From Hyphomonas sp. (GTDB taxonomy: Bacteria; Pseudomonadota; Alphaproteobacteria; Caulobacterales; Hyphomonadaceae), in contig CP051229.1 in the NCBI GenBank assembly GCA_017792365.1, positions 558,001 through 622,000 on the forward strand: a stretch of 64,000 nt of DNA. The letters run 5' to 3'. Shown here piece by piece: positions 1-64,000 of the stretch (the stretch's first letter is position 1; the number at the start of each line of letters is the position of its first letter). Made by a program: the position numbers and the translations under genes. The notes under the pieces are model-generated. The model was not told where the DNA came from, searched no databases, and saw only the letters and a list, made by a program, of their open reading frames with translations.

Positions 1-278
1 TTGAGGATGTCGCAGATGATCGCCATCGTCGTCTGCTGGAAGAACGGGTCGATCTTGGCGGTCGACGGATCCGGCATGAGGACCATGTCGGACTCGTTGA
101 TGGCTTTCCAGCCGGCGATCGACGAACCGTCGAACATGGTGCCGTCAGCAAACAGGTCCGCATCGACGAGCGAACGGTCGAAGGTCACGTGTTGCAGCTT
201 GCCGCGCGGGTCAGTGAAGCGAAGGTCCACATACTGCACGTCTTTGTCTTTGATGGTCTTAAGTACTTCTTCGGACAC
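1..278 (-). CDS. glnA: Glutamine synthetase, N-terminal part (truncated by window edge)
   Basis: Glutamine synthetase makes glutamine from glutamate and ammonia with ATP, the entry point of ammonium assimilation in the cytoplasm. Only the first ~92 residues are in the window. The start is a GTG at 278-276 preceded by a GAGGGAG Shine-Dalgarno. The translated N-terminus ([20 protein letters not shown], then FDGSSIAGW and a DPSTA motif) is that of type I (GlnA) dodecameric enzymes. It lies 65 bp downstream of glnB on the same strand, so glnB-glnA is a probable operon, as in many alphaproteobacteria. The C-terminal part, including the adenylylation site, is outside the window, so regulation by adenylylation cannot be judged here. 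Confidence 0.93.
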
Positions 279-343
279 TTCGTGTCTCCCTCGGTTAGCC
301 CGATCCTGTGATCGTTGGTGCTTAGCTGGAATCGTTGCGCGGT

Positions 344-1004
<661 letters not shown>

Positions 1005-2483
1005 ATGGTCCATTCGATCCTGACATGCGCCGAAATCCGCGAGGCCGAGCTGCGGGCGGACCTGTCGGGTGCATCCCTGCGCCAGTTGATGCTGAACGCC
1101 GGGACAGCCTGCGCCGACTATGTCGACCAGCGATATCCCGACGCGCGCATCGTCGTTCTGTGCGGACCGGGGAACAATGGCGGCGACGGCTTCGTCGCAG
1201 CTTCGCGGCTGGCGCGCCGGAACCGGCAGGTCGTGGTCTATGAGTTGTCGGGCGGCAGGACGGGCGGGGACCGCGAGTGGGCCAGCAAGGAATGGCCCGG
1301 CGCGCACCAGCCGCTGGAGGCGCTGGAGCTTGAGGACGGCGACGTGGTCCTCGATGCGCTGTTTGGCGCCGGGATCGCGCGTGCGCTCGAAGGCCCGGCG
1401 CGCGCCGCGGTGGAAGCGGTGCTGGCGTCCGGCGCGCCGGTCGTGGCCGTCGACCTGCCGAGCGGCGTCAACGGCGACACGGCGAAATTCGATGGCCCCG
1501 CCATCCGAGCGACCGCGACCGTCACGTTCGGCGCGCTGAAGCCGGCGCACGTGCTGGCGCTGGGCGCGCGCCTGTGCGGCGATGTCGTGGTGGCGTCGAT
1601 CGGCTTCGAGGATCAGCTGGAAGAGGCGAGCAAGGCCCCGGCGCACCTCAACACGCCGGATGCGTGGTCGCAGTCACTGCGCTGGCCGGACGCGGACGCG
1701 CACAAGCACAAGCGTGGACGGCTGGCGGTGGTGACGGGCGGCCCGGCGAACACCGGCGCTGCGCGACTGGCTGCTCAGGCTGGGCTTCGCATCGGCGCGG
1801 GGCTGGCGACGCTGTATTGCCCGCCGGACGCCCTGCAGGTGGCGGCGGCGTCGGTGACGGCGGTGATGTGCAGCCCGTTCGAGAGCGCGGAGGCGCTAGC
1901 GTCCGCCACGGAGCGTGCGGACTGCGTCGTGATCGGTCCGGCGGCGGGCGTGACGCCGGCGACGCGCGAGACGGTCGAGGCGCTGGCGCGCGCTGGGCGG
2001 CGGCTCGTTCTGGACGCGGATGCGCTGAGCGTCTTCGCGGGCGATGTCGACGCGCTGAAGCGGACGCTGCAGGCGGAGGCTGTGCTGACGCCGCATGCGG
2101 GCGAGTTTGAACGCCTGTTCCCGGGACTGCTGGATGAAGCCGTCAACCGGATCGAGGCGGCGCGCAGCGCAGCAGAGCAGAGCGGCGCGATCGTACTGCT
2201 GAAGGGGCCCGACACGGTGATCGCAGCGCCGGACGGCCGGGCGGTCGTCAACACCCACGGCTCGCCTTTCCTTGCGACGGCCGGCAGCGGTGACGTCCTC
2301 GCCGGGATGATCGGCGGGCTGATGGCGCAGGGGCTGAGCGGACTGGACGCAGCAGCGGCTGCGGCCTGGATGCACGGCGAGGCGGGCGTGCGCATCGGAC
2401 CCGGCCTGACGGCGGAAGACCTCGACGGCGCCCTGCGCGGCGTGCTGGCGGACCTTTATCGCGACCGGCCCAACCCGGCCTGA
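1005..2483 (+). CDS. nnr: Bifunctional NAD(P)HX epimerase / ADP-dependent NAD(P)HX dehydratase
   Basis: This enzyme repairs hydrated NADH and NADPH. The N-terminal YjeF domain epimerises R- and S-NAD(P)HX, and the C-terminal ribokinase-like domain dehydrates S-NAD(P)HX using ADP. In the 492-residue product, residues 54-62 (GPGNNGGDG) are the epimerase glycine-rich signature. The C-terminal half carries the dehydratase motif GSGDVLAGMIGGL. I chose the ATG at 1005, which has GAGGGA eight bases upstream, over the ATG at 969 and the longer open frame, because the YjeF homology begins at ILTCAEIREAE. The gene stands alone upstream of tRNA-Leu. Confidence 0.93.
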   Translation: MVHSILTCAEIREAELRADLSGASLRQLMLNAGTACADYVDQRYPDARIVVLCGPGNNGGDGFVAASRLARRNRQVVVYELSGGRTGGDREWASKEWPGAHQPLEALELEDGDVVLDALFGAGIARALEGPARAAVEAVLASGAPVVAVDLPSGVNGDTAKFDGPAIRATATVTFGALKPAHVLALGARLCGDVVVASIGFEDQLEEASKAPAHLNTPDAWSQSLRWPDADAHKHKRGRLAVVTGGPANTGAARLAAQAGLRIGAGLATLYCPPDALQVAAASVTAVMCSPFESAEALASATERADCVVIGPAAGVTPATRETVEALARAGRRLVLDADALSVFAGDVDALKRTLQAEAVLTPHAGEFERLFPGLLDEAVNRIEAARSAAEQSGAIVLLKGPDTVIAAPDGRAVVNTHGSPFLATAGSGDVLAGMIGGLMAQGLSGLDAAAAAAWMHGEAGVRIGPGLTAEDLDGALRGVLADLYRDRPNPA

Positions 2484-2574
2484 CCGACCCGGCGCCTGAG
2501 CCGCATTTGGCGGCGGTGCGCATTCTTTCGGTTGACCGCCGACCGATCGCCAGCCAAATCGTCCTCCTTGCCAT

Positions 2575-2659
2575 GCGGATGTGGCGGAACTGGTAGACGC
2601 ACTGGATTTAGGTTCCAGCGGGGCGACCCGTGGAGGTTCGAGTCCTCTCATCCGCACCA
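2575..2659 (+). tRNA. tRNA-Leu (anticodon UAG)
   Basis: The 85-nt class II tRNA has the acceptor stem GCGGATG (2575-2581) pairing with CATCCGC (2649-2655) and an encoded CCA end (2656-2659). The anticodon stem CTGGA/TCCAG encloses the loop TTTAGGT, giving anticodon TAG. A long variable arm follows, as expected for leucine, then the T arm with GGTTCGAGTCC. A Nudix gene starts 23 bp downstream, so co-transcription is possible. Confidence 0.97.
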
Positions 2660-2682
2660 GACGCTGGCCGAGGGGGCGGAGT

Positions 2683-3084
2683 ATGCAGCCCGAAGTGGGA
2701 TGTGGCGCGGCGATCCTCGATGAATGTGGCCGGCTGCTCCTGATCCAGCGGCTGAAGGAGCCCGAAGCGGGCGCGTGGGGCCTGCCGGGCGGCAGGATCG
2801 ACTTTGCCGAAGGCGTCGAAACCGCGATCGTTCGCGAAATCGCTGAAGAACTCGGAATCTCAATAGAATTGACGCGGCTCGCTTGCGTCACGGAGATGAT
2901 CGATTGCGGCGATGGCAGGCATTGGATCAGCCCGGTTCACGAGGCCCGTGTGGTGGGCGGTGAGCCGGGACTGCGTGAGCCGGAAAAGCATGGCGGATGG
3001 GGTTGGTTCGCGCCTGAGACCATGCCCGAGCGGCTCACGACGCCAACCCGGCAGTATCTGGCTGCGATTGGCTGGAAAAACTGA
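2683..3084 (+). CDS. Nudix hydrolase (MutT/ADP-ribose pyrophosphatase-like)
   Basis: A 133-residue Nudix-fold protein. The Nudix box is complete: it starts at GGRIDFAEG and continues into AIVREIAEELGI, with the metal-binding REIAEE core. The substrate (a nucleoside diphosphate linked to X) cannot be told from sequence. The ATG at 2683 is preceded closely by a GGAG. Open frame extends upstream, but that part is tRNA-Leu sequence and is not protein. Similar short Nudix proteins are annotated as 8-oxo-dGTP or dATP pyrophosphatases; I would not go that far. Confidence 0.85.
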   Translation: MQPEVGCGAAILDECGRLLLIQRLKEPEAGAWGLPGGRIDFAEGVETAIVREIAEELGISIELTRLACVTEMIDCGDGRHWISPVHEARVVGGEPGLREPEKHGGWGWFAPETMPERLTTPTRQYLAAIGWKN

Positions 3085-3205
3085 CGCGATTGTCGCTCCG
3101 GCCCACGTGGACAGGCCCAAAACGCTATGCAATAAGCCCGGCTCGCCCCGCCGGACGCCATGCCCGAGCGGGGTACAACCATTCATGACATCCGGGGTTC
3201 CTGTG

Positions 3206-4544
3206 ATGAACGTCACTGAGACGAAAGCCGAAGGCCTATCGCGCGAGTTCAAGGTTCTGATCCCCAAGGCGGATCTGGCCGACAAGCTGACGGCGCGGAT
3301 CACCGAGATCCAGCCGCAGGTGAACCTGAAAGGCTTCCGCAAAGGCAAGGTGCCGGCCTCGCACATCAAGAAGATGTTCGGCAAATCGCTGATGGCCGAG
3401 ATCGTTCAGGACCTCGTCCGCACGTCGTCGTCGAAGGCGCTGGAGGACAAGTCCCTGCGTCCGGCGTCGCAGCCGCACGTCCACATGGACGCCGATGAAG
3501 AGCAGGTCGTCGCGGGCGAGGCGGACCTCGAATACCACATGCACGTCGACATCATGCCGGAGTTCGAACCGGCCGACATGACCGGCGTGAAGCTCGAGCG
3601 CCTGACTGCCGAGCCGGAAGAAGAGCAGATGACCGAGGCGCTGCAGCGCATCGCGGAGTCCAACAAGTCGTATGAGTCGAAGGGCGACGACGCGCTGGCG
3701 GTCGAGGGCGATGCGGTCGTGATCGACTTCGTCGGCAAGATCGACGGCGAGGCGTTCGAGGGCGGTTCGGCCGAGGGCCACACGCTGGTGCTCGGCGATG
3801 GCCGCTTCATCCCCGGCTTCGAAGACCAGCTGATCGGCGTGAAGGCCGGCGACGAGAAGGACGTCAACGTCTCTTTCCCTGAGGACTACCAGGTCGACAC
3901 GCTGAAGGGGAAACCCGCCGTGTTCGAGGTCAAGGTCCACGAAGTGAAGGCGCCGAAGACGCCGGAGCTGGACGACGAGTTCGCAAAGTCGCTGGGCCTT
4001 GAGAGCCTCGACAAGCTGAAGGAAGCGATCAGCCAGCAGCTCGAAGGCGAGCTGAAGGCCGCCTCGCGCCGTTGTGAAGCGCAACCTGCTGGACGCGCTC
4101 GACGAGCGCCACGACTTCGACCTGCCGCCGAAAATGGTGGAAGCCGAGTTCGACCAGATCTGGAAGCAGTTCGAGCAGGAGAAGGCCGCCGACCGCCTGT
4201 CCGACGAGGACAAGGAGAAGTCGGACGACGAGCTGAAGGCCGAATACCGCAAGATCGCCGAGCGCCGCGTGCGCCTTGGCCTCGTGCTGGCGGAAATCGG
4301 CCAGAAGGCCGAAATCGAGATCACCAACGACGAACTGGTCCAGGCGCTGCGCGCGGAAGCGTCGCGTTATCCGGGCCAGGAGCAGATGGTTGTCGATTTC
4401 TACCGCAACAATCCGGCCCAGATGGCCCAGCTGCGCGCCCCGATCTTCGAGGAGAAGGTTGTGGACTACATCCTCGCCAAGGCTGACGTGACCGAAAAGA
4501 AGGTCAGCCGTGAGGAACTTCTAAAGGAAATCGACGACGAATAG
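3206..4544 (+). CDS. tig: Trigger factor (apparent frameshift near 4066-4071)
   Basis: Trigger factor is the ribosome-associated chaperone and peptidyl-prolyl isomerase that receives nascent chains. The N-terminal ribosome-binding domain has the GFRKGKVP signature. The FKBP-like PPIase domain follows (VVIDFVGKIDGEAFEGG, then FEDQLIGV). The C-terminal chaperone arm begins at LDDEFAKSLG. At about 4066-4071 (cgcctcgcgccgttg) the frame changes by net +1, equal to one extra base or two missing. The arm then continues intact in the next frame from KRNLLDALDERHDFDLP to the TAG at 4542-4544. A lost GC in a GCGCGC run would give the family spacing between the SR and KR residues. Corrected length is about 445 residues, normal for the family. 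It is followed by clpP-clpX-lon. Confidence 0.9.
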
Positions 4545-4698
4545 GTCGCGCGGGGTTCGGCTGGTTAAGGACTGGCGGGGCTTGCGCCCGTCGCTATGGG
4601 TCCAGATATAGTGGGCTCAGGTTTTGCAGGCCCACCGTCGGCCGGTCCGAATCGGCGTCCGTCATCCGGCGGCGCGCCTTAACCAGAGATAGAAGAAC

Positions 4699-5319
4699 AT
4701 GTCCGATCTTATGCACAAGGCGATGGCTCTCGTCCCGATGGTCTTTGAACAGACCAGCCGCGGGGAGCGCTATCAGGACATCTTCTCCCGCCTCCTCAAG
4801 GATCGCATCATCTTCGTGACGGGCGGCATCGAGGACGGCATGGCCTCGATCATCACCGCGCAGCTTCTCTTCCTCGAGTCGGAGAACCCGAAGAAAGAGA
4901 TCGCGATGTACATCAATTCGCCGGGCGGACACGTCCATTCCGGCCTCGCGATTTACGATACGATGCAATACATCCGTTGCCCGGTTTCGACCGCCTGCAT
5001 CGGCATGGCGGCGTCGATGGGCTCGCTTCTGCTGGCGGCTGGCGAGAAGGGCCAGCGGTTTGCAACGCCGAACTCGCGCATCATGGTTCACCAGCCTTCA
5101 GGCGGCTTCCGCGGCGTTGCATCGGATATCGAGCGCCACGCCGAGGACATCCTGACGGTTAAGAAGCGACTCAACGAGATCTACGTGAAGCACACGGGCC
5201 AGTCCTACGAGACCATCGAAAAGACGCTGGACCGCGATTCCTTCATGTCGGCCGAGGCGGCTCTCGAGTTTGGAATCGTCGATCAGGTCTACGAAAAACG
5301 CGGCGGCAGTGAGGCCTGA
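4699..5319 (+). CDS. clpP: ATP-dependent Clp protease proteolytic subunit
   Basis: ClpP is the tetradecameric serine peptidase that degrades substrates unfolded by ClpX or ClpA. The product has 206 residues. The catalytic triad is Ser106 (GMAASMGS), His131 (MVHQPSGG) and Asp180 (LDRDSFMS). The INSPGG motif that forms the oxyanion region is at 72-77. It is the first of clpP-clpX-lon. A second ClpP-like gene lies at 46593-47189, so this is the main clpP partner of ClpX by position. The upstream 154 bp may hold its own promoter; a heat-shock-like pair (CTTGCG, then CCAGATAT) is too weak to call. Confidence 0.97.
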
Positions 5320-5478
5320 GCGCCTTAAATTGCTCAGTTCTGCGCCTTGCGGCGCCGCAATTGCTGTGTACCAATCACGGAGCCTGGAACCTTACACTAA
5401 CGTTTGGGCTCTATGGTTGCTGGCTTACGCGTTGGAATCACGTGTTTTGACGATAACGACGGGCGTAACGAGGTTCGG

Positions 5479-6747
<1,269 letters not shown>

Positions 6748-6811
6748 GTCAGATTTCCCCCGCGAAATCGGCAATACCTAAAGACGAGACTGCGGAATCG
6801 CGGCTATGCTT

Positions 6812-6842
6812 CTTGAAGCAGGCTGGGCGACGCGCCACGTTT
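6812..6842 (+). promoter_or_regulatory. Possible heat-shock (RpoH-type) promoter for lon
   Basis: CTTGAA at 6812-6817 matches the RpoH -35 element. After a 17-nt spacer comes CCACGTTT at 6835-6842, a partial match to the CCCCATNT-type -10. It lies about 100 bp upstream of lon, a gene known to be heat-inducible in related bacteria. The -10 match is poor, so this is only a candidate. Confidence 0.3.
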
Positions 6843-6943
6843 CCAATTCATAACAGCGCGTCCGGCCGGCGATTGCGGTCGGCCCTAAGTGCCCCCAGCA
6901 CGCTTCGATGAAGGCGCTGGGTGCAGCGAAAGGAGAACTCCCC

Positions 6944-9341
6944 ATGGCGACGATCCTCCCTGTCCTGCCTTTGCGTGACATCGTCGTATTTCCCCGCATG
7001 GTCGCCCCGCTCTTCGTGGGCCGCGACAAGTCCGTGCGAGCACTTGAAGAAGTCGAGAAGGGCGGCGGCGATCCTGCTGATCGCCCAGCGTGAAGCCGGC
7101 ATTGATGATCCGGCCGTTGAGGATCTGTATTCGGTCGGGGTTGTCGCCTCGATCCTGCAATTGCTGAAGCTGCCGGATGGCACCGTGAAGGTGCTGGTCG
7201 AGGGCAGCCGCCGCGTGTCGCTAGAGAAGCTGATCGACGAGGGCGAATACTACGCCGGCGAGATCGCGGAGATCGCCGAAGCCAATGTCGAGGCGTCGGA
7301 ATCCGAAGCGCTGGTGCGCACGGTCGTCGAGCAGTTCGAGAACTATGTGAAGCTGAACCGCAAGATCCCGTCCGAGCAGGTCGGCACCGTTTCGGAAATC
7401 ACCGACCCGGGCGAACTGGCGGACACGGTTGCGGCGCAACTGTCGATCAAGCTGGAAGACAAGCAGAACCTGCTTGAGATCACCGCCGTCTCAGAGCGGC
7501 TGGAGAAAGTCTACCAGCTGATGGAGAGCGAGATCGGCATGCTCCAGATGGAGCGGAAAATCCGCAACCGCGTGAAGCGTCAGATGGAGAAGACGCAGCG
7601 CGAGTATTATCTCAACGAGCAGATGAAGGCGATCCAGCGCGAGCTGGGCGACAGCGAGCAGGGTGAGCGCGACGAACTCGCCGAACTGGAAGAGAAGATC
7701 GCCGACACGCCGATGTCCGAAGAGGCTCGCACCAAGGCCGAACAGGAGATGCGCAAGCTGCGCCAGATGTCGCCGATGTCGGCGGAATCGACCGTGGTGC
7801 GCAACTACCTCGACTGGCTGGTGTCGCTGCCGTGGAGCAACAACAAGGACGTCACCAAGGACCTCACTGTCGCCGAGGAAGTGCTCGACGCGGACCACTA
7901 CGGTCTGGAGAAGGTCAAGGAGCGGATCCTCGAGTATCTCGCGGTGCAGACGCGCTCTGAAAAGGTTCGCGGTCCGATCCTCTGCCTCGTCGGTCCGCCC
8001 GGGGTCGGCAAGACCTCGCTTGGCAAGTCGATCGCGAAAGCGACCGGTCGCGACTTCGTGCGTGTGTCGCTTGGCGGCGTGCGTGACGAGGCCGAGATCC
8101 GCGGTCACCGCCGGACGTATATCGGCTCCATGCCGGGCCGCGTCATCCAGTCGATGAAGAAGGCAAAGTCGGGCAACCCGCTCTTCCTGCTCGATGAGAT
8201 CGACAAGCTCGGCCAGGACTATCGCGGCGATCCCTCATCGGCCCTGCTTGAGGTGCTCGATCCGGAGCAGAACTCGACGTTCAACGACCACTACCTTGAG
8301 GTCGACTACGACCTGTCGGACGTGATGTTCATCACCACGGCCAACTCGCTGAACATGCCGCAGCCTCTGCTTGACCGGATGGAGATCATCCGCATCGAGG
8401 GCTACACCGAGGACGAGAAGGTCGAGATCGCCAAGCGCCACCTGGTGCCGAAGATCGTCGAAAACCACTCGCTCAAGGAAGGCGAATGGACGGTCGAGGA
8501 CGACGCCATCCGTGATCTCATCCGCTACTACACGCGTGAGAGCGGTGTGCGTAGTCTTGAGCGTGAGCTGGCGCGTCTTGCCCGCAAGGCGGTGCGCGAG
8601 ATCGAGCTCAAGAAGTCCGCAAGCGTCACCGTGACGCCGGCGAACCTCTCCGACTATGCCGGCGTGAAGAAATTCCGCTTCGGCATGGCGGACCGCGAGG
8701 ATCAGGTCGGCGTGGTCACGGGCCTTGCCTGGACCGAAGTCGGCGGCGACCTTCTGACGATCGAAGCCGTGCAGATGCCCGGACGCGGCCGCATGACGGT
8801 CACCGGCAACCTGCGCGACGTGATGAAGGAATCGATCTCGGCGGCGCAAAGCCTTGTGCGGTCGCGCGCCGTGACGCTCGGCATCCGTCCGCCGGTCTTC
8901 GATACGACCGACATTCACGTCCACGTACCGGAAGGCGCAACGCCCAAGGACGGACCGTCGGCGGGTATCGCCATGACGACGGCGATCGTCTCGCTGCTGA
9001 CCGGCAACCCGATCGCACGCGATGTCGCCATGACCGGCGAGATCACCCTGCGTGGCCGGGTGCTGCCGATCGGCGGTCTCAAGGAGAAACTGCTCGCGGC
9101 CCTGCGCGGCGGCATCAAGACTGTGCTGATCCCGGAGGAGAACGAGAAGGACCTCGCCGAGATCCCGGACAAGGTGAAGAAGGGCCTGACCATCGTGCCC
9201 GTCTCGACCATCGATCAGGTGCTGGCGCGCGCCCTTGTGCGTCCGCTGACGCCGATCAGCTGGTCGGAAACGGACGAGGCCGAGCACCGTTCGCAGCTGG
9301 GCAGCAAGTCGGGCGGTTCCGAAGCCTCGCTGCCTCACTAG
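6944..9341 (+). CDS. lon: Lon ATP-dependent protease (apparent frameshift near 7058-7072)
   Basis: Lon is a hexameric AAA+ serine protease of the cytoplasm that removes misfolded and regulatory proteins. The start is the ATG at 6944 with AGGAG nine bases upstream, giving the usual N-terminus [19 protein letters not shown]. After EEVEKGGG, at about 7058-7072 (a GGC-GGC-GGC run), the frame shifts by net +1. The LON substrate-binding domain then resumes with [20 protein letters not shown]. The rest is intact: Walker A GPPGVGKT, Walker [10 protein letters not shown], and the protease domain with the catalytic Ser in [11 protein letters not shown] and Lys in [10 protein letters not shown]. Corrected length is about 798 residues, typical for LonA. 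A terminator follows. Confidence 0.93.
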
Positions 9342-9364
9342 CAGCACGCTGCAACCAGACAGAA

Positions 9365-9400
9365 GCGCCCGTCGCCATCATGGCGGCGGGCGTTTTCGTT
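9365..9400 (+). terminator. Rho-independent terminator after lon
   Basis: An inverted repeat GCGCCCGTCGCCA/TGGCGGCGGGCG (9365-9392, one mismatch, short loop) is followed by TTTTCGTTT. It sits 24 bp after the lon stop codon. Confidence 0.85.
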
Positions 9401-9452
9401 TGACCGGGCGAGCGGATGGGGGTGAGTTCACCGTCGGGAGCTTTGAGGCGCG

Positions 9453-11123
9453 ATGTCGATGGCGGATGCATGGTGGCGCGGCGCGACGATCTACCAGATC
9501 TATCCGCGCTCGTTTCAGGATTCCGATGGGGACGGGATTGGCGACCTGCCGGGGATCACGTCGCGGCTCGACTATGTGAAGGCGCTTGGCGTCGACGGCG
9601 TCTGGCTGTCGCCGTTCTTCACCAGCCCGATGCGCGATTTCGGATATGACGTCTCGGACTATCGCGGCGTCGATCCGATGTTCGGGACGATGGCGGATTT
9701 CGATGCGCTGCTGGCGGCGGCTCACGAGCGCGGGCTGAAAGTCATCATCGACCAGGTGTGGTCGCACTCGTCCTCGGATCACGAGTGGTTCGAGACTTCG
9801 CGTCAGGACGCAACGAACGACAAGGCCGACTGGTATGTCTGGGCGGACCCCAAGCCGGATGGCGCGCCGCCCAACAACTGGCAGGCATGGTTCGGCGGAC
9901 CGGCGTGGACGTGGGAGCCGCGGCGGCGGCAGTACTACCTGCATAACTTTCTGCCGAGCCAGCCGGACCTCAACCTCCGCAACCCGCAAGTGCGCGAAGC
10001 GATCAAGGACATCGCCCGCTTCTGGCTGGACAAGGGCGTGGACGGGTTCCGGCTGGATGTCGTGAACTACTTCCTTCACGACGCGCGGCTGAGGGACAAC
10101 CCGCCGTCGGGCAGGCCGGAGCCGGCCCTGCCGCGCGACATGCAGGAGCACGCATTCAACTCCAACCAGCCGGAGACGCTGGACTTCGTCGCCGAGCTGC
10201 GGGCGCTAACCGACAGCTATGGTGATCGCATGATGGTTGGCGAGATCGCGCCGGGGTCGTTCGACCTGATGCGTGATTACACGCGCACGCAGCAGCGCCT
10301 GCATACGGCCTATGCCTTCGACCTCCTCGGAGACTGGCCCGGCGCCGAGCGGCTGGGCGAGATCATCGCGCGCTGGGCGGATGGCCTGGAGGAGGGCTGG
10401 CCGGGCTGGGCGCTGTCAAACCATGACGTTGCGCGGATCGCGACTAGGTGGAGCGCGGCGATCGGAGCCAGCGAACAGCGAACCGGCGTGCTGTGCCTTT
10501 CGCTTTTGACGACGCTGCGCGGGACGATCTTCATCTATCAGGGCGAGGAGCTCGGCCTCCCGCAGGCGGATGTGCCGTTCGACAAGCTGCAGGATCCGTG
10601 GGGAATTGCGGGATGGCCGCAGAACAAGGGGCGTGACGGTTGCCGCACGCCGATGCCGTGGAACGCATCGACCGACGGTGGATTTTCGCCCGGGTCCCCC
10701 TGGTTGCCGATCGCTGACACGCATCTGACGCTGGCGGCCGACGTGCAGGACAGGCAACCGCAATCCGTGCTGGCGATTGCGAGAGTGCTTGTGTCCCTCC
10801 GCAGGATGTTTCCCGCAATGCGAACCGGAGCGCTCTCGCTTGTTCCGCAGACGACGCCGGGCGTGCTGGCGTTCACGCGCGGAAGCGGCGAAGAGGCGTT
10901 TCTCTGCGCGTTCAACTTCAGAGACGAGGCGGCGGCGGTCGAAACAGGTCTCGATGACACGCTCGACCGCGTGTTCGGCGCCGGGCAGGGGCGCGAGGGC
11001 CGCGTGGTCGTGCCGGCGCACGGCGTCTATATCGGGCGGCGCCCCGAGGCCGGACTGCGCGAACCTGCAGGAGACGGCGAGCGGCTGCTGGCCGAGGCGG
11101 CTGCGCTCCCGATCCCGGACTGA
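9453..11123 (+). CDS. Alpha-glucosidase, glycoside hydrolase family 13 (subfamily 23-like)
   Basis: A 556-residue retaining GH13 enzyme that most likely releases glucose from short alpha-glucosides. The N-terminal stretch (IYQIYPRSFQDSDGDGIGDL) and the QPDLNLRNP segment are hallmarks of alpha-glucosidase/oligo-1,6-glucosidase types rather than alpha-amylases. The expected catalytic residues are the nucleophile Asp202 (GFRLDVVNY), the acid/base Glu264 (MVGEIAP) and the transition-state stabiliser Asp325 (LSNHD). Motif I reads DQVWSHSSSDHEWF, as in the proteobacterial GH13_23 group. No signal peptide is visible, so it should be cytoplasmic. The gene is single, with no adjacent sugar transporter or LacI regulator, and is convergent with the SMR gene. 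Confidence 0.88.
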   Translation: MSMADAWWRGATIYQIYPRSFQDSDGDGIGDLPGITSRLDYVKALGVDGVWLSPFFTSPMRDFGYDVSDYRGVDPMFGTMADFDALLAAAHERGLKVIIDQVWSHSSSDHEWFETSRQDATNDKADWYVWADPKPDGAPPNNWQAWFGGPAWTWEPRRRQYYLHNFLPSQPDLNLRNPQVREAIKDIARFWLDKGVDGFRLDVVNYFLHDARLRDNPPSGRPEPALPRDMQEHAFNSNQPETLDFVAELRALTDSYGDRMMVGEIAPGSFDLMRDYTRTQQRLHTAYAFDLLGDWPGAERLGEIIARWADGLEEGWPGWALSNHDVARIATRWSAAIGASEQRTGVLCLSLLTTLRGTIFIYQGEELGLPQADVPFDKLQDPWGIAGWPQNKGRDGCRTPMPWNASTDGGFSPGSPWLPIADTHLTLAADVQDRQPQSVLAIARVLVSLRRMFPAMRTGALSLVPQTTPGVLAFTRGSGEEAFLCAFNFRDEAAAVETGLDDTLDRVFGAGQGREGRVVVPAHGVYIGRRPEAGLREPAGDGERLLAEAAALPIPD

Positions 11124-11127
11124 GGCG

Positions 11128-11457
11128 CTAGTGGGCGACGGCCTTCGAGAACAGGTTCATCACCAGGACGCCGCCGACGATCATGCCCATGCCGATCATG
11201 GCCGGCGCATCCAGCGCCTGCTTGAAGACGATCCAGCCGACGAGGGCGATCAGCGCGACCCCGACGCCCGACCAGATCGCATACGCCACTGACACGTTCA
11301 TCGTCTTCAGTGTTAGCGACAGCAGGTAGAAGGCGGCCGAATACCCCACGAAGGTGATGATGGTTGGGGCGACTTTCGTCATGCCCTGCGAGGCGTTGAG
11401 GGCGGATGTGGCGATCACTTCCGAAACGATTGCCAGTGACAGCCAGAGATAGTGCAT
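11128..11457 (-). CDS. Small multidrug resistance (SMR) transporter, EmrE/Qac-like
   Basis: A 109-residue protein with four predicted membrane helices, the size of EmrE. SMR proteins are proton-coupled dimers in the inner membrane. The essential membrane-embedded acidic residue is Glu13 (IVSEVIATSAL), and the YAIWSGVG motif in helix 3 is that of the Qac/EmrE branch rather than the guanidinium-exporting Gdx branch. The start is the ATG at 11457 with GAGG upstream; the longer open frame overlaps the divergent moaE promoter and is rejected. The substrate is unknown, with quaternary cations the family default. Confidence 0.88.
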   Translation of the reverse strand: MHYLWLSLAIVSEVIATSALNASQGMTKVAPTIITFVGYSAAFYLLSLTLKTMNVSVAYAIWSGVGVALIALVGWIVFKQALDAPAMIGMGMIVGGVLVMNLFSKAVAH

Positions 11458-11566
11458 GGGGGAACCTCGTTGAACAGGTGCGCGCGCACCGCACAGCGAT
11501 GGCGCAGAGTGATGACGCCCGTGTTGACGCTTGTTAAGTCTAGAGCGCCCATGCAAAAGGCCAAGC

Positions 11567-12028
11567 ATGATCCGCGTGACGCAGGACCCATTCGACCCCT
11601 ACGCCGAAACGGCGGCGTTCCAGTCTGGCCGCAGCGAGGCCGGCGCGCTGGCGACGTTTGTCGGCAGCGTTCGCGACAGCGCCCATGGCGGCGAGGTCTC
11701 CGCGCTGGAGCTTGAGGCCTATCCCGGCTTCACCGAAAAGCAGATCGAGGCGATCGACGCTGCAGCGCGCGAGCGGTTCGATGTCATCGACACACTGGTG
11801 ATCCACCGCCATGGCCGCATGGGACCGGGCGAGCCGATCGTGCTGGTCGCCGCGCTGTCGCTGCACCGGCGAGAGGCGCTGGAGTGCGTCGATTATCTGA
11901 TGGACAGGCTGAAGACAGAGGCGCCGTTCTGGAAGAAGGAAATTCGTCCCGACGGCGCGGAATGGATCGAACCGCGCGGCGACGATGTTGAGGCGCGATC
12001 AAGATGGGAAAAGGAAGACACGAAATGA
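11567..12028 (+). CDS. moaE: Molybdopterin synthase catalytic subunit MoaE
   Basis: MoaE is the large subunit of molybdopterin synthase, which uses thiocarboxylated MoaD to add the dithiolene sulfurs to cyclic pyranopterin monophosphate. The product is 153 residues. The family motifs GALATFVGSVRD and the C-terminal MDRLKTEAPFWKKE with the catalytic lysines are present. The ATG at 11567 gives the conserved N-terminus; upstream codons are not conserved. The stop overlaps the start of moaB by four bases (ATGA), implying translational coupling. MoaD, its partner, is encoded about 3.4 kb downstream with moaA. Confidence 0.93.
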   Translation: MIRVTQDPFDPYAETAAFQSGRSEAGALATFVGSVRDSAHGGEVSALELEAYPGFTEKQIEAIDAAARERFDVIDTLVIHRHGRMGPGEPIVLVAALSLHRREALECVDYLMDRLKTEAPFWKKEIRPDGAEWIEPRGDDVEARSRWEKEDTK

Positions 12029-12594
12029 GCCAGTCATTCGAAACGCCGCCGCTGCCCGCGCCGGGCGGAAAGATGGTCGAGGACCGGCCGTTCCAGCCGG
12101 TGCGGATCGCCGTGCTGACCATTTCCGATACGCGTACCGACGAGACCGACACTTCTGGCCATATCCTGGCGGAACGGGTCCCGGCGTCGGGCCATGAGCT
12201 TGCGGCCAAGGCGATCGTGCCCGACGAGGTGAACGCGATCCGCACCATCATGCGCAAGTGGATTGCCGACCCGGAAGTCGACGCTGTCGTGACCACGGGC
12301 GGCACCGGCCTGACCGGACGCGACGTGACGCCCGAGGCGGTGCGCCCGCTGTTCGACAAGGAAATCGATGGCTTCAATATCGTCTGGCACATGGTCAGCT
12401 ATCAGAGCGTCGGCCTGTCGACGCTGCAGTCGCGCGCATGTGCCGGCGTGGCCAACGGCACCTTCATCTTCTGCCTGCCGGGTTCGAACGGCGCGGTGAA
12501 GGATGGCTGGGACAAGGTCATCCGCTGGCAGCTCGATAGCCGCCACATGCCCTGCAACATGGTCGAGCTGATGCCGCGGCTGATGGAGAGCTGA
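12025..12594 (+). CDS. moaB: Molybdenum cofactor biosynthesis protein B (MoaB/MogA family)
   Basis: A 189-residue member of the MoaB/MogA family, which adenylates molybdopterin before molybdate insertion. The pterin-binding signature is TTGGTGLTGRDVTPEAV. The gene starts within the moaE stop (ATGA overlap). The N-terminal ~30 residues before PVRIAVLTISDTRT are a low-complexity extension common in alphaproteobacterial MoaB. It is convergent with the SulP gene 4 bp away. Confidence 0.9.
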   Translation: MSQSFETPPLPAPGGKMVEDRPFQPVRIAVLTISDTRTDETDTSGHILAERVPASGHELAAKAIVPDEVNAIRTIMRKWIADPEVDAVVTTGGTGLTGRDVTPEAVRPLFDKEIDGFNIVWHMVSYQSVGLSTLQSRACAGVANGTFIFCLPGSNGAVKDGWDKVIRWQLDSRHMPCNMVELMPRLMES

Positions 12595-12598
12595 GGCC

Positions 12599-14308
12599 CT
12601 AGTGCCCGCCGCCGAACATGCCGGTACGCACGCCATAATCGACAGCCAGCCCGTAGTCGGGGTCGTCGTCGGAATCGATCATCAGCTGGCCGGCGCGGTT
12701 GAGCAGCGCATGGCAATCGCGTGAGAGATGGCGCAGGTGCACGGTCTTGCCCAGCGCCTGATACTTCGACGCGATGTCCTCGATGGCCTGCAGGGCCGAC
12801 TGGTCGACGACGCGGCTGCGGGCGAAGTCGATGATCACCGTGTCGGGATCGTCTGACGGCGTGAACAGCTCCGCAAACCCCTCGGCCGAACCGAAGAAGA
12901 GCGGCCCGTCGATTTCGTAGACCTTGGCGCCGTCCATCGTATTGCTCGTGCGGGTCGTGGCGTGGATGCGCCTGGCGTTGTTCCACGCATAGGCCAGGGC
13001 GGAGACGATAACGCCGACGACCACGGCGACGGCGAGGTCGAACATCACCGTGACGATTGTGACAAGCACGATCACGAACGCGTCGGTGAGCGGAATGCGC
13101 CGCATGATGCGCAGCGAGTTCCAGGCAAATGTTCCAATCACCACCATGAACATCACGCCGACCAGCGCGGCGAGCGGGATCTGTTCGATCAGGCTGGAGC
13201 CGACGAGGATGAAGGCCAGCAGGAACAGGGCGGCGGAGATGCCGGACAGGCGCGTGCGTCCGCCGGATTTCACGTTGATCATCGACTGGCCGATCATCGC
13301 GCAGCCGCCCATGCCGCCGAAGAAGCCGGTCACGACATTGGCGGCGCCCTGCGCGAGACATTCCTGCGAGGCCCCGCCGCGTTCGCCCTTGATGTCGCCG
13401 ACGAGGTTGAGCGTCAGCAGGCTCTCGATCAGGCCGATGGCTGCGAGGATCACGGCGTAGGGCAGGATGATCTCGATCGTTTCGAGGTTAAGCGGAACCG
13501 CAGGGAGATGGAGGCTGGGGAGCCCGCCCTGGATCGACGCGAGGTCGCCGACGCGCGGCGTATCCAGACCCAGAAGCAGCACGACGCCGGCGGTGATCGC
13601 GATGCCCGCCAGAGGCGCCGGAATGACTTTCGTGAGCTTGGGCAGCCCCCAGATGACGGCCATCGTCAGCCCGACGAGGCCGAGCATCAGGTAGAGCGGC
13701 AGGCCGGTGAGCCATTCCCCGCCCGCGAGGCCATGGCCCGCGGATTCAGCGGAACCGGGGACCTGGAACTGGCCGAGCTGGGCGAGGAAGATCACGATCG
13801 CGAGGCCGTTGACGAACCCCAGCATGACGGGGTGGGGCACCAGCCGGATGAATTTCCCGAGGTGGAAGACGCCGGCCAGAAGCTGCAGGGCGCCCATCAG
13901 CACGACGGTCGCGAACAGGTACTCGACGCCATGATCGGCCACGAGCGCGACCATCACGACGGCCAGCGCGCCAGTCGCGCCGGAGATCATCCCCGGACGC
14001 CCGCCGAAGACGGCCGTGATGAGGCCTACTAGAAAGGCGGCGTAGAGTCCGACCAGCGGATGCACCCCGGCCACGAACGCGAACGCAACCGCTTCCGGCA
14101 CCAGCGCCAGCGCCACGGTCAGCCCGGCCAGCAGCTCGGTTTTCAGGCCCGCTGCGGAAAGGAGCGATGCATTCCGCTTGCGAATGGAATCAACAGAAAG
14201 CCGACCGGCCAGCGCGGCAAGTGATGGGAGGGTCAAGATTTCGCCTGTCAGTCTGCATTTTGGGGAGGTTTGCGCCGGTGTTGCAGGAACCATGCTGCAT
14301 TGCAACAT
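12599..14308 (-). CDS. SulP family anion transporter with STAS domain
   Basis: SulP proteins are inner-membrane anion carriers (sulfate, bicarbonate, dicarboxylates; molybdate in some relatives). The protein has the SulP signature (LVPEAVAFAFVAGVHPLVGL, then GMISGATGALAVV), about 11-14 hydrophobic helices, and a C-terminal STAS domain starting near VYEIDGPLFFGSAEGF and including VIIDFARSRVVDQSAL. It lies between moaE-moaB and moaA-moaD on the opposite strand. The start is uncertain: ATGs at 14308 and 14293 lack a Shine-Dalgarno and lie in a TGTTGCA/TGCAACA inverted repeat, while a TTG at 14236 with a weak AGG upstream is a good alternative. The substrate is not deducible from sequence. Confidence 0.88.
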   Translation of the reverse strand: MLQCSMVPATPAQTSPKCRLTGEILTLPSLAALAGRLSVDSIRKRNASLLSAAGLKTELLAGLTVALALVPEAVAFAFVAGVHPLVGLYAAFLVGLITAVFGGRPGMISGATGALAVVMVALVADHGVEYLFATVVLMGALQLLAGVFHLGKFIRLVPHPVMLGFVNGLAIVIFLAQLGQFQVPGSAESAGHGLAGGEWLTGLPLYLMLGLVGLTMAVIWGLPKLTKVIPAPLAGIAITAGVVLLLGLDTPRVGDLASIQGGLPSLHLPAVPLNLETIEIILPYAVILAAIGLIESLLTLNLVGDIKGERGGASQECLAQGAANVVTGFFGGMGGCAMIGQSMINVKSGGRTRLSGISAALFLLAFILVGSSLIEQIPLAALVGVMFMVVIGTFAWNSLRIMRRIPLTDAFVIVLVTIVTVMFDLAVAVVVGVIVSALAYAWNNARRIHATTRTSNTMDGAKVYEIDGPLFFGSAEGFAELFTPSDDPDTVIIDFARSRVVDQSALQAIEDIASKYQALGKTVHLRHLSRDCHALLNRAGQLMIDSDDDPDYGLAVDYGVRTGMFGGGH

Positions 14309-14399
14309 CGAATGGCGGCTACGCGGCGAGCCGCCGCGCTGACGACAAGTTGCCCGCCTGCTGGCTCGACTTGACGCTGCGAACGCCTATGTTCCGCCC

Positions 14400-15461
14400 A
14401 TGGCGCATACGCTGATCGATAAACGTCCGGAACGCCGGCCGCTGGATCTCTCCGGTGCAGCCGCGTCGCCCGGCATTCTCGTGGACAGTTTCCAGAGACG
14501 CGTCAGCTATCTGCGGCTGTCCATCACCGACCGGTGCGACCTGCGCTGCACCTACTGCATGCCAGAGCGCATGACATTCCTGCCGCGCAAGGACGTCCTG
14601 TCGTTCGAGGAGCTCGATGCGCTGGTGAGCCAGTTCGCGGCCTTCGGCGTCGACAAACTCAGGATTACCGGTGGCGAGCCGATGGTGCGCAAGGATTTCA
14701 TCGAGCTGATGGCGCGCTTCGCACGGCATCTCGGCCATGGACTGCGCGAGCTGACGCTGACGACCAATGGCACGCTGCTGCGCAAGTATGCGGGCGATCT
14801 GTCGGCCATCGGCGTGCGGCGGATCAACATTTCGCTCGATACGCTGAAGCCGGATGTGTTCGAACAATTGTCGCGGCGGGACATGCTGCCGGTCGTGCTC
14901 GACGGCATCGACGCCGCGCTGGAAGCAGGCCTCAAGGTCAAACTCAACACGGTGGCGCTGAAGGGCGTGAACGAGGCGGAGATCCCCGACCTCATCCGGT
15001 ACGCGCACGAGCGCGGCGCCGACATAACGCTGATCGAGACCATGCCGATGGGCGAGGCCGAGACTGACAGGGTGGAGGATTATCTATCCCTGAAGGATGT
15101 CCGCGCCTCCCTGCAGCGGGAGTGGACGCTGACCGATCTCGCCGAGACCACCGGCGGCCCGGCGCGCTATGTGCGGGTGGAGGAGACCGGCGGGCGGCTG
15201 GGCTTCATCACGCCGCTCAGCCACAATTTCTGCGAGAGCTGCAATCGCGTGCGGGTCACGTGCACGGGCCGGCTCTATACCTGCCTTGGCCGCGAGGACG
15301 GCGCCGACCTGCGCGAGGCGCTGCGGACCGATCCGTCGGGCAAGGCGCTGCAGGGCGCGATCCTCGGCGCCATCGCCGCCAAGCCGCAGGGACACGATTT
15401 CGATGCCGCGCGGCTGGCAAGCCCGGCAAGCCCCCGAACCATGTCGCACACCGGGGGCTGA
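14400..15461 (+). CDS. moaA: GTP 3',8-cyclase MoaA
   Basis: MoaA is the radical-SAM enzyme that, with MoaC, converts GTP to cyclic pyranopterin monophosphate, the first step of Moco synthesis. The N-terminal radical-SAM cluster is Cys46/Cys50/Cys53 (CDLRCTYC). The C-terminal substrate-binding cluster is visible in FCESCNRVRVTCTGRLYTC. The C-terminal double glycine (TMSHTGG), required for activity in the family, is present. The product is 353 residues. moaD follows after 3 bp. It is divergent from the SulP gene with a 91-bp spacer. Confidence 0.96.
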   Translation: MAHTLIDKRPERRPLDLSGAAASPGILVDSFQRRVSYLRLSITDRCDLRCTYCMPERMTFLPRKDVLSFEELDALVSQFAAFGVDKLRITGGEPMVRKDFIELMARFARHLGHGLRELTLTTNGTLLRKYAGDLSAIGVRRINISLDTLKPDVFEQLSRRDMLPVVLDGIDAALEAGLKVKLNTVALKGVNEAEIPDLIRYAHERGADITLIETMPMGEAETDRVEDYLSLKDVRASLQREWTLTDLAETTGGPARYVRVEETGGRLGFITPLSHNFCESCNRVRVTCTGRLYTCLGREDGADLREALRTDPSGKALQGAILGAIAAKPQGHDFDAARLASPASPRTMSHTGG

Positions 15462-15464
15462 GCG

Positions 15465-15722
15465 ATGAGCGAAGGCGCCATCCTGCTGTTCGGGCGGCTG
15501 AAGGACGCGTTCGGCGCGGACCAGGTTCCGCTGCCGGCTGGCGCCGCGACGGTTGCGCATCTGCGCGCAGGGTTGGCCAGGGAGCATCCGGATCTCGCCG
15601 GAATGATCACCGCGCCATCCGTCCGGATCGCCGTGAACCAGGAACTCGTCCTCGATGAAGAGGGCACGCCAGTGAGCCCGGCGGACGAGATCGCCCTGCT
15701 GCCGCCGCTGAGCGGCGGTTAA
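15465..15722 (+). CDS. moaD: Molybdopterin synthase sulfur carrier subunit MoaD
   Basis: An 85-residue ubiquitin-fold protein ending in LLPPLSGG. The terminal Gly-Gly is adenylated and thiocarboxylated to carry sulfur to MoaE. It sits 3 bp after moaA in an evident two-gene operon. MoaC, MoeA and MoeB are not in the window. Confidence 0.93.
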   Translation: MSEGAILLFGRLKDAFGADQVPLPAGAATVAHLRAGLAREHPDLAGMITAPSVRIAVNQELVLDEEGTPVSPADEIALLPPLSGG

Positions 15723-15870
15723 GGAAGCGCGCTGCAAGGGCGCGCGAATGCCCGCGCTTCGGCGGTATTCGTGATTAACGGAATGTTCGCCCGACGCGCG
15801 ACAGGCTTTCCCGCGATGGCACACGGCTTGCTGATTTGAGCGGGTTGGAGCCCCCGGGACCGCGACGCGG

Positions 15871-16973
15871 ATGCAATCGGACACCCAGAACCAATCGGTC
15901 GATGTGCTGCTGCCGGTCTATAACGGCGCGGCGACGATCGAGGAGTCGGTCGCATCCTTGCTCGACCAGACACACCGGAACCTCCGCATTCTGGTGATCG
16001 ACGATGGGTCGACCGACGCAACCCCGACATTCTCGCGCGGCTGGCCACCAACGACAGCCGCGTCGTTCCGATCCGCAAGCCGAATGGCGGCATCGTCGAA
16101 GCGCTGAACTTCGGACTTGAGCAAACCAGCGCCGAATTCGTGGCGCGGCAGGACGCCGACGACATTTCGTTTCCCGACAGGATCGAAAGACAACTCGCCG
16201 AGATGGCGCGTAATCCCGATGTCGTGGCGCTGTCAGGGGCGTGCATCCATATCGATCAGCACGGCGAGGAAACCGGCGGTCGCTATCACCCGCACGATCC
16301 CGGCCTGGCGGACTACACATCCTATCCGTCGACGGAACCCTATCTGCTTCACCCGTTCCTGATGGTGCGGCGCGAGGCCTATGTCGGCGTCGGCGGCTAC
16401 CGGCACGTGATCCATTCGGAAGACACGGACCTCTTCTGGCGTCTGCGCGAACGCGGTCGCCTGATGAATGTCGAGGACGCTTACGGGAAGATGCGGCTCC
16501 ACACCGGCAGCATCTCCAATGCGTCGATCGTGAATGGCCGCATCATGTCGGTGACGTCGCAGCTCGCGGCGATCTCGGCGCGCCGGCGCGAAGAGGGCAG
16601 GCCGGACCTCGACTTCACCGCCGCCGACAGGAAGCACTACACTGACGCGCGAACGCTAGAGGGGATACTGGAAGTCGCCGGCCGGGATCTGACGACCGAC
16701 GAGCAGCGCTACCTGCGCGACGCCTCCGTCGTGGACCTCCTGGATATGGCCCTCAGCCGGCAATACCAGCTGGAGCCGGAGGACTGCCGCTTCATTCGCG
16801 ACACCTATCAGACGATACCGGCTGAACGATTTCGCGGCCGGTCGCGCGTCAGCTGGGCCTACCGGACCACGATTCTGCGCTACCTGCGGGCCGGCCGACT
16901 GAACCAGCTTTCGGCAATTTTTGACCCGAAACTGGCGGGACGCTCCGTTCTGTTCCGGCTGGTCAGCGCCTGA
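15871..16973 (+). CDS. Family 2 glycosyltransferase (apparent 1-nt deletion near 16023-16026)
   Basis: A GT-A fold glycosyltransferase, likely making a surface polysaccharide or lipid glycan. The N-terminus has the GT2 nucleotide-binding pattern VDVLLPVYNGAATIEESV and VIDDGSTDAT. After CCCC at 16023-16026 the frame shifts by one missing base. The protein continues as DILARLATNDSRV, then FVARQDADDIS with the DXD metal motif, then HSEDTDLFWRLRERG. One extra C restores a 367-residue protein. The C-terminal ~150 residues are not recognised. It has no glycan-synthesis neighbours (moaD upstream, ompA-like downstream), so the acceptor is unknown. Confidence 0.85.
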
Positions 16974-17356
16974 GGCGGAGCCTGTCCTTAGGTGTCCCCG
17001 CGACCGTCGGAATCACAGCGGGACGATCTGTACCAATTGATGAGACCGGGCCCGAATCGAGCCTGTCAGAGAGCGTCATGTCCATGGGGCAGGTGCGGCA
17101 AGATGGCTTTCCGGCCGCGGCTGCCAGAGCCGTTAACGCCTTGAAACACCCGGAAAACCTGTAAATCCGAGACGATTGTTGCGCGGCTGTCGCGGTGCGC
17201 CGAAAAAAACATGTACGGTAATTGTCAGACCTCCCGCCGGTATCGCCAAGTCTCGGAAAACCGTGTAACGCGAGGAACGAATGCAGGGCGTCCTGCGTTC
17301 TCGAATTGGCGCGTGATTGGTCGCGTCGGGGTGCCTCGAAGTAAAAGGGGAACGGA
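16974..17356. other. Non-coding stretch upstream of the OmpA-like gene
   Basis: 383 bp with no protein-like frame. It should hold the promoter and leader of the strongly expressed OmpA-like gene, whose AAGGGGAACGG ribosome-binding site is at its end. I see no clear terminator for the glycosyltransferase and no recognisable conserved RNA. Confidence 0.5.
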
Positions 17357-18502
17357 ATGAAAAGAGCACTTTTGTGCGCCACCGCGGCCGCGACGATGGT
17401 TTCGGTTGGCGCTGTCGCGCATGCACAGGATGGCTGGTACGGTACAGCCAAAGTCGGTGGCATCGTCGACGGAATACAAGACATCGACGCGCCGCCGAAT
17501 ACCAACGGCGCGCTCGACACCCGTAGCGGTCTCGACTTCGACTGGAGCTACGGTCTCGGCCTTGGCTATGGCTATTCGAGCGGTTTCCGTCTCGAAGCGC
17601 TCGGCTCCTACAGAAACGTGGAAATCGAAGTTCCGGACTCCTTCGTCGGCGCTCAGCCAGCCGGTACGGCTGGCCCGGCCGGCAGCGGCAGCACCCGCGC
17701 GACGGTCCTGATGGGATCGCTGATCCGCGACTTCAATCTTGATGGCGATGTTCGCCCGTACATCGGTGTTTCGGCCGGTGTCGGTCGCGTCGATACCCGC
17801 GCAGTTTCGCTTTACAGCGCGCCTGCGGGCACGGGCGCCAACGGCTTCGACGACAGCGACAGCAACTTCGCCTACGGCGCAGTGGCCGGTCTCGGCTTCG
17901 TGCTCTCCGAGCGCCTGACCGCTGATCTCGGCTACGCATACACGGCGATCGATGATCTCGAATTCCGTGGTCGCGATGGCGGTTACAGCAGCTCCTATCA
18001 GGAGCACGCGGTGACGGCTGGCCTGCGTTGGCAGTTTGCGGCGCCTCCGCCGCCTCCGCCTCCGCCGCCCCCTCCGCCGCCTCCGCCGCCTCCGCCTCCG
18101 CCGCCGCCTCCGCCGCCGGTGAACGAGACGACCCAGGCAGACCAGTGCGCGACGCAACCTGAGCCGTTCACGGTCTACTTCGAGTGGGATCGCTCGGACC
18201 TCACCGCGTCGAACGAAGACGTGCTCAACCAGGCGATCTCTCGCGTTCGCGAGGGCGACTGCCAGGTCACGGTGGTCATGGTCGAAGGTCACACCGACTC
18301 GTCGGGTGGCAACGCCTACAACGAAGCCCTGTCTGCGCGTCGCGCCGACACGGTCCGCCAGGCCCTCGTGGCGAACGGCATCTCTGCCGAGTCGATCACG
18401 ACCGAAGCCCGCGGCGAGAACGATCAGGCCCGCGCCACGGCTGACGGCGTGCGCGAGCCGCTGAACCGTCGTGCTGAAGTGGCGATCACGATCGCCCCGT
18501 AA
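17357..18502 (+). CDS. OmpA-family outer membrane protein with 25-proline linker
   Basis: A 381-residue outer membrane protein. A signal peptide ends at AVAHAQ. The next ~210 residues form an OmpA-like eight-stranded beta-barrel (DGWYGTAKVGG at the start, GLRWQF at the end). An uninterrupted run of 25 prolines (18044-18118) follows. The C-terminal OmpA domain, which binds peptidoglycan, has VYFEWDRSDLT, VEGHTDSSG and NRRAEVAI. It probably tethers the outer membrane to the cell wall. A strong ribosome-binding site and a strong terminator suggest a single, highly expressed gene. Confidence 0.93.
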   Translation: MKRALLCATAAATMVSVGAVAHAQDGWYGTAKVGGIVDGIQDIDAPPNTNGALDTRSGLDFDWSYGLGLGYGYSSGFRLEALGSYRNVEIEVPDSFVGAQPAGTAGPAGSGSTRATVLMGSLIRDFNLDGDVRPYIGVSAGVGRVDTRAVSLYSAPAGTGANGFDDSDSNFAYGAVAGLGFVLSERLTADLGYAYTAIDDLEFRGRDGGYSSSYQEHAVTAGLRWQFAAPPPPPPPPPPPPPPPPPPPPPPPPPVNETTQADQCATQPEPFTVYFEWDRSDLTASNEDVLNQAISRVREGDCQVTVVMVEGHTDSSGGNAYNEALSARRADTVRQALVANGISAESITTEARGENDQARATADGVREPLNRRAEVAITIAP

Positions 18503-18530
18503 GCTGCGGTTTCGCAGAACGAACTAACGA

Positions 18531-18559
18531 GCGGCCCGGCGATTGCCGGGCCGCTTTCG
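18531..18559 (+). terminator. Rho-independent terminator after the OmpA-like gene
   Basis: A perfect 10-bp stem GCGGCCCGGC-GATT-GCCGGGCCGC (18531-18554) is followed by TTTCG. It sits 28 bp after the stop codon. Confidence 0.92.
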
Positions 18560-18603
18560 TTGGGGCCTTGAATTTTGGGTTGCGGGCGGTGGGGCGGCGC
18601 GGC

Positions 18604-19539
18604 CTAGTTGCCGCTGGAGCTCGCCCGCCGTTGATCGGTCTGGTCTTCCGTTCCTGCAGCCGGGGCGCCGATCGCGGGCAGCGGGGCGAGGTCGAAACCT
18701 GCGCCGGACACTTCCAGCATGCGATTGAAGGCTGCCAGCAGGGACAGGGCGGCGGCCGGGTCCGGGTTGTCGGTCTGCCGGTTGGTCGAGGCGACTACTG
18801 ATTTGGTCAGCAGGCGCACCAGTTCGCGCAATCTCTGCGGCTCGATCTCGCGCACCAGCCCTTCAACGGCTTCGGCGTCGTGCGCCGGCGTTGCAGGCGG
18901 ACGCATCGCGAGCGCGGCCGCGTCGACCTCGTATAGGACGGGTGAAAGGATGCCGGTCTTGGCGCGTGTCTGTGCGAGGACGTGGTCGCCGACATCGATG
19001 CGTGCGGCGACGGCTGTTCCCTTGCCGCCTTCATAGGCGCGCGGGGCGCCGAGGTATTCGACCGGCCAGCCATAGGCCCTGATCCGCTCGGCCAGTCTCG
19101 CTTCGCATAGCATCGTCAGGCAGTCCGCGCCTCTCGACTGGCAGAACTCCAGAACGCCAAGCGCCAATTCGCGCTGATGATTGCTGGGCCAGCGCTTGCC
19201 GTCGGCCCGCCGCTGATCCGGCCGCGCGATCCACCGGGACAGATCCCAGCATGTTTCCGATGCGGGTAGGGGCGCATCTGCATAGGCGCTGAACTTCTTG
19301 AGAAGCGTCGGCCCGGTTGTCGGGTTGAGGCGGAGAGACGCCGCCACATCGCCAAACTCGTCGACACTGACGAGGTAGACGGCGTCGAGATCATCGAATT
19401 CGTCGACCTCGCGCCCATCAACGCCCGTGAGGCCATCCCAGCCGTGACCGAGCACATAGTATTCGTGCCGCATCCGGAACATCTGATCGAGCTGCTTGCC
19501 GTAGATGAACTGGTTCCGGGATGTGATGACCTGGATCAC
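18604..19539 (-). CDS. LuxI-family acyl-homoserine lactone synthase-like protein with C-terminal extension
   Basis: LuxI enzymes join S-adenosylmethionine and an acyl-ACP to make N-acyl-homoserine lactone signals. The N-terminal ~210 residues fit the family: Arg24, Trp34 (GHGWDG), Asp46 and Asp49 (VDEFDDLDAVY), Arg70 (SLRLNPTTGP), Phe83, then CWDLSRW. The last motif usually reads WE.SR, so Asp99 replaces the usual Glu. The product is 311 residues, about 100 longer than typical LuxI; the extra C-terminal part (from about DHVLAQTRAK) is not recognised. The start is a GTG at 19539 with GGGAG upstream. There is no LuxR gene next to it. It could be a true synthase or a divergent GNAT-fold relative. 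Confidence 0.78.
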   Translation of the reverse strand: MIQVITSRNQFIYGKQLDQMFRMRHEYYVLGHGWDGLTGVDGREVDEFDDLDAVYLVSVDEFGDVAASLRLNPTTGPTLLKKFSAYADAPLPASETCWDLSRWIARPDQRRADGKRWPSNHQRELALGVLEFCQSRGADCLTMLCEARLAERIRAYGWPVEYLGAPRAYEGGKGTAVAARIDVGDHVLAQTRAKTGILSPVLYEVDAAALAMRPPATPAHDAEAVEGLVREIEPQRLRELVRLLTKSVVASTNRQTDNPDPAAALSLLAAFNRMLEVSGAGFDLAPLPAIGAPAAGTEDQTDQRRASSSGN

Positions 19540-19740
19540 GGCGGCTCCCTGCGTGTCCGTGTGGCGCGACTGCTGACGCGGACTATGCCTGCCGCCGCAC
19601 AAAATACAACCCAGAGTAGCATAGAGTGCGCGAATATTTCGCCTGTGGCCGAGCGGAGGTTCGCCCGCAGGCCCCAGACAAGGGGCCACGCGCTACACAG
19701 AAACACTTGGCGCCTATCGCGAGCGGCGTAAGTAACGCCC

Positions 19741-20478
19741 ATGATTGAGCAGGACGAAAGATCGCTAACGGCCGGGAAAAGCGCGCTGGTGTTGTTCTCA
19801 GGCGGGCAGGATTCGACCGTCTGCCTCGCCTGGGCCCTCGAACGCTTTGAAAGCGTCGAGACGATCGGCTTCGACTATCGCCAGCGGCACCGCATCGAAC
19901 TCGAGTGCCGCATCAAGGTTCGCAGCGAGATCGCAGCGGCGTTTCCCGACTGGGCGGGCAAGCTGGGCGAGGATCACCTGCTGGATTTGGGCGTCCTTGG
20001 AGAGGTCTCCGACACGGCGCTGACGCGAGAGCAGGCAATCGTGCAGAAGGAGTCCGGTCTGCCGTCCACCTTCGTGCCGGGCCGCAATCTGATCTTTCTT
20101 TCGCTGGCGGCGGCCGTTGCCTACCGGCGCGGCGCGGGCCGACTGGTCGCTGGCATGTGCGAGACGGATTTCTCCGGCTATCCCGACTGCCGCCGCGACA
20201 CGATCGATGCGACCCAGCAGGCGCTGAGCCTCGGGCTGGATACGGCGATGCAGATCGACACCCCGCTGATGTACGTCGACAAGGCGCAGACCTGGGCCAT
20301 GGCGGACGAACTGGGCGGTGAGCGCCTGGCCGAGATCATCCGCGAGCACACCCACACCTGCTATCTTGGCGAACGCGACACGATGCATGAATGGGGGCTG
20401 GGATGCGGCGCGTGCCCGGCCTGCGAGCTGCGCGCCGCCGGCTGGCGCAGATATCGTGAAGGATCGGCGGGCGCATGA
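19741..20478 (+). CDS. queC: 7-cyano-7-deazaguanine synthase QueC
   Basis: QueC turns 7-carboxy-7-deazaguanine, ammonia and ATP into preQ0, a queuosine precursor. The PP-loop ATP pyrophosphatase motif [16 protein letters not shown] is near the N-terminus. The zinc-binding cysteines are at the C-terminus ([10 protein letters not shown], with an earlier Cys in HTCYLGE). The product is 245 residues. Its stop overlaps the queE start by four bases, so the two are translationally coupled. Confidence 0.95.
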
Positions 20479-21104
20479 CCTATAGCGTCAAGGAAGCCTA
20501 CTACACGCTGCAGGGCGAGGGCGCACATACCGGCCGCGCCGCCGTGTTCCTGCGTTTTGCGGGCTGCAATCTCTGGTCCGGTCTGGAGCGGGATCGCGAA
20601 AGCGCCGTCTGCCGGTTCTGCGACACGGATTTTGTCGGCACCGATGGACCGGGTGGCGGCAAGTTCAAGACGGCTGCGGAACTGGCGAGCCACGTCGCCG
20701 GGCTCTGGCCGGGGGGAGGCGTCCCCTACGTGGTCGCAACAGGCGGCGAACCGTTATTGCAACTCGACGAGGCCTTGATTGAAGCGCTGCACGAGGAAGG
20801 CTTCGAAGTCGGCGTCGAGACCAACGGAACGATCGCCGCGCCGGCCGGTCTCGATTGGATCTGCGTCAGCCCGAAGTCGACGGCGGAACTGAAGCAACGA
20901 TCTGGTGATGAGCTGAAGCTCGTCTACCCGCAGGCCGATGCGTCGCCCGAGCGGTTCGAAGCGCTCGACTTTGCCTCTTTCGTCATCCAGCCGATGGATG
21001 GACCGGAGGCCGCAGATGCGCGGCGCGCCGCGATCGCGTTCTGCCTCGCCAACCCGAAATGGCGGCTGGGACTGCAGACCCACAAACTGCTCAACCTTCC
21101 ATAA
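20475..21104 (+). CDS. queE: 7-carboxy-7-deazaguanine synthase QueE
   Basis: QueE is the radical-SAM enzyme that contracts 6-carboxytetrahydropterin to 7-carboxy-7-deazaguanine, the step before QueC. The product is 209 residues. The cluster cysteines are in FAGCNLW and [10 protein letters not shown], the spaced CX14CX2C pattern of the QueE group. ATGGGEPLLQ is the SAM-contacting GGE motif. It starts inside the queC stop (ATGA). A terminator follows, so queC-queE is a two-gene operon; queD is not in the window. Confidence 0.95.
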
Positions 21105-21107
21105 GAA

Positions 21108-21138
21108 AAAGCCCGGCCGTCGCCAGCCGGGCTTTCAG
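21108..21138. terminator. Bidirectional terminator between queE and a convergent secreted-protein gene
   Basis: A perfect 10-bp stem AAAGCCCGGC (21108-21117) and GCCGGGCTTT (21126-21135), with A-rich flank on one side and T-rich on the other, lies between convergent genes ending at 21104 and 21157. Confidence 0.88.
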
Positions 21139-21156
21139 AAAGTTATCGTGTGCGCG

Positions 21157-21630
21157 CTAGCTCAGTGAGCGTGCGAGCTTGCGGGCGAAGCGATCGAACG
21201 CCCAGTTGGCGTCGTGCCAGGTGTGGCCGGCGATCACCATGGTGATGTCCGTCTCATACCAGTCATAGGTGAGCTCGCCGATCTGCGCTCCGCTGGCGTC
21301 GTAGGCCACGCCAGTCACCTTGGCGCCGCCGATCGACTTGCTGCGGATGCCGTCCAGGCCAGGACGGTCAGACAGCTGCTGGAATGTCGGCCGGTTCGGT
21401 TTCGCGTCCTCGATGGTCACGACGACACGATCGGCGCTCACGCCATCACGTTCGAATGCGGCTTCGATCCGGCGTTCGAGGGATCGCGCCAGAACATCAG
21501 CTTCACGCTCGCCGTAATCGTCGGCGAGTTTTTCCTGGAAAGCCTCAGACTGCGTGACTTCGACGGTCACGGCGGATGCGGGAGCGACCATGGCCAGCGC
21601 TGCGCCGGCGACGAGTAATTTGCGAAGCAT
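21157..21630 (-). CDS. Hypothetical secreted protein
   Basis: A 157-residue protein of unknown function. A signal peptide (MLRKLLVAGAALAMVAPASA) is clear, so the protein is periplasmic or outer-membrane associated. The start has a GGAGGACAC ribosome-binding site. The mature part contains VTIEDAKPNRPTF and a C-terminal HTWHDANWAFDRFARKLA segment. It has no visible cysteines, repeats or catalytic motif that I recognise. It is followed by a small lipoprotein gene on the same strand, but nothing links their function. Confidence 0.75.
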   Translation of the reverse strand: MLRKLLVAGAALAMVAPASAVTVEVTQSEAFQEKLADDYGEREADVLARSLERRIEAAFERDGVSADRVVVTIEDAKPNRPTFQQLSDRPGLDGIRSKSIGGAKVTGVAYDASGAQIGELTYDWYETDITMVIAGHTWHDANWAFDRFARKLARSLS

Positions 21631-21740
21631 AGTGTCCTCCTGATGTATCCTTGTTACTTGAAATTAACATGGAGATGGTGACGTCGCCAGCCAGATCAAC
21701 AGGTGGGATACCTGAAGGCGCAGTCAGTTACCGCGCACGA

Positions 21741-21938
21741 TTACCGCCCGCGTCTGGCTTCTTTCAGCTCCTTGCGCATCTCTTCTTCATCGCTGGTCGT
21801 CACAACATCCACGGCGCCGCCGACGACTGCGCCGGTCGCGCTCGCCGCGCCGCCGATCACCGCACCTGTCGCGCCTACCGCTGCGCTGACGCATCCGCAT
21901 GAGAACAGCAGCAGCGAGCAGGCGACAATCGTTTTCAT
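21741..21938 (-). CDS. Small lipoprotein, 65 residues
   Basis: A short envelope lipoprotein. The signal peptide MKTIVACSLLLFSCGC has a lipobox-like LFSC (Cys14), with a second Cys at 16. The mature chain is a Gly/Ala/Val-rich hydrophobic stretch (GAVIGGAASATGAVVGGAV) and a charged tail ending KELKEARRGR. The Ala/Gly pattern resembles short lipoproteins found widely in alphaproteobacteria with no known role. The start is the ATG at 21938. The longer open frame upstream overlaps pirin and is rejected. Confidence 0.65.
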   Translation of the reverse strand: MKTIVACSLLLFSCGCVSAAVGATGAVIGGAASATGAVVGGAVDVVTTSDEEEMRKELKEARRGR

Positions 21939-22059
21939 GGCGGACCTTTCAGCGACGCGAATCCTTGGCGGATTCCGAAAAGCGAACCTCGCGCACTGCG
22001 ATTTACAGAACCTGAACGGCTTGGTCATCTGCAGCGGCGAGGCCCGCTTGTCTGTCGAC

Positions 22060-22758
22060 CTAGAGGGTGTCCGTCGCGACCAATTCGGCCGGGCCGGAGA
22101 TACACTTGATGCGGACAGTCTCCACATCGTGGATCGCGGCGCCGTCGCGTGCATGCAGCGTCACGCCATCGACTTCGACGACGCCGGTGGCGGCGACGAG
22201 ATAGAAGCGCCGGTCGGGTCCGAGCTCGTAGGTAAGCTCCTGGCCTTCCTCGAGCGTGGCGCCGAGCACCCGCGCATCGGCGCGGATTTCGAGCGCCTCC
22301 GCATCCTTCTTGCCCGAGGCCAGTACCGACCATTCGCCGGCGCGGTCAGATTTGGGAAACTGGCGTGCGCCCCATGACGGCGCTCCGCCCGCCCGATCCG
22401 GCAGGATCCAGATCTGGAAGAGCGTCGTGGCCTCGTCTTCCATGTTGTACTCGGCGTGCTGGACGCCCGTGCCCGCGCTCATCACCTGAACGTCGCCGGC
22501 AGCCGTGCGGCCCTTGTTGCCCATCGAATCCTGGTGGGTGATGGCGCCAGTCCGCACGTAGGTGATGATTTCCATGTCGCGGTGCGGGTGGGGCGGAAAG
22601 CCGGATTGCGGCGCAATCACGTCGTCGTTCCACACGCGCAGGCGGCCCCAGCCCATGCGGTCGGGGTCATGATAGTTCGCGAACGAAAAGTGGTGGTGGG
22701 CGTCCAGCCAGCCATGGTTGGCGCCGCCCAGCGTATCGAATGGCCTCGGGTCAATCAT
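22060..22758 (-). CDS. Pirin family protein (bicupin; quercetin dioxygenase-like)
   Basis: Pirins are iron-binding bicupins; some bacterial members have quercetin 2,3-dioxygenase activity, but most have no known substrate. The metal site is in the N-terminal cupin: PPHPHRDMEIITYV supplies two His, and GTGVQHAEYN the others. The product is 232 residues. Two ATGs compete: the one at 22767 directly abuts GGAGG (22768-22772), leaving no spacing, while the one at 22758 is nine bases away and gives the usual MIDPRPF start, so I choose 22758. A 34-bp perfect palindrome and a hairpin lie just upstream. Confidence 0.9.
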   Translation of the reverse strand: MIDPRPFDTLGGANHGWLDAHHHFSFANYHDPDRMGWGRLRVWNDDVIAPQSGFPPHPHRDMEIITYVRTGAITHQDSMGNKGRTAAGDVQVMSAGTGVQHAEYNMEDEATTLFQIWILPDRAGGAPSWGARQFPKSDRAGEWSVLASGKKDAEALEIRADARVLGATLEEGQELTYELGPDRRFYLVAATGVVEVDGVTLHARDGAAIHDVETVRIKCISGPAELVATDTL

Positions 22759-22774
22759 GTCGTTCATCCTCCAA

Positions 22775-22803
22775 CAGTCGGCCCTTCCTGAAAGAGCCGA
22801 CTG
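22775..22803. repeat. Inverted repeat in the pirin leader
   Basis: CAGTCGGC (22775-22782) and GCCGACTG (22796-22803) form an 8-bp stem with a 13-nt loop. It lies just upstream of the pirin Shine-Dalgarno (22768-22772 on the complementary strand). It may be part of a leader structure or a weak terminator for the upstream lipoprotein gene. Confidence 0.6.
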
Positions 22804-22812
22804 CGGAGAGAT

Positions 22813-22846
22813 AGGCGATATAGTTGCAATTGCAACTATATCGCCT
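22813..22846. promoter_or_regulatory. 34-bp perfect palindrome upstream of pirin
   Basis: Positions 22813-22829 are exactly the reverse complement of 22830-22846. The centre is GTTGCAATTGCAAC, flanked by TATA and CGCCT arms. It lies between the NIPSNAP lipoprotein stop (22855) and the pirin start (22758), about 55 bp from the latter. An operator for a dimeric or tetrameric repressor is the best reading. A hairpin acting as terminator or RNA processing site is possible, but no T-run follows. Confidence 0.7.
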
Positions 22847-22854
22847 CTGGAGCT

Positions 22855-23733
22855 TTACTGCACCGGCGAGTAGTCGGTCGGGCGCAGCAGGACGCTTTCA
22901 GGACGGCTGGCGAGCAATTGCCCGTCGACCTGGCTTTCCTCGGCCACTTTCTGCCACTCGGGGTCCGACGCGAAGTCACGCCATGCCTGATTGCGGGCGG
23001 CGACGCCCGGGAAGGCGAGCAGGTAAACCATTTTGCCGTCGAGCGTCTCCTGACCTTCAACCGGGCGCCAGTAGAGCACGTTGGTCATGCCGTGCTTCTC
23101 GAAGATACGCTGCGTGTGATCGCGGAAGCGGGCGTGGATGTTCTCCAGCTTGCCCTCGGCGGCTTCATAGGTCCGCAGTTCGAAGGTGCGCGGCTGGCTG
23201 GCGGAGTCCAGCGAGAGCGCCGGGGAATACTCGGCCGGGTTCAGGAAATAGCTCTCGATGTTGGACGTCAGCGAGCCATCGACCTGCGAGGCCTGATAGA
23301 CAGATGTCCAGTCAGGGTCGGTCACGAACGCCCGCCAGGACGCATCCCGCGCGGCGCGGTCCTTGTAACCCATGATGTAATAGAGGCGGTTGTCCTCCGG
23401 CTGGCCTTCCTGGACCACCGGCGTGCCGTAGAAGATCGACGTCATGCCGTGCTTTGCGAACAGGTCGACCGTGTGATCGCGGAAGCGCTTGTGAAGATCG
23501 GCCATCTTGCCGTCGGCGGCGGTATAGACGCGCAGCTCGTAGAGGCCGACGTCCTGCGCGGCAGGGGCCTGAGCCTGAGCCGGGGCGGCGGCGGTCCCCG
23601 GCGCCGTAGCGGCGGGCGCGGCGCCGCCTGCAGGGGCGGTCGCGCAGCCGGACAGGGCCAGCGCGGCGCCCGCCAAAAGGCCTGCAAACGCCCGGACTGG
23701 TCGCTTTTTCAGTAGGATATCAGTAGAAAACAT
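22855..23733 (-). CDS. Lipoprotein with two NIPSNAP domains
   Basis: A 292-residue lipoprotein. The signal peptide ends in ALALSGC with the lipidated Cys at residue 30, followed by an Ala/Pro-rich linker to about 60. Two similar alpha-beta barrel (NIPSNAP) domains follow: one from YELRVYTAADGKM with FRDHTVDLFAKHGM, the other from FELRTYEAAEGKL with FRDHTQRIFEKHGM. NIPSNAP proteins have no firm biochemical role. Tandem duplication within one chain is evident by eye. A GGGAGG ribosome-binding site precedes the ATG. It lies upstream of pirin on the same strand, separated by the palindrome. Confidence 0.85.
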   Translation of the reverse strand: MFSTDILLKKRPVRAFAGLLAGAALALSGCATAPAGGAAPAATAPGTAAAPAQAQAPAAQDVGLYELRVYTAADGKMADLHKRFRDHTVDLFAKHGMTSIFYGTPVVQEGQPEDNRLYYIMGYKDRAARDASWRAFVTDPDWTSVYQASQVDGSLTSNIESYFLNPAEYSPALSLDSASQPRTFELRTYEAAEGKLENIHARFRDHTQRIFEKHGMTNVLYWRPVEGQETLDGKMVYLLAFPGVAARNQAWRDFASDPEWQKVAEESQVDGQLLASRPESVLLRPTDYSPVQ

Positions 23734-23918
23734 GGTGCCTCCCGTAATGACTCGTTTCTCCTAACCGTGGAGTGTTAACGCGCGCGTGAGAAGGGCGCAA
23801 AGAGAGAACTCCCCGGCAATCCATTCAACTTGGCTTGAACGCTGGCGGTAAGTAAGCAAAAACACGATTCCCCGGCTGCCGCCCTGACGTTGCGGCGCTC
23901 GGCAGACATGCGGGCGTA

Positions 23919-25220
23919 ATGGACTTTGTCATCCTGATCTTGCTGATCCTCCTCAATGGAGTGTTCGCGCTTTCGGAGTTGGCAATCGTCTCCTCCAGCC
24001 GCCCGCGCCTTCAGGCGATGGCGGAGAAGGGCTCGCGCGGCGCGCAGACGGCGCTGCGCATGCTTGAGGATCCCTCCAAGCTGCTGTCGACGGTGCAGAT
24101 CGGCATCACCCTGATCGGCGTGATCGCGGGCGCATACGGCGCGACCGCCATCGCCGACGATGTCCGACCATGGCTGGAGCAGATCGCGCCGGACCTGGCG
24201 GAGTATTCCGCGGCGATCTCATTCGGCGGCGTTGTGGTCCTGACCACCTTCCTGTCGCTGGTGTTCGGGGAATTGGTGCCCAAGCGCATGGCGATGGCTG
24301 CGCCCGAGCGCCTGGCCGCCGCGATGGCGCCGCTGATGGCGCTGGTCGAGACCGTGAGTTCGCCGCTCGTCTGGCTTCTGCGAACGTGCACCGACGGCGT
24401 CCTGCGGCTGCTGGGCCTGCACAAGACCACGCAGTCCGACATGACCGAGGAAGAGGTGAAGATCGTCATCGCCGAAGGGGCGCGGGCAGGGGCGATCGAG
24501 ACCGACGAACGCGACATGCTGCAGGGCGTGATGCGCCATGCCGACCGCTCGGTGCGGACCATCATGACGCCGCGCACCGAGATCGTGTTCCTCGACCCGG
24601 AGATGGAGCCCGACGAAGTTCTCCAGCTGATCGAGTCGAGCGGCCATTCACGCTTTCCGGTCGCAAGCGGCGACGCCGACAATCTCGTCGGCATGGTCCA
24701 GACCAAGGACATGCTCCCCTACATGGGCGCCAACGGGAAGCTGGACATAATGGCCGTGATGCACCCGCCGACCTACGTGCCCGAAACCGTGAACGTGATG
24801 CGCCTGCTGGAAGCGATGCGGCACAGTCCCGTCCGGATGCTGGCGATCACGGATGAATACGGCGCGATCCTCGGGATCGTCACGGGCGCCGATCTCCTCG
24901 AATCGATCGCCGGTGACGAGGCGCTGAGCGAGGACGAAGGCCTGTCCCCGCCGGTCGAGCGGGCGGACGGCTCCTGGCTGATCGACGGCAAGACGCCGGT
25001 CGATGAACTGGAGGATCTTGTCGGCCAGCGGATCGAGGACGACGAAGAGGGTTACTCTACGGTCGCGGGTCTGGTGATCCACCTGTTCAAGGCGCTTCCC
25101 AAGGAAGGCGACCGCGTCGAGCGCTTTCCGCTGGCCTTCGAGGTTGTCGATATGGATGGCCGCAGGATCGACAAGGTCCTCGTCAAGCGGCTGGAGGACA
25201 ACGAGGACGAGACGGGCTAG
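23919..25220 (+). CDS. CNNM/CBS-domain membrane protein (hemolysin C/CorC family)
   Basis: A 433-residue inner-membrane protein. The N-terminal CNNM (DUF21) domain has four hydrophobic segments and the ELVPKRMA motif. Two CBS domains follow (TIMTPRTEIVFLD and FPVASGDADNLVGMV), then a C-terminal CorC/HlyC transporter-associated domain (GYSTVAGLVIHLF). Members are implicated in magnesium and cobalt efflux or homeostasis; the older name hemolysin is misleading. It is followed by marC-like on the same strand, 47 bp away. Confidence 0.88.
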   Translation: MDFVILILLILLNGVFALSELAIVSSSRPRLQAMAEKGSRGAQTALRMLEDPSKLLSTVQIGITLIGVIAGAYGATAIADDVRPWLEQIAPDLAEYSAAISFGGVVVLTTFLSLVFGELVPKRMAMAAPERLAAAMAPLMALVETVSSPLVWLLRTCTDGVLRLLGLHKTTQSDMTEEEVKIVIAEGARAGAIETDERDMLQGVMRHADRSVRTIMTPRTEIVFLDPEMEPDEVLQLIESSGHSRFPVASGDADNLVGMVQTKDMLPYMGANGKLDIMAVMHPPTYVPETVNVMRLLEAMRHSPVRMLAITDEYGAILGIVTGADLLESIAGDEALSEDEGLSPPVERADGSWLIDGKTPVDELEDLVGQRIEDDEEGYSTVAGLVIHLFKALPKEGDRVERFPLAFEVVDMDGRRIDKVLVKRLEDNEDETG

Positions 25221-25267
25221 GCCAGTTTTGGCTTGGCTCTCAGGCCGAACCCGAATAGAGGGCGCCA

Positions 25268-25909
25268 ATGGATCAGGTGCTTGTCACACAGTTTATCACG
25301 TACTTCGTGACGTTCTTCGTGCTCATCGACGCGGTTGGCGTGGCGCCAATCTTCGCGGCGCTGACGGCGCGGGGCGACGCCGCCTATCGCCGTTCGATGG
25401 CGATCCGCTCGGTCTTCGTCGCCACGATCATCATCTTTGCATTTGCGATCGGCGGCGCATGGCTGCTCGACCACATGGGGATCAGCCTCGATGCGTTCCG
25501 CGCGGCGGGCGGCGCGCTGCTCTTCCTCATCGCGCTCGACATGGTGTTCGAAAAGCGCACCGAGCGCCGGGGACAGCGCGCCGACGAACACATGAGCACG
25601 CATCAGGAACTCGACGACATCTCCGTCTTCCCGGTCGGCATCCCGATGGTGGCAGGGCCGGGGTCTATCGCGTCGGCCATGCTGTTCATGTCGAATGCGT
25701 CCGGCGATCTCGCGCACCAGGGCGTAGTCCTCGGCGCGATCGGCGTGAACCTGCTCCTCTGCCTCATCATCTTCCTAGCAGCGGGGCCGCTGGTGAAGAT
25801 GATGGGCGAGGCGATCGCCGGGGCGGTGACGCGCATCTTCGGCGTGATCCTCGCCGCACTGTCCGTGCAGCTCCTGATCGACGGCCTGAAGGGCGCCTTT
25901 CTCGGCTAG
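25268..25909 (+). CDS. MarC family integral membrane protein
   Basis: A 213-residue protein with about six membrane helices. The MarC/UPF0056 motifs are present: FFVLIDAVGVAPIFAALT near the N-terminus and FPVGIPMVAGPGSIASAML centrally. The family has no proven transport substrate, and early links to multiple antibiotic resistance have not held up. It probably shares a transcript with the CNNM gene and is convergent with the SDR gene. Confidence 0.87.
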   Translation: MDQVLVTQFITYFVTFFVLIDAVGVAPIFAALTARGDAAYRRSMAIRSVFVATIIIFAFAIGGAWLLDHMGISLDAFRAAGGALLFLIALDMVFEKRTERRGQRADEHMSTHQELDDISVFPVGIPMVAGPGSIASAMLFMSNASGDLAHQGVVLGAIGVNLLLCLIIFLAAGPLVKMMGEAIAGAVTRIFGVILAALSVQLLIDGLKGAFLG

Positions 25910-25915
25910 GCGCGT

Positions 25916-26833
25916 CTAGACCGGATCGTACGGGAAGACGTCGGCCGAGGCGTCGAGGCCGAAGAAATCGCTCTTCATTGCCGGCAGGCAGGTGTCGAGA
26001 ATCTTCTCCGGCGTCCAGCCGCTGAGGTCGGCCATGGAGCGCACCGGGCGCGGCTGGTCGAACAGTACGATCTCGTTGCCGCGCACGCCAAAGATCTGGC
26101 TGGAAACGTCCTTGGCCTTGTCTGAGCAGAGCGCGACGGCGAGCTGGGCCACCTGATCGGCCCGCATCGCATTCTTCATCCGCTCGACGCGCTGGGCGCT
26201 TTCCTCATCCTTCACCGGGATCGATGCGATCATCCGCGTCCATGCGAACGGCGCGATGATGTTCGAGCGGACGTTCTTGCGCGCGCCTTCCATCGCGATG
26301 ATGCGGGACAGGCCGGCAATGCCCATCTTGGCGGCTGCATAGTTCGCCTGACCGATATTGCCGATGAGGCCCGAGGTCGACGTGAAGAGGACGTAGGCGC
26401 CGTCTTCCTGCTCGCGGAACAGTTCGATCGAGGCGCGCGTGACGTTGTAGGTGCCGCGCAGGTGGACCTCGATCACGCCGTCCCAGTCGCTTTCGCTCAT
26501 CTTGTGGAACATGCCGTCGCGCAGGATGCCGGCCGGGTTCACGACCGCATGCAGGCCGCCGAATTCGTCCTTGGCTTGTTCGACCATGCGCTGGACCGCG
26601 GCGTAGTCGGTGACGCTGTCGGAGTTGGACACCGCCTTGCCGCCGGCATTGCGGATGGTCTTCGCGACTTCCTCGGCAGGTCCGGCAGAGCCCTCGTCGG
26701 CGCCGGTGAGCGAGCCGCCGAGGTCGTTGACGACGACGCTGGCGCCTTCGCGCGCCAGAAGCAGAGCGGTTTCCTTGCCGATGCCGTTGCCGCCGCCCGT
26801 GATGAGTACAACCTTGCCGTCAAGAACGCCCAT
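25916..26833 (-). CDS. Short-chain dehydrogenase/reductase, MFE-2 (3-hydroxyacyl-CoA dehydrogenase)-like
   Basis: A 305-residue NAD(P)-dependent SDR. The cofactor motif is TGGGNGIGKE, followed by VVNDLGGSLTGADEG, a pattern of the (3R)-hydroxyacyl-CoA dehydrogenase branch. The catalytic Ser is in FTSTSGLIGN and the Tyr/Lys pair is YAAAK. The usual NNAG motif reads NPAG (VVNPAGIL), an Asn-to-Pro change. The start is the ATG at 26833 with AGAGGAAA upstream. The C-terminal ~60 residues (from GVRGNEIVLFDQP) extend beyond a minimal SDR. The substrate is likely an acyl-CoA or steroid-like compound, but this is inference. Confidence 0.85.
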   Translation of the reverse strand: MGVLDGKVVLITGGGNGIGKETALLLAREGASVVVNDLGGSLTGADEGSAGPAEEVAKTIRNAGGKAVSNSDSVTDYAAVQRMVEQAKDEFGGLHAVVNPAGILRDGMFHKMSESDWDGVIEVHLRGTYNVTRASIELFREQEDGAYVLFTSTSGLIGNIGQANYAAAKMGIAGLSRIIAMEGARKNVRSNIIAPFAWTRMIASIPVKDEESAQRVERMKNAMRADQVAQLAVALCSDKAKDVSSQIFGVRGNEIVLFDQPRPVRSMADLSGWTPEKILDTCLPAMKSDFFGLDASADVFPYDPV

Positions 26834-27005
26834 GTCTCGTTTCCTCTGGTCTTGTGGGATTGGCCATCTCAAAAGCACAAGGCGGCGATAAACGCCAGCG
26901 CGTGCGCCCCGTGCGGGCCGGATGCCGCAACTTTTCCCTTGAACCACGGCTTCCGCGCGTCCTAAGCACAGCCGCTGACGCCTCGCCCGGTTGGAGACTG
27001 GCGAT

Positions 27006-27551
27006 ATGACCGAACCGCCGCCCAAACCCACCCGCGAAATCGCGCCCTACGAGTTACGTGCGGCCAGCGAGGTCGACGAGCAGGACATCGAGCGGCTCTA
27101 CGACGAGGTGTTCGGCCCCGGACGCTTCGCGAAAACCGCCGAGCGCCTGAGGGAAGGCAATCAGCGCATCGAGGCGGCGTGTTTCGTCGCAAGCGATGCT
27201 GGCGGCCTCGTCGGCTCCGTCCAGTTCTGGCCGTTGATGATCGGCGGCAGGCCCGGCGGCGTATTGCTGGGGCCGTTGGGCATCGCGCCGCGTCGCCGTG
27301 GCGATGGCATCGCGTTCAAGCTGATGGAGGCGGGGATCGCGGTCTGCGCCGAGCGCGGCGATCTCGCGGTGATCCTTGTAGGAGACGAGCCCTATTATGC
27401 CCGCGCCGGTTTCGCGAAAACGGAAGCCGGCAGGTTCCAGATGCCGGGGCCGGTCGATGAGCGCCGCATTCTGGTTCGGGAGCTGAACGCTAAGGCGGGC
27501 AGCCTGAATGGCGCGCTCAGCGTCCCTCGCGCCACCAGGCGAACATCATGA
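27006..27551 (+). CDS. GNAT family N-acetyltransferase
   Basis: A 181-residue acetyltransferase of the YhbS-like type. The acetyl-CoA binding motif A is visible as LGPLGIAPRRRGDGIAFKLM. VILVGDEPYYARAGF is the strand-turn typical of the C-terminal part of this subgroup. The substrate is unknown. The ATG at 27006 has GGAG nine bases upstream. Its 3' end overlaps the convergent GATase-like gene by 35 bp, so the last dozen residues are constrained on both strands. Confidence 0.85.
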   Translation: MTEPPPKPTREIAPYELRAASEVDEQDIERLYDEVFGPGRFAKTAERLREGNQRIEAACFVASDAGGLVGSVQFWPLMIGGRPGGVLLGPLGIAPRRRGDGIAFKLMEAGIAVCAERGDLAVILVGDEPYYARAGFAKTEAGRFQMPGPVDERRILVRELNAKAGSLNGALSVPRATRRTS

Positions 27552-29564
27552 AGAAGACGGCCAGGCCCATGCCGACAACGCCCGGGATCAGCTGCGTCGT
27601 CTGGGTCGCGCGCACCGCATAGCCGCCATTGCGGCGCAGCCCCAGCCAGTCCGAGCCGGCAGCGTTGCCGCGATCGCCGACGCGGCGGACATCTGGCAGG
27701 TCCGGCGAACCGTCGGCGCCGACACGGAAGACGCCGCCAAGGGTGGACGCCGCAAACGGCTGCAGCAGCTCTGTCGTCGAGCGCAGGTCGACATACTCGC
27801 GAGGATGGGCGGGGCCGCGCACGGCGACGGCGCGCAGATCGCCGCTGCTGGCGCGGAAGAGGCCAAGGTCTGCATCATCGACCTGCGTACGGAACAGGCC
27901 CGGCCCGGCCAGCGCCCACTCGGCGGTCACTTCCTGGCCATCCGGACCGATCAGGGACAGTGGCTCGGGCTGCTCAGTCAGCGTCCGGAGCTCGGCGCCG
28001 AGCCTATCGGCGCCGTCGGTTCGCAGCTGAAGCAATTCCTCTTCGAGCTCCGGCTCTTTCATTAGCCAGTGGGCCGTGCGCCGGATCAGCTCGGCATAGG
28101 GGCCGCCGCCTTCAAAACCGCGCGCCCACAACCAGATCTGGTCGGACATCACAGCCGCAACCCGGCCTTCCTCAACCCGGTCGAGCAGGAGCAGGGGCGC
28201 GCCGTCGGGCGCCTGGATCAGCGTTTCGGCATTGCCGGCGTCGACGCGCATGTAGCGCAGCCACGGTCCCCAGACAGAGCCATTGTCCAGCGTCGCCGTG
28301 ACCGAGTGGCGGCGGCCGAGTTCGGTAAGCTCGGGTGCAAACTTCTGCTCCACGACTTCTCCCGTGGCGTAGCCCGGCAGGACCGAAACCAGCGGCGTGT
28401 TGTAGAGCTGTTCCGAGCCGGGATAGGGCGGCCCGGCCGCGACGAGCAGCGCGCCGCCATTCTCGACATAGCGGGCGACGCGCGCGAGATATTGAGGCTC
28501 CAGCACGCGCGAGCGCAGTTCGTGGTCAAAGATCACCAGGTCGAACTCGTCCAGCTTGTCGCGGAAGAGCTGCCGGCGCGGGAAATTGATCAGCGCGATC
28601 TCGTCGGTCGACGCGTTGTCGGTCTTCTCGGGCGGTCGAAGGATCGTGAAATGAACGAGGTCGACGGCGGATCGGACTTGAGGAGGTCACGCCAGACGCG
28701 CGCGCCGGTGTGCGGTTCGCCGGTGACGAGCAGGACGCGCAATCTGTCCTGCACGCCGGAGACCGCTGCTGACGCGAGGTTGTTTGCGAGCGTCAGTTCA
28801 TTCGGGATTTCGGCGACCTGCACCACGACCAGATTGTCGCCGCGGCGTTTGAGCGTGATCGGAATGGTCTGCGGTTCGCCGGTCGCGATGCGCTGCGGCG
28901 GCATGATATCGCCGTTGATCGATACGGCGACGTCGACGAACTCGGCGGTCGGATCGTCGACCTGCACGCGCATGTCGATGCCATTGTCGACAATGCCGAA
29001 ACTCGGGATCGACTGGATCTCGATCCGCCGGTCGATCTCGTCCTCGCCGCCGACGATCAGGGAATGGACCGGGCCAAGCTCAACCGCCGTTTCGGGGTCG
29101 GATGGAAGGTTGTGCACCTGGCCATCGGTCACAATCAGCGCCCCGGCGACGCGATCGCGCGGCGCATCGGATAACGCGGACTGCAGCGCGGTGTAGACGT
29201 CCGAGCCGTCCGCGTCGGGATCTGTCTCGCTGACCCGCAATTCAAGCGTCTCATCCGCCTCGATCTGAGTCTTCAGCGCGTCATAGGCCGCCTGGGCCGT
29301 CTCGGTCCGGCCGCGGAAATTCATGCTCTCCGAACGGTCAATCACCAGCGCGACGATGTCCTTGAGGGGCTCTCGTTCCTCCTCGACCCAGAGCGGATTG
29401 GCGAGGGCGAGGGCGAGGATCGACAGCGCGATGGCGCGGAACAGCCATGCCTTGCCGCCCCGCCAGACATAACCGCCCCACAGGACTGCCGACACAGCGA
29501 GCAGCGCCCAGAGGGCGAGCCACGGGATGATGGGATCAAATGAGAGACGCGACGCTTCAAACAT
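27517..29564 (-). CDS. Membrane protein with VWA-like and glutamine-amidotransferase-like domains (apparent frameshift near 28668-28672)
   Basis: The last gene of the MoxR-DUF58-DUF4159 operon. The N-terminal part has two membrane helices (IIPWLALWALLAVSAVLWGG; LFRAIALSILALALA) and a VWA-like stretch (DIVALVIDRSESMNF). The C-terminal part (GALLVAAGPPYPGSEQ; LLLLDRVEEGRVAAVMSDQ) resembles class I glutamine amidotransferase-like folds and ends with a membrane helix. After LLKSDP one base is missing (GATCC before GCC). The protein continues AVDLVHFTILRPPEKTDN in the next frame through to the stop at 27517. Corrected length is about 682 residues. Its role is unknown; the family travels with MoxR ATPases in alphaproteobacteria. 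Confidence 0.8.
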
Positions 29565-29567
29565 GAC

Positions 29568-32291
29568 TTAGTCGGTCGACCTCGAACTCTGGTCCTCGCG
29601 GCCAAGCCGTTCGAGCAGGTCGGGGACGTGAACCTGGTCTTCCTTGTAATTGCCCGTGAGCACATACATCACGAGATTGATGCCGAACCGGTAGGCCATC
29701 TCGCGGGCCGCTTCGCCGCCCTGCATCGTCAGCAGCGGTTGCCCGTTCGTGCGATCGATGGCCCAGGCGCCGGCCCAGTCCGAGCCGCCGATGAACAGCG
29801 CCGATACGCCGTCGCCGCGCCGCGTATCGCGGTCTCCAGTGCCGCGCTCGACCCACAGACGGCCGTTCAGCCGGCCCGGGAAGCTGCGGAGCAGGTAATA
29901 GCTCTTGGTGATGACGTGGTCGGATGGTGCGGGTTGCAGCGGCGGCGCATCGATCCCGGCAAGCAGGGTTTCGAGGTCGGCGGATACGTCGCTGCCGGGA
30001 GCCGCATCCCGCGTGTCGACAACGAAGGCGCCGCCGGCCCGCAGGTAGGCGTTGACCTTTTCCGCCGCCGCAGGCGTGAGCGGCTGCGCATCGCGCGGCA
30101 CGGCGTAGTAGATCAGCGGATAGACTTCGAGGTGGTCGCGCTCGAGGTCGACGGCGTGCGGCATGTCCGGTTCGACCGACGTGCGCTGGCCAAGCTGGAA
30201 ACTCAGGCCGAACAGTCCGGCTTCGGTGATCTGGTCGAGACGGCCGTCTCCCGTGCGAACGTAGGCGAAGCGCACGCCAAGGGCCGCTTCCATCGCCTTG
30301 CCGTCGGAGGACTGGGCTTCGGCAGGCGACGGGGTGCCCACGAACACCAGGCCAGCGATGAAGGCTGTCGCTGCGCCGCGTCCCCATTGCGGCAGGCGAC
30401 CAGCGAACGCGAGCGCGATCAGAAGATCCAGCGCGACGATCGCCATGGCGGCGGCGATCATCCAGCCGCCAAGGCCGCGACGGTCGAGCACGGCGGCCTC
30501 CTCAGTGACCGAAACCGACGCGGGCCATTGCGTGAAGGCGAGCGGCGCGGGTGCGCCTGCGTTCAACGCACGCTCGCCGCCGGGACCGGAATAGAGACCT
30601 GGAGGCGACGCCGGACCGGGCCGGGTCGTTACGAAGGCTTCGGCCTGAATAGGCGTTGCGCCCGGCGACGGCGTCGCGAGCAGCCCGAAGCCGTCAAGCG
30701 TTCGGACGGGTGTCAGCGTGCCCTCGGCTTCCGACCGGACGTTCGAGCGATCGCCGCCTGAGACCACGGACCGCCGCAGCATCTCAACAAAGGCGCCGGT
30801 ATAGGGCAGGTCGGACCAGTCGGGGTCGGCGGTCACATGGAACAGCACCAGCTGGCCGCGTCCGACCGCAGCGCCGGTCACCAGCGGCGTACCGTCCTCC
30901 AGTCGCGCCCATGTGTGGGTTGGCAGATCCGCCGAAGGCTGGGCCAGCACCTGCTGACGGACGACGGTGTCCTTCGGCAGCGGAATGCCAAAGAACGGCG
31001 ACGTGCTCGTGAAGTCGGAAAGGCGCTGAGGTGTTTCCCACGCCAGCGAGCCGCCGAGCGCGCGTGACGTCGGGCGAAGCGGCGTCGGGATTAAGTCATC
31101 TGCCTGCGCGGCGAGACGCGGACCGGCGAAGCGGATCAGCACGCCGCCCTCATCAATGTACGTGCGCAGCGCCGTCTCATCATCATCGGAAATCGCGCCC
31201 CGGTCGCCGAGCACGATTGCGTCGACGTCGGCTTCGATCAGCTGGTCGAGCGGCTGTTCCGTGAGCTGCGCATAGGGCTCAAGCGCCTTGCGGACATAAT
31301 AGTGTTCCGAGAGCAGGGGCTGCGCCTCGCTGCCGGCGTCGGCCAGACCAACGTGCGGGCGGCGCGCCGCATCGTCCCACATCCACACAGCGCCTGCCGA
31401 CTGCACGCCGGCGATCCGGAACCGCGCGACGCGGTTGAGCGCCGCAGTCGGGATTTCGAACAGCGCTTCGGCGGTCGTCTGGTCTGCGGCGAACTCGAGT
31501 TGGGTCGACGAGATCGACGCGCCCTCTGCGGTTTCTGCGATCACGTCGGCTGTCTCGATCACGCCATCGAGCGCGCGGACGACGCTGACGCGCGCGCCCT
31601 GAGCTGAGGAATCCGCCGAGGTGATGGCGAAGCCGCCGCCAGGTCTCGCGATCCGGATCTCGGTGGGGGCCACGTTCGACAACTGATCGGCGAAGCTGCG
31701 ACCGGTATCGTGATCGAACCCGTCGCTGATCCAGATGACTCGCTGCGGGCTGAGACCGCTGGCCGCCAGCCGCTCGATCGCGTCATTGCGGTCCGGAAGC
31801 CAGGACGCCGGCCGCGCATTGCGGATCACCTGCCGCGCTGTCTCGACATCAAGGGGTTCGGTGAAGTCGCGCGGGAACGTGCGCGGCGCGGTGAACATCA
31901 CGTGGACCGGCGTATTGCCTTCGGTCGCTTCCTCGATCGCGCTGATGGCGTGCCGGGTTACCTCGCGCCATTCCTGTGCGCTCGTCCAGCCGTCATCGAC
32001 CACGACCACCGCGCGACCGGTCGCTTCAAGCGCAGCGTTCGGCGCCCATGTCGGCTTGGCGAAACCGATGATGGCCAGCGCAAGCGCAAGCAGGCGTAGC
32101 GCGAGCAACCACCACGGCGTCCGGGACGGCGTTTCTTCCTCCGCCCGGAGATCGCGGAACAGCGGCAGCGACGGCAGCAGCGCCCGCTTGGGTTCGGGCG
32201 GCGTCGCGCGCAGCAGGAACCACAGTATCGGAAGGCTGAGCAGCCCGAGCAGTGCGAGCGGCTGCAGGAAAAGGAAGGGTCCGAAGGTCAC
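29568..32291 (-). CDS. DUF4159 protein with N-terminal BatA/aerotolerance-type membrane domain
   Basis: A 907-residue inner-membrane protein. The N-terminal double-helix BatA domain (LFLQPLALLGLLSLPILWFL, PWWLLALRLLALALAIIGFA) is followed by a VWA-like region (VVVDDGWTSAQEW, VIWISDGFDHDTG), further membrane helices near 630-670, and a C-terminal DUF4159 domain (FAYVRTGDGRLDQITEAG, EVYPLIYYAVP). The GTG start overlaps the DUF58 stop by four bases (GTGA). The next gene starts 3 bp after its TAA. The family always co-occurs with MoxR and DUF58; a chaperone-like role in the envelope is suggested but unproven. Confidence 0.87.
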   Translation of the reverse strand: MTFGPFLFLQPLALLGLLSLPILWFLLRATPPEPKRALLPSLPLFRDLRAEEETPSRTPWWLLALRLLALALAIIGFAKPTWAPNAALEATGRAVVVVDDGWTSAQEWREVTRHAISAIEEATEGNTPVHVMFTAPRTFPRDFTEPLDVETARQVIRNARPASWLPDRNDAIERLAASGLSPQRVIWISDGFDHDTGRSFADQLSNVAPTEIRIARPGGGFAITSADSSAQGARVSVVRALDGVIETADVIAETAEGASISSTQLEFAADQTTAEALFEIPTAALNRVARFRIAGVQSAGAVWMWDDAARRPHVGLADAGSEAQPLLSEHYYVRKALEPYAQLTEQPLDQLIEADVDAIVLGDRGAISDDDETALRTYIDEGGVLIRFAGPRLAAQADDLIPTPLRPTSRALGGSLAWETPQRLSDFTSTSPFFGIPLPKDTVVRQQVLAQPSADLPTHTWARLEDGTPLVTGAAVGRGQLVLFHVTADPDWSDLPYTGAFVEMLRRSVVSGGDRSNVRSEAEGTLTPVRTLDGFGLLATPSPGATPIQAEAFVTTRPGPASPPGLYSGPGGERALNAGAPAPLAFTQWPASVSVTEEAAVLDRRGLGGWMIAAAMAIVALDLLIALAFAGRLPQWGRGAATAFIAGLVFVGTPSPAEAQSSDGKAMEAALGVRFAYVRTGDGRLDQITEAGLFGLSFQLGQRTSVEPDMPHAVDLERDHLEVYPLIYYAVPRDAQPLTPAAAEKVNAYLRAGGAFVVDTRDAAPGSDVSADLETLLAGIDAPPLQPAPSDHVITKSYYLLRSFPGRLNGRLWVERGTGDRDTRRGDGVSALFIGGSDWAGAWAIDRTNGQPLLTMQGGEAAREMAYRFGINLVMYVLTGNYKEDQVHVPDLLERLGREDQSSRSTD

Positions 32292-33163
32292 GCGGCGACT
32301 CCGGCGATCTGGAAGGCGTGCGCCATGCGGTTGAGAGCGATGCGCACTTCTTCAGTGGTCTCGTGAGACATGAAACGCCAGCCGAGGCCAGCCGCCAGCG
32401 CCGTCATCGCTACGCGACGTTCGGCAAATCGTTTGAGGTAGCCCTCGCGGATCGACTCCGCCTTGCCGACGATGCGGTTCTGACTCTCGCCCGGTCTCGC
32501 AAAGCGGGTGCGTCCCTCGAACGGGAACGCGACTTCAAGCGGATCACACACCTGCACCAGGAGGCCCTCGCGGCATTTGGCGGCCAGTGGCTGCAGCCGG
32601 GCCCGCCACTCTTCGATCGGCGCGTAAAAGTCGCTGCAGATTATGGCGCTGGCATGTTCGCGCGGCGGACGGGGAAACACGCTGTCCGCGGGAAGCTCGC
32701 GCATGTCCTCGCCAACGCGAGAGATGGCGCGAGCGCCGGAAACAGCTGAACGCCCGCCGCCCAATACGCCGCAGCGCTCGCCCGCGCGCGACAGGGCGCC
32801 CGCGAGCGCCATGGACAGGACGAGCGCACGATCCGCCTTTTCCGGCAGGCCGTCCTTGCTGTTGAACGCAAAGCCCTCCGACGGGTCGACCCAGAACAGG
32901 TAGGTGCGGGCCGTCTCAAGCTCGGTCTCCCGGACGTAGAGCCGCGTGCCTTTCGCAGACCGCCGCCAGTCGATCCGCTGCGCGCCGTCTTCATGCTTGT
33001 AGCGGCGGTATTCCCAGAAATCCTCGCCCGTCCCGGCGCGCCGACGCTTTGCCGACCCGATCTGCCCGGCGCTGGCCGCGCGCGTTTGCGTCGACAGCGA
33101 GCCGAGCTGATTCGCGAGTGCGACAGCCTCTCCTTTGAGTTGTTCCAGGGGCGCGCGAGCCAA
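32288..33163 (-). CDS. DUF58 domain protein
   Basis: A ~291-residue protein with the DUF58 signature (GEDFWEYRRYKHEDGAQRID and W-R-RSAKGTRLYVRE), a VWA-like partner of MoxR ATPases. The start is uncertain because no ATG lies near the 5' end. The open frame runs back into moxR, but I place the start at a TTG (33163) that has AGGA upstream and lies 10 bp after the moxR stop; a TTG at 33193 is the alternative. It is coupled to the DUF4159 gene by a GTGA overlap. Confidence 0.85.
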   Translation of the reverse strand: MARAPLEQLKGEAVALANQLGSLSTQTRAASAGQIGSAKRRRAGTGEDFWEYRRYKHEDGAQRIDWRRSAKGTRLYVRETELETARTYLFWVDPSEGFAFNSKDGLPEKADRALVLSMALAGALSRAGERCGVLGGGRSAVSGARAISRVGEDMRELPADSVFPRPPREHASAIICSDFYAPIEEWRARLQPLAAKCREGLLVQVCDPLEVAFPFEGRTRFARPGESQNRIVGKAESIREGYLKRFAERRVAMTALAAGLGWRFMSHETTEEVRIALNRMAHAFQIAGVAA

Positions 33164-33173
33164 GATCCTGCTT

Positions 33174-34178
<1,005 letters not shown>

Positions 34179-34226
34179 GCTGGCGTCGAACCTATGTCTG
34201 GGGCGATTCCGCAGTGGGAGCCGCCG

Positions 34227-34814
34227 ATGTCAAATTCCAGGGCCGGAAACGCCGATGCGCTCATGGCCTTCGTCAGCACCTTGCAGGCAGAAGCGGGTTT
34301 GGAAAAGCCCCGATCGCTGCCGCCCGTGCATTTATGGAACCCTGAGCATTGCGGCGATATCGGTCTAGAAATCCGCAAGGACGGCTCCTGGTGGCAGGAC
34401 GGTGTGCGTTTCAGCCGGCAAAAGCTGGTGCGCCTGTTTTCAACGATCCTGCGCCGTGATCCTGACGGGTATTACCTCGTGACGCCGCATGAAAAAGTCG
34501 TGATCAGGGTTGAGGACGCCCCCTTCGTCGCGACCCGGCTGGACCGGACTGAGGAGGGCGGAGAAGTTGCGCTCGCCGCGACGACCAATGTCGGAGACGT
34601 TGTGCTGGTCGGGAAAGAGCATCCGCTAAGGGTCGAGACCGATGACGAGACCGGCGAACCGTCCACCTATGTCATGATCCGCAACGGTCTCGAGGCGCGC
34701 CTGGCGCGACCGCCGTACTACGAACTCGTTGGATGGGCGAACGAGGACCCCGAAACACGCATGATGAGCGTGGACTCGTGCGGCACCCGCTTCGAGTTGG
34801 GCCGAACGGTTTGA
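34227..34814 (+). CDS. DUF1285 domain protein
   Basis: A 195-residue protein of the DUF1285 family, common in proteobacteria and of unknown function. The recognisable segment is PPVHLWNPEHCGDIGLEIRKDG followed by WWQDGVRFSRQKLVRLFSTILRRD. Soluble, with no signal peptide. The ATG at 34227 has GGGAG six bases upstream; an earlier ATG at 34194 in the moxR spacer is less likely. It begins a run of closely spaced genes: DUF1285, Nudix, DUF6111, cca. Confidence 0.85.
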   Translation: MSNSRAGNADALMAFVSTLQAEAGLEKPRSLPPVHLWNPEHCGDIGLEIRKDGSWWQDGVRFSRQKLVRLFSTILRRDPDGYYLVTPHEKVVIRVEDAPFVATRLDRTEEGGEVALAATTNVGDVVLVGKEHPLRVETDDETGEPSTYVMIRNGLEARLARPPYYELVGWANEDPETRMMSVDSCGTRFELGRTV

Positions 34815-34821
34815 GGGCCCG

Positions 34822-35469
34822 ATGACCTTCTCGACAGCAGAGGATTTCCTGGCGCGTGCGCGAGCGCGCCTGTTCCCGGTCGACGAGCCGTTCGAGGACG
34901 GGCCGCGCGGCGACCATGACCTGTCCCCCAGCCTCAAGGGCATGCATCCTGAACAGGCGCAACTGGCCGCTGTGCTGATCGCGCTGAGGCCAACCGGCGA
35001 CGACTACGGGGTCCAGCTGACCCTCCGGCCCGACACGATGGCGCAGCATGCGGGGCAGGTGGCGTTCCCCGGCGGCAGGCTGGACCCGCTGGACGGAACC
35101 CTGCTGGACGCCGCCTTGCGGGAGTCAGAAGAAGAGATCGGATTGCGGCGCGGGCAGGTGGAGATCCTCGGCAGGTCGCGCGGCTATCTCACGGGCACAG
35201 GCTATCTGATCGCGCCGTTTGTCGGCCTGATCGACCGGGCGTTCGAGCCGGTCCCGGAACCCGGCGAGGTTGCGGACGTGTTCGAGACGCCGCTCTCATT
35301 CCTGATGAATCCCGCTAACCATGAACGCCACACGGCCTTCTGGAAGGGCCGCGACCGCGAATATTTCGCCATGCCGCACAATGGACGCTATATATGGGGG
35401 GCGACGGCCGGAATGCTCCGGGCGCTATATGAAAGGCTTTATGCCGAACCGCAGGGCGCGACTGACTGA
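34822..35469 (+). CDS. Nudix CoA pyrophosphatase (NudL-like)
   Basis: A 215-residue Nudix hydrolase predicted to split coenzyme A and its derivatives into 3',5'-ADP and phosphopantetheine. The Nudix box is GGRLDPLDGTLLDAALRESEEEIGL. The preceding QLTLRPDTMAQHAGQVAFPG matches the UPF0035 motif that marks CoA-specific members. It starts 7 bp after DUF1285 and its stop overlaps the first base of the DUF6111 start. Confidence 0.9.
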   Translation: MTFSTAEDFLARARARLFPVDEPFEDGPRGDHDLSPSLKGMHPEQAQLAAVLIALRPTGDDYGVQLTLRPDTMAQHAGQVAFPGGRLDPLDGTLLDAALRESEEEIGLRRGQVEILGRSRGYLTGTGYLIAPFVGLIDRAFEPVPEPGEVADVFETPLSFLMNPANHERHTAFWKGRDREYFAMPHNGRYIWGATAGMLRALYERLYAEPQGATD

Positions 35470-35811
35470 TGGCAGGTAGAATCCTAATCGAACTGTTGCT
35501 CTTTTCGGCGCCGTTCATCGTCTTCTGGCTCTACCGTGCAGCGTCGAAGGACATGTCCGTGAACGACCGCTGGCCGCTGGCGTGGCTGGTCGGCATCGGC
35601 GGCGTCCTGGCTGTCGCGGCCCTCGTGATCACGCCGCTGCTGCAACCTTCCGAAGGCGGGCAATGCTATCTGGCGCCGCGCTACGAAGATGGCGTTCGCA
35701 CGCCCGGCAGGCTGGTTGATTGCTCGGAGATCACCTCGCCCGAGCGCGGCGCCGCCGCCAGCGCGTCAGCCGATCGCGCCGCGCGACGAGGTTGTTGGCG
35801 AACGGGAATGA
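35469..35811 (+). CDS. DUF6111 family small membrane protein (apparent frameshift between 35720 and 35760)
   Basis: A small inner-membrane protein of unknown function that sits before cca in many alphaproteobacteria. Two hydrophobic helices (ILIELLLFSAPFIVFWLY and WLVGIGGVLAVAALVITPLL) are followed by a short soluble tail. As printed, the frame runs through into cca without a stop. If the frame is shifted by net +1 within 35720-35760, the tail reads APPPARQPIAPRDEVVGERE and stops at a TGA (35809-35811). That TGA overlaps the cca ATG in the classic ATGA manner. I therefore treat the apparent DUF6111-cca fusion as an artefact. Confidence 0.7.
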
Positions 35812-37040
35812 CCACCGCCCTTCAGGCCGACTGGTTGGCTGACCGCTCCACGCGCAAGGTGATGGATGCGCTGGAGGCTGAGCGCCCGGGCTGCGCCCGG
35901 TTCGTCGGCGGCTGCGTGCGCAACGAGCTGCTTGGGGAGGCGGTCAGCGACATCGACATCGCGACCCAGCTGACGCCCGATACAGTCTCGAAGGTCCTGA
36001 AAGCTGCAGGCTGCGCGGTGCACCCGACCGGCATCGAGCATGGAACGCTGACGGTGGTCGCGGACGGCCGGCCGTTCGAGGTTACGACGCTGCGCCGCGA
36101 TGTGGAGACCGATGGCCGGCGGGCGGTCGTCGCCTTCACCGAGGACTGGGCGGAAGACGCGAGCCGCCGCGACTTCACCATGAACGCGCTCTACGCTGCC
36201 CCAACAGGGGACGTGTATGATCCGACCGGTGAAGGCCTCCGCGACCTTGGCGACCGGCGGATCGTGTTTGTCGGCGATCCGGAAACCCGCCTGCGCGAGG
36301 ACTACCTGCGCATACTGCGCTTCTTCCGGTTCCACGCCTGGTACGGTCGCGAGGCGCCGGATGCGGCAGGACTGGCGGCGTGCCAGGCGCATGCTGCCGG
36401 TCTTGCGAACATCTCCGCCGAGCGCATCTGGATGGAGGTGAAGAAGCTTCTGGCTGCGCCGTCGCCACTCGACGCGATCGTAGCCATGCGCGATGCAGCG
36501 GTCGCGAAGTACGTGTTCGAGACCGACTTGAACATCGACCGCCTGAGCCGGCTGCTCGACGTGGAGCGCACCGACGGCGCGCGACCGGACGCCTTGCTCC
36601 GGCTGACTGCTTTGACCGGGCCGGACCCACAGGCCATGCGCGCCATCGCGCGAATGATGAAGGCGTCCAACGAGGAGCGCACGCGCCTGACCGGACCGGG
36701 AGAGGTGAGTGCGCCGCTGTCCCACGCGATGGATGGGAATGAGCTGCGCCGCATCGCCTACCGATCCGGCAAGGATGCCGTGCTCGACAGATTGAAGATC
36801 GCCCGCGCGGATGATCCGGCGCATGACGCCGACTGGGCGAAGCTGGTGAGGGGGCTTGCAGCGTGGGACCGGCCGCAGGCGCCGATCCGCGGAGCCGATG
36901 TCATCGCCGCCGGCGTGCCGGAAGGTCCCGAAGTCGGTCCGATCGTGCGGCAGGTCGAAGACGAATGGCTGGCGTCTGACTTCAAACTCTCGCGCAAAGC
37001 GCTCCTCGCGCGCATCGCCGAGCTTGCCTCAGAACGCTGA
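35808..37040 (+). CDS. cca: CCA tRNA nucleotidyltransferase
   Basis: This enzyme adds or repairs the 3' CCA of tRNA using CTP and ATP without a template. The 410-residue product has the class II signature FVGGCVRNELLG and SDIDIATQ (catalytic DXD), VVAFTEDW, and RRDFTMNALY, then the helical neck and body. The ATG at 35808 overlaps the corrected DUF6111 stop; there is no intervening ribosome-binding site, consistent with coupling. Its 3' end overlaps the convergent tspO gene by 12 bp. Confidence 0.93.
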   Translation: MTTALQADWLADRSTRKVMDALEAERPGCARFVGGCVRNELLGEAVSDIDIATQLTPDTVSKVLKAAGCAVHPTGIEHGTLTVVADGRPFEVTTLRRDVETDGRRAVVAFTEDWAEDASRRDFTMNALYAAPTGDVYDPTGEGLRDLGDRRIVFVGDPETRLREDYLRILRFFRFHAWYGREAPDAAGLAACQAHAAGLANISAERIWMEVKKLLAAPSPLDAIVAMRDAAVAKYVFETDLNIDRLSRLLDVERTDGARPDALLRLTALTGPDPQAMRAIARMMKASNEERTRLTGPGEVSAPLSHAMDGNELRRIAYRSGKDAVLDRLKIARADDPAHDADWAKLVRGLAAWDRPQAPIRGADVIAAGVPEGPEVGPIVRQVEDEWLASDFKLSRKALLARIAELASER

Positions 37041-37553
37041 CCCCGGATTCCGCAGAACGACCCAGAGGTTGAGGTAGAAGGCGAAACCCAGCCATGCGAG
37101 ATAGGGCGCCTGCAATTGCCCGGCGATCCGGCTGTGGCGCGCGAACTCCGTGATCATCAATCCGGTCAGGATCAGCAGCACGCATAAATCGATCAGCGCG
37201 GCGAGCGGACGGTGCAGGTGAAAGAACAGCGCGCTCCAGCCTAGGTTGGCGGCGAGTTGCGCAAAGTAGATGCCCATTGCGCCATCGGCGCCGCGCCAGC
37301 TTCCGGCCCCGTTCCATGCGAGGATCGCGCCGATCGTCATCAGCGTGTAGAGCGTCGGCCACACGATCGCGAACACCACCCCGGGCGGCGTGCCGGGCGC
37401 CTTCTCCAGCTGCAGATACCAGGCGTCGGCTTCGCTCTGCGATATCAGGCCGCCAAGTCCCGCAACGAGGCTGGTCGCTGCAACGATCGCGAAGATCGCC
37501 AGAATGCGCGCTTCCAGAGGCGTATCGCGGTTGCGGCCGACGGACTGGGTCAT
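37029..37553 (-). CDS. tspO: TspO/MBR family protein
   Basis: A 174-residue inner- or outer-membrane protein with five predicted helices. TspO proteins bind tetrapyrroles and act as stress or oxygen sensors in photosynthetic relatives. The family pattern WYLQLEKAPGTPPGVVFAIVWPTLYTLM is intact, and YLNLWVVLRNPG is at the C-terminus. The ATG at 37553 is preferred to a TTG at 37583. It is next to hemF on the same strand, a plausible link to tetrapyrrole metabolism. Confidence 0.87.
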   Translation of the reverse strand: MTQSVGRNRDTPLEARILAIFAIVAATSLVAGLGGLISQSEADAWYLQLEKAPGTPPGVVFAIVWPTLYTLMTIGAILAWNGAGSWRGADGAMGIYFAQLAANLGWSALFFHLHRPLAALIDLCVLLILTGLMITEFARHSRIAGQLQAPYLAWLGFAFYLNLWVVLRNPGSAF

Positions 37554-37623
37554 GACCGGCGCAGTAGGACAAAGGCGCGCCAACTTGTCGAGAGGAGCCC
37601 GTTGCGGGGCGCGTCCCCCGTGC

Positions 37624-38529
37624 TCAGGGCCATTTCACGACTGGCGGCATGGAGGAGAGAATGCTCTCGATGTTGCCGCCGGTCTTGAGCCCGAACGTGG
37701 TGCCCCGGTCGTAGAGCAGGTTGAACTCGACATAGCGGCCGCGCCGGATCAACTGCTCGTCCCGCTCCGCATCGCTCCAGCTCTCCGCCATCCTCCGGCG
37801 CGCCAGCTCGGGATAGACGTCGAGGAACGCCTTTCCGACATCCTCGGTGAACGCCATGTCCGCCGCCCAGTCGCCGCTGTTGAGGCGATCGTAGAAGATC
37901 CCGCCGATCCCGCGCGGCTCATCGCGATGCGCGAGGTGGAAGTATTCGTCGCACTGCTTCTTGAACTGCGCGTAGTCGGTCTGCGCATGTCCATCGCAGG
38001 CCTTCTCATAGGCGGCGTGGAAATCGATGGCGTCGGGGAAATCCTGGCGGCGCTGGTAGTCCAGCACGGGGGTCAGGTCGCCGCCGCCGCCGAACCAGCA
38101 GTCGGATGTCACCAGCATGCGCGTATTCATGTGCGCGGCGGGGATGCGTGGCGAACGCGGGTGGATGATTACCGAAACGCCGCTGGCCCAGAACTGTCCG
38201 GCCGACTTGTCGGCGCCCGGGATCTGGGCCGCGAACGCCTCCGAGAATGAGCCATGCACACAAGAGACATGCACGCCCGCCTTCTCGAACACCCGGCCGC
38301 GCAGCACGGCCATCGTGCCGCCGCCAAGGTCCTCGCTGCCGTCGCCGCGTTTCCAGTCCTTCTTTTCAAAGCGCCCCGCTTGTCCATGAAACAGGGGAGG
38401 GCCGGCCGCATCCTCGATCGCCTCAAGGCGCTGGATCAGCTCGTCCTGCAGCTGCCGGAACCAAGCATACGCGCGCGTCTTCTGCTGTTCGAGCGCCTCG
38501 TTGCCGGCGGATGAAATCGTCGTGTCCAT
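37624..38529 (-). CDS. hemF: Oxygen-dependent coproporphyrinogen III oxidase
   Basis: HemF oxidatively decarboxylates coproporphyrinogen III to protoporphyrinogen IX, a late step of heme synthesis. The 301-residue product has the signatures RIPAAHMNTRML, TSDCWFGGGGDLTP and RRGRYVEFNLLYDRGTTFGL. The start is the ATG at 38529; the longer frame begins with TTG. It lies upstream of tspO with about 70 bp between them, so they may be co-transcribed. Confidence 0.95.
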   Translation of the reverse strand: MDTTISSAGNEALEQQKTRAYAWFRQLQDELIQRLEAIEDAAGPPLFHGQAGRFEKKDWKRGDGSEDLGGGTMAVLRGRVFEKAGVHVSCVHGSFSEAFAAQIPGADKSAGQFWASGVSVIIHPRSPRIPAAHMNTRMLVTSDCWFGGGGDLTPVLDYQRRQDFPDAIDFHAAYEKACDGHAQTDYAQFKKQCDEYFHLAHRDEPRGIGGIFYDRLNSGDWAADMAFTEDVGKAFLDVYPELARRRMAESWSDAERDEQLIRRGRYVEFNLLYDRGTTFGLKTGGNIESILSSMPPVVKWP

Positions 38530-38670
38530 GAGGCTGGTTACCGCCAATCGCGTAGCAGCGTCCAGTTGCGCGTGCGGGACCGTCGATCCTCACAAACGAC
38601 TTCTGCGCGGTGTACGCCCAAGACGCGATTTGATACGCTTCGCCCATTGCCGTTCGGGTCGAGGGCCGTG

Positions 38671-39012
38671 GTGTCGTTGCGTAGGTTGTGGTTCGGATAC
38701 GGCGCGCTCGCGCCCATCGCGCTGGCAGCAGCCGGCTGTATCGATCAGGCCTCCGTCGACAAGACGATCCTCGTCGATGCCTGCGTGGCGGATTCCAACA
38801 CCCGCGCCTCGTGCACCTGCATGGCGGACGCCGCCCACGAAATGCTCGACCAGCCGGTCTTCGACGCCATGGTCGCCGGCGCCGACGGTCGCATCGATGA
38901 CGCGGATGACGCCTATTACGCCATGACCAGCCAGCAGCAGCAGAGCGTGGCCGATTTCGTCAGGGCGATGCCGGGCCGCTGCAACATGCCGCCGGTCGAA
39001 GGCGCAAGTTAG
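38671..39012 (+). CDS. Small lipoprotein, function unknown
   Basis: A 113-residue lipoprotein with signal peptide and lipobox (IALAAAGC, then IDQASVDKT). The mature part has four further cysteines, including CTCMADAAHEML and a C-terminal RCNMPP, which suggests disulfides. The start is taken as a GTG at 38671 following GAGGG; the GTG one codon earlier is equally possible. The last four bases overlap the convergent trmL stop. I do not recognise the family. Confidence 0.65.
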   Translation: MSLRRLWFGYGALAPIALAAAGCIDQASVDKTILVDACVADSNTRASCTCMADAAHEMLDQPVFDAMVAGADGRIDDADDAYYAMTSQQQQSVADFVRAMPGRCNMPPVEGAS

Positions 39013-39473
39013 GGCTCAAGTGGTCCATAGCCGGTCTGGCGGCACGCTTCCCACAAGGCGATTGACGCTGACGTGACGACATTCAGCGACCGCTGCCCGG
39101 CCGCCATCGGGATGGTGACCGTCGCATCCGCACCAGCGTGAACCTCGTCTGGCACGCCCGCGCTCTCCCTGCCGAACAGCAGCACGTCGCCAGGCTCGAA
39201 TCGGAAGACGGACAGCGGTTCTGCGTCCCGGGTCGTGAAGAGTACGATGCGGCGCGCTTCCCCGCGCGCCGATTCGACGAAATCGGACCAGCCGTCCCGG
39301 CGTGTGATTCCGGCGGACCCGCCATAGTCTAAGGCCGTGCGACGAAGTGCGCGGTCGGTCAGGGGGAAGCCACAAGGCTCAATGATTTCAAGGTCTACGC
39401 CGAAGCACGCGGCCAGCCGGACGGCGGCGCCGACGTTCTGGGGAATATCCGGTTGATAGAATGCCAGACGCAC
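39009..39473 (-). CDS. trmL: tRNA (cytidine/uridine-2'-O-)-methyltransferase TrmL
   Basis: A 154-residue SPOUT methyltransferase that 2'-O-methylates the wobble nucleotide of some tRNA-Leu species. The knotted C-terminal SAM-binding motifs are DVLLFGRESAGVPDEV, VTIPMA and RSLNVVTSASIALWE. The N-terminus LAFYQPDIPQNVGAAVRLA is typical. Interestingly, a tRNA-Leu gene is elsewhere in the window, but with no regulatory link. Confidence 0.93.
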   Translation of the reverse strand: MRLAFYQPDIPQNVGAAVRLAACFGVDLEIIEPCGFPLTDRALRRTALDYGGSAGITRRDGWSDFVESARGEARRIVLFTTRDAEPLSVFRFEPGDVLLFGRESAGVPDEVHAGADATVTIPMAAGQRSLNVVTSASIALWEACRQTGYGPLEP

Positions 39474-39592
39474 TTTACAGCCTTGCCGAAATTGGGGCTT
39501 TTCAGGGTTCTATTGCGACATCGCGCCACCGCGCGGTGTTTGTTCTAGGCCGATATGTAAGGCCCCAGAACCCTGCATGAAGGGAGTCGCTC

Positions 39593-40173
39593 GTGTCAGA
39601 GCCTGGTTCCAGCACGCCAACCGCAGATGCGCACGCCGAAGGCGAAACGCGTCGCGATTTCATTCACATCGCCGCCGCCAGCGTGGCGGCAGGCGGCGCT
39701 GCGCTCGTCGGGTACACCCTGATCCGCCAGCTTGGCCCGGCCGCCGATACGCGCGCCGCCTCCAGCGCCGAAGTCGACATCTCGAAAGTTCCGGTCGGCG
39801 GTGAAATTCGCCTCCTGATCGGCGGCAAGCCGTTCTTCGTCCGCCACCGTACGCAGGGCGAGATCGACCAGGCCCAGGCCGTCGACGTCTCGCGCCTCCG
39901 CGATCCGCAGACCGATCAGGAACGCCTTCAGCCGACCACCGACGGGTCTTTCAATCCTGCAATCTGGTGACGTCCGGCGCCTGTACTCACCTTGGCTGCG
40001 TGCCGGTCGGCCCGTCGCAGGGCACGGTCGGCGAGTTCGGCGGCTGGTACTGCCCGTGCCACGGCTCGCACTATGATACCTCGGGGCGCATCCGTAAGGG
40101 ACCTGCGCCTACCAACCTCGAAGTGCCGGATTACGAATACGTATCCGCCACGACGATCAAGATCTCGCTGTAA
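39593..40173 (+). CDS. petA: Ubiquinol-cytochrome c reductase iron-sulfur subunit (apparent 1-nt deletion near 39963-39966)
   Basis: The Rieske subunit of the bc1 complex carries the high-potential 2Fe-2S cluster that takes the first electron from ubiquinol. A twin-arginine motif ([10 protein letters not shown], Arg20-Arg21) and single membrane anchor are at the N-terminus. The cluster ligands are CTHLGC and CPCHGS. After FNPAI the printed frame reads TGG TGA. Restoring one C (AATCCTGGTG) gives [17 protein letters not shown] and a 193-residue protein. The GTG start has AAGGGAG upstream. First of petABC. Confidence 0.92.
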
Positions 40174-40184
40174 GGGAGAGGCTC

Positions 40185-41636
40185 GTGAGCGGTCCTTCGA
40201 CCTACGAACCCAAAACCGGCTTCACCCGGTGGCTGGATACACGTCTGCCTGTCATGCGCATGGCGCACGACACCATGATCGACTTCCCGACGCCGAAGAA
40301 CCTCAACTACTGGTACACGTTCGGCGGCATTCTGGCGGTGTGTCTGGTGATCCAGATCATCACCGGGATCATCCTGGCCATGCACTACGTGGCCTCGACC
40401 GAGATGGCGTTCGAGTCGATCCAGCGCATCATTCGTGACGTCGACTACGGCTGGCTGATCCAGTCGATCCACGCCACCGGCGCTTCGATGTTCTTCCTCG
40501 CCGTCTACATCCACATGTTCCGCGGCCTGTATTACGGCTCCTACAAGGCCCCGCGCGAGATCCTCTGGATCCTCGGCGTGGTGATCTACCTCCTGATGAT
40601 GGGCACGGCCTTCATGGGCTACGTGCTGCCATGGGGTCAGATGTCGTTCCACGGCGCGGCCGTCATCACCAACCTGATCGGCGCGATCCCGCTGGTCGGC
40701 GAGGGCATCAAGACCTACCTGCAGGGCGGCCCGGCTATCGGCGACCCGACCCTGACCCGCTTCTTCTCGCTGCACTACCTGCTGCCGTTCATCATCGCCG
40801 GCGTGGTCGTGCTGCACGTCTGGGCGCTGCACGTCACCGGCAACAACAACCCGACGGGCGTTTCGGTGAAGGACGTCAAGAAGGACACGGTTCCGTTCCA
40901 CCCGTACTACACGGTCAAGGATGGTTTCGCGATCATCGTGTTTTTCATCGTGTTCGCGCTCTTCGTGTTCTACTTCCCGAACGCGCTGGGCCACGCCGAC
41001 AACTCCATCCCGGCCAACCCGCTGCAGACGCCGTCACACATCGTGCCGGAATGGTATCTGTTGCCGTTCTACGCGATCCTGCGCGCCGTAACCTTCGACA
41101 TCGGCCCGATCGACGCCAAGCTGCTCGGCGTGCTCGCGATGTTCGGCGCCATCGGCATCCTGTTCCTGCTGCCCTGGCTCGATACGTCGCGCGTCCGCTC
41201 GATGCGCTACCGTCCGCTGGCCCGTTCGTTCTTCGTGATCTTCGTGGTCGCGAGCATCGGTCTCGGCTTCTGCGGCGCCAACAACCCGGACGACCTGATC
41301 ACCAAGTTCCGCGAGGACAAGCTGGCGGTCGTCTACGTCGACGATGCCGGCAACAGCCAGCGCGAGCTGTTCGACGAGTTCAGTGCGGCGCAGGCACGTG
41401 AGGCTTCGCTGCCGTCATCCGCCGGCGCCGGGATCGAAGTCGATGCGTCCGGTCTGAAGTGGGTCACGGTCTCGCAGATCCTTGCGGCCTACTACTTCGC
41501 CTACTTCCTTCTGATCCTGCCGATCCTCGGTGTGATCGAGAATCCGAAGGCGCGCCCGGCGTCGATTGCCGACAGCGTGCACAAACGTAAATCGTCCGAC
41601 AGCGCGCCCGCTGCCGCAGTTCAACCGGCCGAGTAG
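40185..41636 (+). CDS. petB: Cytochrome b of the bc1 complex
   Basis: Eight-helix membrane subunit holding hemes bL and bH and the two quinone sites. The 483-residue product is intact in one frame. Heme ligands are in [21 protein letters not shown] and FSLHYLLPF with [10 protein letters not shown]. The Qo-site PEWY motif ([13 protein letters not shown]) is present. It is longer than mitochondrial cytochrome b because of a loop between the last two helices (about residues 395-430, [16 protein letters not shown]). The GTG start follows GGGAGAGG. It is flanked by petA and petC with gaps of 11 and 9 bp. Confidence 0.97.
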
Positions 41637-41645
41637 GGGAAAGCG

Positions 41646-42554
41646 ATGCGTCTCTTCAATCTCGCAGCCTCAGCATTTGCAGCGATTGCGCTCGTCGCGG
41701 CCGCGCCAGCCCTGGCTCAGGAGCACGGCGACGACCATGGCTCCGCCGAGGACCATGGCGGCGATCACGGCGGCGGCCACCACTACAAGACCCCGCCGGG
41801 CGGCTGGTCGTTCACCGCCTTCAACGGCACTTACGATCGCAACGCACTGCAGCGCGGCTACATCGTCTACACGCAGGTCTGCTCATCCTGTCACTCGATG
41901 ATCTCCATGAGTTTCCGGAACCTCGCGCAGCCGGGCGGACCGTTCTACGACGCCGAGTATCCCAACCCGAACGACAACCCGGTCGTGAAGGAAATCGCCA
42001 AGACGTTCCTCCTGCCTTCGATCGACGAGGAGACGGGCGATGAGATCGTGGTGGAGGGCGTCCTGCCGACGACTTCCCGAGACCCTACCCGAACGACGCC
42101 GCGGGTCGCGGCGCCAACGGCGGCGCGCTGCCGCCGGATCTGTCGGTCATCGTCAAGGCGCGTCAGGGCGGAGCGGATTACCTCTATTCGCTGCTGACCG
42201 GCTATCCCGAGACCCCGCCCGCCGGCCTCACGGTCGCTGGCGGCCAGCACTACAACGAGTACTTCCACGGCGACACGTCCTCGCAATGGGCCGGCGATCC
42301 GCGCCATGCCCCGCCGGGCGGCTTCCTCGCGATGGCGCCGCCGCTGACGGCCACCGGCGGTGACCTATGACGACGGCACCGAAGCGACGGTAGAGCAGAT
42401 GGCCAAGGACGTAACCACCTTCCTCGCCTGGACATCAGAGCCGAAGATGGAAACGCGCAAGCAGCTGGGTCTGGCGAGCCTCGCCTACCTGGGGATTCTC
42501 GCGATCCTTGCTTTCCTCTCTTACCGCCACCTCTGGCGCAATATCGAGCACTAG
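41646..42554 (+). CDS. petC: Cytochrome c1 (two apparent frameshifts, near 42066 and 42357)
   Basis: Periplasm-facing c-type subunit that passes electrons to a soluble or membrane cytochrome c. A signal peptide ends at APALAQ. The heme motif is CSSCH (Cys79, Cys82, His83). Between them lies a histidine-rich stretch (residues 27-46, six His). At 42066 one base is missing (CTGCC before GACGACTTC). The protein continues [19 protein letters not shown] and [10 protein letters not shown]. At about 42357 a net +1 step restores the first frame ([18 protein letters not shown]) through the C-terminal anchor [17 protein letters not shown]. Corrected length is about 302 residues. Confidence 0.9.
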
Positions 42555-42923
42555 CACATAAAACTAGCCGGCCCCGCCAACCTTTAGGGGACGAAGGGAT
42601 ACGTCCGTCTGGGCGTATGGGCCGGGACCTGCCGCCGTTGGGCTGTTCGGCATTCCAGCAGGTCCCGGTTGCCGCCCTGCGAGCGTAGCCGGGATGCTCA
42701 GCGCTAGTGACGATCGGCCGTGACCCGGTGATTCACGACGCGCTGATGGCTCTGGCCACGATGCGGCCGCGCAACCGCATGGGCGCGCGTGCCGGTCAGG
42801 CTCCGATCCCGTATTGCTGGCCGGCTCGCGCATGGCCAAGGACGTGAAAACGTCAGGCGCGCCAACAAGCGCCAGCTTACGCCGCAGCTGCTAGATCGCT
42901 GAGCGCTACGCTAGCCCCGCCGG
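42555..42923. other. 369-bp spacer between petC and dctA with strong dyad symmetry
   Basis: No convincing gene. The region holds an 11-bp perfect stem CCGGGACCTGC (42622-42632) with GCAGGTCCCGG (42658-42668), a GGACG/CGTCC hairpin (42589-42606), and outer complementary ends TAGCCGGC near 42565 and GCCGGCTA near 42918. GCTCAGCG and CGCTGAGC nest inside those ends. A 46-codon frame at 42707-42847 is not recognised. A structured RNA, the petABC terminator region, or remnant sequence are all possible. Confidence 0.5.
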
Positions 42924-44222
42924 CTAAACAGTCGCCTCTTTGCGGTAGGCGTCCTCGTCGAACTCTTTCTGCCACTTGGCGATCGCGACCGCGACCGCCG
43001 CATCGCCGGTAACGTTGGTCACGGTCCGCATCATGTCGAGCAGGCGGTCGAACGGGAACAACATGGCGATCACGATCACGGTCTGCTCCGGCGTTGCGCC
43101 GATGACGCTGAGTGTGGTCGCGGCAAGGAACAGCGAGACCGAAGGAATGCCGGCTGTACCGATGGACACCAGCGTCGCCGTCAGCATGACCATACCGTAC
43201 ATGCCGAGCGTCATCTCGATCCCGAACGCCTGCGCCGCGAAGAGCGCGATCAGGCCCTGATAGAGCGCTGTCCCGTCCATGTTGATCGTCGCGCCCAGCG
43301 GCAGGACCGACGAGGTGACGGTCCGGTTCACCCCGAGGTTCTCCTTCACGCACGTCATGGTGACAGGCAAGGTCGCGCTGGATGAAGAGGTCGAGAAGGC
43401 GACCGCCTGAGCGTCCGCAATGCCGCGGAAGAACCGGATCAGGGGCAGCCCCAGAATGACCTTGATGATGCCCCCGTAAACCAGCGCCATGTGGATCAGG
43501 CAGGCGATGTAGAGCGCCGCCACCATCTTCCCGAGCACCGTGAAGACGCCAAATCCTTGCGTCGCCATCACCCACGCCATCAGCGCCAGCACGCCCACAG
43601 GCGCCGCTTCCATGACGATATGGGTGATCTTCATCATCACGTCCGCAGCGCTCTCGATCGCCTGCGCCAGCGGGCGGCCCGCCTCCTTGGCCATCAGGCA
43701 ACCGACGCCGACGAAGATCGCAAAGAAGATGATCTGCAGGACCTCGCCATTGGCCATGGCCTCGACAGGGTTGGTCGGAATGATGCCGATAAGGCGGTCC
43801 GTCAGGCTCGCCGCCTCTCCGCCTTCCAGTCGCGCCTCTGCCGTTGCAAGCTCGCCGGCCGGGATATTCGACAGGTCAAAGCCCAGACCCGGCGCAATGA
43901 TGGTCCCGATGATCAGGCCAATGGTGACCGCGAACCAGGTCGTGATCATGTACATCCCGAGCGCCGCGCCGCCGAGCGACCCCAGTCGCGCCGGATCCCC
44001 CATGGCCGTCACCCCAGCCACCAGCGTCGTGAAGATCAGCGGCACGACAAGCATGCGGATCAGGTTCACGAACGCATCGCCAATGGGCTTGAACCACGTC
44101 GTCGTCAGCTCGGAGGCCGTTTCAGGTCCGATGGTGTAGCGCAACGCAAGGCCGATCACGGCCCCCGCGACCAGCCCCATCATCACGCGCTGCCACAATG
44201 GAATTGCGAACCACTTACCCAT
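42924..44222 (-). CDS. dctA: Dicarboxylate/amino acid:cation symporter (DAACS family)
   Basis: A 432-residue sodium- or proton-coupled carrier of the inner membrane for C4-dicarboxylates, aspartate or glutamate. The re-entrant hairpin motif STSSSSATLPVT and the helix-7 motif TINMDGTALYQG are conserved. The cytoplasmic end DLLDMMRTVTNVTGDA carries the substrate-binding Asp/Asn pattern. The exact substrate cannot be assigned; the gltP/dctA names are used interchangeably in genomes. It is a single gene, with no dctBD two-component system beside it. Confidence 0.87.
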   Translation of the reverse strand: MGKWFAIPLWQRVMMGLVAGAVIGLALRYTIGPETASELTTTWFKPIGDAFVNLIRMLVVPLIFTTLVAGVTAMGDPARLGSLGGAALGMYMITTWFAVTIGLIIGTIIAPGLGFDLSNIPAGELATAEARLEGGEAASLTDRLIGIIPTNPVEAMANGEVLQIIFFAIFVGVGCLMAKEAGRPLAQAIESAADVMMKITHIVMEAAPVGVLALMAWVMATQGFGVFTVLGKMVAALYIACLIHMALVYGGIIKVILGLPLIRFFRGIADAQAVAFSTSSSSATLPVTMTCVKENLGVNRTVTSSVLPLGATINMDGTALYQGLIALFAAQAFGIEMTLGMYGMVMLTATLVSIGTAGIPSVSLFLAATTLSVIGATPEQTVIVIAMLFPFDRLLDMMRTVTNVTGDAAVAVAIAKWQKEFDEDAYRKEATV

Positions 44223-44369
44223 GCCCGACCGCCCTGTACTTCAGATTGCAGGAACCTAGATGGGCGCCAGATGCGGTCAACTGGCGTTCTTGCGGTTTCC
44301 GGGGACACCCACATTGCAAGCCCTCTGCAATTGCGGATGAATGCCGCATAGCCAGTGGAGGGCTGAATA

Positions 44370-45251
44370 ATGGGCAATTGGGTGTTGGGGATACTTGGCG
44401 GGTCGGGCCTCTACGAGCTCGAGGGGCTGGAAGGCGGACGCTGGGAGAAGGTGACGTCCCCTTGGGGCGAACCCTCTGACGAGGTCTATCGCGGACACAT
44501 CGGCAGCGTGGAGCTGGTATTCCTTCCGCGACACGGACGCGGGCACCGGCTGTCGCCAAGCCACCTGAACTACAGGGCCAATATCGACGTCCTCAAACGG
44601 GTCGGCTGCACGGATGTGTACTCGGTCTCGGCCTGCGGTTCCCTGCGCGAAGACATAGCCCCGGGCGACTTTGTCGTCGTCGACCAGTTCATCGACCGCA
44701 CACACCTGCGGGAGCGCTCCTTCTTCGGAGACGGCGTCGTGGCCCATGTCCCGATGGCGGATCCGGTTTCCACCCGCCTCGGCGAGTTCGCGGTCCACGC
44801 GGCAGAGCCGACCGGCGTCCGCATGCACCGCGCCGGAACCTACGTCGCAATCGAGGGACCCCAGTTTTCAACACGCGCGGAATCCCTGATGTACCGCTCC
44901 TGGGGCTGTTCCGTCATCGGCATGACCAACATGCCCGAGGCTCGGCTGGCACGGGAAGCCGAGCTCCCATACGCGACCATCGCCATGGCCACGGACTACG
45001 ATTGCTGGCGCGAGGAGGAGGAGGGCGTCTCCGTCACGGACGTTGTCCGCGTCCTGCGAGAGAACGCCAGCCACGCCCGCGCCCTGATCACCCGTATCGC
45101 GCAGGACATGGGGGCCGTGGAGCGAACGCCAGACCCGCAGGGGATCGAAACCGTCCTCGACCACGCCTTGATCACCGACCCTGCGGCGCGCGACCCGGCA
45201 TTGCTGGGCAAGCTCGATGCGGTCGCCGGCCGCGTCTTGCGCTCATCATGA
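44370..45251 (+). CDS. mtnP: S-methyl-5'-thioadenosine phosphorylase
   Basis: Splits methylthioadenosine, a by-product of polyamine and homoserine lactone synthesis, into adenine and methylthioribose-1-phosphate. The 293-residue product has the class II nucleoside phosphorylase motifs GILGGSGLYEL, LPRHGRGHRLSPS, SACGSLRE and GPQFSTRAES. The ATDYDCW motif, where Asp fixes 6-amino purines, supports adenine nucleosides over guanosine or inosine. A ribosome-binding site (TGGAGGG) precedes the ATG. It is followed by a GST gene and apt, which uses the released adenine. Confidence 0.92.
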   Translation: MGNWVLGILGGSGLYELEGLEGGRWEKVTSPWGEPSDEVYRGHIGSVELVFLPRHGRGHRLSPSHLNYRANIDVLKRVGCTDVYSVSACGSLREDIAPGDFVVVDQFIDRTHLRERSFFGDGVVAHVPMADPVSTRLGEFAVHAAEPTGVRMHRAGTYVAIEGPQFSTRAESLMYRSWGCSVIGMTNMPEARLAREAELPYATIAMATDYDCWREEEEGVSVTDVVRVLRENASHARALITRIAQDMGAVERTPDPQGIETVLDHALITDPAARDPALLGKLDAVAGRVLRSS

Positions 45252-45294
45252 TGCTCGGCGCATGTACTGGTCATCTTAACCGGGAGCCCGGCCC

Positions 45295-45951
45295 ATGAAG
45301 CCCAGACTGCACATTGGCGACAAGAACTACTCCTCCTGGTCGATGCGCCCATGGCTGACGCTGAAGCACGCTGGCATAGAGTTCGAGGAGGTGCGCCACG
45401 AACTGCCGGAGATGGGCAACGGCCCCGCAGCCTTCGGCGCGGTTTCGCCCTCTGGCCTGGTGCCAGCCCTCGAACTCTCGGGCGGCGTGGTCATCGCCGA
45501 AAGCCTCGCCATCTGCGAGTGGGCGGCTGAGCTTTCGCCCGAGCTGTGGCCGGCAGGCGGGCCGGGCGCCGAGACCCGCGCCATGGCGCGGTATGCGTCC
45601 GCCCGCATGCACACCGGCTTCTCGGCCCTGCGCCGCGATTGCCCGATGAACATCAAACGCCGCACGGACGCCCTGCGCATGACGGAGCAGGGGCTCAAGG
45701 ACGCCGCCGAAGTGGATGCGCTCTGGTCGGTCTGCCTCGAACGTTCAGGCGGTCCCTACCTCTTCGGTGATTTCACGATCGCCGACGCCATGTACGCGCC
45801 GGTCGTGACCCGGTTCGTGACTTACGCCATCCCGCGCTCGCAGGCCGCCGAGGGCTACATCCAGACCATTCTCGCGGATGCGCACATGGCCGAATGGATC
45901 GCAGGCGCCAACCAAGAAACCCGGACCCTCCCGCGCACCGATAACGCCTGA
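45295..45951 (+). CDS. Glutathione S-transferase family protein
   Basis: A 218-residue GST fold. The thioredoxin-like N-terminal domain has the [15 protein letters not shown] start, in which the first Ser is the likely glutathione-activating residue, and AESLAICEW. The C-terminal helical domain includes [19 protein letters not shown]. The closest annotated group uses Ser as the catalytic residue, but the substrate is unknown. It sits between mtnP and apt with short gaps (43 and 32 bp), so the three may be one transcript. Confidence 0.88.
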
Positions 45952-45983
45952 TCCACAGCGACACTGAAGCCAAGGAACCTCAG

Positions 45984-46511
45984 ATGGACCTGAAGGACAT
46001 CATTCGCACCATCCCGGACTATCCCAAGCCGGGCATCCAGTTCCGGGACGTCACGACGCTGCTTGGCCATCCGCGTGCCTTTCGCAGGGCCGTGGACGAA
46101 CTCGTCCAGCCCTATGCCGGGCAGAAGATCGACAAGGTGGCGGGGATCGAGGCGCGGGGCTTCATCCTCGGCGGCGCGGTCGCGCACCAGCTGTCCGCCG
46201 GGTTCATCCCACTGCGCAAGAAGGGCAAGCTCCCGCACGAGGTGATTACTGAGAGCTACGAGCTGGAATATGGCGTCGACGCCATGGAGATGCACAAGGA
46301 CGCGGTCGAACCCGGCGAAAGGGTGCTTCTTGTGGATGACCTGATCGCAACCGGCGGAACGGCCCTGGCGGCCTGCAAGCTGTTAAGGAAGGCCGAGGCG
46401 GAAATCGTCGGCGCCGCCTTCATAATCTGCCTGCCGGACCTGGGCGGTGACACGAGACTTGCAGAGCAGGGGGTGTCGCCGAGCTATCTCACATGGTTTG
46501 GCGGCCACTAG
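45984..46511 (+). CDS. apt: Adenine phosphoribosyltransferase
   Basis: Converts adenine and PRPP to AMP. The 175-residue product has the PRPP-binding motif [14 protein letters not shown] and the N-terminal [27 protein letters not shown] and [14 protein letters not shown] complete the type I PRTase pattern. Its placement after mtnP forms an evident methylthioadenosine-to-AMP salvage route. prs, the PRPP source, is elsewhere in the window (54875-55807). Confidence 0.96.
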
Positions 46512-46592
46512 GTTAACGTTTCCACAGGGCATCTGGCATTGACCCTGAGGGCGCGCGCGGCCACCTATGGCGCTGGAACTTCTGGAGCGAAC

Positions 46593-47189
46593 ATGACGAT
46601 TCGATTGGATGACGACGAAGAGACCCCCAAGAAGGAGGAGCCGTCTTCGCCGTTGCTGGAAAAAGCGCTGTTTGAATCGCGCACGATCCTGCTGACGGGC
46701 GAGATCAACGACAAGATCGCACGCTCGGTCTGCGCCCAGCTGCTGGCATATGACGCGATGTCCGACAAGCCGATCCTGCTCGTCTTGTCGTCCCCCGGCG
46801 GCCACGTCGAAAGCGGCGACATGATCCACGACATGGTCAAGTTCGTGAAATCGCCGGTGAAAATCCTAGGCACGGGCTGGTGCGCCTCGGCTGGCGCGCT
46901 GATCTATGCGGCGGGCAAGAAGGAAAACCGCTTCGCGCTGCCCAACACCCGCTTCCTGCTTCACGAACCGCGCGGCGGCGTCGGCGGCCAGGCGTCGGAC
47001 GTCGAAATCCAGGCCCGCGAGATCATTCGGATGCGCGAGCGCCTGAACCAGATTTTCGCCGACGCGACCGGCCAGTCGATCGATCGCATCAAGCAGGACA
47101 CAAACCGGGATCACTGGATGTCCGCGGCGGAGGCCAAGGAATACGGCCTCGTCGGCAAGATCGTGACGTCGCGCGCGGAGATCGGCTGA
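46593..47189 (+). CDS. ClpP-like serine peptidase (second paralogue)
   Basis: A 198-residue ClpP homologue distinct from the clpP next to clpX. The triad is conserved as Ser99 (GWCASAGALI), His124 (FLLHEPRGG) and Asp173 (TNRDHWMS). SSPGGH is the oxyanion motif. The region around Ser is CASAG rather than AASMG, and the N-terminus is charged (MTIRLDDDEETPKKEE) instead of the axial-loop consensus. The ATG at 46593 has GGAG upstream. Such paralogues are common in alphaproteobacteria; whether they pair with ClpX or form mixed rings is not known from sequence. Confidence 0.9.
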   Translation: MTIRLDDDEETPKKEEPSSPLLEKALFESRTILLTGEINDKIARSVCAQLLAYDAMSDKPILLVLSSPGGHVESGDMIHDMVKFVKSPVKILGTGWCASAGALIYAAGKKENRFALPNTRFLLHEPRGGVGGQASDVEIQAREIIRMRERLNQIFADATGQSIDRIKQDTNRDHWMSAAEAKEYGLVGKIVTSRAEIG

Positions 47190-47282
47190 TCCGTCAGTCG
47201 ACGGCTGTCCGGGCGCCATTCCATCGTGCATGTCTCACGCTGATCATGCAGGATACGCCGCAATGAGGCGGGAGCGCGTAGG

Positions 47283-48392
47283 TTGGACGTCGTCAGCCGG
47301 ATCCGGGAGCGTTTGCAGGAACTGACGGCCACGGGCGCTCCGGACGCGCCCGCCGGTTGGGCGCGCTACCTTCCGTTGGTGCGCTCGTGGTCAGGTTCGA
47401 TCGCGGTCAATGCGGGCATCGCCATTCTCTTCGTTCTGGGTTTCGGGCCGGTTCGTCCGCCGCCGCCGCCCAAGCCGGAGGAGCCGATGATCGTACGGCT
47501 CTATGCGCCGCCCGTTCGCCCCCCCGAGCCAGAACCGGAGCCGGAACCAGAGCCGGTTCCAGAACCCGTCCCCGAGCCGACGCCCGTAGTCGAGCCGGAC
47601 CCCGAACCGGACCCCGTTCCGGAGCCCGAACCCCAACCGCTGCCCGAGCCAGAGCCGCTCCCTGAGCCGGAACCGCTGCCGGAGCCAGAGCCATTCGTCC
47701 CGCTCGATCCCGTACCGATCGAAGTGCCGGACCTGTTCGAGCAGCCGATCCCGGAGATCGCGCTCGACGCCGCCGCGGTCCCCGATCCGGAGATCGCCCT
47801 CCCGGAATTCGAGCCCGAGCCCATGCCGCTGCCCGAGCCAGAACCGGTCGCCGCGCCAGAGCCTCAACCCGAAGCGCCGCCGCCCATCCGGCCCGTCCCG
47901 CAGGACACACCGCCTGCTCCCCCCGCGCCGGCGCCACCGGCAGTTCCGGAAGACTCCCCCCTCGAGCCCGAGGAGGAAGAGGAGGGCGAGGCGGTCGCTG
48001 CGGCGCCGGCAAACCCACCGGCCGCTGCGATCTTCGGACCGCCGCCATCCGGCATCGCCCCGCCGCCCGGCGGAGCAGCCGGCCTGCGCGGCCTACTCGG
48101 CGAACAGGACTGCAACTCGCTCGAGGAGCGGATGAGGGGCGACTGCCCGCCGGAATTCGCCGGCATCGAACGTCCGGACAACAACCTCTTCGGTCCGGAC
48201 ATCACCGCAGGACAGCGCGCGTTCGGGGAAGTCGTCGGCGTCGACGAAAGCATGCGCCGGGCGAGGGCCATGGACCCGGAGCGGTATCGTCCGCTGCCCA
48301 ATGGCGGCGTTGCCGGCGTCGGCGGTATGAGCGATACGGTCGGACGTCTCCCCCCCGAATTCGCAGACCCCGGTGCAATCGACGAACAATGA
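47283..48392 (+). CDS. Pro/Glu-rich single-span membrane protein (TonB-like architecture)
   Basis: A 369-residue protein of unknown function. A cytoplasmic N-terminus is followed by one membrane helix (about 38-55, [19 protein letters not shown]), then a long periplasmic stalk dominated by PEPEP repeats (about 75-140) and a further Pro/Ala-rich part. The C-terminal ~110 residues ([18 protein letters not shown] onward) are compact, contain two Cys, and do not resemble the TonB C-terminal domain. The start is a TTG at 47283 with GGGAG eight bases upstream. The stop overlaps the rlmJ start (ATGA). Confidence 0.72.
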
Positions 48393-49287
48393 ATTATCGC
48401 CACGCCTTCCACGCCGGCAATTTCGCCGATGTGCTCAAACACACTGTCCTGACGCTCTGCATCGCGCGCCTCAACGAGAAGCCTGCGCCGTGGCGGTATG
48501 TCGACACCCATGCGGGCGCGGGGCGATACGATCTGACGGGCGATGAAGCGCTGCGCAGCCCGGAATGGCGCGCCGGCGTCCAGCGCGTCTGGGACCAGCT
48601 GTCCAAGGCGCCCGGCGAGGTGCAGGCCGCGCTGCAGCCCTTCATCTCCAGCCTCCGCCTTGAGAACCCCGGCGAGACGCTGACCAGCTACCCGGGCTCC
48701 CCCGTGATCGTTGCGGGAATGGCGCGCACCAGTGATGCGTTGCGCCTCTGTGAACTGCACGATGAAAGCGCTGCGCGCCTCGGCCAGTCCATGGGTCGTG
48801 ACCCGCGCATCAAGATCGAGCAGCGCGACGGATACGAAGCGCTGGTGGCCTACCTGCCGCCGCCCGAACGCCGCGGCCTCGTCCTGATCGATCCGCCATA
48901 TGAGGTCGGCACCGCAACCGCCAAGAGCGACTATGCGTGGACGCTGCGCGCGCTCCGCAAGTCGCTGAAACGCTGGCCGGAAGGGACCTACGCCATCTGG
49001 AGGCCGATCAAGGATCTCGAAGCCGTCGAGACATTCGACAGCGACGTCGCAACGCTTGCGATCGAGCAGGCGGGGCTGCCGCCGGAAAAGCTGCTCGTCG
49101 CTGATCTCTGGACCCGGGCGCTGGACTCAGGCTCGCCGGCGCCGGGCTGCTCATCATCAATCCGCCCTACGGACTTCACGAGAAGCTCGCCACGGTCCTC
49201 CCATGGCTGGCGGAAACGCTGGATCAGTCGCCGCCGGGTCCCAGCCAGAGCGGCTGGCGCCTGCAGGGCGCAGCCGAGGCGACCTAG
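48389..49287 (+). CDS. rlmJ: 23S rRNA (adenine(2030)-N6)-methyltransferase RlmJ (apparent 1-nt deletion near 49131)
   Basis: Methylates A2030 of 23S rRNA. The N-terminus [17 protein letters not shown] and the catalytic DPPYE motif ([11 protein letters not shown]) identify it. After RALDSG the frame breaks at TCAGG CTC (49127-49134). With one base restored the protein continues [19 protein letters not shown] and ends ...GAAEAT at TAG 49285-49287. Corrected length is about 299 residues. It starts inside the preceding Pro/Glu-rich gene's stop and ends overlapping the convergent MFS stop. Confidence 0.9.
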
Positions 49288-50534
49288 CCTGGTGCGCCTG
49301 ACCGGAACAGCTTCCACCGCTCGGTCCACAAGATGATCAGGAGCGCGATGAACGCGACAGCGAAGTTGCCGACAAAGATCGGCGCGGTCGTGCCGTCGAA
49401 TTGCCGCGCAATCAGCCCGCCAATGCTCGCCGCCACGAATGACGAGGCAAAGCCGATCAGCGCTGCGCCAGACCCTGCGATGTGGCCCAGCGGCTCCATC
49501 GCGATGGCGTTGTAGTTCGGTCCCTGAAAGCCCATCGCAAAGAATGAGACCAGCACGAGCCCATAGAACAGCTCGAACGGGACATCGCCCTGGATCGCAA
49601 ACAGCGCATGCACCCCGTTGGCGGCGACAAACATCAACAGCGCCCCGTGCGACATGCGACGCATGCCGAAGCGCTCGACCAGTCGCGAGTTGATGATGTT
49701 CGAGACAGACATCGCGGCCGCAGCCCCCGCAAACCACAGCGGGAACATCACACCGGTCTCGTAGACCCCGTGATAGAGCTGCTCAGACGAAGAGATGTAG
49801 CTCATCAGGCTGGCGAACAGCATGCCGGACGCGGCCATGTAGCCCGCCGCTTCGCGCGTGGTCAGCACTTCCCAGTAATTCCGCAGGATCGACGGCGGAT
49901 TCAGCGAGCGCCGCTTCTCCGGCGGCAGGGTTTCGGGCAGCCGCAGCAGCACCCAGACGAACATGACCGCGCCGAACAACACCAGCGCCCAGAAGATGCC
50001 CTTCCAGTCAGTGAAGAACAGCAGCAGCTGGCCAATGCTGGGTGCAGCGATTGGCGCCACCATGAACACGATCATCACAAGCGACATGACCTTGGCCATG
50101 CGCCGGCCGGAGTAGAGGTCGCGCGCCACCGAAACCGCGATCACCCGGCTGCCGCCAGCGGCCGTGCCCTGCGCGATGCGTGCGATGATCAGCCATTCGA
50201 ACGATTGCGACACCGCGCAGGCGATGCTCGTCACCACATAGCATCCCAGCGACACGAACAGGACGCGCCGCCGCCCGAAGCGGTCGGTCAGCGGCCCGTA
50301 GAACAGCTGCGACACGCCAAAGCCCAGCATGTAGGCGATGATCACCAGCTGGCGGTCGTTCTCGGTCGCCAGCGAGAAGGCCGCGCCGATGTCCGCCATC
50401 GCGGGCAGCATGATGTCGATCGCCATCGCGTTGGACGCCATGAGCAGCGCCGCCATGAAGACGAACTCCACCTGCGAAATGGGCGGCGCGGCTTGCTGCT
50501 GTGCGTCGGCTGGGCTGGAATCGGCCACGACCAT
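49284..50534 (-). CDS. MFS drug efflux transporter, Bcr/CflA family
   Basis: A 416-residue, twelve-helix major facilitator. The motif A region GPLTDRFGRRRVLF and the DHA1-type loop RIAQGTAAGGSRVIAVSVARDL are clear, and the N-terminal helix SNAMAIDIMLPAM is typical of Bcr/CflA proteins. It would export drugs by proton exchange, with the true substrate unknown. The ATG at 50534 has GGAG upstream. No TetR- or LysR-type regulator is adjacent. Confidence 0.9.
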   Translation of the reverse strand: MVVADSSPADAQQQAAPPISQVEFVFMAALLMASNAMAIDIMLPAMADIGAAFSLATENDRQLVIIAYMLGFGVSQLFYGPLTDRFGRRRVLFVSLGCYVVTSIACAVSQSFEWLIIARIAQGTAAGGSRVIAVSVARDLYSGRRMAKVMSLVMIVFMVAPIAAPSIGQLLLFFTDWKGIFWALVLFGAVMFVWVLLRLPETLPPEKRRSLNPPSILRNYWEVLTTREAAGYMAASGMLFASLMSYISSSEQLYHGVYETGVMFPLWFAGAAAAMSVSNIINSRLVERFGMRRMSHGALLMFVAANGVHALFAIQGDVPFELFYGLVLVSFFAMGFQGPNYNAIAMEPLGHIAGSGAALIGFASSFVAASIGGLIARQFDGTTAPIFVGNFAVAFIALLIILWTERWKLFRSGAPG

Positions 50535-50679
50535 TCGCTCCGGCGAAGTCGGACCAGCGGGACCGGCCCGCAGGCCGCCCGGGATTGGCCCGGCTTGTTT
50601 GAACAGGGATCAGCTGCCCATTTAGGGAGCTTTGCCGTCGGGCGGTAGCTTTAAGGCGAAGTTTTCTGACGAAAGGACG

Positions 50680-51774
50680 TCAGACGTTGAATTTGAAGTG
50701 CATGACGTCGCCGTCCTGCACCACATATTCCTTGCCTTCCTGACGCACCTTGCCGGCCTCGCGCGCCCCGCTTTCGCCGTTGTGCGCGACGTAATCCTGA
50801 TAGGCGATGGTCTCGGCGCGGATGAAGCCCTTCTCGAAATCGCCGTGGATGACGCCGGCAGCCTGCGGCGCGGTGGCGCTGCGAACCGTCCACGCCCGCG
50901 CTTCCTTCGGCCCGGCGGTGAAATAGGTCTGGAGGCCCAGAAGATCGAACCCTGCGCGAATGACGCGGTTCAGTCCCGGCTCCTCAAGTCCCATCGTCTC
51001 GAGGAACTCGGCTTGCTCCTCATCTTCCAGAACGGCGACTTCGCTTTCGATCTTGGCCGAGATCACCACCGCCTGTGCGCCTTCGGCCTTCGCACGTTCG
51101 ACAACCGCTGCTGACAACGCGTTGCCATCGGACGCGGACGCCTCGTCGACATTGCAGATAAAGAGAACCGGCTTGGACGTCAGAAGCTGCAGCATCCGCC
51201 ACGCCTTGGCGTCTTCCGGCGCCACCTTGGCGAAACGCGCGGGCATGCCAGCGTTGAGCTGTTCGAGGGCGAGATCGATCAGTCCAACCGCAGCCTTGGC
51301 GTCCTTGTCGCCCGACCGCGCCTTCTTCTCGACGTTCGCCTTGCGCTTTTCGAGGCTCTCGATGTCCGCGAGCATCAGCTCGGTCTCGACAGTCTCCAGA
51401 TCCGACAGCGGATCGATGGTTCCGGCAACGTGCGTGATGTCTTCATCGACAAAGCACCGGAGCACGTAAGCCACCGCATCGACCTCGCGAATAGTCGCCA
51501 GGAACTGGTTGCCGAGGCCTTCGCCCTGCGAAGCGCCTTTCACGAGGCCGGCAATGTCCACGAAGTTCATGCGCGCCGGGATGATCTCCTTGGAGCCTGC
51601 AATCTCGGCGAGCTTCATCAGACGCGGCTCGGGCATGGCCACTTCGCCGACATTCGGCTCGATCGTGCAGAACGGATAATTTTCCGCCTGCGCCGCAGCG
51701 GTGCGGGTCAGGGCGTTGAACAGGGTCGACTTGCCGACATTCGGCAGCCCGACAATCCCGCACTTGAATCCCAT
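50680..51774 (-). CDS. ychF: Ribosome-binding ATPase/GTPase YchF (OLA1 family)
   Basis: A 364-residue Obg-family NTPase that binds the ribosome and is linked to stress responses. The G1 motif is GLPNVGKSTLFNAL, the G3 region FVDIAGLVKGASQGEGLGN, and the C-terminal TGS domain covers DFEKGFIRAETIAYQDY and YVVQDGDVMHFKFNV. Its ATG overlaps the pth stop (TGATG). Last of rplY-pth-ychF, a standard bacterial operon. Confidence 0.96.
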   Translation of the reverse strand: MGFKCGIVGLPNVGKSTLFNALTRTAAAQAENYPFCTIEPNVGEVAMPEPRLMKLAEIAGSKEIIPARMNFVDIAGLVKGASQGEGLGNQFLATIREVDAVAYVLRCFVDEDITHVAGTIDPLSDLETVETELMLADIESLEKRKANVEKKARSGDKDAKAAVGLIDLALEQLNAGMPARFAKVAPEDAKAWRMLQLLTSKPVLFICNVDEASASDGNALSAAVVERAKAEGAQAVVISAKIESEVAVLEDEEQAEFLETMGLEEPGLNRVIRAGFDLLGLQTYFTAGPKEARAWTVRSATAPQAAGVIHGDFEKGFIRAETIAYQDYVAHNGESGAREAGKVRQEGKEYVVQDGDVMHFKFNV

Positions 51775-52406
51775 CAGTTCGATCCTTCCGGATTTTGACC
51801 ATGCTTGCGCGGATCCAGCTTGGGGGCCGGCGCAAGCCGCATCACTTCGGCCTGGTAGCGCTCATCATCTCCCGCCAGCAGGAAGGGGAGTGCGTCCGAA
51901 CACGCGTCGACCAGCGCATCGACCCACGGCCCGTCCGCCTTGGCGAAGTCGGACAACACGTGTCCATGCACCAGTTCCTTCGCGCCGGGATGTCCGATCC
52001 CCATGCGCGCCCGCCGCACATTTCCATCCGCTTCGGCGATGATCGAGCGAATGCCGTTATGGCCCGCCGCGCCGCCGCCCGTCTTCATGCGAAACCGCCC
52101 GGGGGCTAGGTCCAGCTCATCGTAGAACACGACAACGGCGGACGGCTCCAGCTTGTGAAACCGCATGGCTTCGCCGAGCGACCGGCCCGAATGGTTCATG
52201 AACGTCTGCGGCTTCAGGAGCAGGGCCTTGGTCCGCTCGCCGGTGGACGCTTCGACCACGCCCTCGCTGATCTCGCCCTGGAACTTCCGGCGCCATGGCC
52301 CGAAACCACGGCGCTCGGCGATCCGTTCGACAGCGCGAAAACCGATATTGTGCCGATGACCCGCATAGCCGGGCCCCGGATTTCCGAGTCCGGCAATCAG
52401 GAGCAT
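51774..52406 (-). CDS. pth: Peptidyl-tRNA hydrolase
   Basis: Releases tRNA from peptidyl-tRNA that drops off the ribosome. The 210-residue product has GLGNPGPGYAGHRHNIGF with catalytic His19, KPQTFMNHSG, and YDELDLAPG with the Asp that positions it. GGGAAGHNGIRSI is the substrate-binding loop. The C-terminus is extended and basic. The ribosome-binding site TTGAGG lies upstream of the ATG. Confidence 0.96.
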   Translation of the reverse strand: MLLIAGLGNPGPGYAGHRHNIGFRAVERIAERRGFGPWRRKFQGEISEGVVEASTGERTKALLLKPQTFMNHSGRSLGEAMRFHKLEPSAVVVFYDELDLAPGRFRMKTGGGAAGHNGIRSIIAEADGNVRRARMGIGHPGAKELVHGHVLSDFAKADGPWVDALVDACSDALPFLLAGDDERYQAEVMRLAPAPKLDPRKHGQNPEGSN

Positions 52407-52466
52407 CTCGTCACAACCTCAAGGACCAGCGGGCCGTCCGCACGCGAAGGGCGGGGACGAGCCGTT

Positions 52467-53120
52467 CTATTCTTCCTTGTCGCCTTCGGCCGTCTCTTCG
52501 TCGGCCTTGTCTTCTTCCGGCTCTGCCGCAGCTTCGGCAGTGTCATCCTCGACCTTGGCGATACGGCCAGCGATCGTCGCGATGGTGAAGTCGCGATCGG
52601 TGATCGTCGGAGCGACGTCGGCAGGCAGTTCGATGGCCGAAATCTTCACCGTGTCGCCGATATCCAGCGTCGAGATATCGAAGACCAGTTCTTCCGGGAT
52701 GGCGTTGGCCGGCGCGAACAGTTCGACATCGTGCCGAACGACGTTGAGCGTGCCGCCCTTCTTGATGCCGGGGCACACTTCGTCGCCGGTAAAGCGAACC
52801 GGCACGTTCACGCGGATCTGCTGGTTGGCCTCGACGCGATAGAGGTCCATGTGCGTCGGTTCGTCGGTGACGGGATGGAATTGCACGTCCTGCGCAAACA
52901 CCATCTGCGTCTCACCCTTGTGGTTGATCTCCAGGGTGTGGGCCAGGAACTTGCCCGAGTTCAGCGCCTTGTTGACTTCGCGACGGTCGAGACTGATTGC
53001 GACCGGCTTCAGTTCGCCGCCGTAGAGAACTCCAGGGATCTTGCCCTGACGACGCGCTTCGCGTGCGCCGCCTTTGCCCGTGCGCTCGCGCACTTCGACG
53101 TTCAGTACAATACCAGCCAT
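52467..53120 (-). CDS. rplY: 50S ribosomal protein L25 (general stress protein Ctc form)
   Basis: Binds 5S rRNA in the large subunit. The 217-residue product is the long form, with an N-terminal L25 domain (RERTGKGGAREARRQGKIPG, then VQFHPVTDEPTHMDLYRV) and a C-terminal beta domain (ISTLDIGDTVKISAIELP). It ends in an acidic Glu/Asp/Ala tail of about 30 residues. First gene of rplY-pth-ychF. Confidence 0.95.
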   Translation of the reverse strand: MAGIVLNVEVRERTGKGGAREARRQGKIPGVLYGGELKPVAISLDRREVNKALNSGKFLAHTLEINHKGETQMVFAQDVQFHPVTDEPTHMDLYRVEANQQIRVNVPVRFTGDEVCPGIKKGGTLNVVRHDVELFAPANAIPEELVFDISTLDIGDTVKISAIELPADVAPTITDRDFTIATIAGRIAKVEDDTAEAAAEPEEDKADEETAEGDKEE

Positions 53121-53244
53121 GATTTTCTGCTCCGTTTCGCCCTGAAGTCCGCCTCAAGCGCCCTTTGGGCCCCAAGGTGACAGCCTGACTACACAGGCGA
53201 CGGACATCGCCGCCTTTCGGGAAGCGCGGCTTATAGGCGAGGTC

Positions 53245-53277
53245 AATCCGGCCCGCAAGTCGCCTGCGGGCCGGATT
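53245..53277 (-). terminator. Stem-loop terminator after amt
   Basis: A perfect 13-bp inverted repeat AATCCGGCCCGCA (53245-53257) and TGCGGGCCGGATT (53265-53277) with a 7-nt loop lies 20 bp after the amt stop. The T-tail is short, so termination on the minus strand may be partial. Confidence 0.75.
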
Positions 53278-53296
53278 TCAGGCCTTGAAGGCGCGA

Positions 53297-54616
53297 TCAG
53301 CCGTAGTGATAGCCGCGTTCGCCGTGCTCGGCGGGGTCCAGCCCCTCGACCTCGGCGTCGGACTTCACCCGCATCTTCGTGACAAGGTTAACCACTTGAT
53401 AGATCACGAAGGTCAGCACCAGCGAGTAGGCGACCACCGCGACGACGCCCAGCGCCTGAACCTGGAACTGCGCGCCGATCGACACGCCGTCCAGTCCGGG
53501 CGCCAGCGGGCCAAGGTTGGCGAGGAACGGGATCAGCAGGGTCCCGAGGATCCCGCCCACGCCATGCACCGCAAACACGTCGAGACTGTCGTCCAGCTTC
53601 GCCTTCCCGCGCACCAGCGTCACCGCATAGAAGCAGATGATGGATGACGCAGCGCCAATGATCAGCGCGCCGACTGGTCCGACAGAACCCGCAGCCGGCG
53701 TGATCGTCGCAAGACCCGCGATGATCCCCGTGACGCCGCCCACCAGACCGGGCCGTCCGAACTTGATCCACTCGATCGCCATCCACACCAGCGCAGCCGT
53801 CGAGGCGGAGATGTGCGTGACCAGCATGGCGCGGCCAGCGTCCGGCCCGGCGCCGAGCGCCGATCCCGCGTTGAACCCATACCAGCCGACCCACAGCAGG
53901 GCGGCCCCGATCATCACCAGCACCGGGCTGTGCGGCGGACGCATGTCGTGCGGAAAGTGCTCACGCCGGCCGACGAGATAGGCGAACAACAGCGCAGACG
54001 CCCCCGCCGTGGCGTGAACCACGAGGCCTCCGGCAAAGTCGCGCACCGCAATGCTCTCGCCGCCGATCTCGACGCCGCCCAGCCAGCCGCCGCCCCAGAC
54101 CCAGTGACACACCGGCGCGTAGACGAAGAGAACCCACAGCCCGCTGAACAGCAGCACGCCGCCGAAGCTCGTCCGCTCCGGATAGGCGCCGACGATCAGC
54201 GCGGGCGTGATGATCGCGAACGTCATCTGGAACATGAAGAACACGGTCTCGGGGATCGTGCCGCTCTCGGCGTCGGCCGCAACGCCGGCGAGGAACGACT
54301 TGCCAAACCCGCCCCAGAAGCCGTTGACCGCGCCGCCATCGCCAAACGCCAGCGAATATCCGCAGACCAGCCACAGGATCGAAACGAGGCAGGCGATGCC
54401 GACGCACTGCGACAGCACCGAAAGCACGTTCTTCGATTGCACCAGCCCGCCATAGAACAGCGCAAGGCCGGGAAGCGTCATCAGCAGCACCAGAGCCGTG
54501 GATGTCAGGATCCACGCAGTGTCGCCGCTATCGGTCGCCGCAAACGCCGCCGGCGCCAGTATGGCGCTCGAAAATGCGGCAAGTCCAAGTCCTCGCCCAA
54601 TCCGCAACAATGACAT
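53297..54616 (-). CDS. amt: Ammonium transporter Amt
   Basis: Trimeric channel that admits ammonium across the inner membrane. The 439-residue product has a signal peptide (ending AAFA), about eleven helices, and the twin-His pore residues in GGLVVHATAG and VFAVHGVGG. DFAGG is the family signature. The C-terminal GLDPAEHGERGYHYG is the PII-interacting tail. There is no glnK beside it, unusual because amt normally follows glnK; glnB at the start of the window is a possible partner. GGGAGG precedes the ATG. Confidence 0.95.
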   Translation of the reverse strand: MSLLRIGRGLGLAAFSSAILAPAAFAATDSGDTAWILTSTALVLLMTLPGLALFYGGLVQSKNVLSVLSQCVGIACLVSILWLVCGYSLAFGDGGAVNGFWGGFGKSFLAGVAADAESGTIPETVFFMFQMTFAIITPALIVGAYPERTSFGGVLLFSGLWVLFVYAPVCHWVWGGGWLGGVEIGGESIAVRDFAGGLVVHATAGASALLFAYLVGRREHFPHDMRPPHSPVLVMIGAALLWVGWYGFNAGSALGAGPDAGRAMLVTHISASTAALVWMAIEWIKFGRPGLVGGVTGIIAGLATITPAAGSVGPVGALIIGAASSIICFYAVTLVRGKAKLDDSLDVFAVHGVGGILGTLLIPFLANLGPLAPGLDGVSIGAQFQVQALGVVAVVAYSLVLTFVIYQVVNLVTKMRVKSDAEVEGLDPAEHGERGYHYG

Positions 54617-54833
54617 GACATCCTCCCGAGCCGGTTTTTGCCGTTGTATTGCCGAAGGAGTAGGCGGATTGCCTGTGATGGCGTTCAGAAATTAAGCGGC
54701 ACGGGCAATCGATCTGCTGGTCTGACGCAAGATTGGGCGCCCAGAGAACGGATCGCCCAATGACAGGGCGCCGCGCGGGTCCAGGTCCGGCTTAACGCGC
54801 CAGACAACTGATTTTGTGGGCTTTTGCCACAGA

Positions 54834-54861
54834 CGCTACGGAAACCGCGCTACGGAAACCG
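54834..54861. repeat. 14-bp tandem duplication
   Basis: The unit CGCTACGGAAACCG occurs twice head to tail at 54834-54847 and 54848-54861, just downstream of prs (minus strand). It may be a replication slip. The surrounding 258-bp spacer between amt and prs shows no gene. Confidence 0.8.
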
Positions 54862-54874
54862 CGCCGCGTGAGGC

Positions 54875-55807
54875 TTAGTCGAACATCTTGGAGATGCTCT
54901 CATCGTTGGCGATGCGGCGCAGCGCTTCACCGATCAGCGGCGCCAGCGTGAGCGTCCGGATTTTCTTGGCCTTCTCGACCGCAGGCGAGGCCTGGATCGT
55001 GTCGGTGATCACCAGCTCGGTCAGCTTCGACTTGTCGATATTGTCCGACGCGCCGTTGGAGAGAACGCCGTGCGTGACATAGGCGGCCACCTCTTTGGCG
55101 CCCTTGGCCAGCAGGGCCTCAGCGGCGTTGATCAGCGTGCCGCCGCTGTCCGTCATGTCGTCGATCAGGATGCACTTCCGGCCGTCGACATCGCCGATGA
55201 TGTTCATAACTTCGGATTCGCCAGCCCGCTCGCGCCGCTTGTCGACGATGGCGAGATCGGCGTCGAGACGCTTGGCCAGCGCCCGAGCCCGCACCACGCC
55301 GCCGACATCCGGCGAAATCACCATCAGGTTCTTCGAGCCGTAACGGGCCTTGATGTCTTCCGCCATTACGGGGCCGGCAAACAGGTTGTCGGTCGGACGG
55401 TCGAAGAAGCCCTGAATCTGCGCCGCGTGGAGATCGACGGTCACGACGCGGTCGGCGCCAGCAGTCGTGATCAGGTTCGCGACCAGCTTGGCGGAAATCG
55501 GCGTGCGGCCGTCGGTTTTGCGATCCTGCCGCGAGTATCCGAAATAGGGGATCACAGCTGTCACGCGGCGGGCGCTCGCACGCACCAGCGCGTCGATCGT
55601 GATCAACAGCTCCATGAGGTGGTCGTTCGCAGGCGCCGACGTCGACTGGATGACGTAGACGTCCTTGCCGCGGACGTTCTCGTTCACCTGCACAAAGACC
55701 TCACGGTCCTTGAAGGTCTTCACTTCCGCCTTGGTAAGCCGCACATCGAGATAGGCGGCGATATCGCTCGCCAGAGGCCGGTTGGCGTTGCACGAGATCA
55801 GTTTCAT
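54875..55807 (-). CDS. prs: Ribose-phosphate pyrophosphokinase
   Basis: Makes PRPP from ribose-5-phosphate and ATP for purine, pyrimidine, NAD and His/Trp synthesis. The 310-residue product carries [12 protein letters not shown] (ATP flexible loop), the [12 protein letters not shown] metal region and the PRPP-binding [13 protein letters not shown]. Intact in one frame. A 183-bp gap separates it from pgeF upstream, so it probably has its own promoter. Confidence 0.97.
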
Positions 55808-55990
55808 CGGATCGCGGCTCTGTCTTGACCGGCCATGGGGCCTCGCTTTGCGTCACGCTTTTGTCGCAAATCCCGGCCCCGATCAATGCGCCAAAGCCCC
55901 GATATCCAATTTTCCCCAAGGCTTTCTCGGACCAGTGCACAAATGCCTCAAATCAGCCGCCCAGGCTCGCCCGCGCGGAGAATTAGACGC

Positions 55991-56788
55991 TTACGGTAAC
56001 AGAGAGATCACCGACAGGTTGCGGCCGGTGGCTTTCGCGCCGCGCTGCTGGGCGTAGCGGTGGCTGAAAAACCGAATCGGCTGGCTCAGCGTATCCTCGC
56101 CAAGCTGCTCGATATGCCCGACGCCAAGCCGCGTCAGCCGGCCGGCAATGTAGTTGCCGAAATCGAACTGGCTGCGATCGCCATCGCCAGCGGAGAACCT
56201 GTCCTCGGCCCACGGCGATGCATCCAGCACCGCGTCGACCAGTTCCGGCCCAACCTCGAACGACGCCTTGGAGAGGCATGGGCCGATCGCCGCCGAAATC
56301 CGCCCGGCATCCGCCCCAAGCTCCACCATCGAGGCGATGGCATTGTCGATCACACCGGACACCGCGCCGCGCCAGCCGGCATGGACCGCCGCGCACACGC
56401 CATTCGCTGCCGCATGCGGGTCGCACATAAGGATCGGCGCACAGTCCGCCGTCACGATCCCCAAGGCGAGATCGGGCCTTGCGGTCACCAGCGAATCCGC
56501 ATCCGGCGCTGCGCCATCATCAAACGGTCTGTCCACGATCACCGCGCGCGCCGAATGAACCTGCACGGGCAGCGCAAGCCGCCGCACATCAATCCCGACG
56601 GATCGACACGCAAGCGCGCGATTGCGCTGCACATGCTCGATCTCGTCGCCTTGGCCCAGCCCGCAATTCAGCGTCGCATACGCCCCCTTCGAGACGCCGC
56701 CGTCGCGCCCGAAAAAGCCGTGCCGAACGTGAAGGCTCAGCCGGTCCAGCATCGGTGACTGGAAAGGTACGGGCAGCGTATCGCTCAC
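55991..56788 (-). CDS. pgeF: Peptidoglycan editing factor / polyphenol oxidase (YfiH/PgeF family)
   Basis: A cupro-zinc enzyme of the YfiH family, reported to remove mis-incorporated L-Ser from peptidoglycan precursors and to oxidise phenols. The metal-binding triad is in VQVHSARAVIVD (His), VTADCAPILM (Cys) and CAAVHAGWRG (His). The 265-residue product starts at a GTG (56788) with GGAGG seven bases upstream. That GTG overlaps the midA stop (GTGA), so the reading frame is coupled. Last of lgt-midA-pgeF. Confidence 0.88.
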   Translation of the reverse strand: MSDTLPVPFQSPMLDRLSLHVRHGFFGRDGGVSKGAYATLNCGLGQGDEIEHVQRNRALACRSVGIDVRRLALPVQVHSARAVIVDRPFDDGAAPDADSLVTARPDLALGIVTADCAPILMCDPHAAANGVCAAVHAGWRGAVSGVIDNAIASMVELGADAGRISAAIGPCLSKASFEVGPELVDAVLDASPWAEDRFSAGDGDRSQFDFGNYIAGRLTRLGVGHIEQLGEDTLSQPIRFFSHRYAQQRGAKATGRNLSVISLLP

Positions 56789-57846
56789 GACATGCCTCCA
56801 ACGGCAAATCCGGCAGGTGCGGGCGCGCCGTCCGGGGCAAGGCACAAGACCTTGAACCGCTCGCCCATGTCATCAGGCGAAACCAGTTTCTCGACCGCCG
56901 CAATGATCTGGTCAGCCGTCGCAGGATTGGCGCGGGCGAGCTGCTCCGCCCGTTGCGCCGCGCCTAGCGACATCAGGAAGCCGCCCTGCGGCGCGGGCCC
57001 GAAGGCGACAACGCCCGCAGCTTCAGCCGTCGAACGAAGCGTCAGAAAATCCACGTCCGCCGTCATGTCGCACGCACCCGGTTCAGCCAGCGGATCAACC
57101 TGAGCGCCAGCCTTGAAGGCCCTCAACGTGTCCGTGGGGTGAGCATCGCCCGGTCCGTAGTCAATGAACAGCGCCCGCCCGCCATTAGCCTTGAGCCGTC
57201 CGGCGACGACTTCGACCACCGCCTCCAGCCCGGCCGCCAGTTCGACGGCGTCCGCAGCCCCGATTTCCATCATCGGCTCCAGCGGAGGGCCAAGCCCGAA
57301 GGCCAGCTCTTCGTTGTCTCCGAACCCCACCTGCCGCTCCCGCCACTTGTCGCCATCGACGACAAACTGACGAACGGGAAGGCAGTCGAGAAACTCGTTG
57401 GCAATGATGATGGCCGGCCCCGGCGGTATTTCCTCCAGCCCCGCGTGATGCGTCGGACTGTGTGCGCCCAGCGCCTCTAGCTGAACCGCGCGAAGCGCAT
57501 GGCTCGCCTCCACCAGCCGCAGCTGCATCGCGGAGAGAAAATCCGGCGCCATCCGCGCGGTCCGCAACATGTCCGCCATCATCGCGCCCCGTCCCGGGCC
57601 CAGCTCGATCAGGTCGAACTGCGCCGGCGACCCCATCGCCTGCCATTCGTGAATCGCCCAGCCGCCCAGCAACTCGCCGAACACCTGACTGATCTCCGGC
57701 GCCGTGGTGAAGTCACGCCCCAGGCCCGGACGCGTGGCGTAGTAACCATGCTCGCGGTCGTGCAGGCACATCGCCATGAAGGCGGCCACCGACATCGGTC
57801 CGTCGTGACGGATCGCCCGCTGCAACCGGCGCTTCAGCTCGCTCAC
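56785..57846 (-). CDS. SAM-dependent methyltransferase, MidA/NDUFAF7 family
   Basis: In mitochondria the NDUFAF7 homologue dimethylates an arginine of a complex I subunit; the bacterial role is presumed similar. The 353-residue product has the SAM motif IELGPGRGAMMADML and the family N-terminus RRLQRAIRHDGPMSVAAFM, then YYATRPGLGRDFTTAPEISQ. The start is a GTG at 57846 within the lgt stop (GTGA). An ATG at 57885 would overlap lgt by 43 bp and is less likely. The lgt-midA-pgeF order is common in alphaproteobacteria. Confidence 0.88.
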   Translation of the reverse strand: MSELKRRLQRAIRHDGPMSVAAFMAMCLHDREHGYYATRPGLGRDFTTAPEISQVFGELLGGWAIHEWQAMGSPAQFDLIELGPGRGAMMADMLRTARMAPDFLSAMQLRLVEASHALRAVQLEALGAHSPTHHAGLEEIPPGPAIIIANEFLDCLPVRQFVVDGDKWRERQVGFGDNEELAFGLGPPLEPMMEIGAADAVELAAGLEAVVEVVAGRLKANGGRALFIDYGPGDAHPTDTLRAFKAGAQVDPLAEPGACDMTADVDFLTLRSTAEAAGVVAFGPAPQGGFLMSLGAAQRAEQLARANPATADQIIAAVEKLVSPDDMGERFKVLCLAPDGAPAPAGFAVGGMS

Positions 57847-58748
57847 GCTGGCTGCGCCTGCCTCCGCGCCCGGTAGATCAGCCACGCGCCGCCAATCAGC
57901 ATCGGCAGCGACAGCAGCATGCCCATCGTCAGGAAGCCGGGCAGGCCGGAGACGAAGCTGTCGGGCTCGCGGAAGTTCTCAACGAACGTCCGGGCGAGGG
58001 CGTAGCCGACCAGGAAGATGCCGGAGACAAGGCCCGGCCACCGCAGCGCACGGAAATGCCAGACGGCGACAGCGAGGATTGCAAACAGCAACAGCCCCTC
58101 AAGCCCGGCCTCGTAAAGCTGGCTTGGGTGAACGAGCGCCTCGTTGCCGGTATAGACCCACTCGCGGGCGCCCCAGTCATAGGTCGGAAACTTCATCGCC
58201 CAAGGCACGCTGGTCTCGCGACCGTAGAGCTCGCCATTGATGAAGTTGGCGATGCGTACGAGAAAGATGCCGATCGGCGCCGCCGCACACGCAACGTCGG
58301 CCAGCCGCAACAGCGGGATCTTCCGCGACCATGCCGTATAGACTGCGGCCAGCGCAGCCCCGATCAGTCCGCCATGGAAAGCCATGCCGCCTTCCCACAT
58401 GCGCAGGATAAACGACGGATCGCTCAGCACCCGCTCGGGCTCATAGGGAAGCGTATAGAAGAGAATATAGCCGAACCGTCCGCCAAGCAGGATGCCGAGC
58501 ATCACCCAGAAGGCGAAATCGTCGATGTCGTCCTTCTTGATCGGCGACGGGCCATTGTCGCTCCACAGCCGGTCTCTCTGCGCGACGCGGTTGGCGTACA
58601 GCCACCCCAGCACGACCCCACCAATATAGCCGAGCGCATACCAGCGAATGGGGAAGGGCCCCAGCTCCAGCGGCCCGAGGGACATGCGCGGGATGGGCAG
58701 GGTGAACGCCGCAGGATCGATCTGCGGGAATGGAATCTCGACCAGCAT
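57843..58748 (-). CDS. lgt: Prolipoprotein diacylglyceryl transferase
   Basis: Transfers diacylglycerol to the lipobox Cys of prolipoproteins, the first lipoprotein maturation step at the inner membrane. The 301-residue, seven-helix product has the signature RIANFINGELYGR, the HGGLIG motif (WEGGMAFHGGLIGA) and SQLYEAGLEG. Several probable substrates are encoded in this window (for example the NIPSNAP lipoprotein). It is divergent from ubiK. Confidence 0.96.
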   Translation of the reverse strand: MLVEIPFPQIDPAAFTLPIPRMSLGPLELGPFPIRWYALGYIGGVVLGWLYANRVAQRDRLWSDNGPSPIKKDDIDDFAFWVMLGILLGGRFGYILFYTLPYEPERVLSDPSFILRMWEGGMAFHGGLIGAALAAVYTAWSRKIPLLRLADVACAAAPIGIFLVRIANFINGELYGRETSVPWAMKFPTYDWGAREWVYTGNEALVHPSQLYEAGLEGLLLFAILAVAVWHFRALRWPGLVSGIFLVGYALARTFVENFREPDSFVSGLPGFLTMGMLLSLPMLIGGAWLIYRARRQAQPA

Positions 58749-58835
58749 CTCTTGGGTTGTCCGCCTTTGATTTCCGCCCTGCGAATGCGCATATTGATAT
58801 CGGCTCCGTCACCGGGGTCTACCTCGGAGGCGCAG

Positions 58836-59108
58836 ATGCAGACTCGAAACCCTATTCTGGACGACCTGTCAAAGCTCGCAGCAGGCGCCGCCGGCGCAGC
58901 GCAGGCCGCCAGCGAGGACGCGAAGACGCTCTTTCGCTCCGGCGCGGACCGCATCATCGCCGACATGGACCTCGCCAGCCGCGAGGAAGTGGCCGCCCTG
59001 AAGGATTCGCTCGCCGCGGCGCTTGCGCGCATCGATTCGCTCGAGAAACAGGTCGAAACCCTGCAAAAGTCTGGCAAGAAACCGGGCTCTAGCGACGGAA
59101 AGGTCTGA
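58836..59108 (+). CDS. ubiK: Ubiquinone biosynthesis accessory factor UbiK (BMFP family)
   Basis: A 90-residue protein of the BMFP/YqiC family; UbiK helps aerobic ubiquinone synthesis and binds membranes. The N-terminal half (NPILDDLSKLAAGAAGAAQ) precedes a helix and a C-terminal coiled coil (SREEVAALKDSLAAALARID, then LEKQVETLQ). The ATG at 58836 has GGAGG six bases upstream; the long in-frame extension opposite lgt is not coding. Confidence 0.87.
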   Translation: MQTRNPILDDLSKLAAGAAGAAQAASEDAKTLFRSGADRIIADMDLASREEVAALKDSLAAALARIDSLEKQVETLQKSGKKPGSSDGKV

Positions 59109-59211
59109 TTCATACGAATCAAGGGAGCGTTTCATGACCGTTGCTTCGGTCAGGGGACGCTGACTAGCGTTCCGATCACTGGGCGCTAAGCCCAAGGCTT
59201 GGGAGCTGGAC

Positions 59212-59715
59212 ATGAATACGCTTGAGTATTTGCCGCACGAAGAACTGGAAGACGCGCTGGACGTTGTCGAACAGACGCTCCTCGCCGCCAACTGGGTCTG
59301 TGAGCGCTCCGAGGAGGGCGTCATCCACTGCGCTACGTCCACACGCTGGGGCGAGTGCGGCGGAATGTTCGTCTGGCGCGACGAGCCCGCCTCGATCCAT
59401 TTCTCCTTATCGCTCGACCTCAAGTCCTCGCCGGCCCGCGAACGCGCCGTCAGCGATCTGCTCCGCAAGATGAACGAACGCCTCTGGCTCGGCCATTTCG
59501 ACTACTGGCCGGAAGACGGCGTCGGCGTCTTCCGCCACACCATCCCGATGCTCGATCGCAGCGCGCCAGAGCCGGGCGAGATCGCTGCGATCCTCGCCGC
59601 CGCGCTCGACGGCGCAGAGCAATTCCTGCCGGCCTTCAACTTCGTCGTATGGGCGGGACAGTCGCCGGATGAAGCGCTCGCCGCTTCGCTCTTCGAAACC
59701 GCAGGCGAGGCCTGA
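59212..59715 (+). CDS. YbjN domain-containing protein
   Basis: A 167-residue protein with the YbjN fold, related to type III secretion chaperone-like folds. The family has been linked to stress and motility in enterics, but the molecular role is unknown. The N-terminus LEYLPHEELEDALDVVEQTL and later NERLWLGHFDYWPEDG match YbjN proteins that precede proC in alphaproteobacteria. proC starts 5 bp after the stop, so they form an operon. Confidence 0.85.
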   Translation: MNTLEYLPHEELEDALDVVEQTLLAANWVCERSEEGVIHCATSTRWGECGGMFVWRDEPASIHFSLSLDLKSSPARERAVSDLLRKMNERLWLGHFDYWPEDGVGVFRHTIPMLDRSAPEPGEIAAILAAALDGAEQFLPAFNFVVWAGQSPDEALAASLFETAGEA

Positions 59716-59720
59716 TTCAA

Positions 59721-60551
59721 ATGACGTCCGGCGCAAAGCAGACTGCCGCGCGCCGGGCGCTTCTCGTCGGGGCCGGCCGCATGGGCGGCGCCCTCGCCAG
59801 GGGTTGGCGCGCCAACATGCGCGCAGCGGGGCTCAAGAGCCTCGATATTCTCGACCCCAATGCGTCTCCTGAAATCTTGGCGCTGGCCGAGGACCGTCGC
59901 ATCCGCCTCAACGCCGCGCCGCGCCCGGTCGATCTGGTGATCCTTGCGGTCAAACCGCAGGGCTTCAACGCCACCGCGCCGGGACTCGCCGCGTGGCTCA
60001 GCGATGACCCGCTCGCCATCTCCGTCATGGCCGGCATCCAGTCCGACAGCATCGCGGACCGGCTCGGCGTCCGGCGCGTCATCCGCACCATGCCCAACAC
60101 GCCCGGCGCCATCGGGCAGGGCGTCACCGCCTACACGGCTGCGAAAGCCTGCACGGAAGAAGACCGCGAACTGGCGGAAACGCTGCTCGCGCCCCTCGGC
60201 GCAGTGGTCGGCCCGATGACGGAAACAGAGCTTGAGTCTGCAACGGCCATTTCCGGCTGCGGCCCGGCCTACCTGTTCCTGCTCGCCGAAGTGCTGGAAG
60301 CCGCCGCCCGCGCCTCCGGTCTGAAACCCGACGTCGCAGCCATTCTCGCCCGCCAGACCGTGACCGGCGCAGGCGCCCTTCTGGCCGAAGGCGGCGAGCC
60401 TGCCGACCTCCGCCGCGCCGTCACATCGCCCGGCGGGGTGACAGCCGCAGCGCTCGACGTCCTGATGGCGCCGGGCGGCATGCCGGACCTGTTCCGCCGC
60501 GCCGTCGAAGCGGCCATCGCCCGCAACCGCCAGCTGGCGAAACCCGACTGA
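59721..60551 (+). CDS. proC: Pyrroline-5-carboxylate reductase
   Basis: Last step of proline synthesis, reducing pyrroline-5-carboxylate with NAD(P)H. The 276-residue product has the Rossmann motif VGAGRMGGALARGW, VRRVIRTMPNTPGAIGQG, and the C-terminal SGCGPAYLFLLAEVLEAA and SPGGVTAAAL. It follows ybjN and ends one base before the convergent kinase stop. Confidence 0.95.
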   Translation: MTSGAKQTAARRALLVGAGRMGGALARGWRANMRAAGLKSLDILDPNASPEILALAEDRRIRLNAAPRPVDLVILAVKPQGFNATAPGLAAWLSDDPLAISVMAGIQSDSIADRLGVRRVIRTMPNTPGAIGQGVTAYTAAKACTEEDRELAETLLAPLGAVVGPMTETELESATAISGCGPAYLFLLAEVLEAAARASGLKPDVAAILARQTVTGAGALLAEGGEPADLRRAVTSPGGVTAAALDVLMAPGGMPDLFRRAVEAAIARNRQLAKPD

Positions 60552-60552
60552 C

Positions 60553-61875
60553 TTAGTCCTCTTCCTTGCGCTTCTGGCTGTCGGGATCGAGCGGGATGCG
60601 GATCGTCGCCTTGAGGCCGCCCATCGACGAGTCACCCAGCTCCACATCCCCGCCATGCGACCGCGCGGCGTCGCGCGCGATCGTCAGCCCAAGCCCCACG
60701 CCTGAAACGTTGAGATTGCGCGCCGCATCCAGCCGGTTGAACGGCCGGAACGCATCTTCGCGGCTCTCCGCCGGTATTCCCGGCCCATCGTCCTCGACAT
60801 CGACATAGGCAAACTGCCCATCGCGCCAGACGCGGACGCTGACCGTCTCTGCATGGTCCGCCGCATTGTTGATGAGGTTTGCGATGGCGCGCTTGACGGA
60901 GATGGGGCGCAGCCGCAGTACCACCGTCTGGTGCGCATCGACACTCACCTTGGCGCGTTCGGATGCCGCAAGGCTTGCGTCCTTCGTCAGCGTCGAGAGG
61001 TTGGTTTCGCATGCGGCCTCGGCTTCCTCGCCCCGCGCGAAGGCCAGATAGCCCTCCAGCATCTCTTCCATTTCCTTGATGTCGGTCTTGGCCGCGGACA
61101 GATCGATGTCCTTCGGCATCATCGACAGCTCGAGCTTCAGCCGCGTCAGCGGCGTGCGCAAATCGTGCGACACCCCCGCCAGCATCGCAGCGCGCTGGTC
61201 GGTATACCGCATGATCCGGTTGCGCATCCGGATGATCGAGCGCGCCGCCTGCCGCACTTCGCGCGCGCCGGACGGCCGGAATTCCGGCGCATCTTCCCCG
61301 CGCCCGAACGCATCGGCTGCATGCGCCAGCTGCATGATCGAGCGCACCTGATTCCGCAGGAAGGCGTAGGACGTCGCCAGCAGGAAGGCACAGAAGATCA
61401 GCGTCCAGACGATGAAGATGTGTGCGGTGATGATCACCACGCGCTTGCGGTCCAAAACGGTCTCAAGCACGCCGCCCTCGGTGAGGACGCGGATCGTCAT
61501 CATCCCGTTCGGACTGGCGGCGAAGGCGAACTCGCCCCCCACCTGGTTGCGCAGCTCGTTGGTCAGCGCCCCGCAGCATCGACGGCCATCGGGCGGCGTG
61601 AGCGTGGTCTCGCCCTCGAAGAAGTCGACGCTCATCAGGCCGGCCTCGGCCAGGCCGCTCACCAGCTCGTTCCAGCCCTCGGGATTGGTCTCGCGCTGTT
61701 CGATGATCAGCGCAATTTCCCGCGCCACGCTGCGCGACAGCTTGGCGTTCACATCACGCACATGGTTGGAAAAGAAGTACAGCGTCATCGTCACGACGAA
61801 GATGATCATCGGCACGATCAGGATGAGGATGTGCCGGGACTTGTATCCGCGCGGCGTATAATCTCTCAGCCGCAT
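60553..61875 (-). CDS. Sensor histidine kinase, EnvZ-like
   Basis: A 440-residue membrane kinase paired with the PetR-like regulator. TM1 is about 16-36 and TM2 about 147-172, flanking a ~110-residue periplasmic domain that contains a Cys-Cys pair (RRCCGAL). A HAMP linker leads to the H box AGVSHDLRTPLTRLKLEL, with phosphorylated His237. The N box is NLINNAADHA and the G boxes are DDGPGIP and GVGLGLTIARD. The ATG lies 3 bp after the regulator stop. The signal is unknown; the double Cys in the sensor domain could sense redox or metals. Confidence 0.92.
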   Translation of the reverse strand: MRLRDYTPRGYKSRHILILIVPMIIFVVTMTLYFFSNHVRDVNAKLSRSVAREIALIIEQRETNPEGWNELVSGLAEAGLMSVDFFEGETTLTPPDGRRCCGALTNELRNQVGGEFAFAASPNGMMTIRVLTEGGVLETVLDRKRVVIITAHIFIVWTLIFCAFLLATSYAFLRNQVRSIMQLAHAADAFGRGEDAPEFRPSGAREVRQAARSIIRMRNRIMRYTDQRAAMLAGVSHDLRTPLTRLKLELSMMPKDIDLSAAKTDIKEMEEMLEGYLAFARGEEAEAACETNLSTLTKDASLAASERAKVSVDAHQTVVLRLRPISVKRAIANLINNAADHAETVSVRVWRDGQFAYVDVEDDGPGIPAESREDAFRPFNRLDAARNLNVSGVGLGLTIARDAARSHGGDVELGDSSMGGLKATIRIPLDPDSQKRKEED

Positions 61876-61877
61876 GC

Positions 61878-62554
61878 CTAGTCTCCGGCCAGCCGGTAGC
61901 CGACGCCGCGCACCGTCTGCAGGTAGACAGGCTCGCGCGGATCAGGCTCGATCTTGCGCCGCAGGCGGGTCACCTGAACATCGACCGTGCGCTCCACGCC
62001 GGCAGACATGAGCTGCGCCAGCTCATGCCGCGACACCGGCTCGCCAACACGGCCCGCAAGAATGCGCAGCAGCAGCGCTTCGGACTCGGTGAGCCTCACA
62101 GGCCGACCATTGCGGCGCAGCTCGCCTTTTTCCGCATGAAACACCAGTCCCGACATCCGGATCTCGTCCGACACCGCTTCCGGACCGCTGCGGCGCAGAA
62201 TGGCGTTGATCCGAAGCTGCAGCTCTTCAGGCTCAAACGGCTTCGAGAGATAATCGTCCGCGCCCCGCCGCAGCCCGTCGATCCGGTCGTCCGATTCGGT
62301 CCGCGCCGTCAGCATGATCGCCGGCACGTCCAGCGTCTCCCGAATGCCGGACAACAGGCTGAACCCGTCTTCCCCCGGCATCATCACGTCGGAATCACGA
62401 GGTCGAAATCGATCGAGTGAAGGAACTTGCGCGCCACCGAAGCGTCGCGGGCGACCGTGACGCTGTATCCGGACTGGCTCAGATAGCGCTTCAGCAGGCT
62501 CCTCAGCCGGTCGTCGTCGTCCACGACCAGAATGTGCGCGGTCTGGGCGCTCAA
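61878..62554 (-). CDS. petR: OmpR-family response regulator, PetR-like (apparent 1-nt deletion near 62391-62393)
   Basis: A receiver plus winged-helix DNA-binding regulator. The printed sequence gives LSAQTAHILVVDDDDRLRSL and FDLVI, then breaks. With one base restored (GTGATTC-N-CGACGTG) it continues DVMMPGEDGFSLLSG with the phospho-accepting Asp. The effector domain ends VTRLRRKIEPDPREP and QTVRGVGYRLAGD. Corrected length is 225 residues. The TTG start at 62554 (with AAGGA upstream) overlaps the MarR stop (TTGA). Genes in this order next to ilvE are called petP-petR after Rhodobacter, where PetR is needed for bc1-dependent growth. That assignment is inference. Confidence 0.82.
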
Positions 62555-63044
62555 CGCTGATCCTTCGCCGCCGCAAGCTGCTGAAGCACGCGCCGTGCGC
62601 CGGCCACGGCTTCCGGCCCGGCCTCGAGAAAGGCCTCCCGCAACGCCTGGCGCCGCCGTTCGGTCGCGCTCTCGGTCAGGACCCGTCCTGTGTCCGTCAG
62701 CGACACGATCCGCCGCCGCCGGTCGGTGGAATCGACATGACGCTGCAGTAGCCCGGCGGTTTCAAGATCGTTCAGATGGCGGGCGAGGACTGCTTCGGCG
62801 CCAGCAGCCGCTGGCGCAGATCGCCCACGTCCAGATCGCCCCGGTCATAGATTTCCTGAAGAATTTCAAGCTCCGGGCCGGACAGCGAGGCCGGTGCGCC
62901 GCTGCTTTCCACCAGTTCAGCCAGCCGCCGGGCCGCCGCCCGGATCAGCGCGGCGCTCTGGTTGAGCTCCTGATCGCGCAGGTATAGCCGGGGGACGGCT
63001 GCGTCCTCGGACGTTTCTGCAGTCTGGGGTCGGTTGACAGTCAT
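62551..63044 (-). CDS. petP: MarR-family regulator, PetP-like (apparent 1-nt deletion near 62792-62796)
   Basis: A winged-helix regulator of the MarR family. The N-terminal half reads YLRDQELNQSAALIRAAARR and SGPELEILQEIYDRGDLDVG. After RQRLLAPKQS a C is missing from TCCCTC. The recognition helix region then continues LARHLNDLETAGLLQRHVDS, followed by the beta wing RRRRIVSLTDTGRVL. Corrected length is 164 residues. It leads the petP-petR-kinase operon and is divergent from ilvE across 92 bp. The ATG at 63044 has no strong Shine-Dalgarno. Confidence 0.8.
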
Positions 63045-63136
63045 GAGTGCGAAACGACAATGGAAGGAACGGACGTGAAACTCAAGCTGGAAGCAGGTTT
63101 GGCGGACCGTCTCAATAAAAGTATCGGAAACATCGT

Positions 63137-64000
63137 ATGTCCCTCCTACCTTATGACGACCGTGACGGCTGGATATGGTTGGACGGCCAGTTTGTCGACT
63201 GGCGCGACGCCAAGATTCACGTTCTGACCCATTCGCTGCATTATGGCGCCTGCGTCTTCGAAGGTGAGCGCGCCTACAACGGTCAGGTCTTCAAGAGCGA
63301 GGAACATACGAAGCGGCTGCACCGCTCGGCCGAGCTGGTTGGTTACAAGATCCCGGTCCCGGCCGAAGAGATCAACCAGATCAAGCGCGACCTCATGGAC
63401 AAGAACGGGTTCGCGGACTGCTATGTGCGCGCCTTCTCCTGGCGTGGCGCCGAGATGATGGGCGTGTCGGCGCAGAAGGCGGAAATCCACACCAGCGTCG
63501 CCGTCTGGGAATGGGGCAATTACTTCGCAGACAAGATGAAGGGCATCCGGGTGACGATGTCGGACTGGCAGCGCCCGTCGCCGAAGACCATTCCGTCCGC
63601 TGCCAAGGCGTCAGGCCTCTACATGATCTGCACCATGGCCAAGCACAAGGCAGAGTCGCAGGGCTACGCCGACGCGCTGATGCTGGATTATCGCGGCTAT
63701 GTCGCCGAGCTGACCGGCGCCAACGTTTTCTTCGTCCGCGACGGCGCGATCCACACGCCGACGCCGGACTGCTTCCTTGACGGCATCACCCGCCACACGG
63801 CGATCGACCTCGCAAAAGCGCGCGGCTACGAGATCATCGAACGTCACATCAAGCCGGAAGAGCTCTCAACCTTTTCGGAATGCTTCATCACCGGCACGGC
63901 GGCCGAGATCACCCCGGTCGCGGAGATCGCGGGCCACACCTACAAGCCGTCAGTGATCACTGAAGAGCTCGTCGAGGATTACGACAAGCTGGTGCGCGGC
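63137..64000 (+). CDS. ilvE: Branched-chain amino acid aminotransferase (3' end beyond window)
   Basis: PLP enzyme that makes Leu, Ile and Val from their 2-oxo acids. 288 codons are visible, nearly the whole gene. The N-terminus MSLLPYDDRDGWIWLDGQFV and HSLHYGACVFEGERAY are family signatures. The PLP-binding Lys is in PSAAKASGLY, and ELTGANVFFVRDG and TRHTAIDLA are conserved downstream. The last visible residues are DKLVRG; only a few residues and the stop should lie outside. Confidence 0.95.
   Translation, partial: MSLLPYDDRDGWIWLDGQFVDWRDAKIHVLTHSLHYGACVFEGERAYNGQVFKSEEHTKRLHRSAELVGYKIPVPAEEINQIKRDLMDKNGFADCYVRAFSWRGAEMMGVSAQKAEIHTSVAVWEWGNYFADKMKGIRVTMSDWQRPSPKTIPSAAKASGLYMICTMAKHKAESQGYADALMLDYRGYVAELTGANVFFVRDGAIHTPTPDCFLDGITRHTAIDLAKARGYEIIERHIKPEELSTFSECFITGTAAEITPVAEIAGHTYKPSVITEELVEDYDKLVRG

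Follow-up and report, generated by a model that had tools for sequence, protein, structure and literature searches.

The 64,000-nucleotide stretch of Hyphomonas sp. DNA analysed here (the window) carries a luxI-type gene that, with a probability of roughly 75%, belongs to a quorum-sensing circuit based on acyl-homoserine lactone (AHL), in which the genes for synthase and receptor stay stably unlinked; its pairing with a LuxR protein and the binding of that protein to an upstream box are predictions from comparative sequence evidence. The cognate receptor of the synthase is most likely the one unpaired LuxR protein of the genome. It is rare for LuxI and LuxR genes to be parted, and pairing is usually inferred from adjacency. 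Joint loss of the two genes and a conserved promoter box here point to a partner 1.5 Mb off, so labels of "solo" that are based on adjacency can hide real pairs, and a testable receptor, box and signal are now named for the Hyphomonadaceae. The features are collected in the table.

Table. Features of the luxI locus and of the unpaired luxR gene (positions are those of the window unless a genome coordinate is given)
Feature	Position	Strand	Basis
luxI-type gene, 311 aa, GTG start	18604..19539	(-)	PF00765 E 6.4e-21; phmmer; tree
Catalytic GNAT/LuxI domain, residues 1-205	18925..19539	(-)	AlphaFold2 model; VIA-align; dN/dS
Asp99 codon (WDLSR), Glu in most LuxI proteins	19243..19245	(-)	15/15 long-clade members vs 3/70 others
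Helical part of tail, residues 216-279	18703..18894	(-)	AlphaFold2 helices; model of a relative; dN/dS
Last about 32 residues and stop codon, low complexity, predicted disordered	18604..18702	(-)	pLDDT; identity; dN/dS
Candidate lux box GCTACT-CTG-GGTTGT, 67-81 bp before start codon	19606..19620	(-)	conserved inverted repeat
OmpA-family gene, convergent neighbour at the conserved luxI site	17357..18502	(+)	same neighbour in g5, g8
queC and queE, divergent neighbours, other flank in several relatives	19741..21104	(+)	TIGR00364, TIGR04508
Unpaired luxR	G000:C1:2114232-2115005	minus	beside aroB; about 1.54 Mb from luxI

A Pfam profile search matched residues 13-186 of the predicted protein to Autoind_synth (PF00765) with 75.2 bits against a curated cut-off of 24 (E = 6.4e-21), a match far beyond chance. 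By phmmer, the nearest solved proteins were RpaI (2.1e-25), MesI (3.3e-21) and BjaI (5e-20), followed by TofI and LasI. An earlier note, made from the letters of the DNA alone, had called the gene a LuxI-type synthase and suggested an HMM search as a check; the profile score and these nearest relatives confirm the call. The FeeM profile (PF21926) reached 21 bits, below its curated cut-off of 27, and the profile scores together with the fold described below speak against FeeM or another GNAT family, which were both rejected. The GTG start at 19539 is supported by a start-site comparison, in which the proteins of relatives open at the same codon (MIH...). A GTG at 19689 is less likely to be the start, since the relatives start downstream and the box would fall inside the gene. 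A chance open reading frame or a sequencing error is out, given orthologues at the same site that are about 55% identical over 283-309 residues.

The AlphaFold2 model of residues 1-205 had pLDDT values mostly over 90 and the GNAT-type fold of AHL synthases, with an rmsd of 1.5-2.1 A over 196-203 residues against RpaI and BjaI. The VIA-align Z scores of the model were 28.2 for RpaI, 28.1 for BjaI, 22.9 for LasI and 14.4 for FeeM. Eight residues are invariant in the LuxI family (Arg24, Phe29, Trp35, Asp46, Asp49, Arg70, Glu100 and Arg103 in LuxI numbering; PMC3907830); six of the eight are identical in the synthase, and the other two are conservative replacements (Phe to Tyr28 and Glu to Asp99). 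Tyr28 in place of the LuxI-consensus Phe28 is likewise found in RpaI and MesI. Arg24, Trp34, Asp46, Asp49, Arg70 and Phe83 are in place as had been noted before, and so is Arg102; the S-adenosylmethionine-site residues Arg24, Trp34, Asp46, Asp49, Arg70 and Arg102 were invariant in an alignment of 29 sequences. Pairwise dN/dS of the catalytic domain was about 0.07-0.3 among orthologues of genera g1, g5 and g8, and 0.14-0.32 for the present synthase against its orthologues, indicating purifying selection; these figures are rough because synonymous sites were often near saturation.

In the carrier-binding helix of CoA-group LuxI proteins, position 6 is Arg and position 9 is not basic (PMC4234381). 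By alignment with RpaI, position 6 of the synthase would be Arg152 and position 9 Ala155, with an extra Arg at position 8, the register against LasI having been set by reasoning. RpaI, which makes 4-coumaroyl-HSL, and BjaI, which makes isovaleryl-HSL, are the nearest solved structures (29-32% identity, Z 28), fall in the same tree group and probably agree with it in Arg at position 6 and a non-basic residue, here Ala, at position 9; however, they are about 213-221 aa long in the PDB, compared with 311 aa for the synthase, and have Glu in the ExSR motif where the synthase has Asp. Both rpaI and bjaI have an adjacent luxR. We infer that the gene encodes an acyl-CoA-dependent AHL synthase, with both the product and the CoA preference predicted from sequence.

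Relatives that are 54-56% identical over nearly the whole length came from Hyphomonadaceae genomes, and more distant ones (38-44% identical) from two further genera, g3 and g7. In the LuxI tree, the 15 long members (281-311 aa) were monophyletic (support 97/86) and lay inside a group with RpaI, BjaI and MesI (99/86 and 100/93); the characterised references in the tree were these CoA-dependent enzymes, so the boundary of the group is only partly covered. LuxI relatives from the neighbouring family f3 (250-260 aa) were sisters of the long clade (100/92). The f3 proteins of G038 and G046 have a WDMTR motif, like the Asp of the long clade, but unlike that clade they are shorter (250-253 aa) and have luxR directly adjacent, which suggests that luxI and luxR became unlinked at a later stage, within the Hyphomonadaceae. 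An unusual LuxI-like subgroup had been offered earlier as one option for this gene, and the monophyletic long-tailed Hyphomonadaceae clade is such a subgroup.

Asp99 stands where the family has Glu, as had been read earlier from WDLSR in place of the usual WExSR. Asp occupied this site in all 15 long-clade members that cover it, compared with 3 of 70 other LuxI proteins, leading to the view that the change is old, fixed and conservative. The motif was WD[LI][ST]R in every one of the 15, and among the three sisters WDMTR occurred twice and YEITR once. As judged from the alignment, the change is a fixed conservative property of the long subgroup and not a mark of decay.

The extra C-terminal part, described before as an extension of about 100 residues, is real and comprises about 106 (residues 206-311). 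Three helices (219-231, 234-255 and 261-277) were predicted in it at modest confidence (pLDDT about 57-78), followed by an end that is predicted to be disordered (pLDDT 42-48); a second model, of a g7 relative that is 37% identical, had a helical tail as well. The dN/dS of the helical part was about 0.15-0.7 in most pairs of g1, g5 and g8 orthologues, whereas the last 32 or so residues were 4-39% identical with values near 1 in many pairs, indicating, with figures as rough as those for the catalytic domain, moderate constraint on the helical part and nearly none on the end. Comparison of tail profiles between subgroups gave p of about 1e-4 for g1/g5/g8 against g7, while those involving g3 gave 0.02 and 0.13; on these profiles, homology of the tail is reasonably supported between g1/g5/g8 and g7, and weakly so with g3. 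The tail had also been suggested to be new. This holds in so far as no Pfam match at E <= 1 was found after about residue 205, but long LuxI C-termini are already known from the Roseobacter proteins SsaI (284 aa) of Ruegeria sp. KLH11 and SilI1 (286 aa) of R. pomeroyi, to which the synthase is likened by described length only (PMC3907830). SsaI and SilI1 are linked to their own luxR and belong to the Roseobacter lineage, whereas the present gene is unlinked and from the Hyphomonadaceae.

Profile searches of the genome (one contig, 3.398 Mb) detected three PF00765 genes and three PF03472 luxR genes. Two of the luxR genes each immediately precede one of the other luxI genes, making ordinary luxR-luxI pairs (L001/L004, G000:C1:2920652-2922083; L003/L005, G000:C1:933597-935079). 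The synthase of the L003/L005 pair (263 aa) has a moderately long C-terminus as well. Beside the luxI of the window (C1:576607) there is no luxR, the nearest PF03472 genes being at C1:933597, 2114478 and 2920652. The search for LuxR solos that the earlier note had suggested thus leaves one of the three luxR genes unpaired. Its product has a PF03472 ligand domain (61 bits) and a LuxR HTH, and, when aligned to CviR, keeps the AHL-pocket residues W79, Y83, D92, P93 and W107; the orthologue in G020 has Phe instead of Trp79.

Orthologues of the unpaired LuxR formed a supported clade (98/88) in g1, g5, g8 and g7, and all four genera carry the long LuxI. The order aroB-luxR-DnaJ-like is kept in g1, g5 and g8, and the DnaJ-like neighbour is kept in g7 too. 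The long luxI likewise keeps its site next to the OmpA-family gene across relatives, and next to queC where that flank is visible; the OmpA-family gene adjoins luxI in g5 and g8, and broken or deleted luxI copies too, and the queC/queE order is the same in L008 and L093. An OmpA-like gene and queC had been named as the neighbours before, correctly. With luxR and luxI each at one conserved site, far from the other, both genes seem to have been inherited vertically. In three genomes (G030, G026 and G007), the long LuxI and the orthologue of the unpaired LuxR were the only LuxI and PF03472 partners found, which makes that orthologue the only candidate receptor there.

Genus g5 offered the clearest pattern of joint retention and loss. 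Among its 15 genomes, most of them draft metagenome assemblies, eight had both genes intact, six had neither, one had luxR only (G004) and none had luxI only. The Fisher p was 0.0014 for the whole set and 0.010 when it was restricted to genomes with a completeness of 90% or more; both p-values ignore relatedness. In G121 and G126, OmpA and queC are directly adjacent, indicating that luxI was cleanly deleted there, whereas G122, G127 and G034 retain luxI remnants with stops or frame breaks at the OmpA site. None of these five genomes had a LuxR orthologue. In the Lon tree, G121/G126 were separate from G122/G127, and this split, together with deletion in one case and decay in the other, indicates that the two unlinked genes were lost together on no fewer than two separate occasions. 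A luxR without the long LuxI was found in G004 (99% complete) and in the g7 genome G022, so luxR can outlast the synthase. The earlier statement that no LuxR is adjacent is therefore right for the immediate surroundings of the gene, but the picture of a lone synthase is not, because an unpaired LuxR is co-inherited and co-lost with it.

The pairing is not universal to the long subgroup. In six genomes of g3 (L020-L024, L013; L075-L080), the long LuxI occurs with a single LuxR, which is unlinked and differs from the unpaired one described above, and a different inverted repeat lies upstream of their luxI, GATGGATTTCCATC in several genomes. The g3 synthase and its own LuxR are perhaps a second, separately formed unlinked pair. 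One g3 copy (L024, G018:C1:641839-642648) has an in-frame TAG early in a long luxI that is conserved in other respects, possibly a recent pseudogene or an assembly error.

Upstream of luxI, a 15-bp inverted repeat, RCAACY-N3-RGTTGY (RCAACYNNNRGTTGY), was present in all 10 genomes compared from g1, g5 and g8. All 10 relatives matched at 11-12 of the 12 positions, and 0 of 2000 shuffled upstream sets reached the summed score. The pattern was picked by eye on the same regions, so this test somewhat overstates the significance, but the score of 117 lies well clear of the shuffle maximum of 93. The form RCWACYNNNRGTTGY has only three matches in the 3.4-Mb genome, the luxI site at 19606-19620 among them; since chance alone would give one match of this stringency in the 64-kb window, only the conservation of the box counts. 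No box at this level was found at the broken or deleted luxI loci. Upstream of the unpaired luxR, no box scored above shuffles, and such a box there was rejected. The two other strict matches in the genome are a perfect palindrome, ACAACC-TTT-GGTTGT, before a GNAT-type gene (L196, G000:C1:79543-79557), and a site before a hisH-like gene (L198, G000:C1:1409058-1409072). These sites are 14-18 bp before their genes with no evidence of use, and they were not retained as box targets.

In the proposed circuit, the synthase would couple S-adenosylmethionine to an acyl-CoA, giving acyl-HSL, methylthioadenosine and CoA. The accumulating signal would be bound by the unpaired LuxR, which in its signal-bound form would activate luxI, and possibly other targets, via the RCAACY-N3-RGTTGY box; the outcome would be positive feedback of the ordinary kind, with its two genes at unlinked loci. 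The LuxR proteins that belong to the two pairs could respond to the signal as well. The helical tail may have an accessory role, perhaps in oligomerisation or stability. A fuller version of this circuit, in which the pair is kept at two fixed distant sites across genera, the box acts at the synthase promoter and the tail alters assembly or control, is a tentative one and on balance doubtful; if true, LuxI and LuxR would be co-evolving as a stably unlinked system, and the synthase would contain a regulatory module. MtnP, a housekeeping enzyme, had also been put forward as a link to this synthase. The gene itself is real (44370-45251), but no evidence of a link was found beyond general metabolism, and the two other synthases would need MtnP equally.

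The gene could instead be a true LuxI solo. The synthase would then be active but have no dedicated receptor, and its signal would be sensed by the LuxR proteins of the two pairs or by other species. There is precedent in SscI of Ruegeria KLH11, a known LuxI without its own LuxR (PMC3907830), and the genome does have two other luxR-luxI pairs. However, paired systems are missing from several genomes that carry the long LuxI, where the single unlinked LuxR stands by itself, and neither the co-inheritance and co-loss with the unpaired LuxR nor a conserved upstream box would be expected of a solo, which we therefore regard as unlikely.

Two further readings concern the protein itself. An enzyme with the LuxI fold might make a product other than an AHL, such as another N-acyl amino acid; the weak score for FeeM, an N-acyl amino acid synthase (21 bits, cut-off 27), and the Glu-to-Asp change at a site listed as invariant would fit this. 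Yet RpaI is far nearer (E 2e-25, Z 28) than FeeM (Z 14.4), the S-adenosylmethionine-site residues do not vary across the 29 sequences and the co-inherited LuxR keeps its AHL-pocket residues, which together make a non-AHL product quite improbable. Decay of the synthase would be another way to read the altered motif and the odd tail, and it draws on the broken copies at the same place in G034, G122 and G127 and on the in-frame TAG in G018. It is set against an open frame of 311 codons, a catalytic-domain dN/dS of 0.14-0.32, an Asp99 that is fixed in intact members and a box that is kept, and decay is accordingly the least credible of the explanations, with hardly any weight.

LuxI solos and unlinked luxI and luxR genes have already been surveyed (PMC4338825), and very few cognate unlinked pairs were known to a 2023 review (PMC10134790). 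As in those systems, no luxR lies beside the present synthase gene and a LuxR solo lies elsewhere; the difference is that luxI and luxR here stay apart at fixed sites in several genera, and that their co-loss is evidence for a joint function. LuxI solos, long tails and unlinked genes thus all have precedents, and what is new is the combination of fixed-site separation across genera, parallel loss and a conserved box. In the open-licence literature, no characterised LuxI/LuxR system was found for the Hyphomonadaceae, whose LuxI proteins received brief mentions only.

Two minor observations were made along the way. In the OmpA-family neighbour (17357-18502), a stretch of about 27 prolines lies between the barrel and the OmpA domain; L007, a relative from g5, has this stretch too. 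LuxI matches were seen in open frames of 699 and 459 codons (G275:C61:190843-191286 and G386:C4:831254-831760, respectively), which are possibly larger fusions or just open frames.
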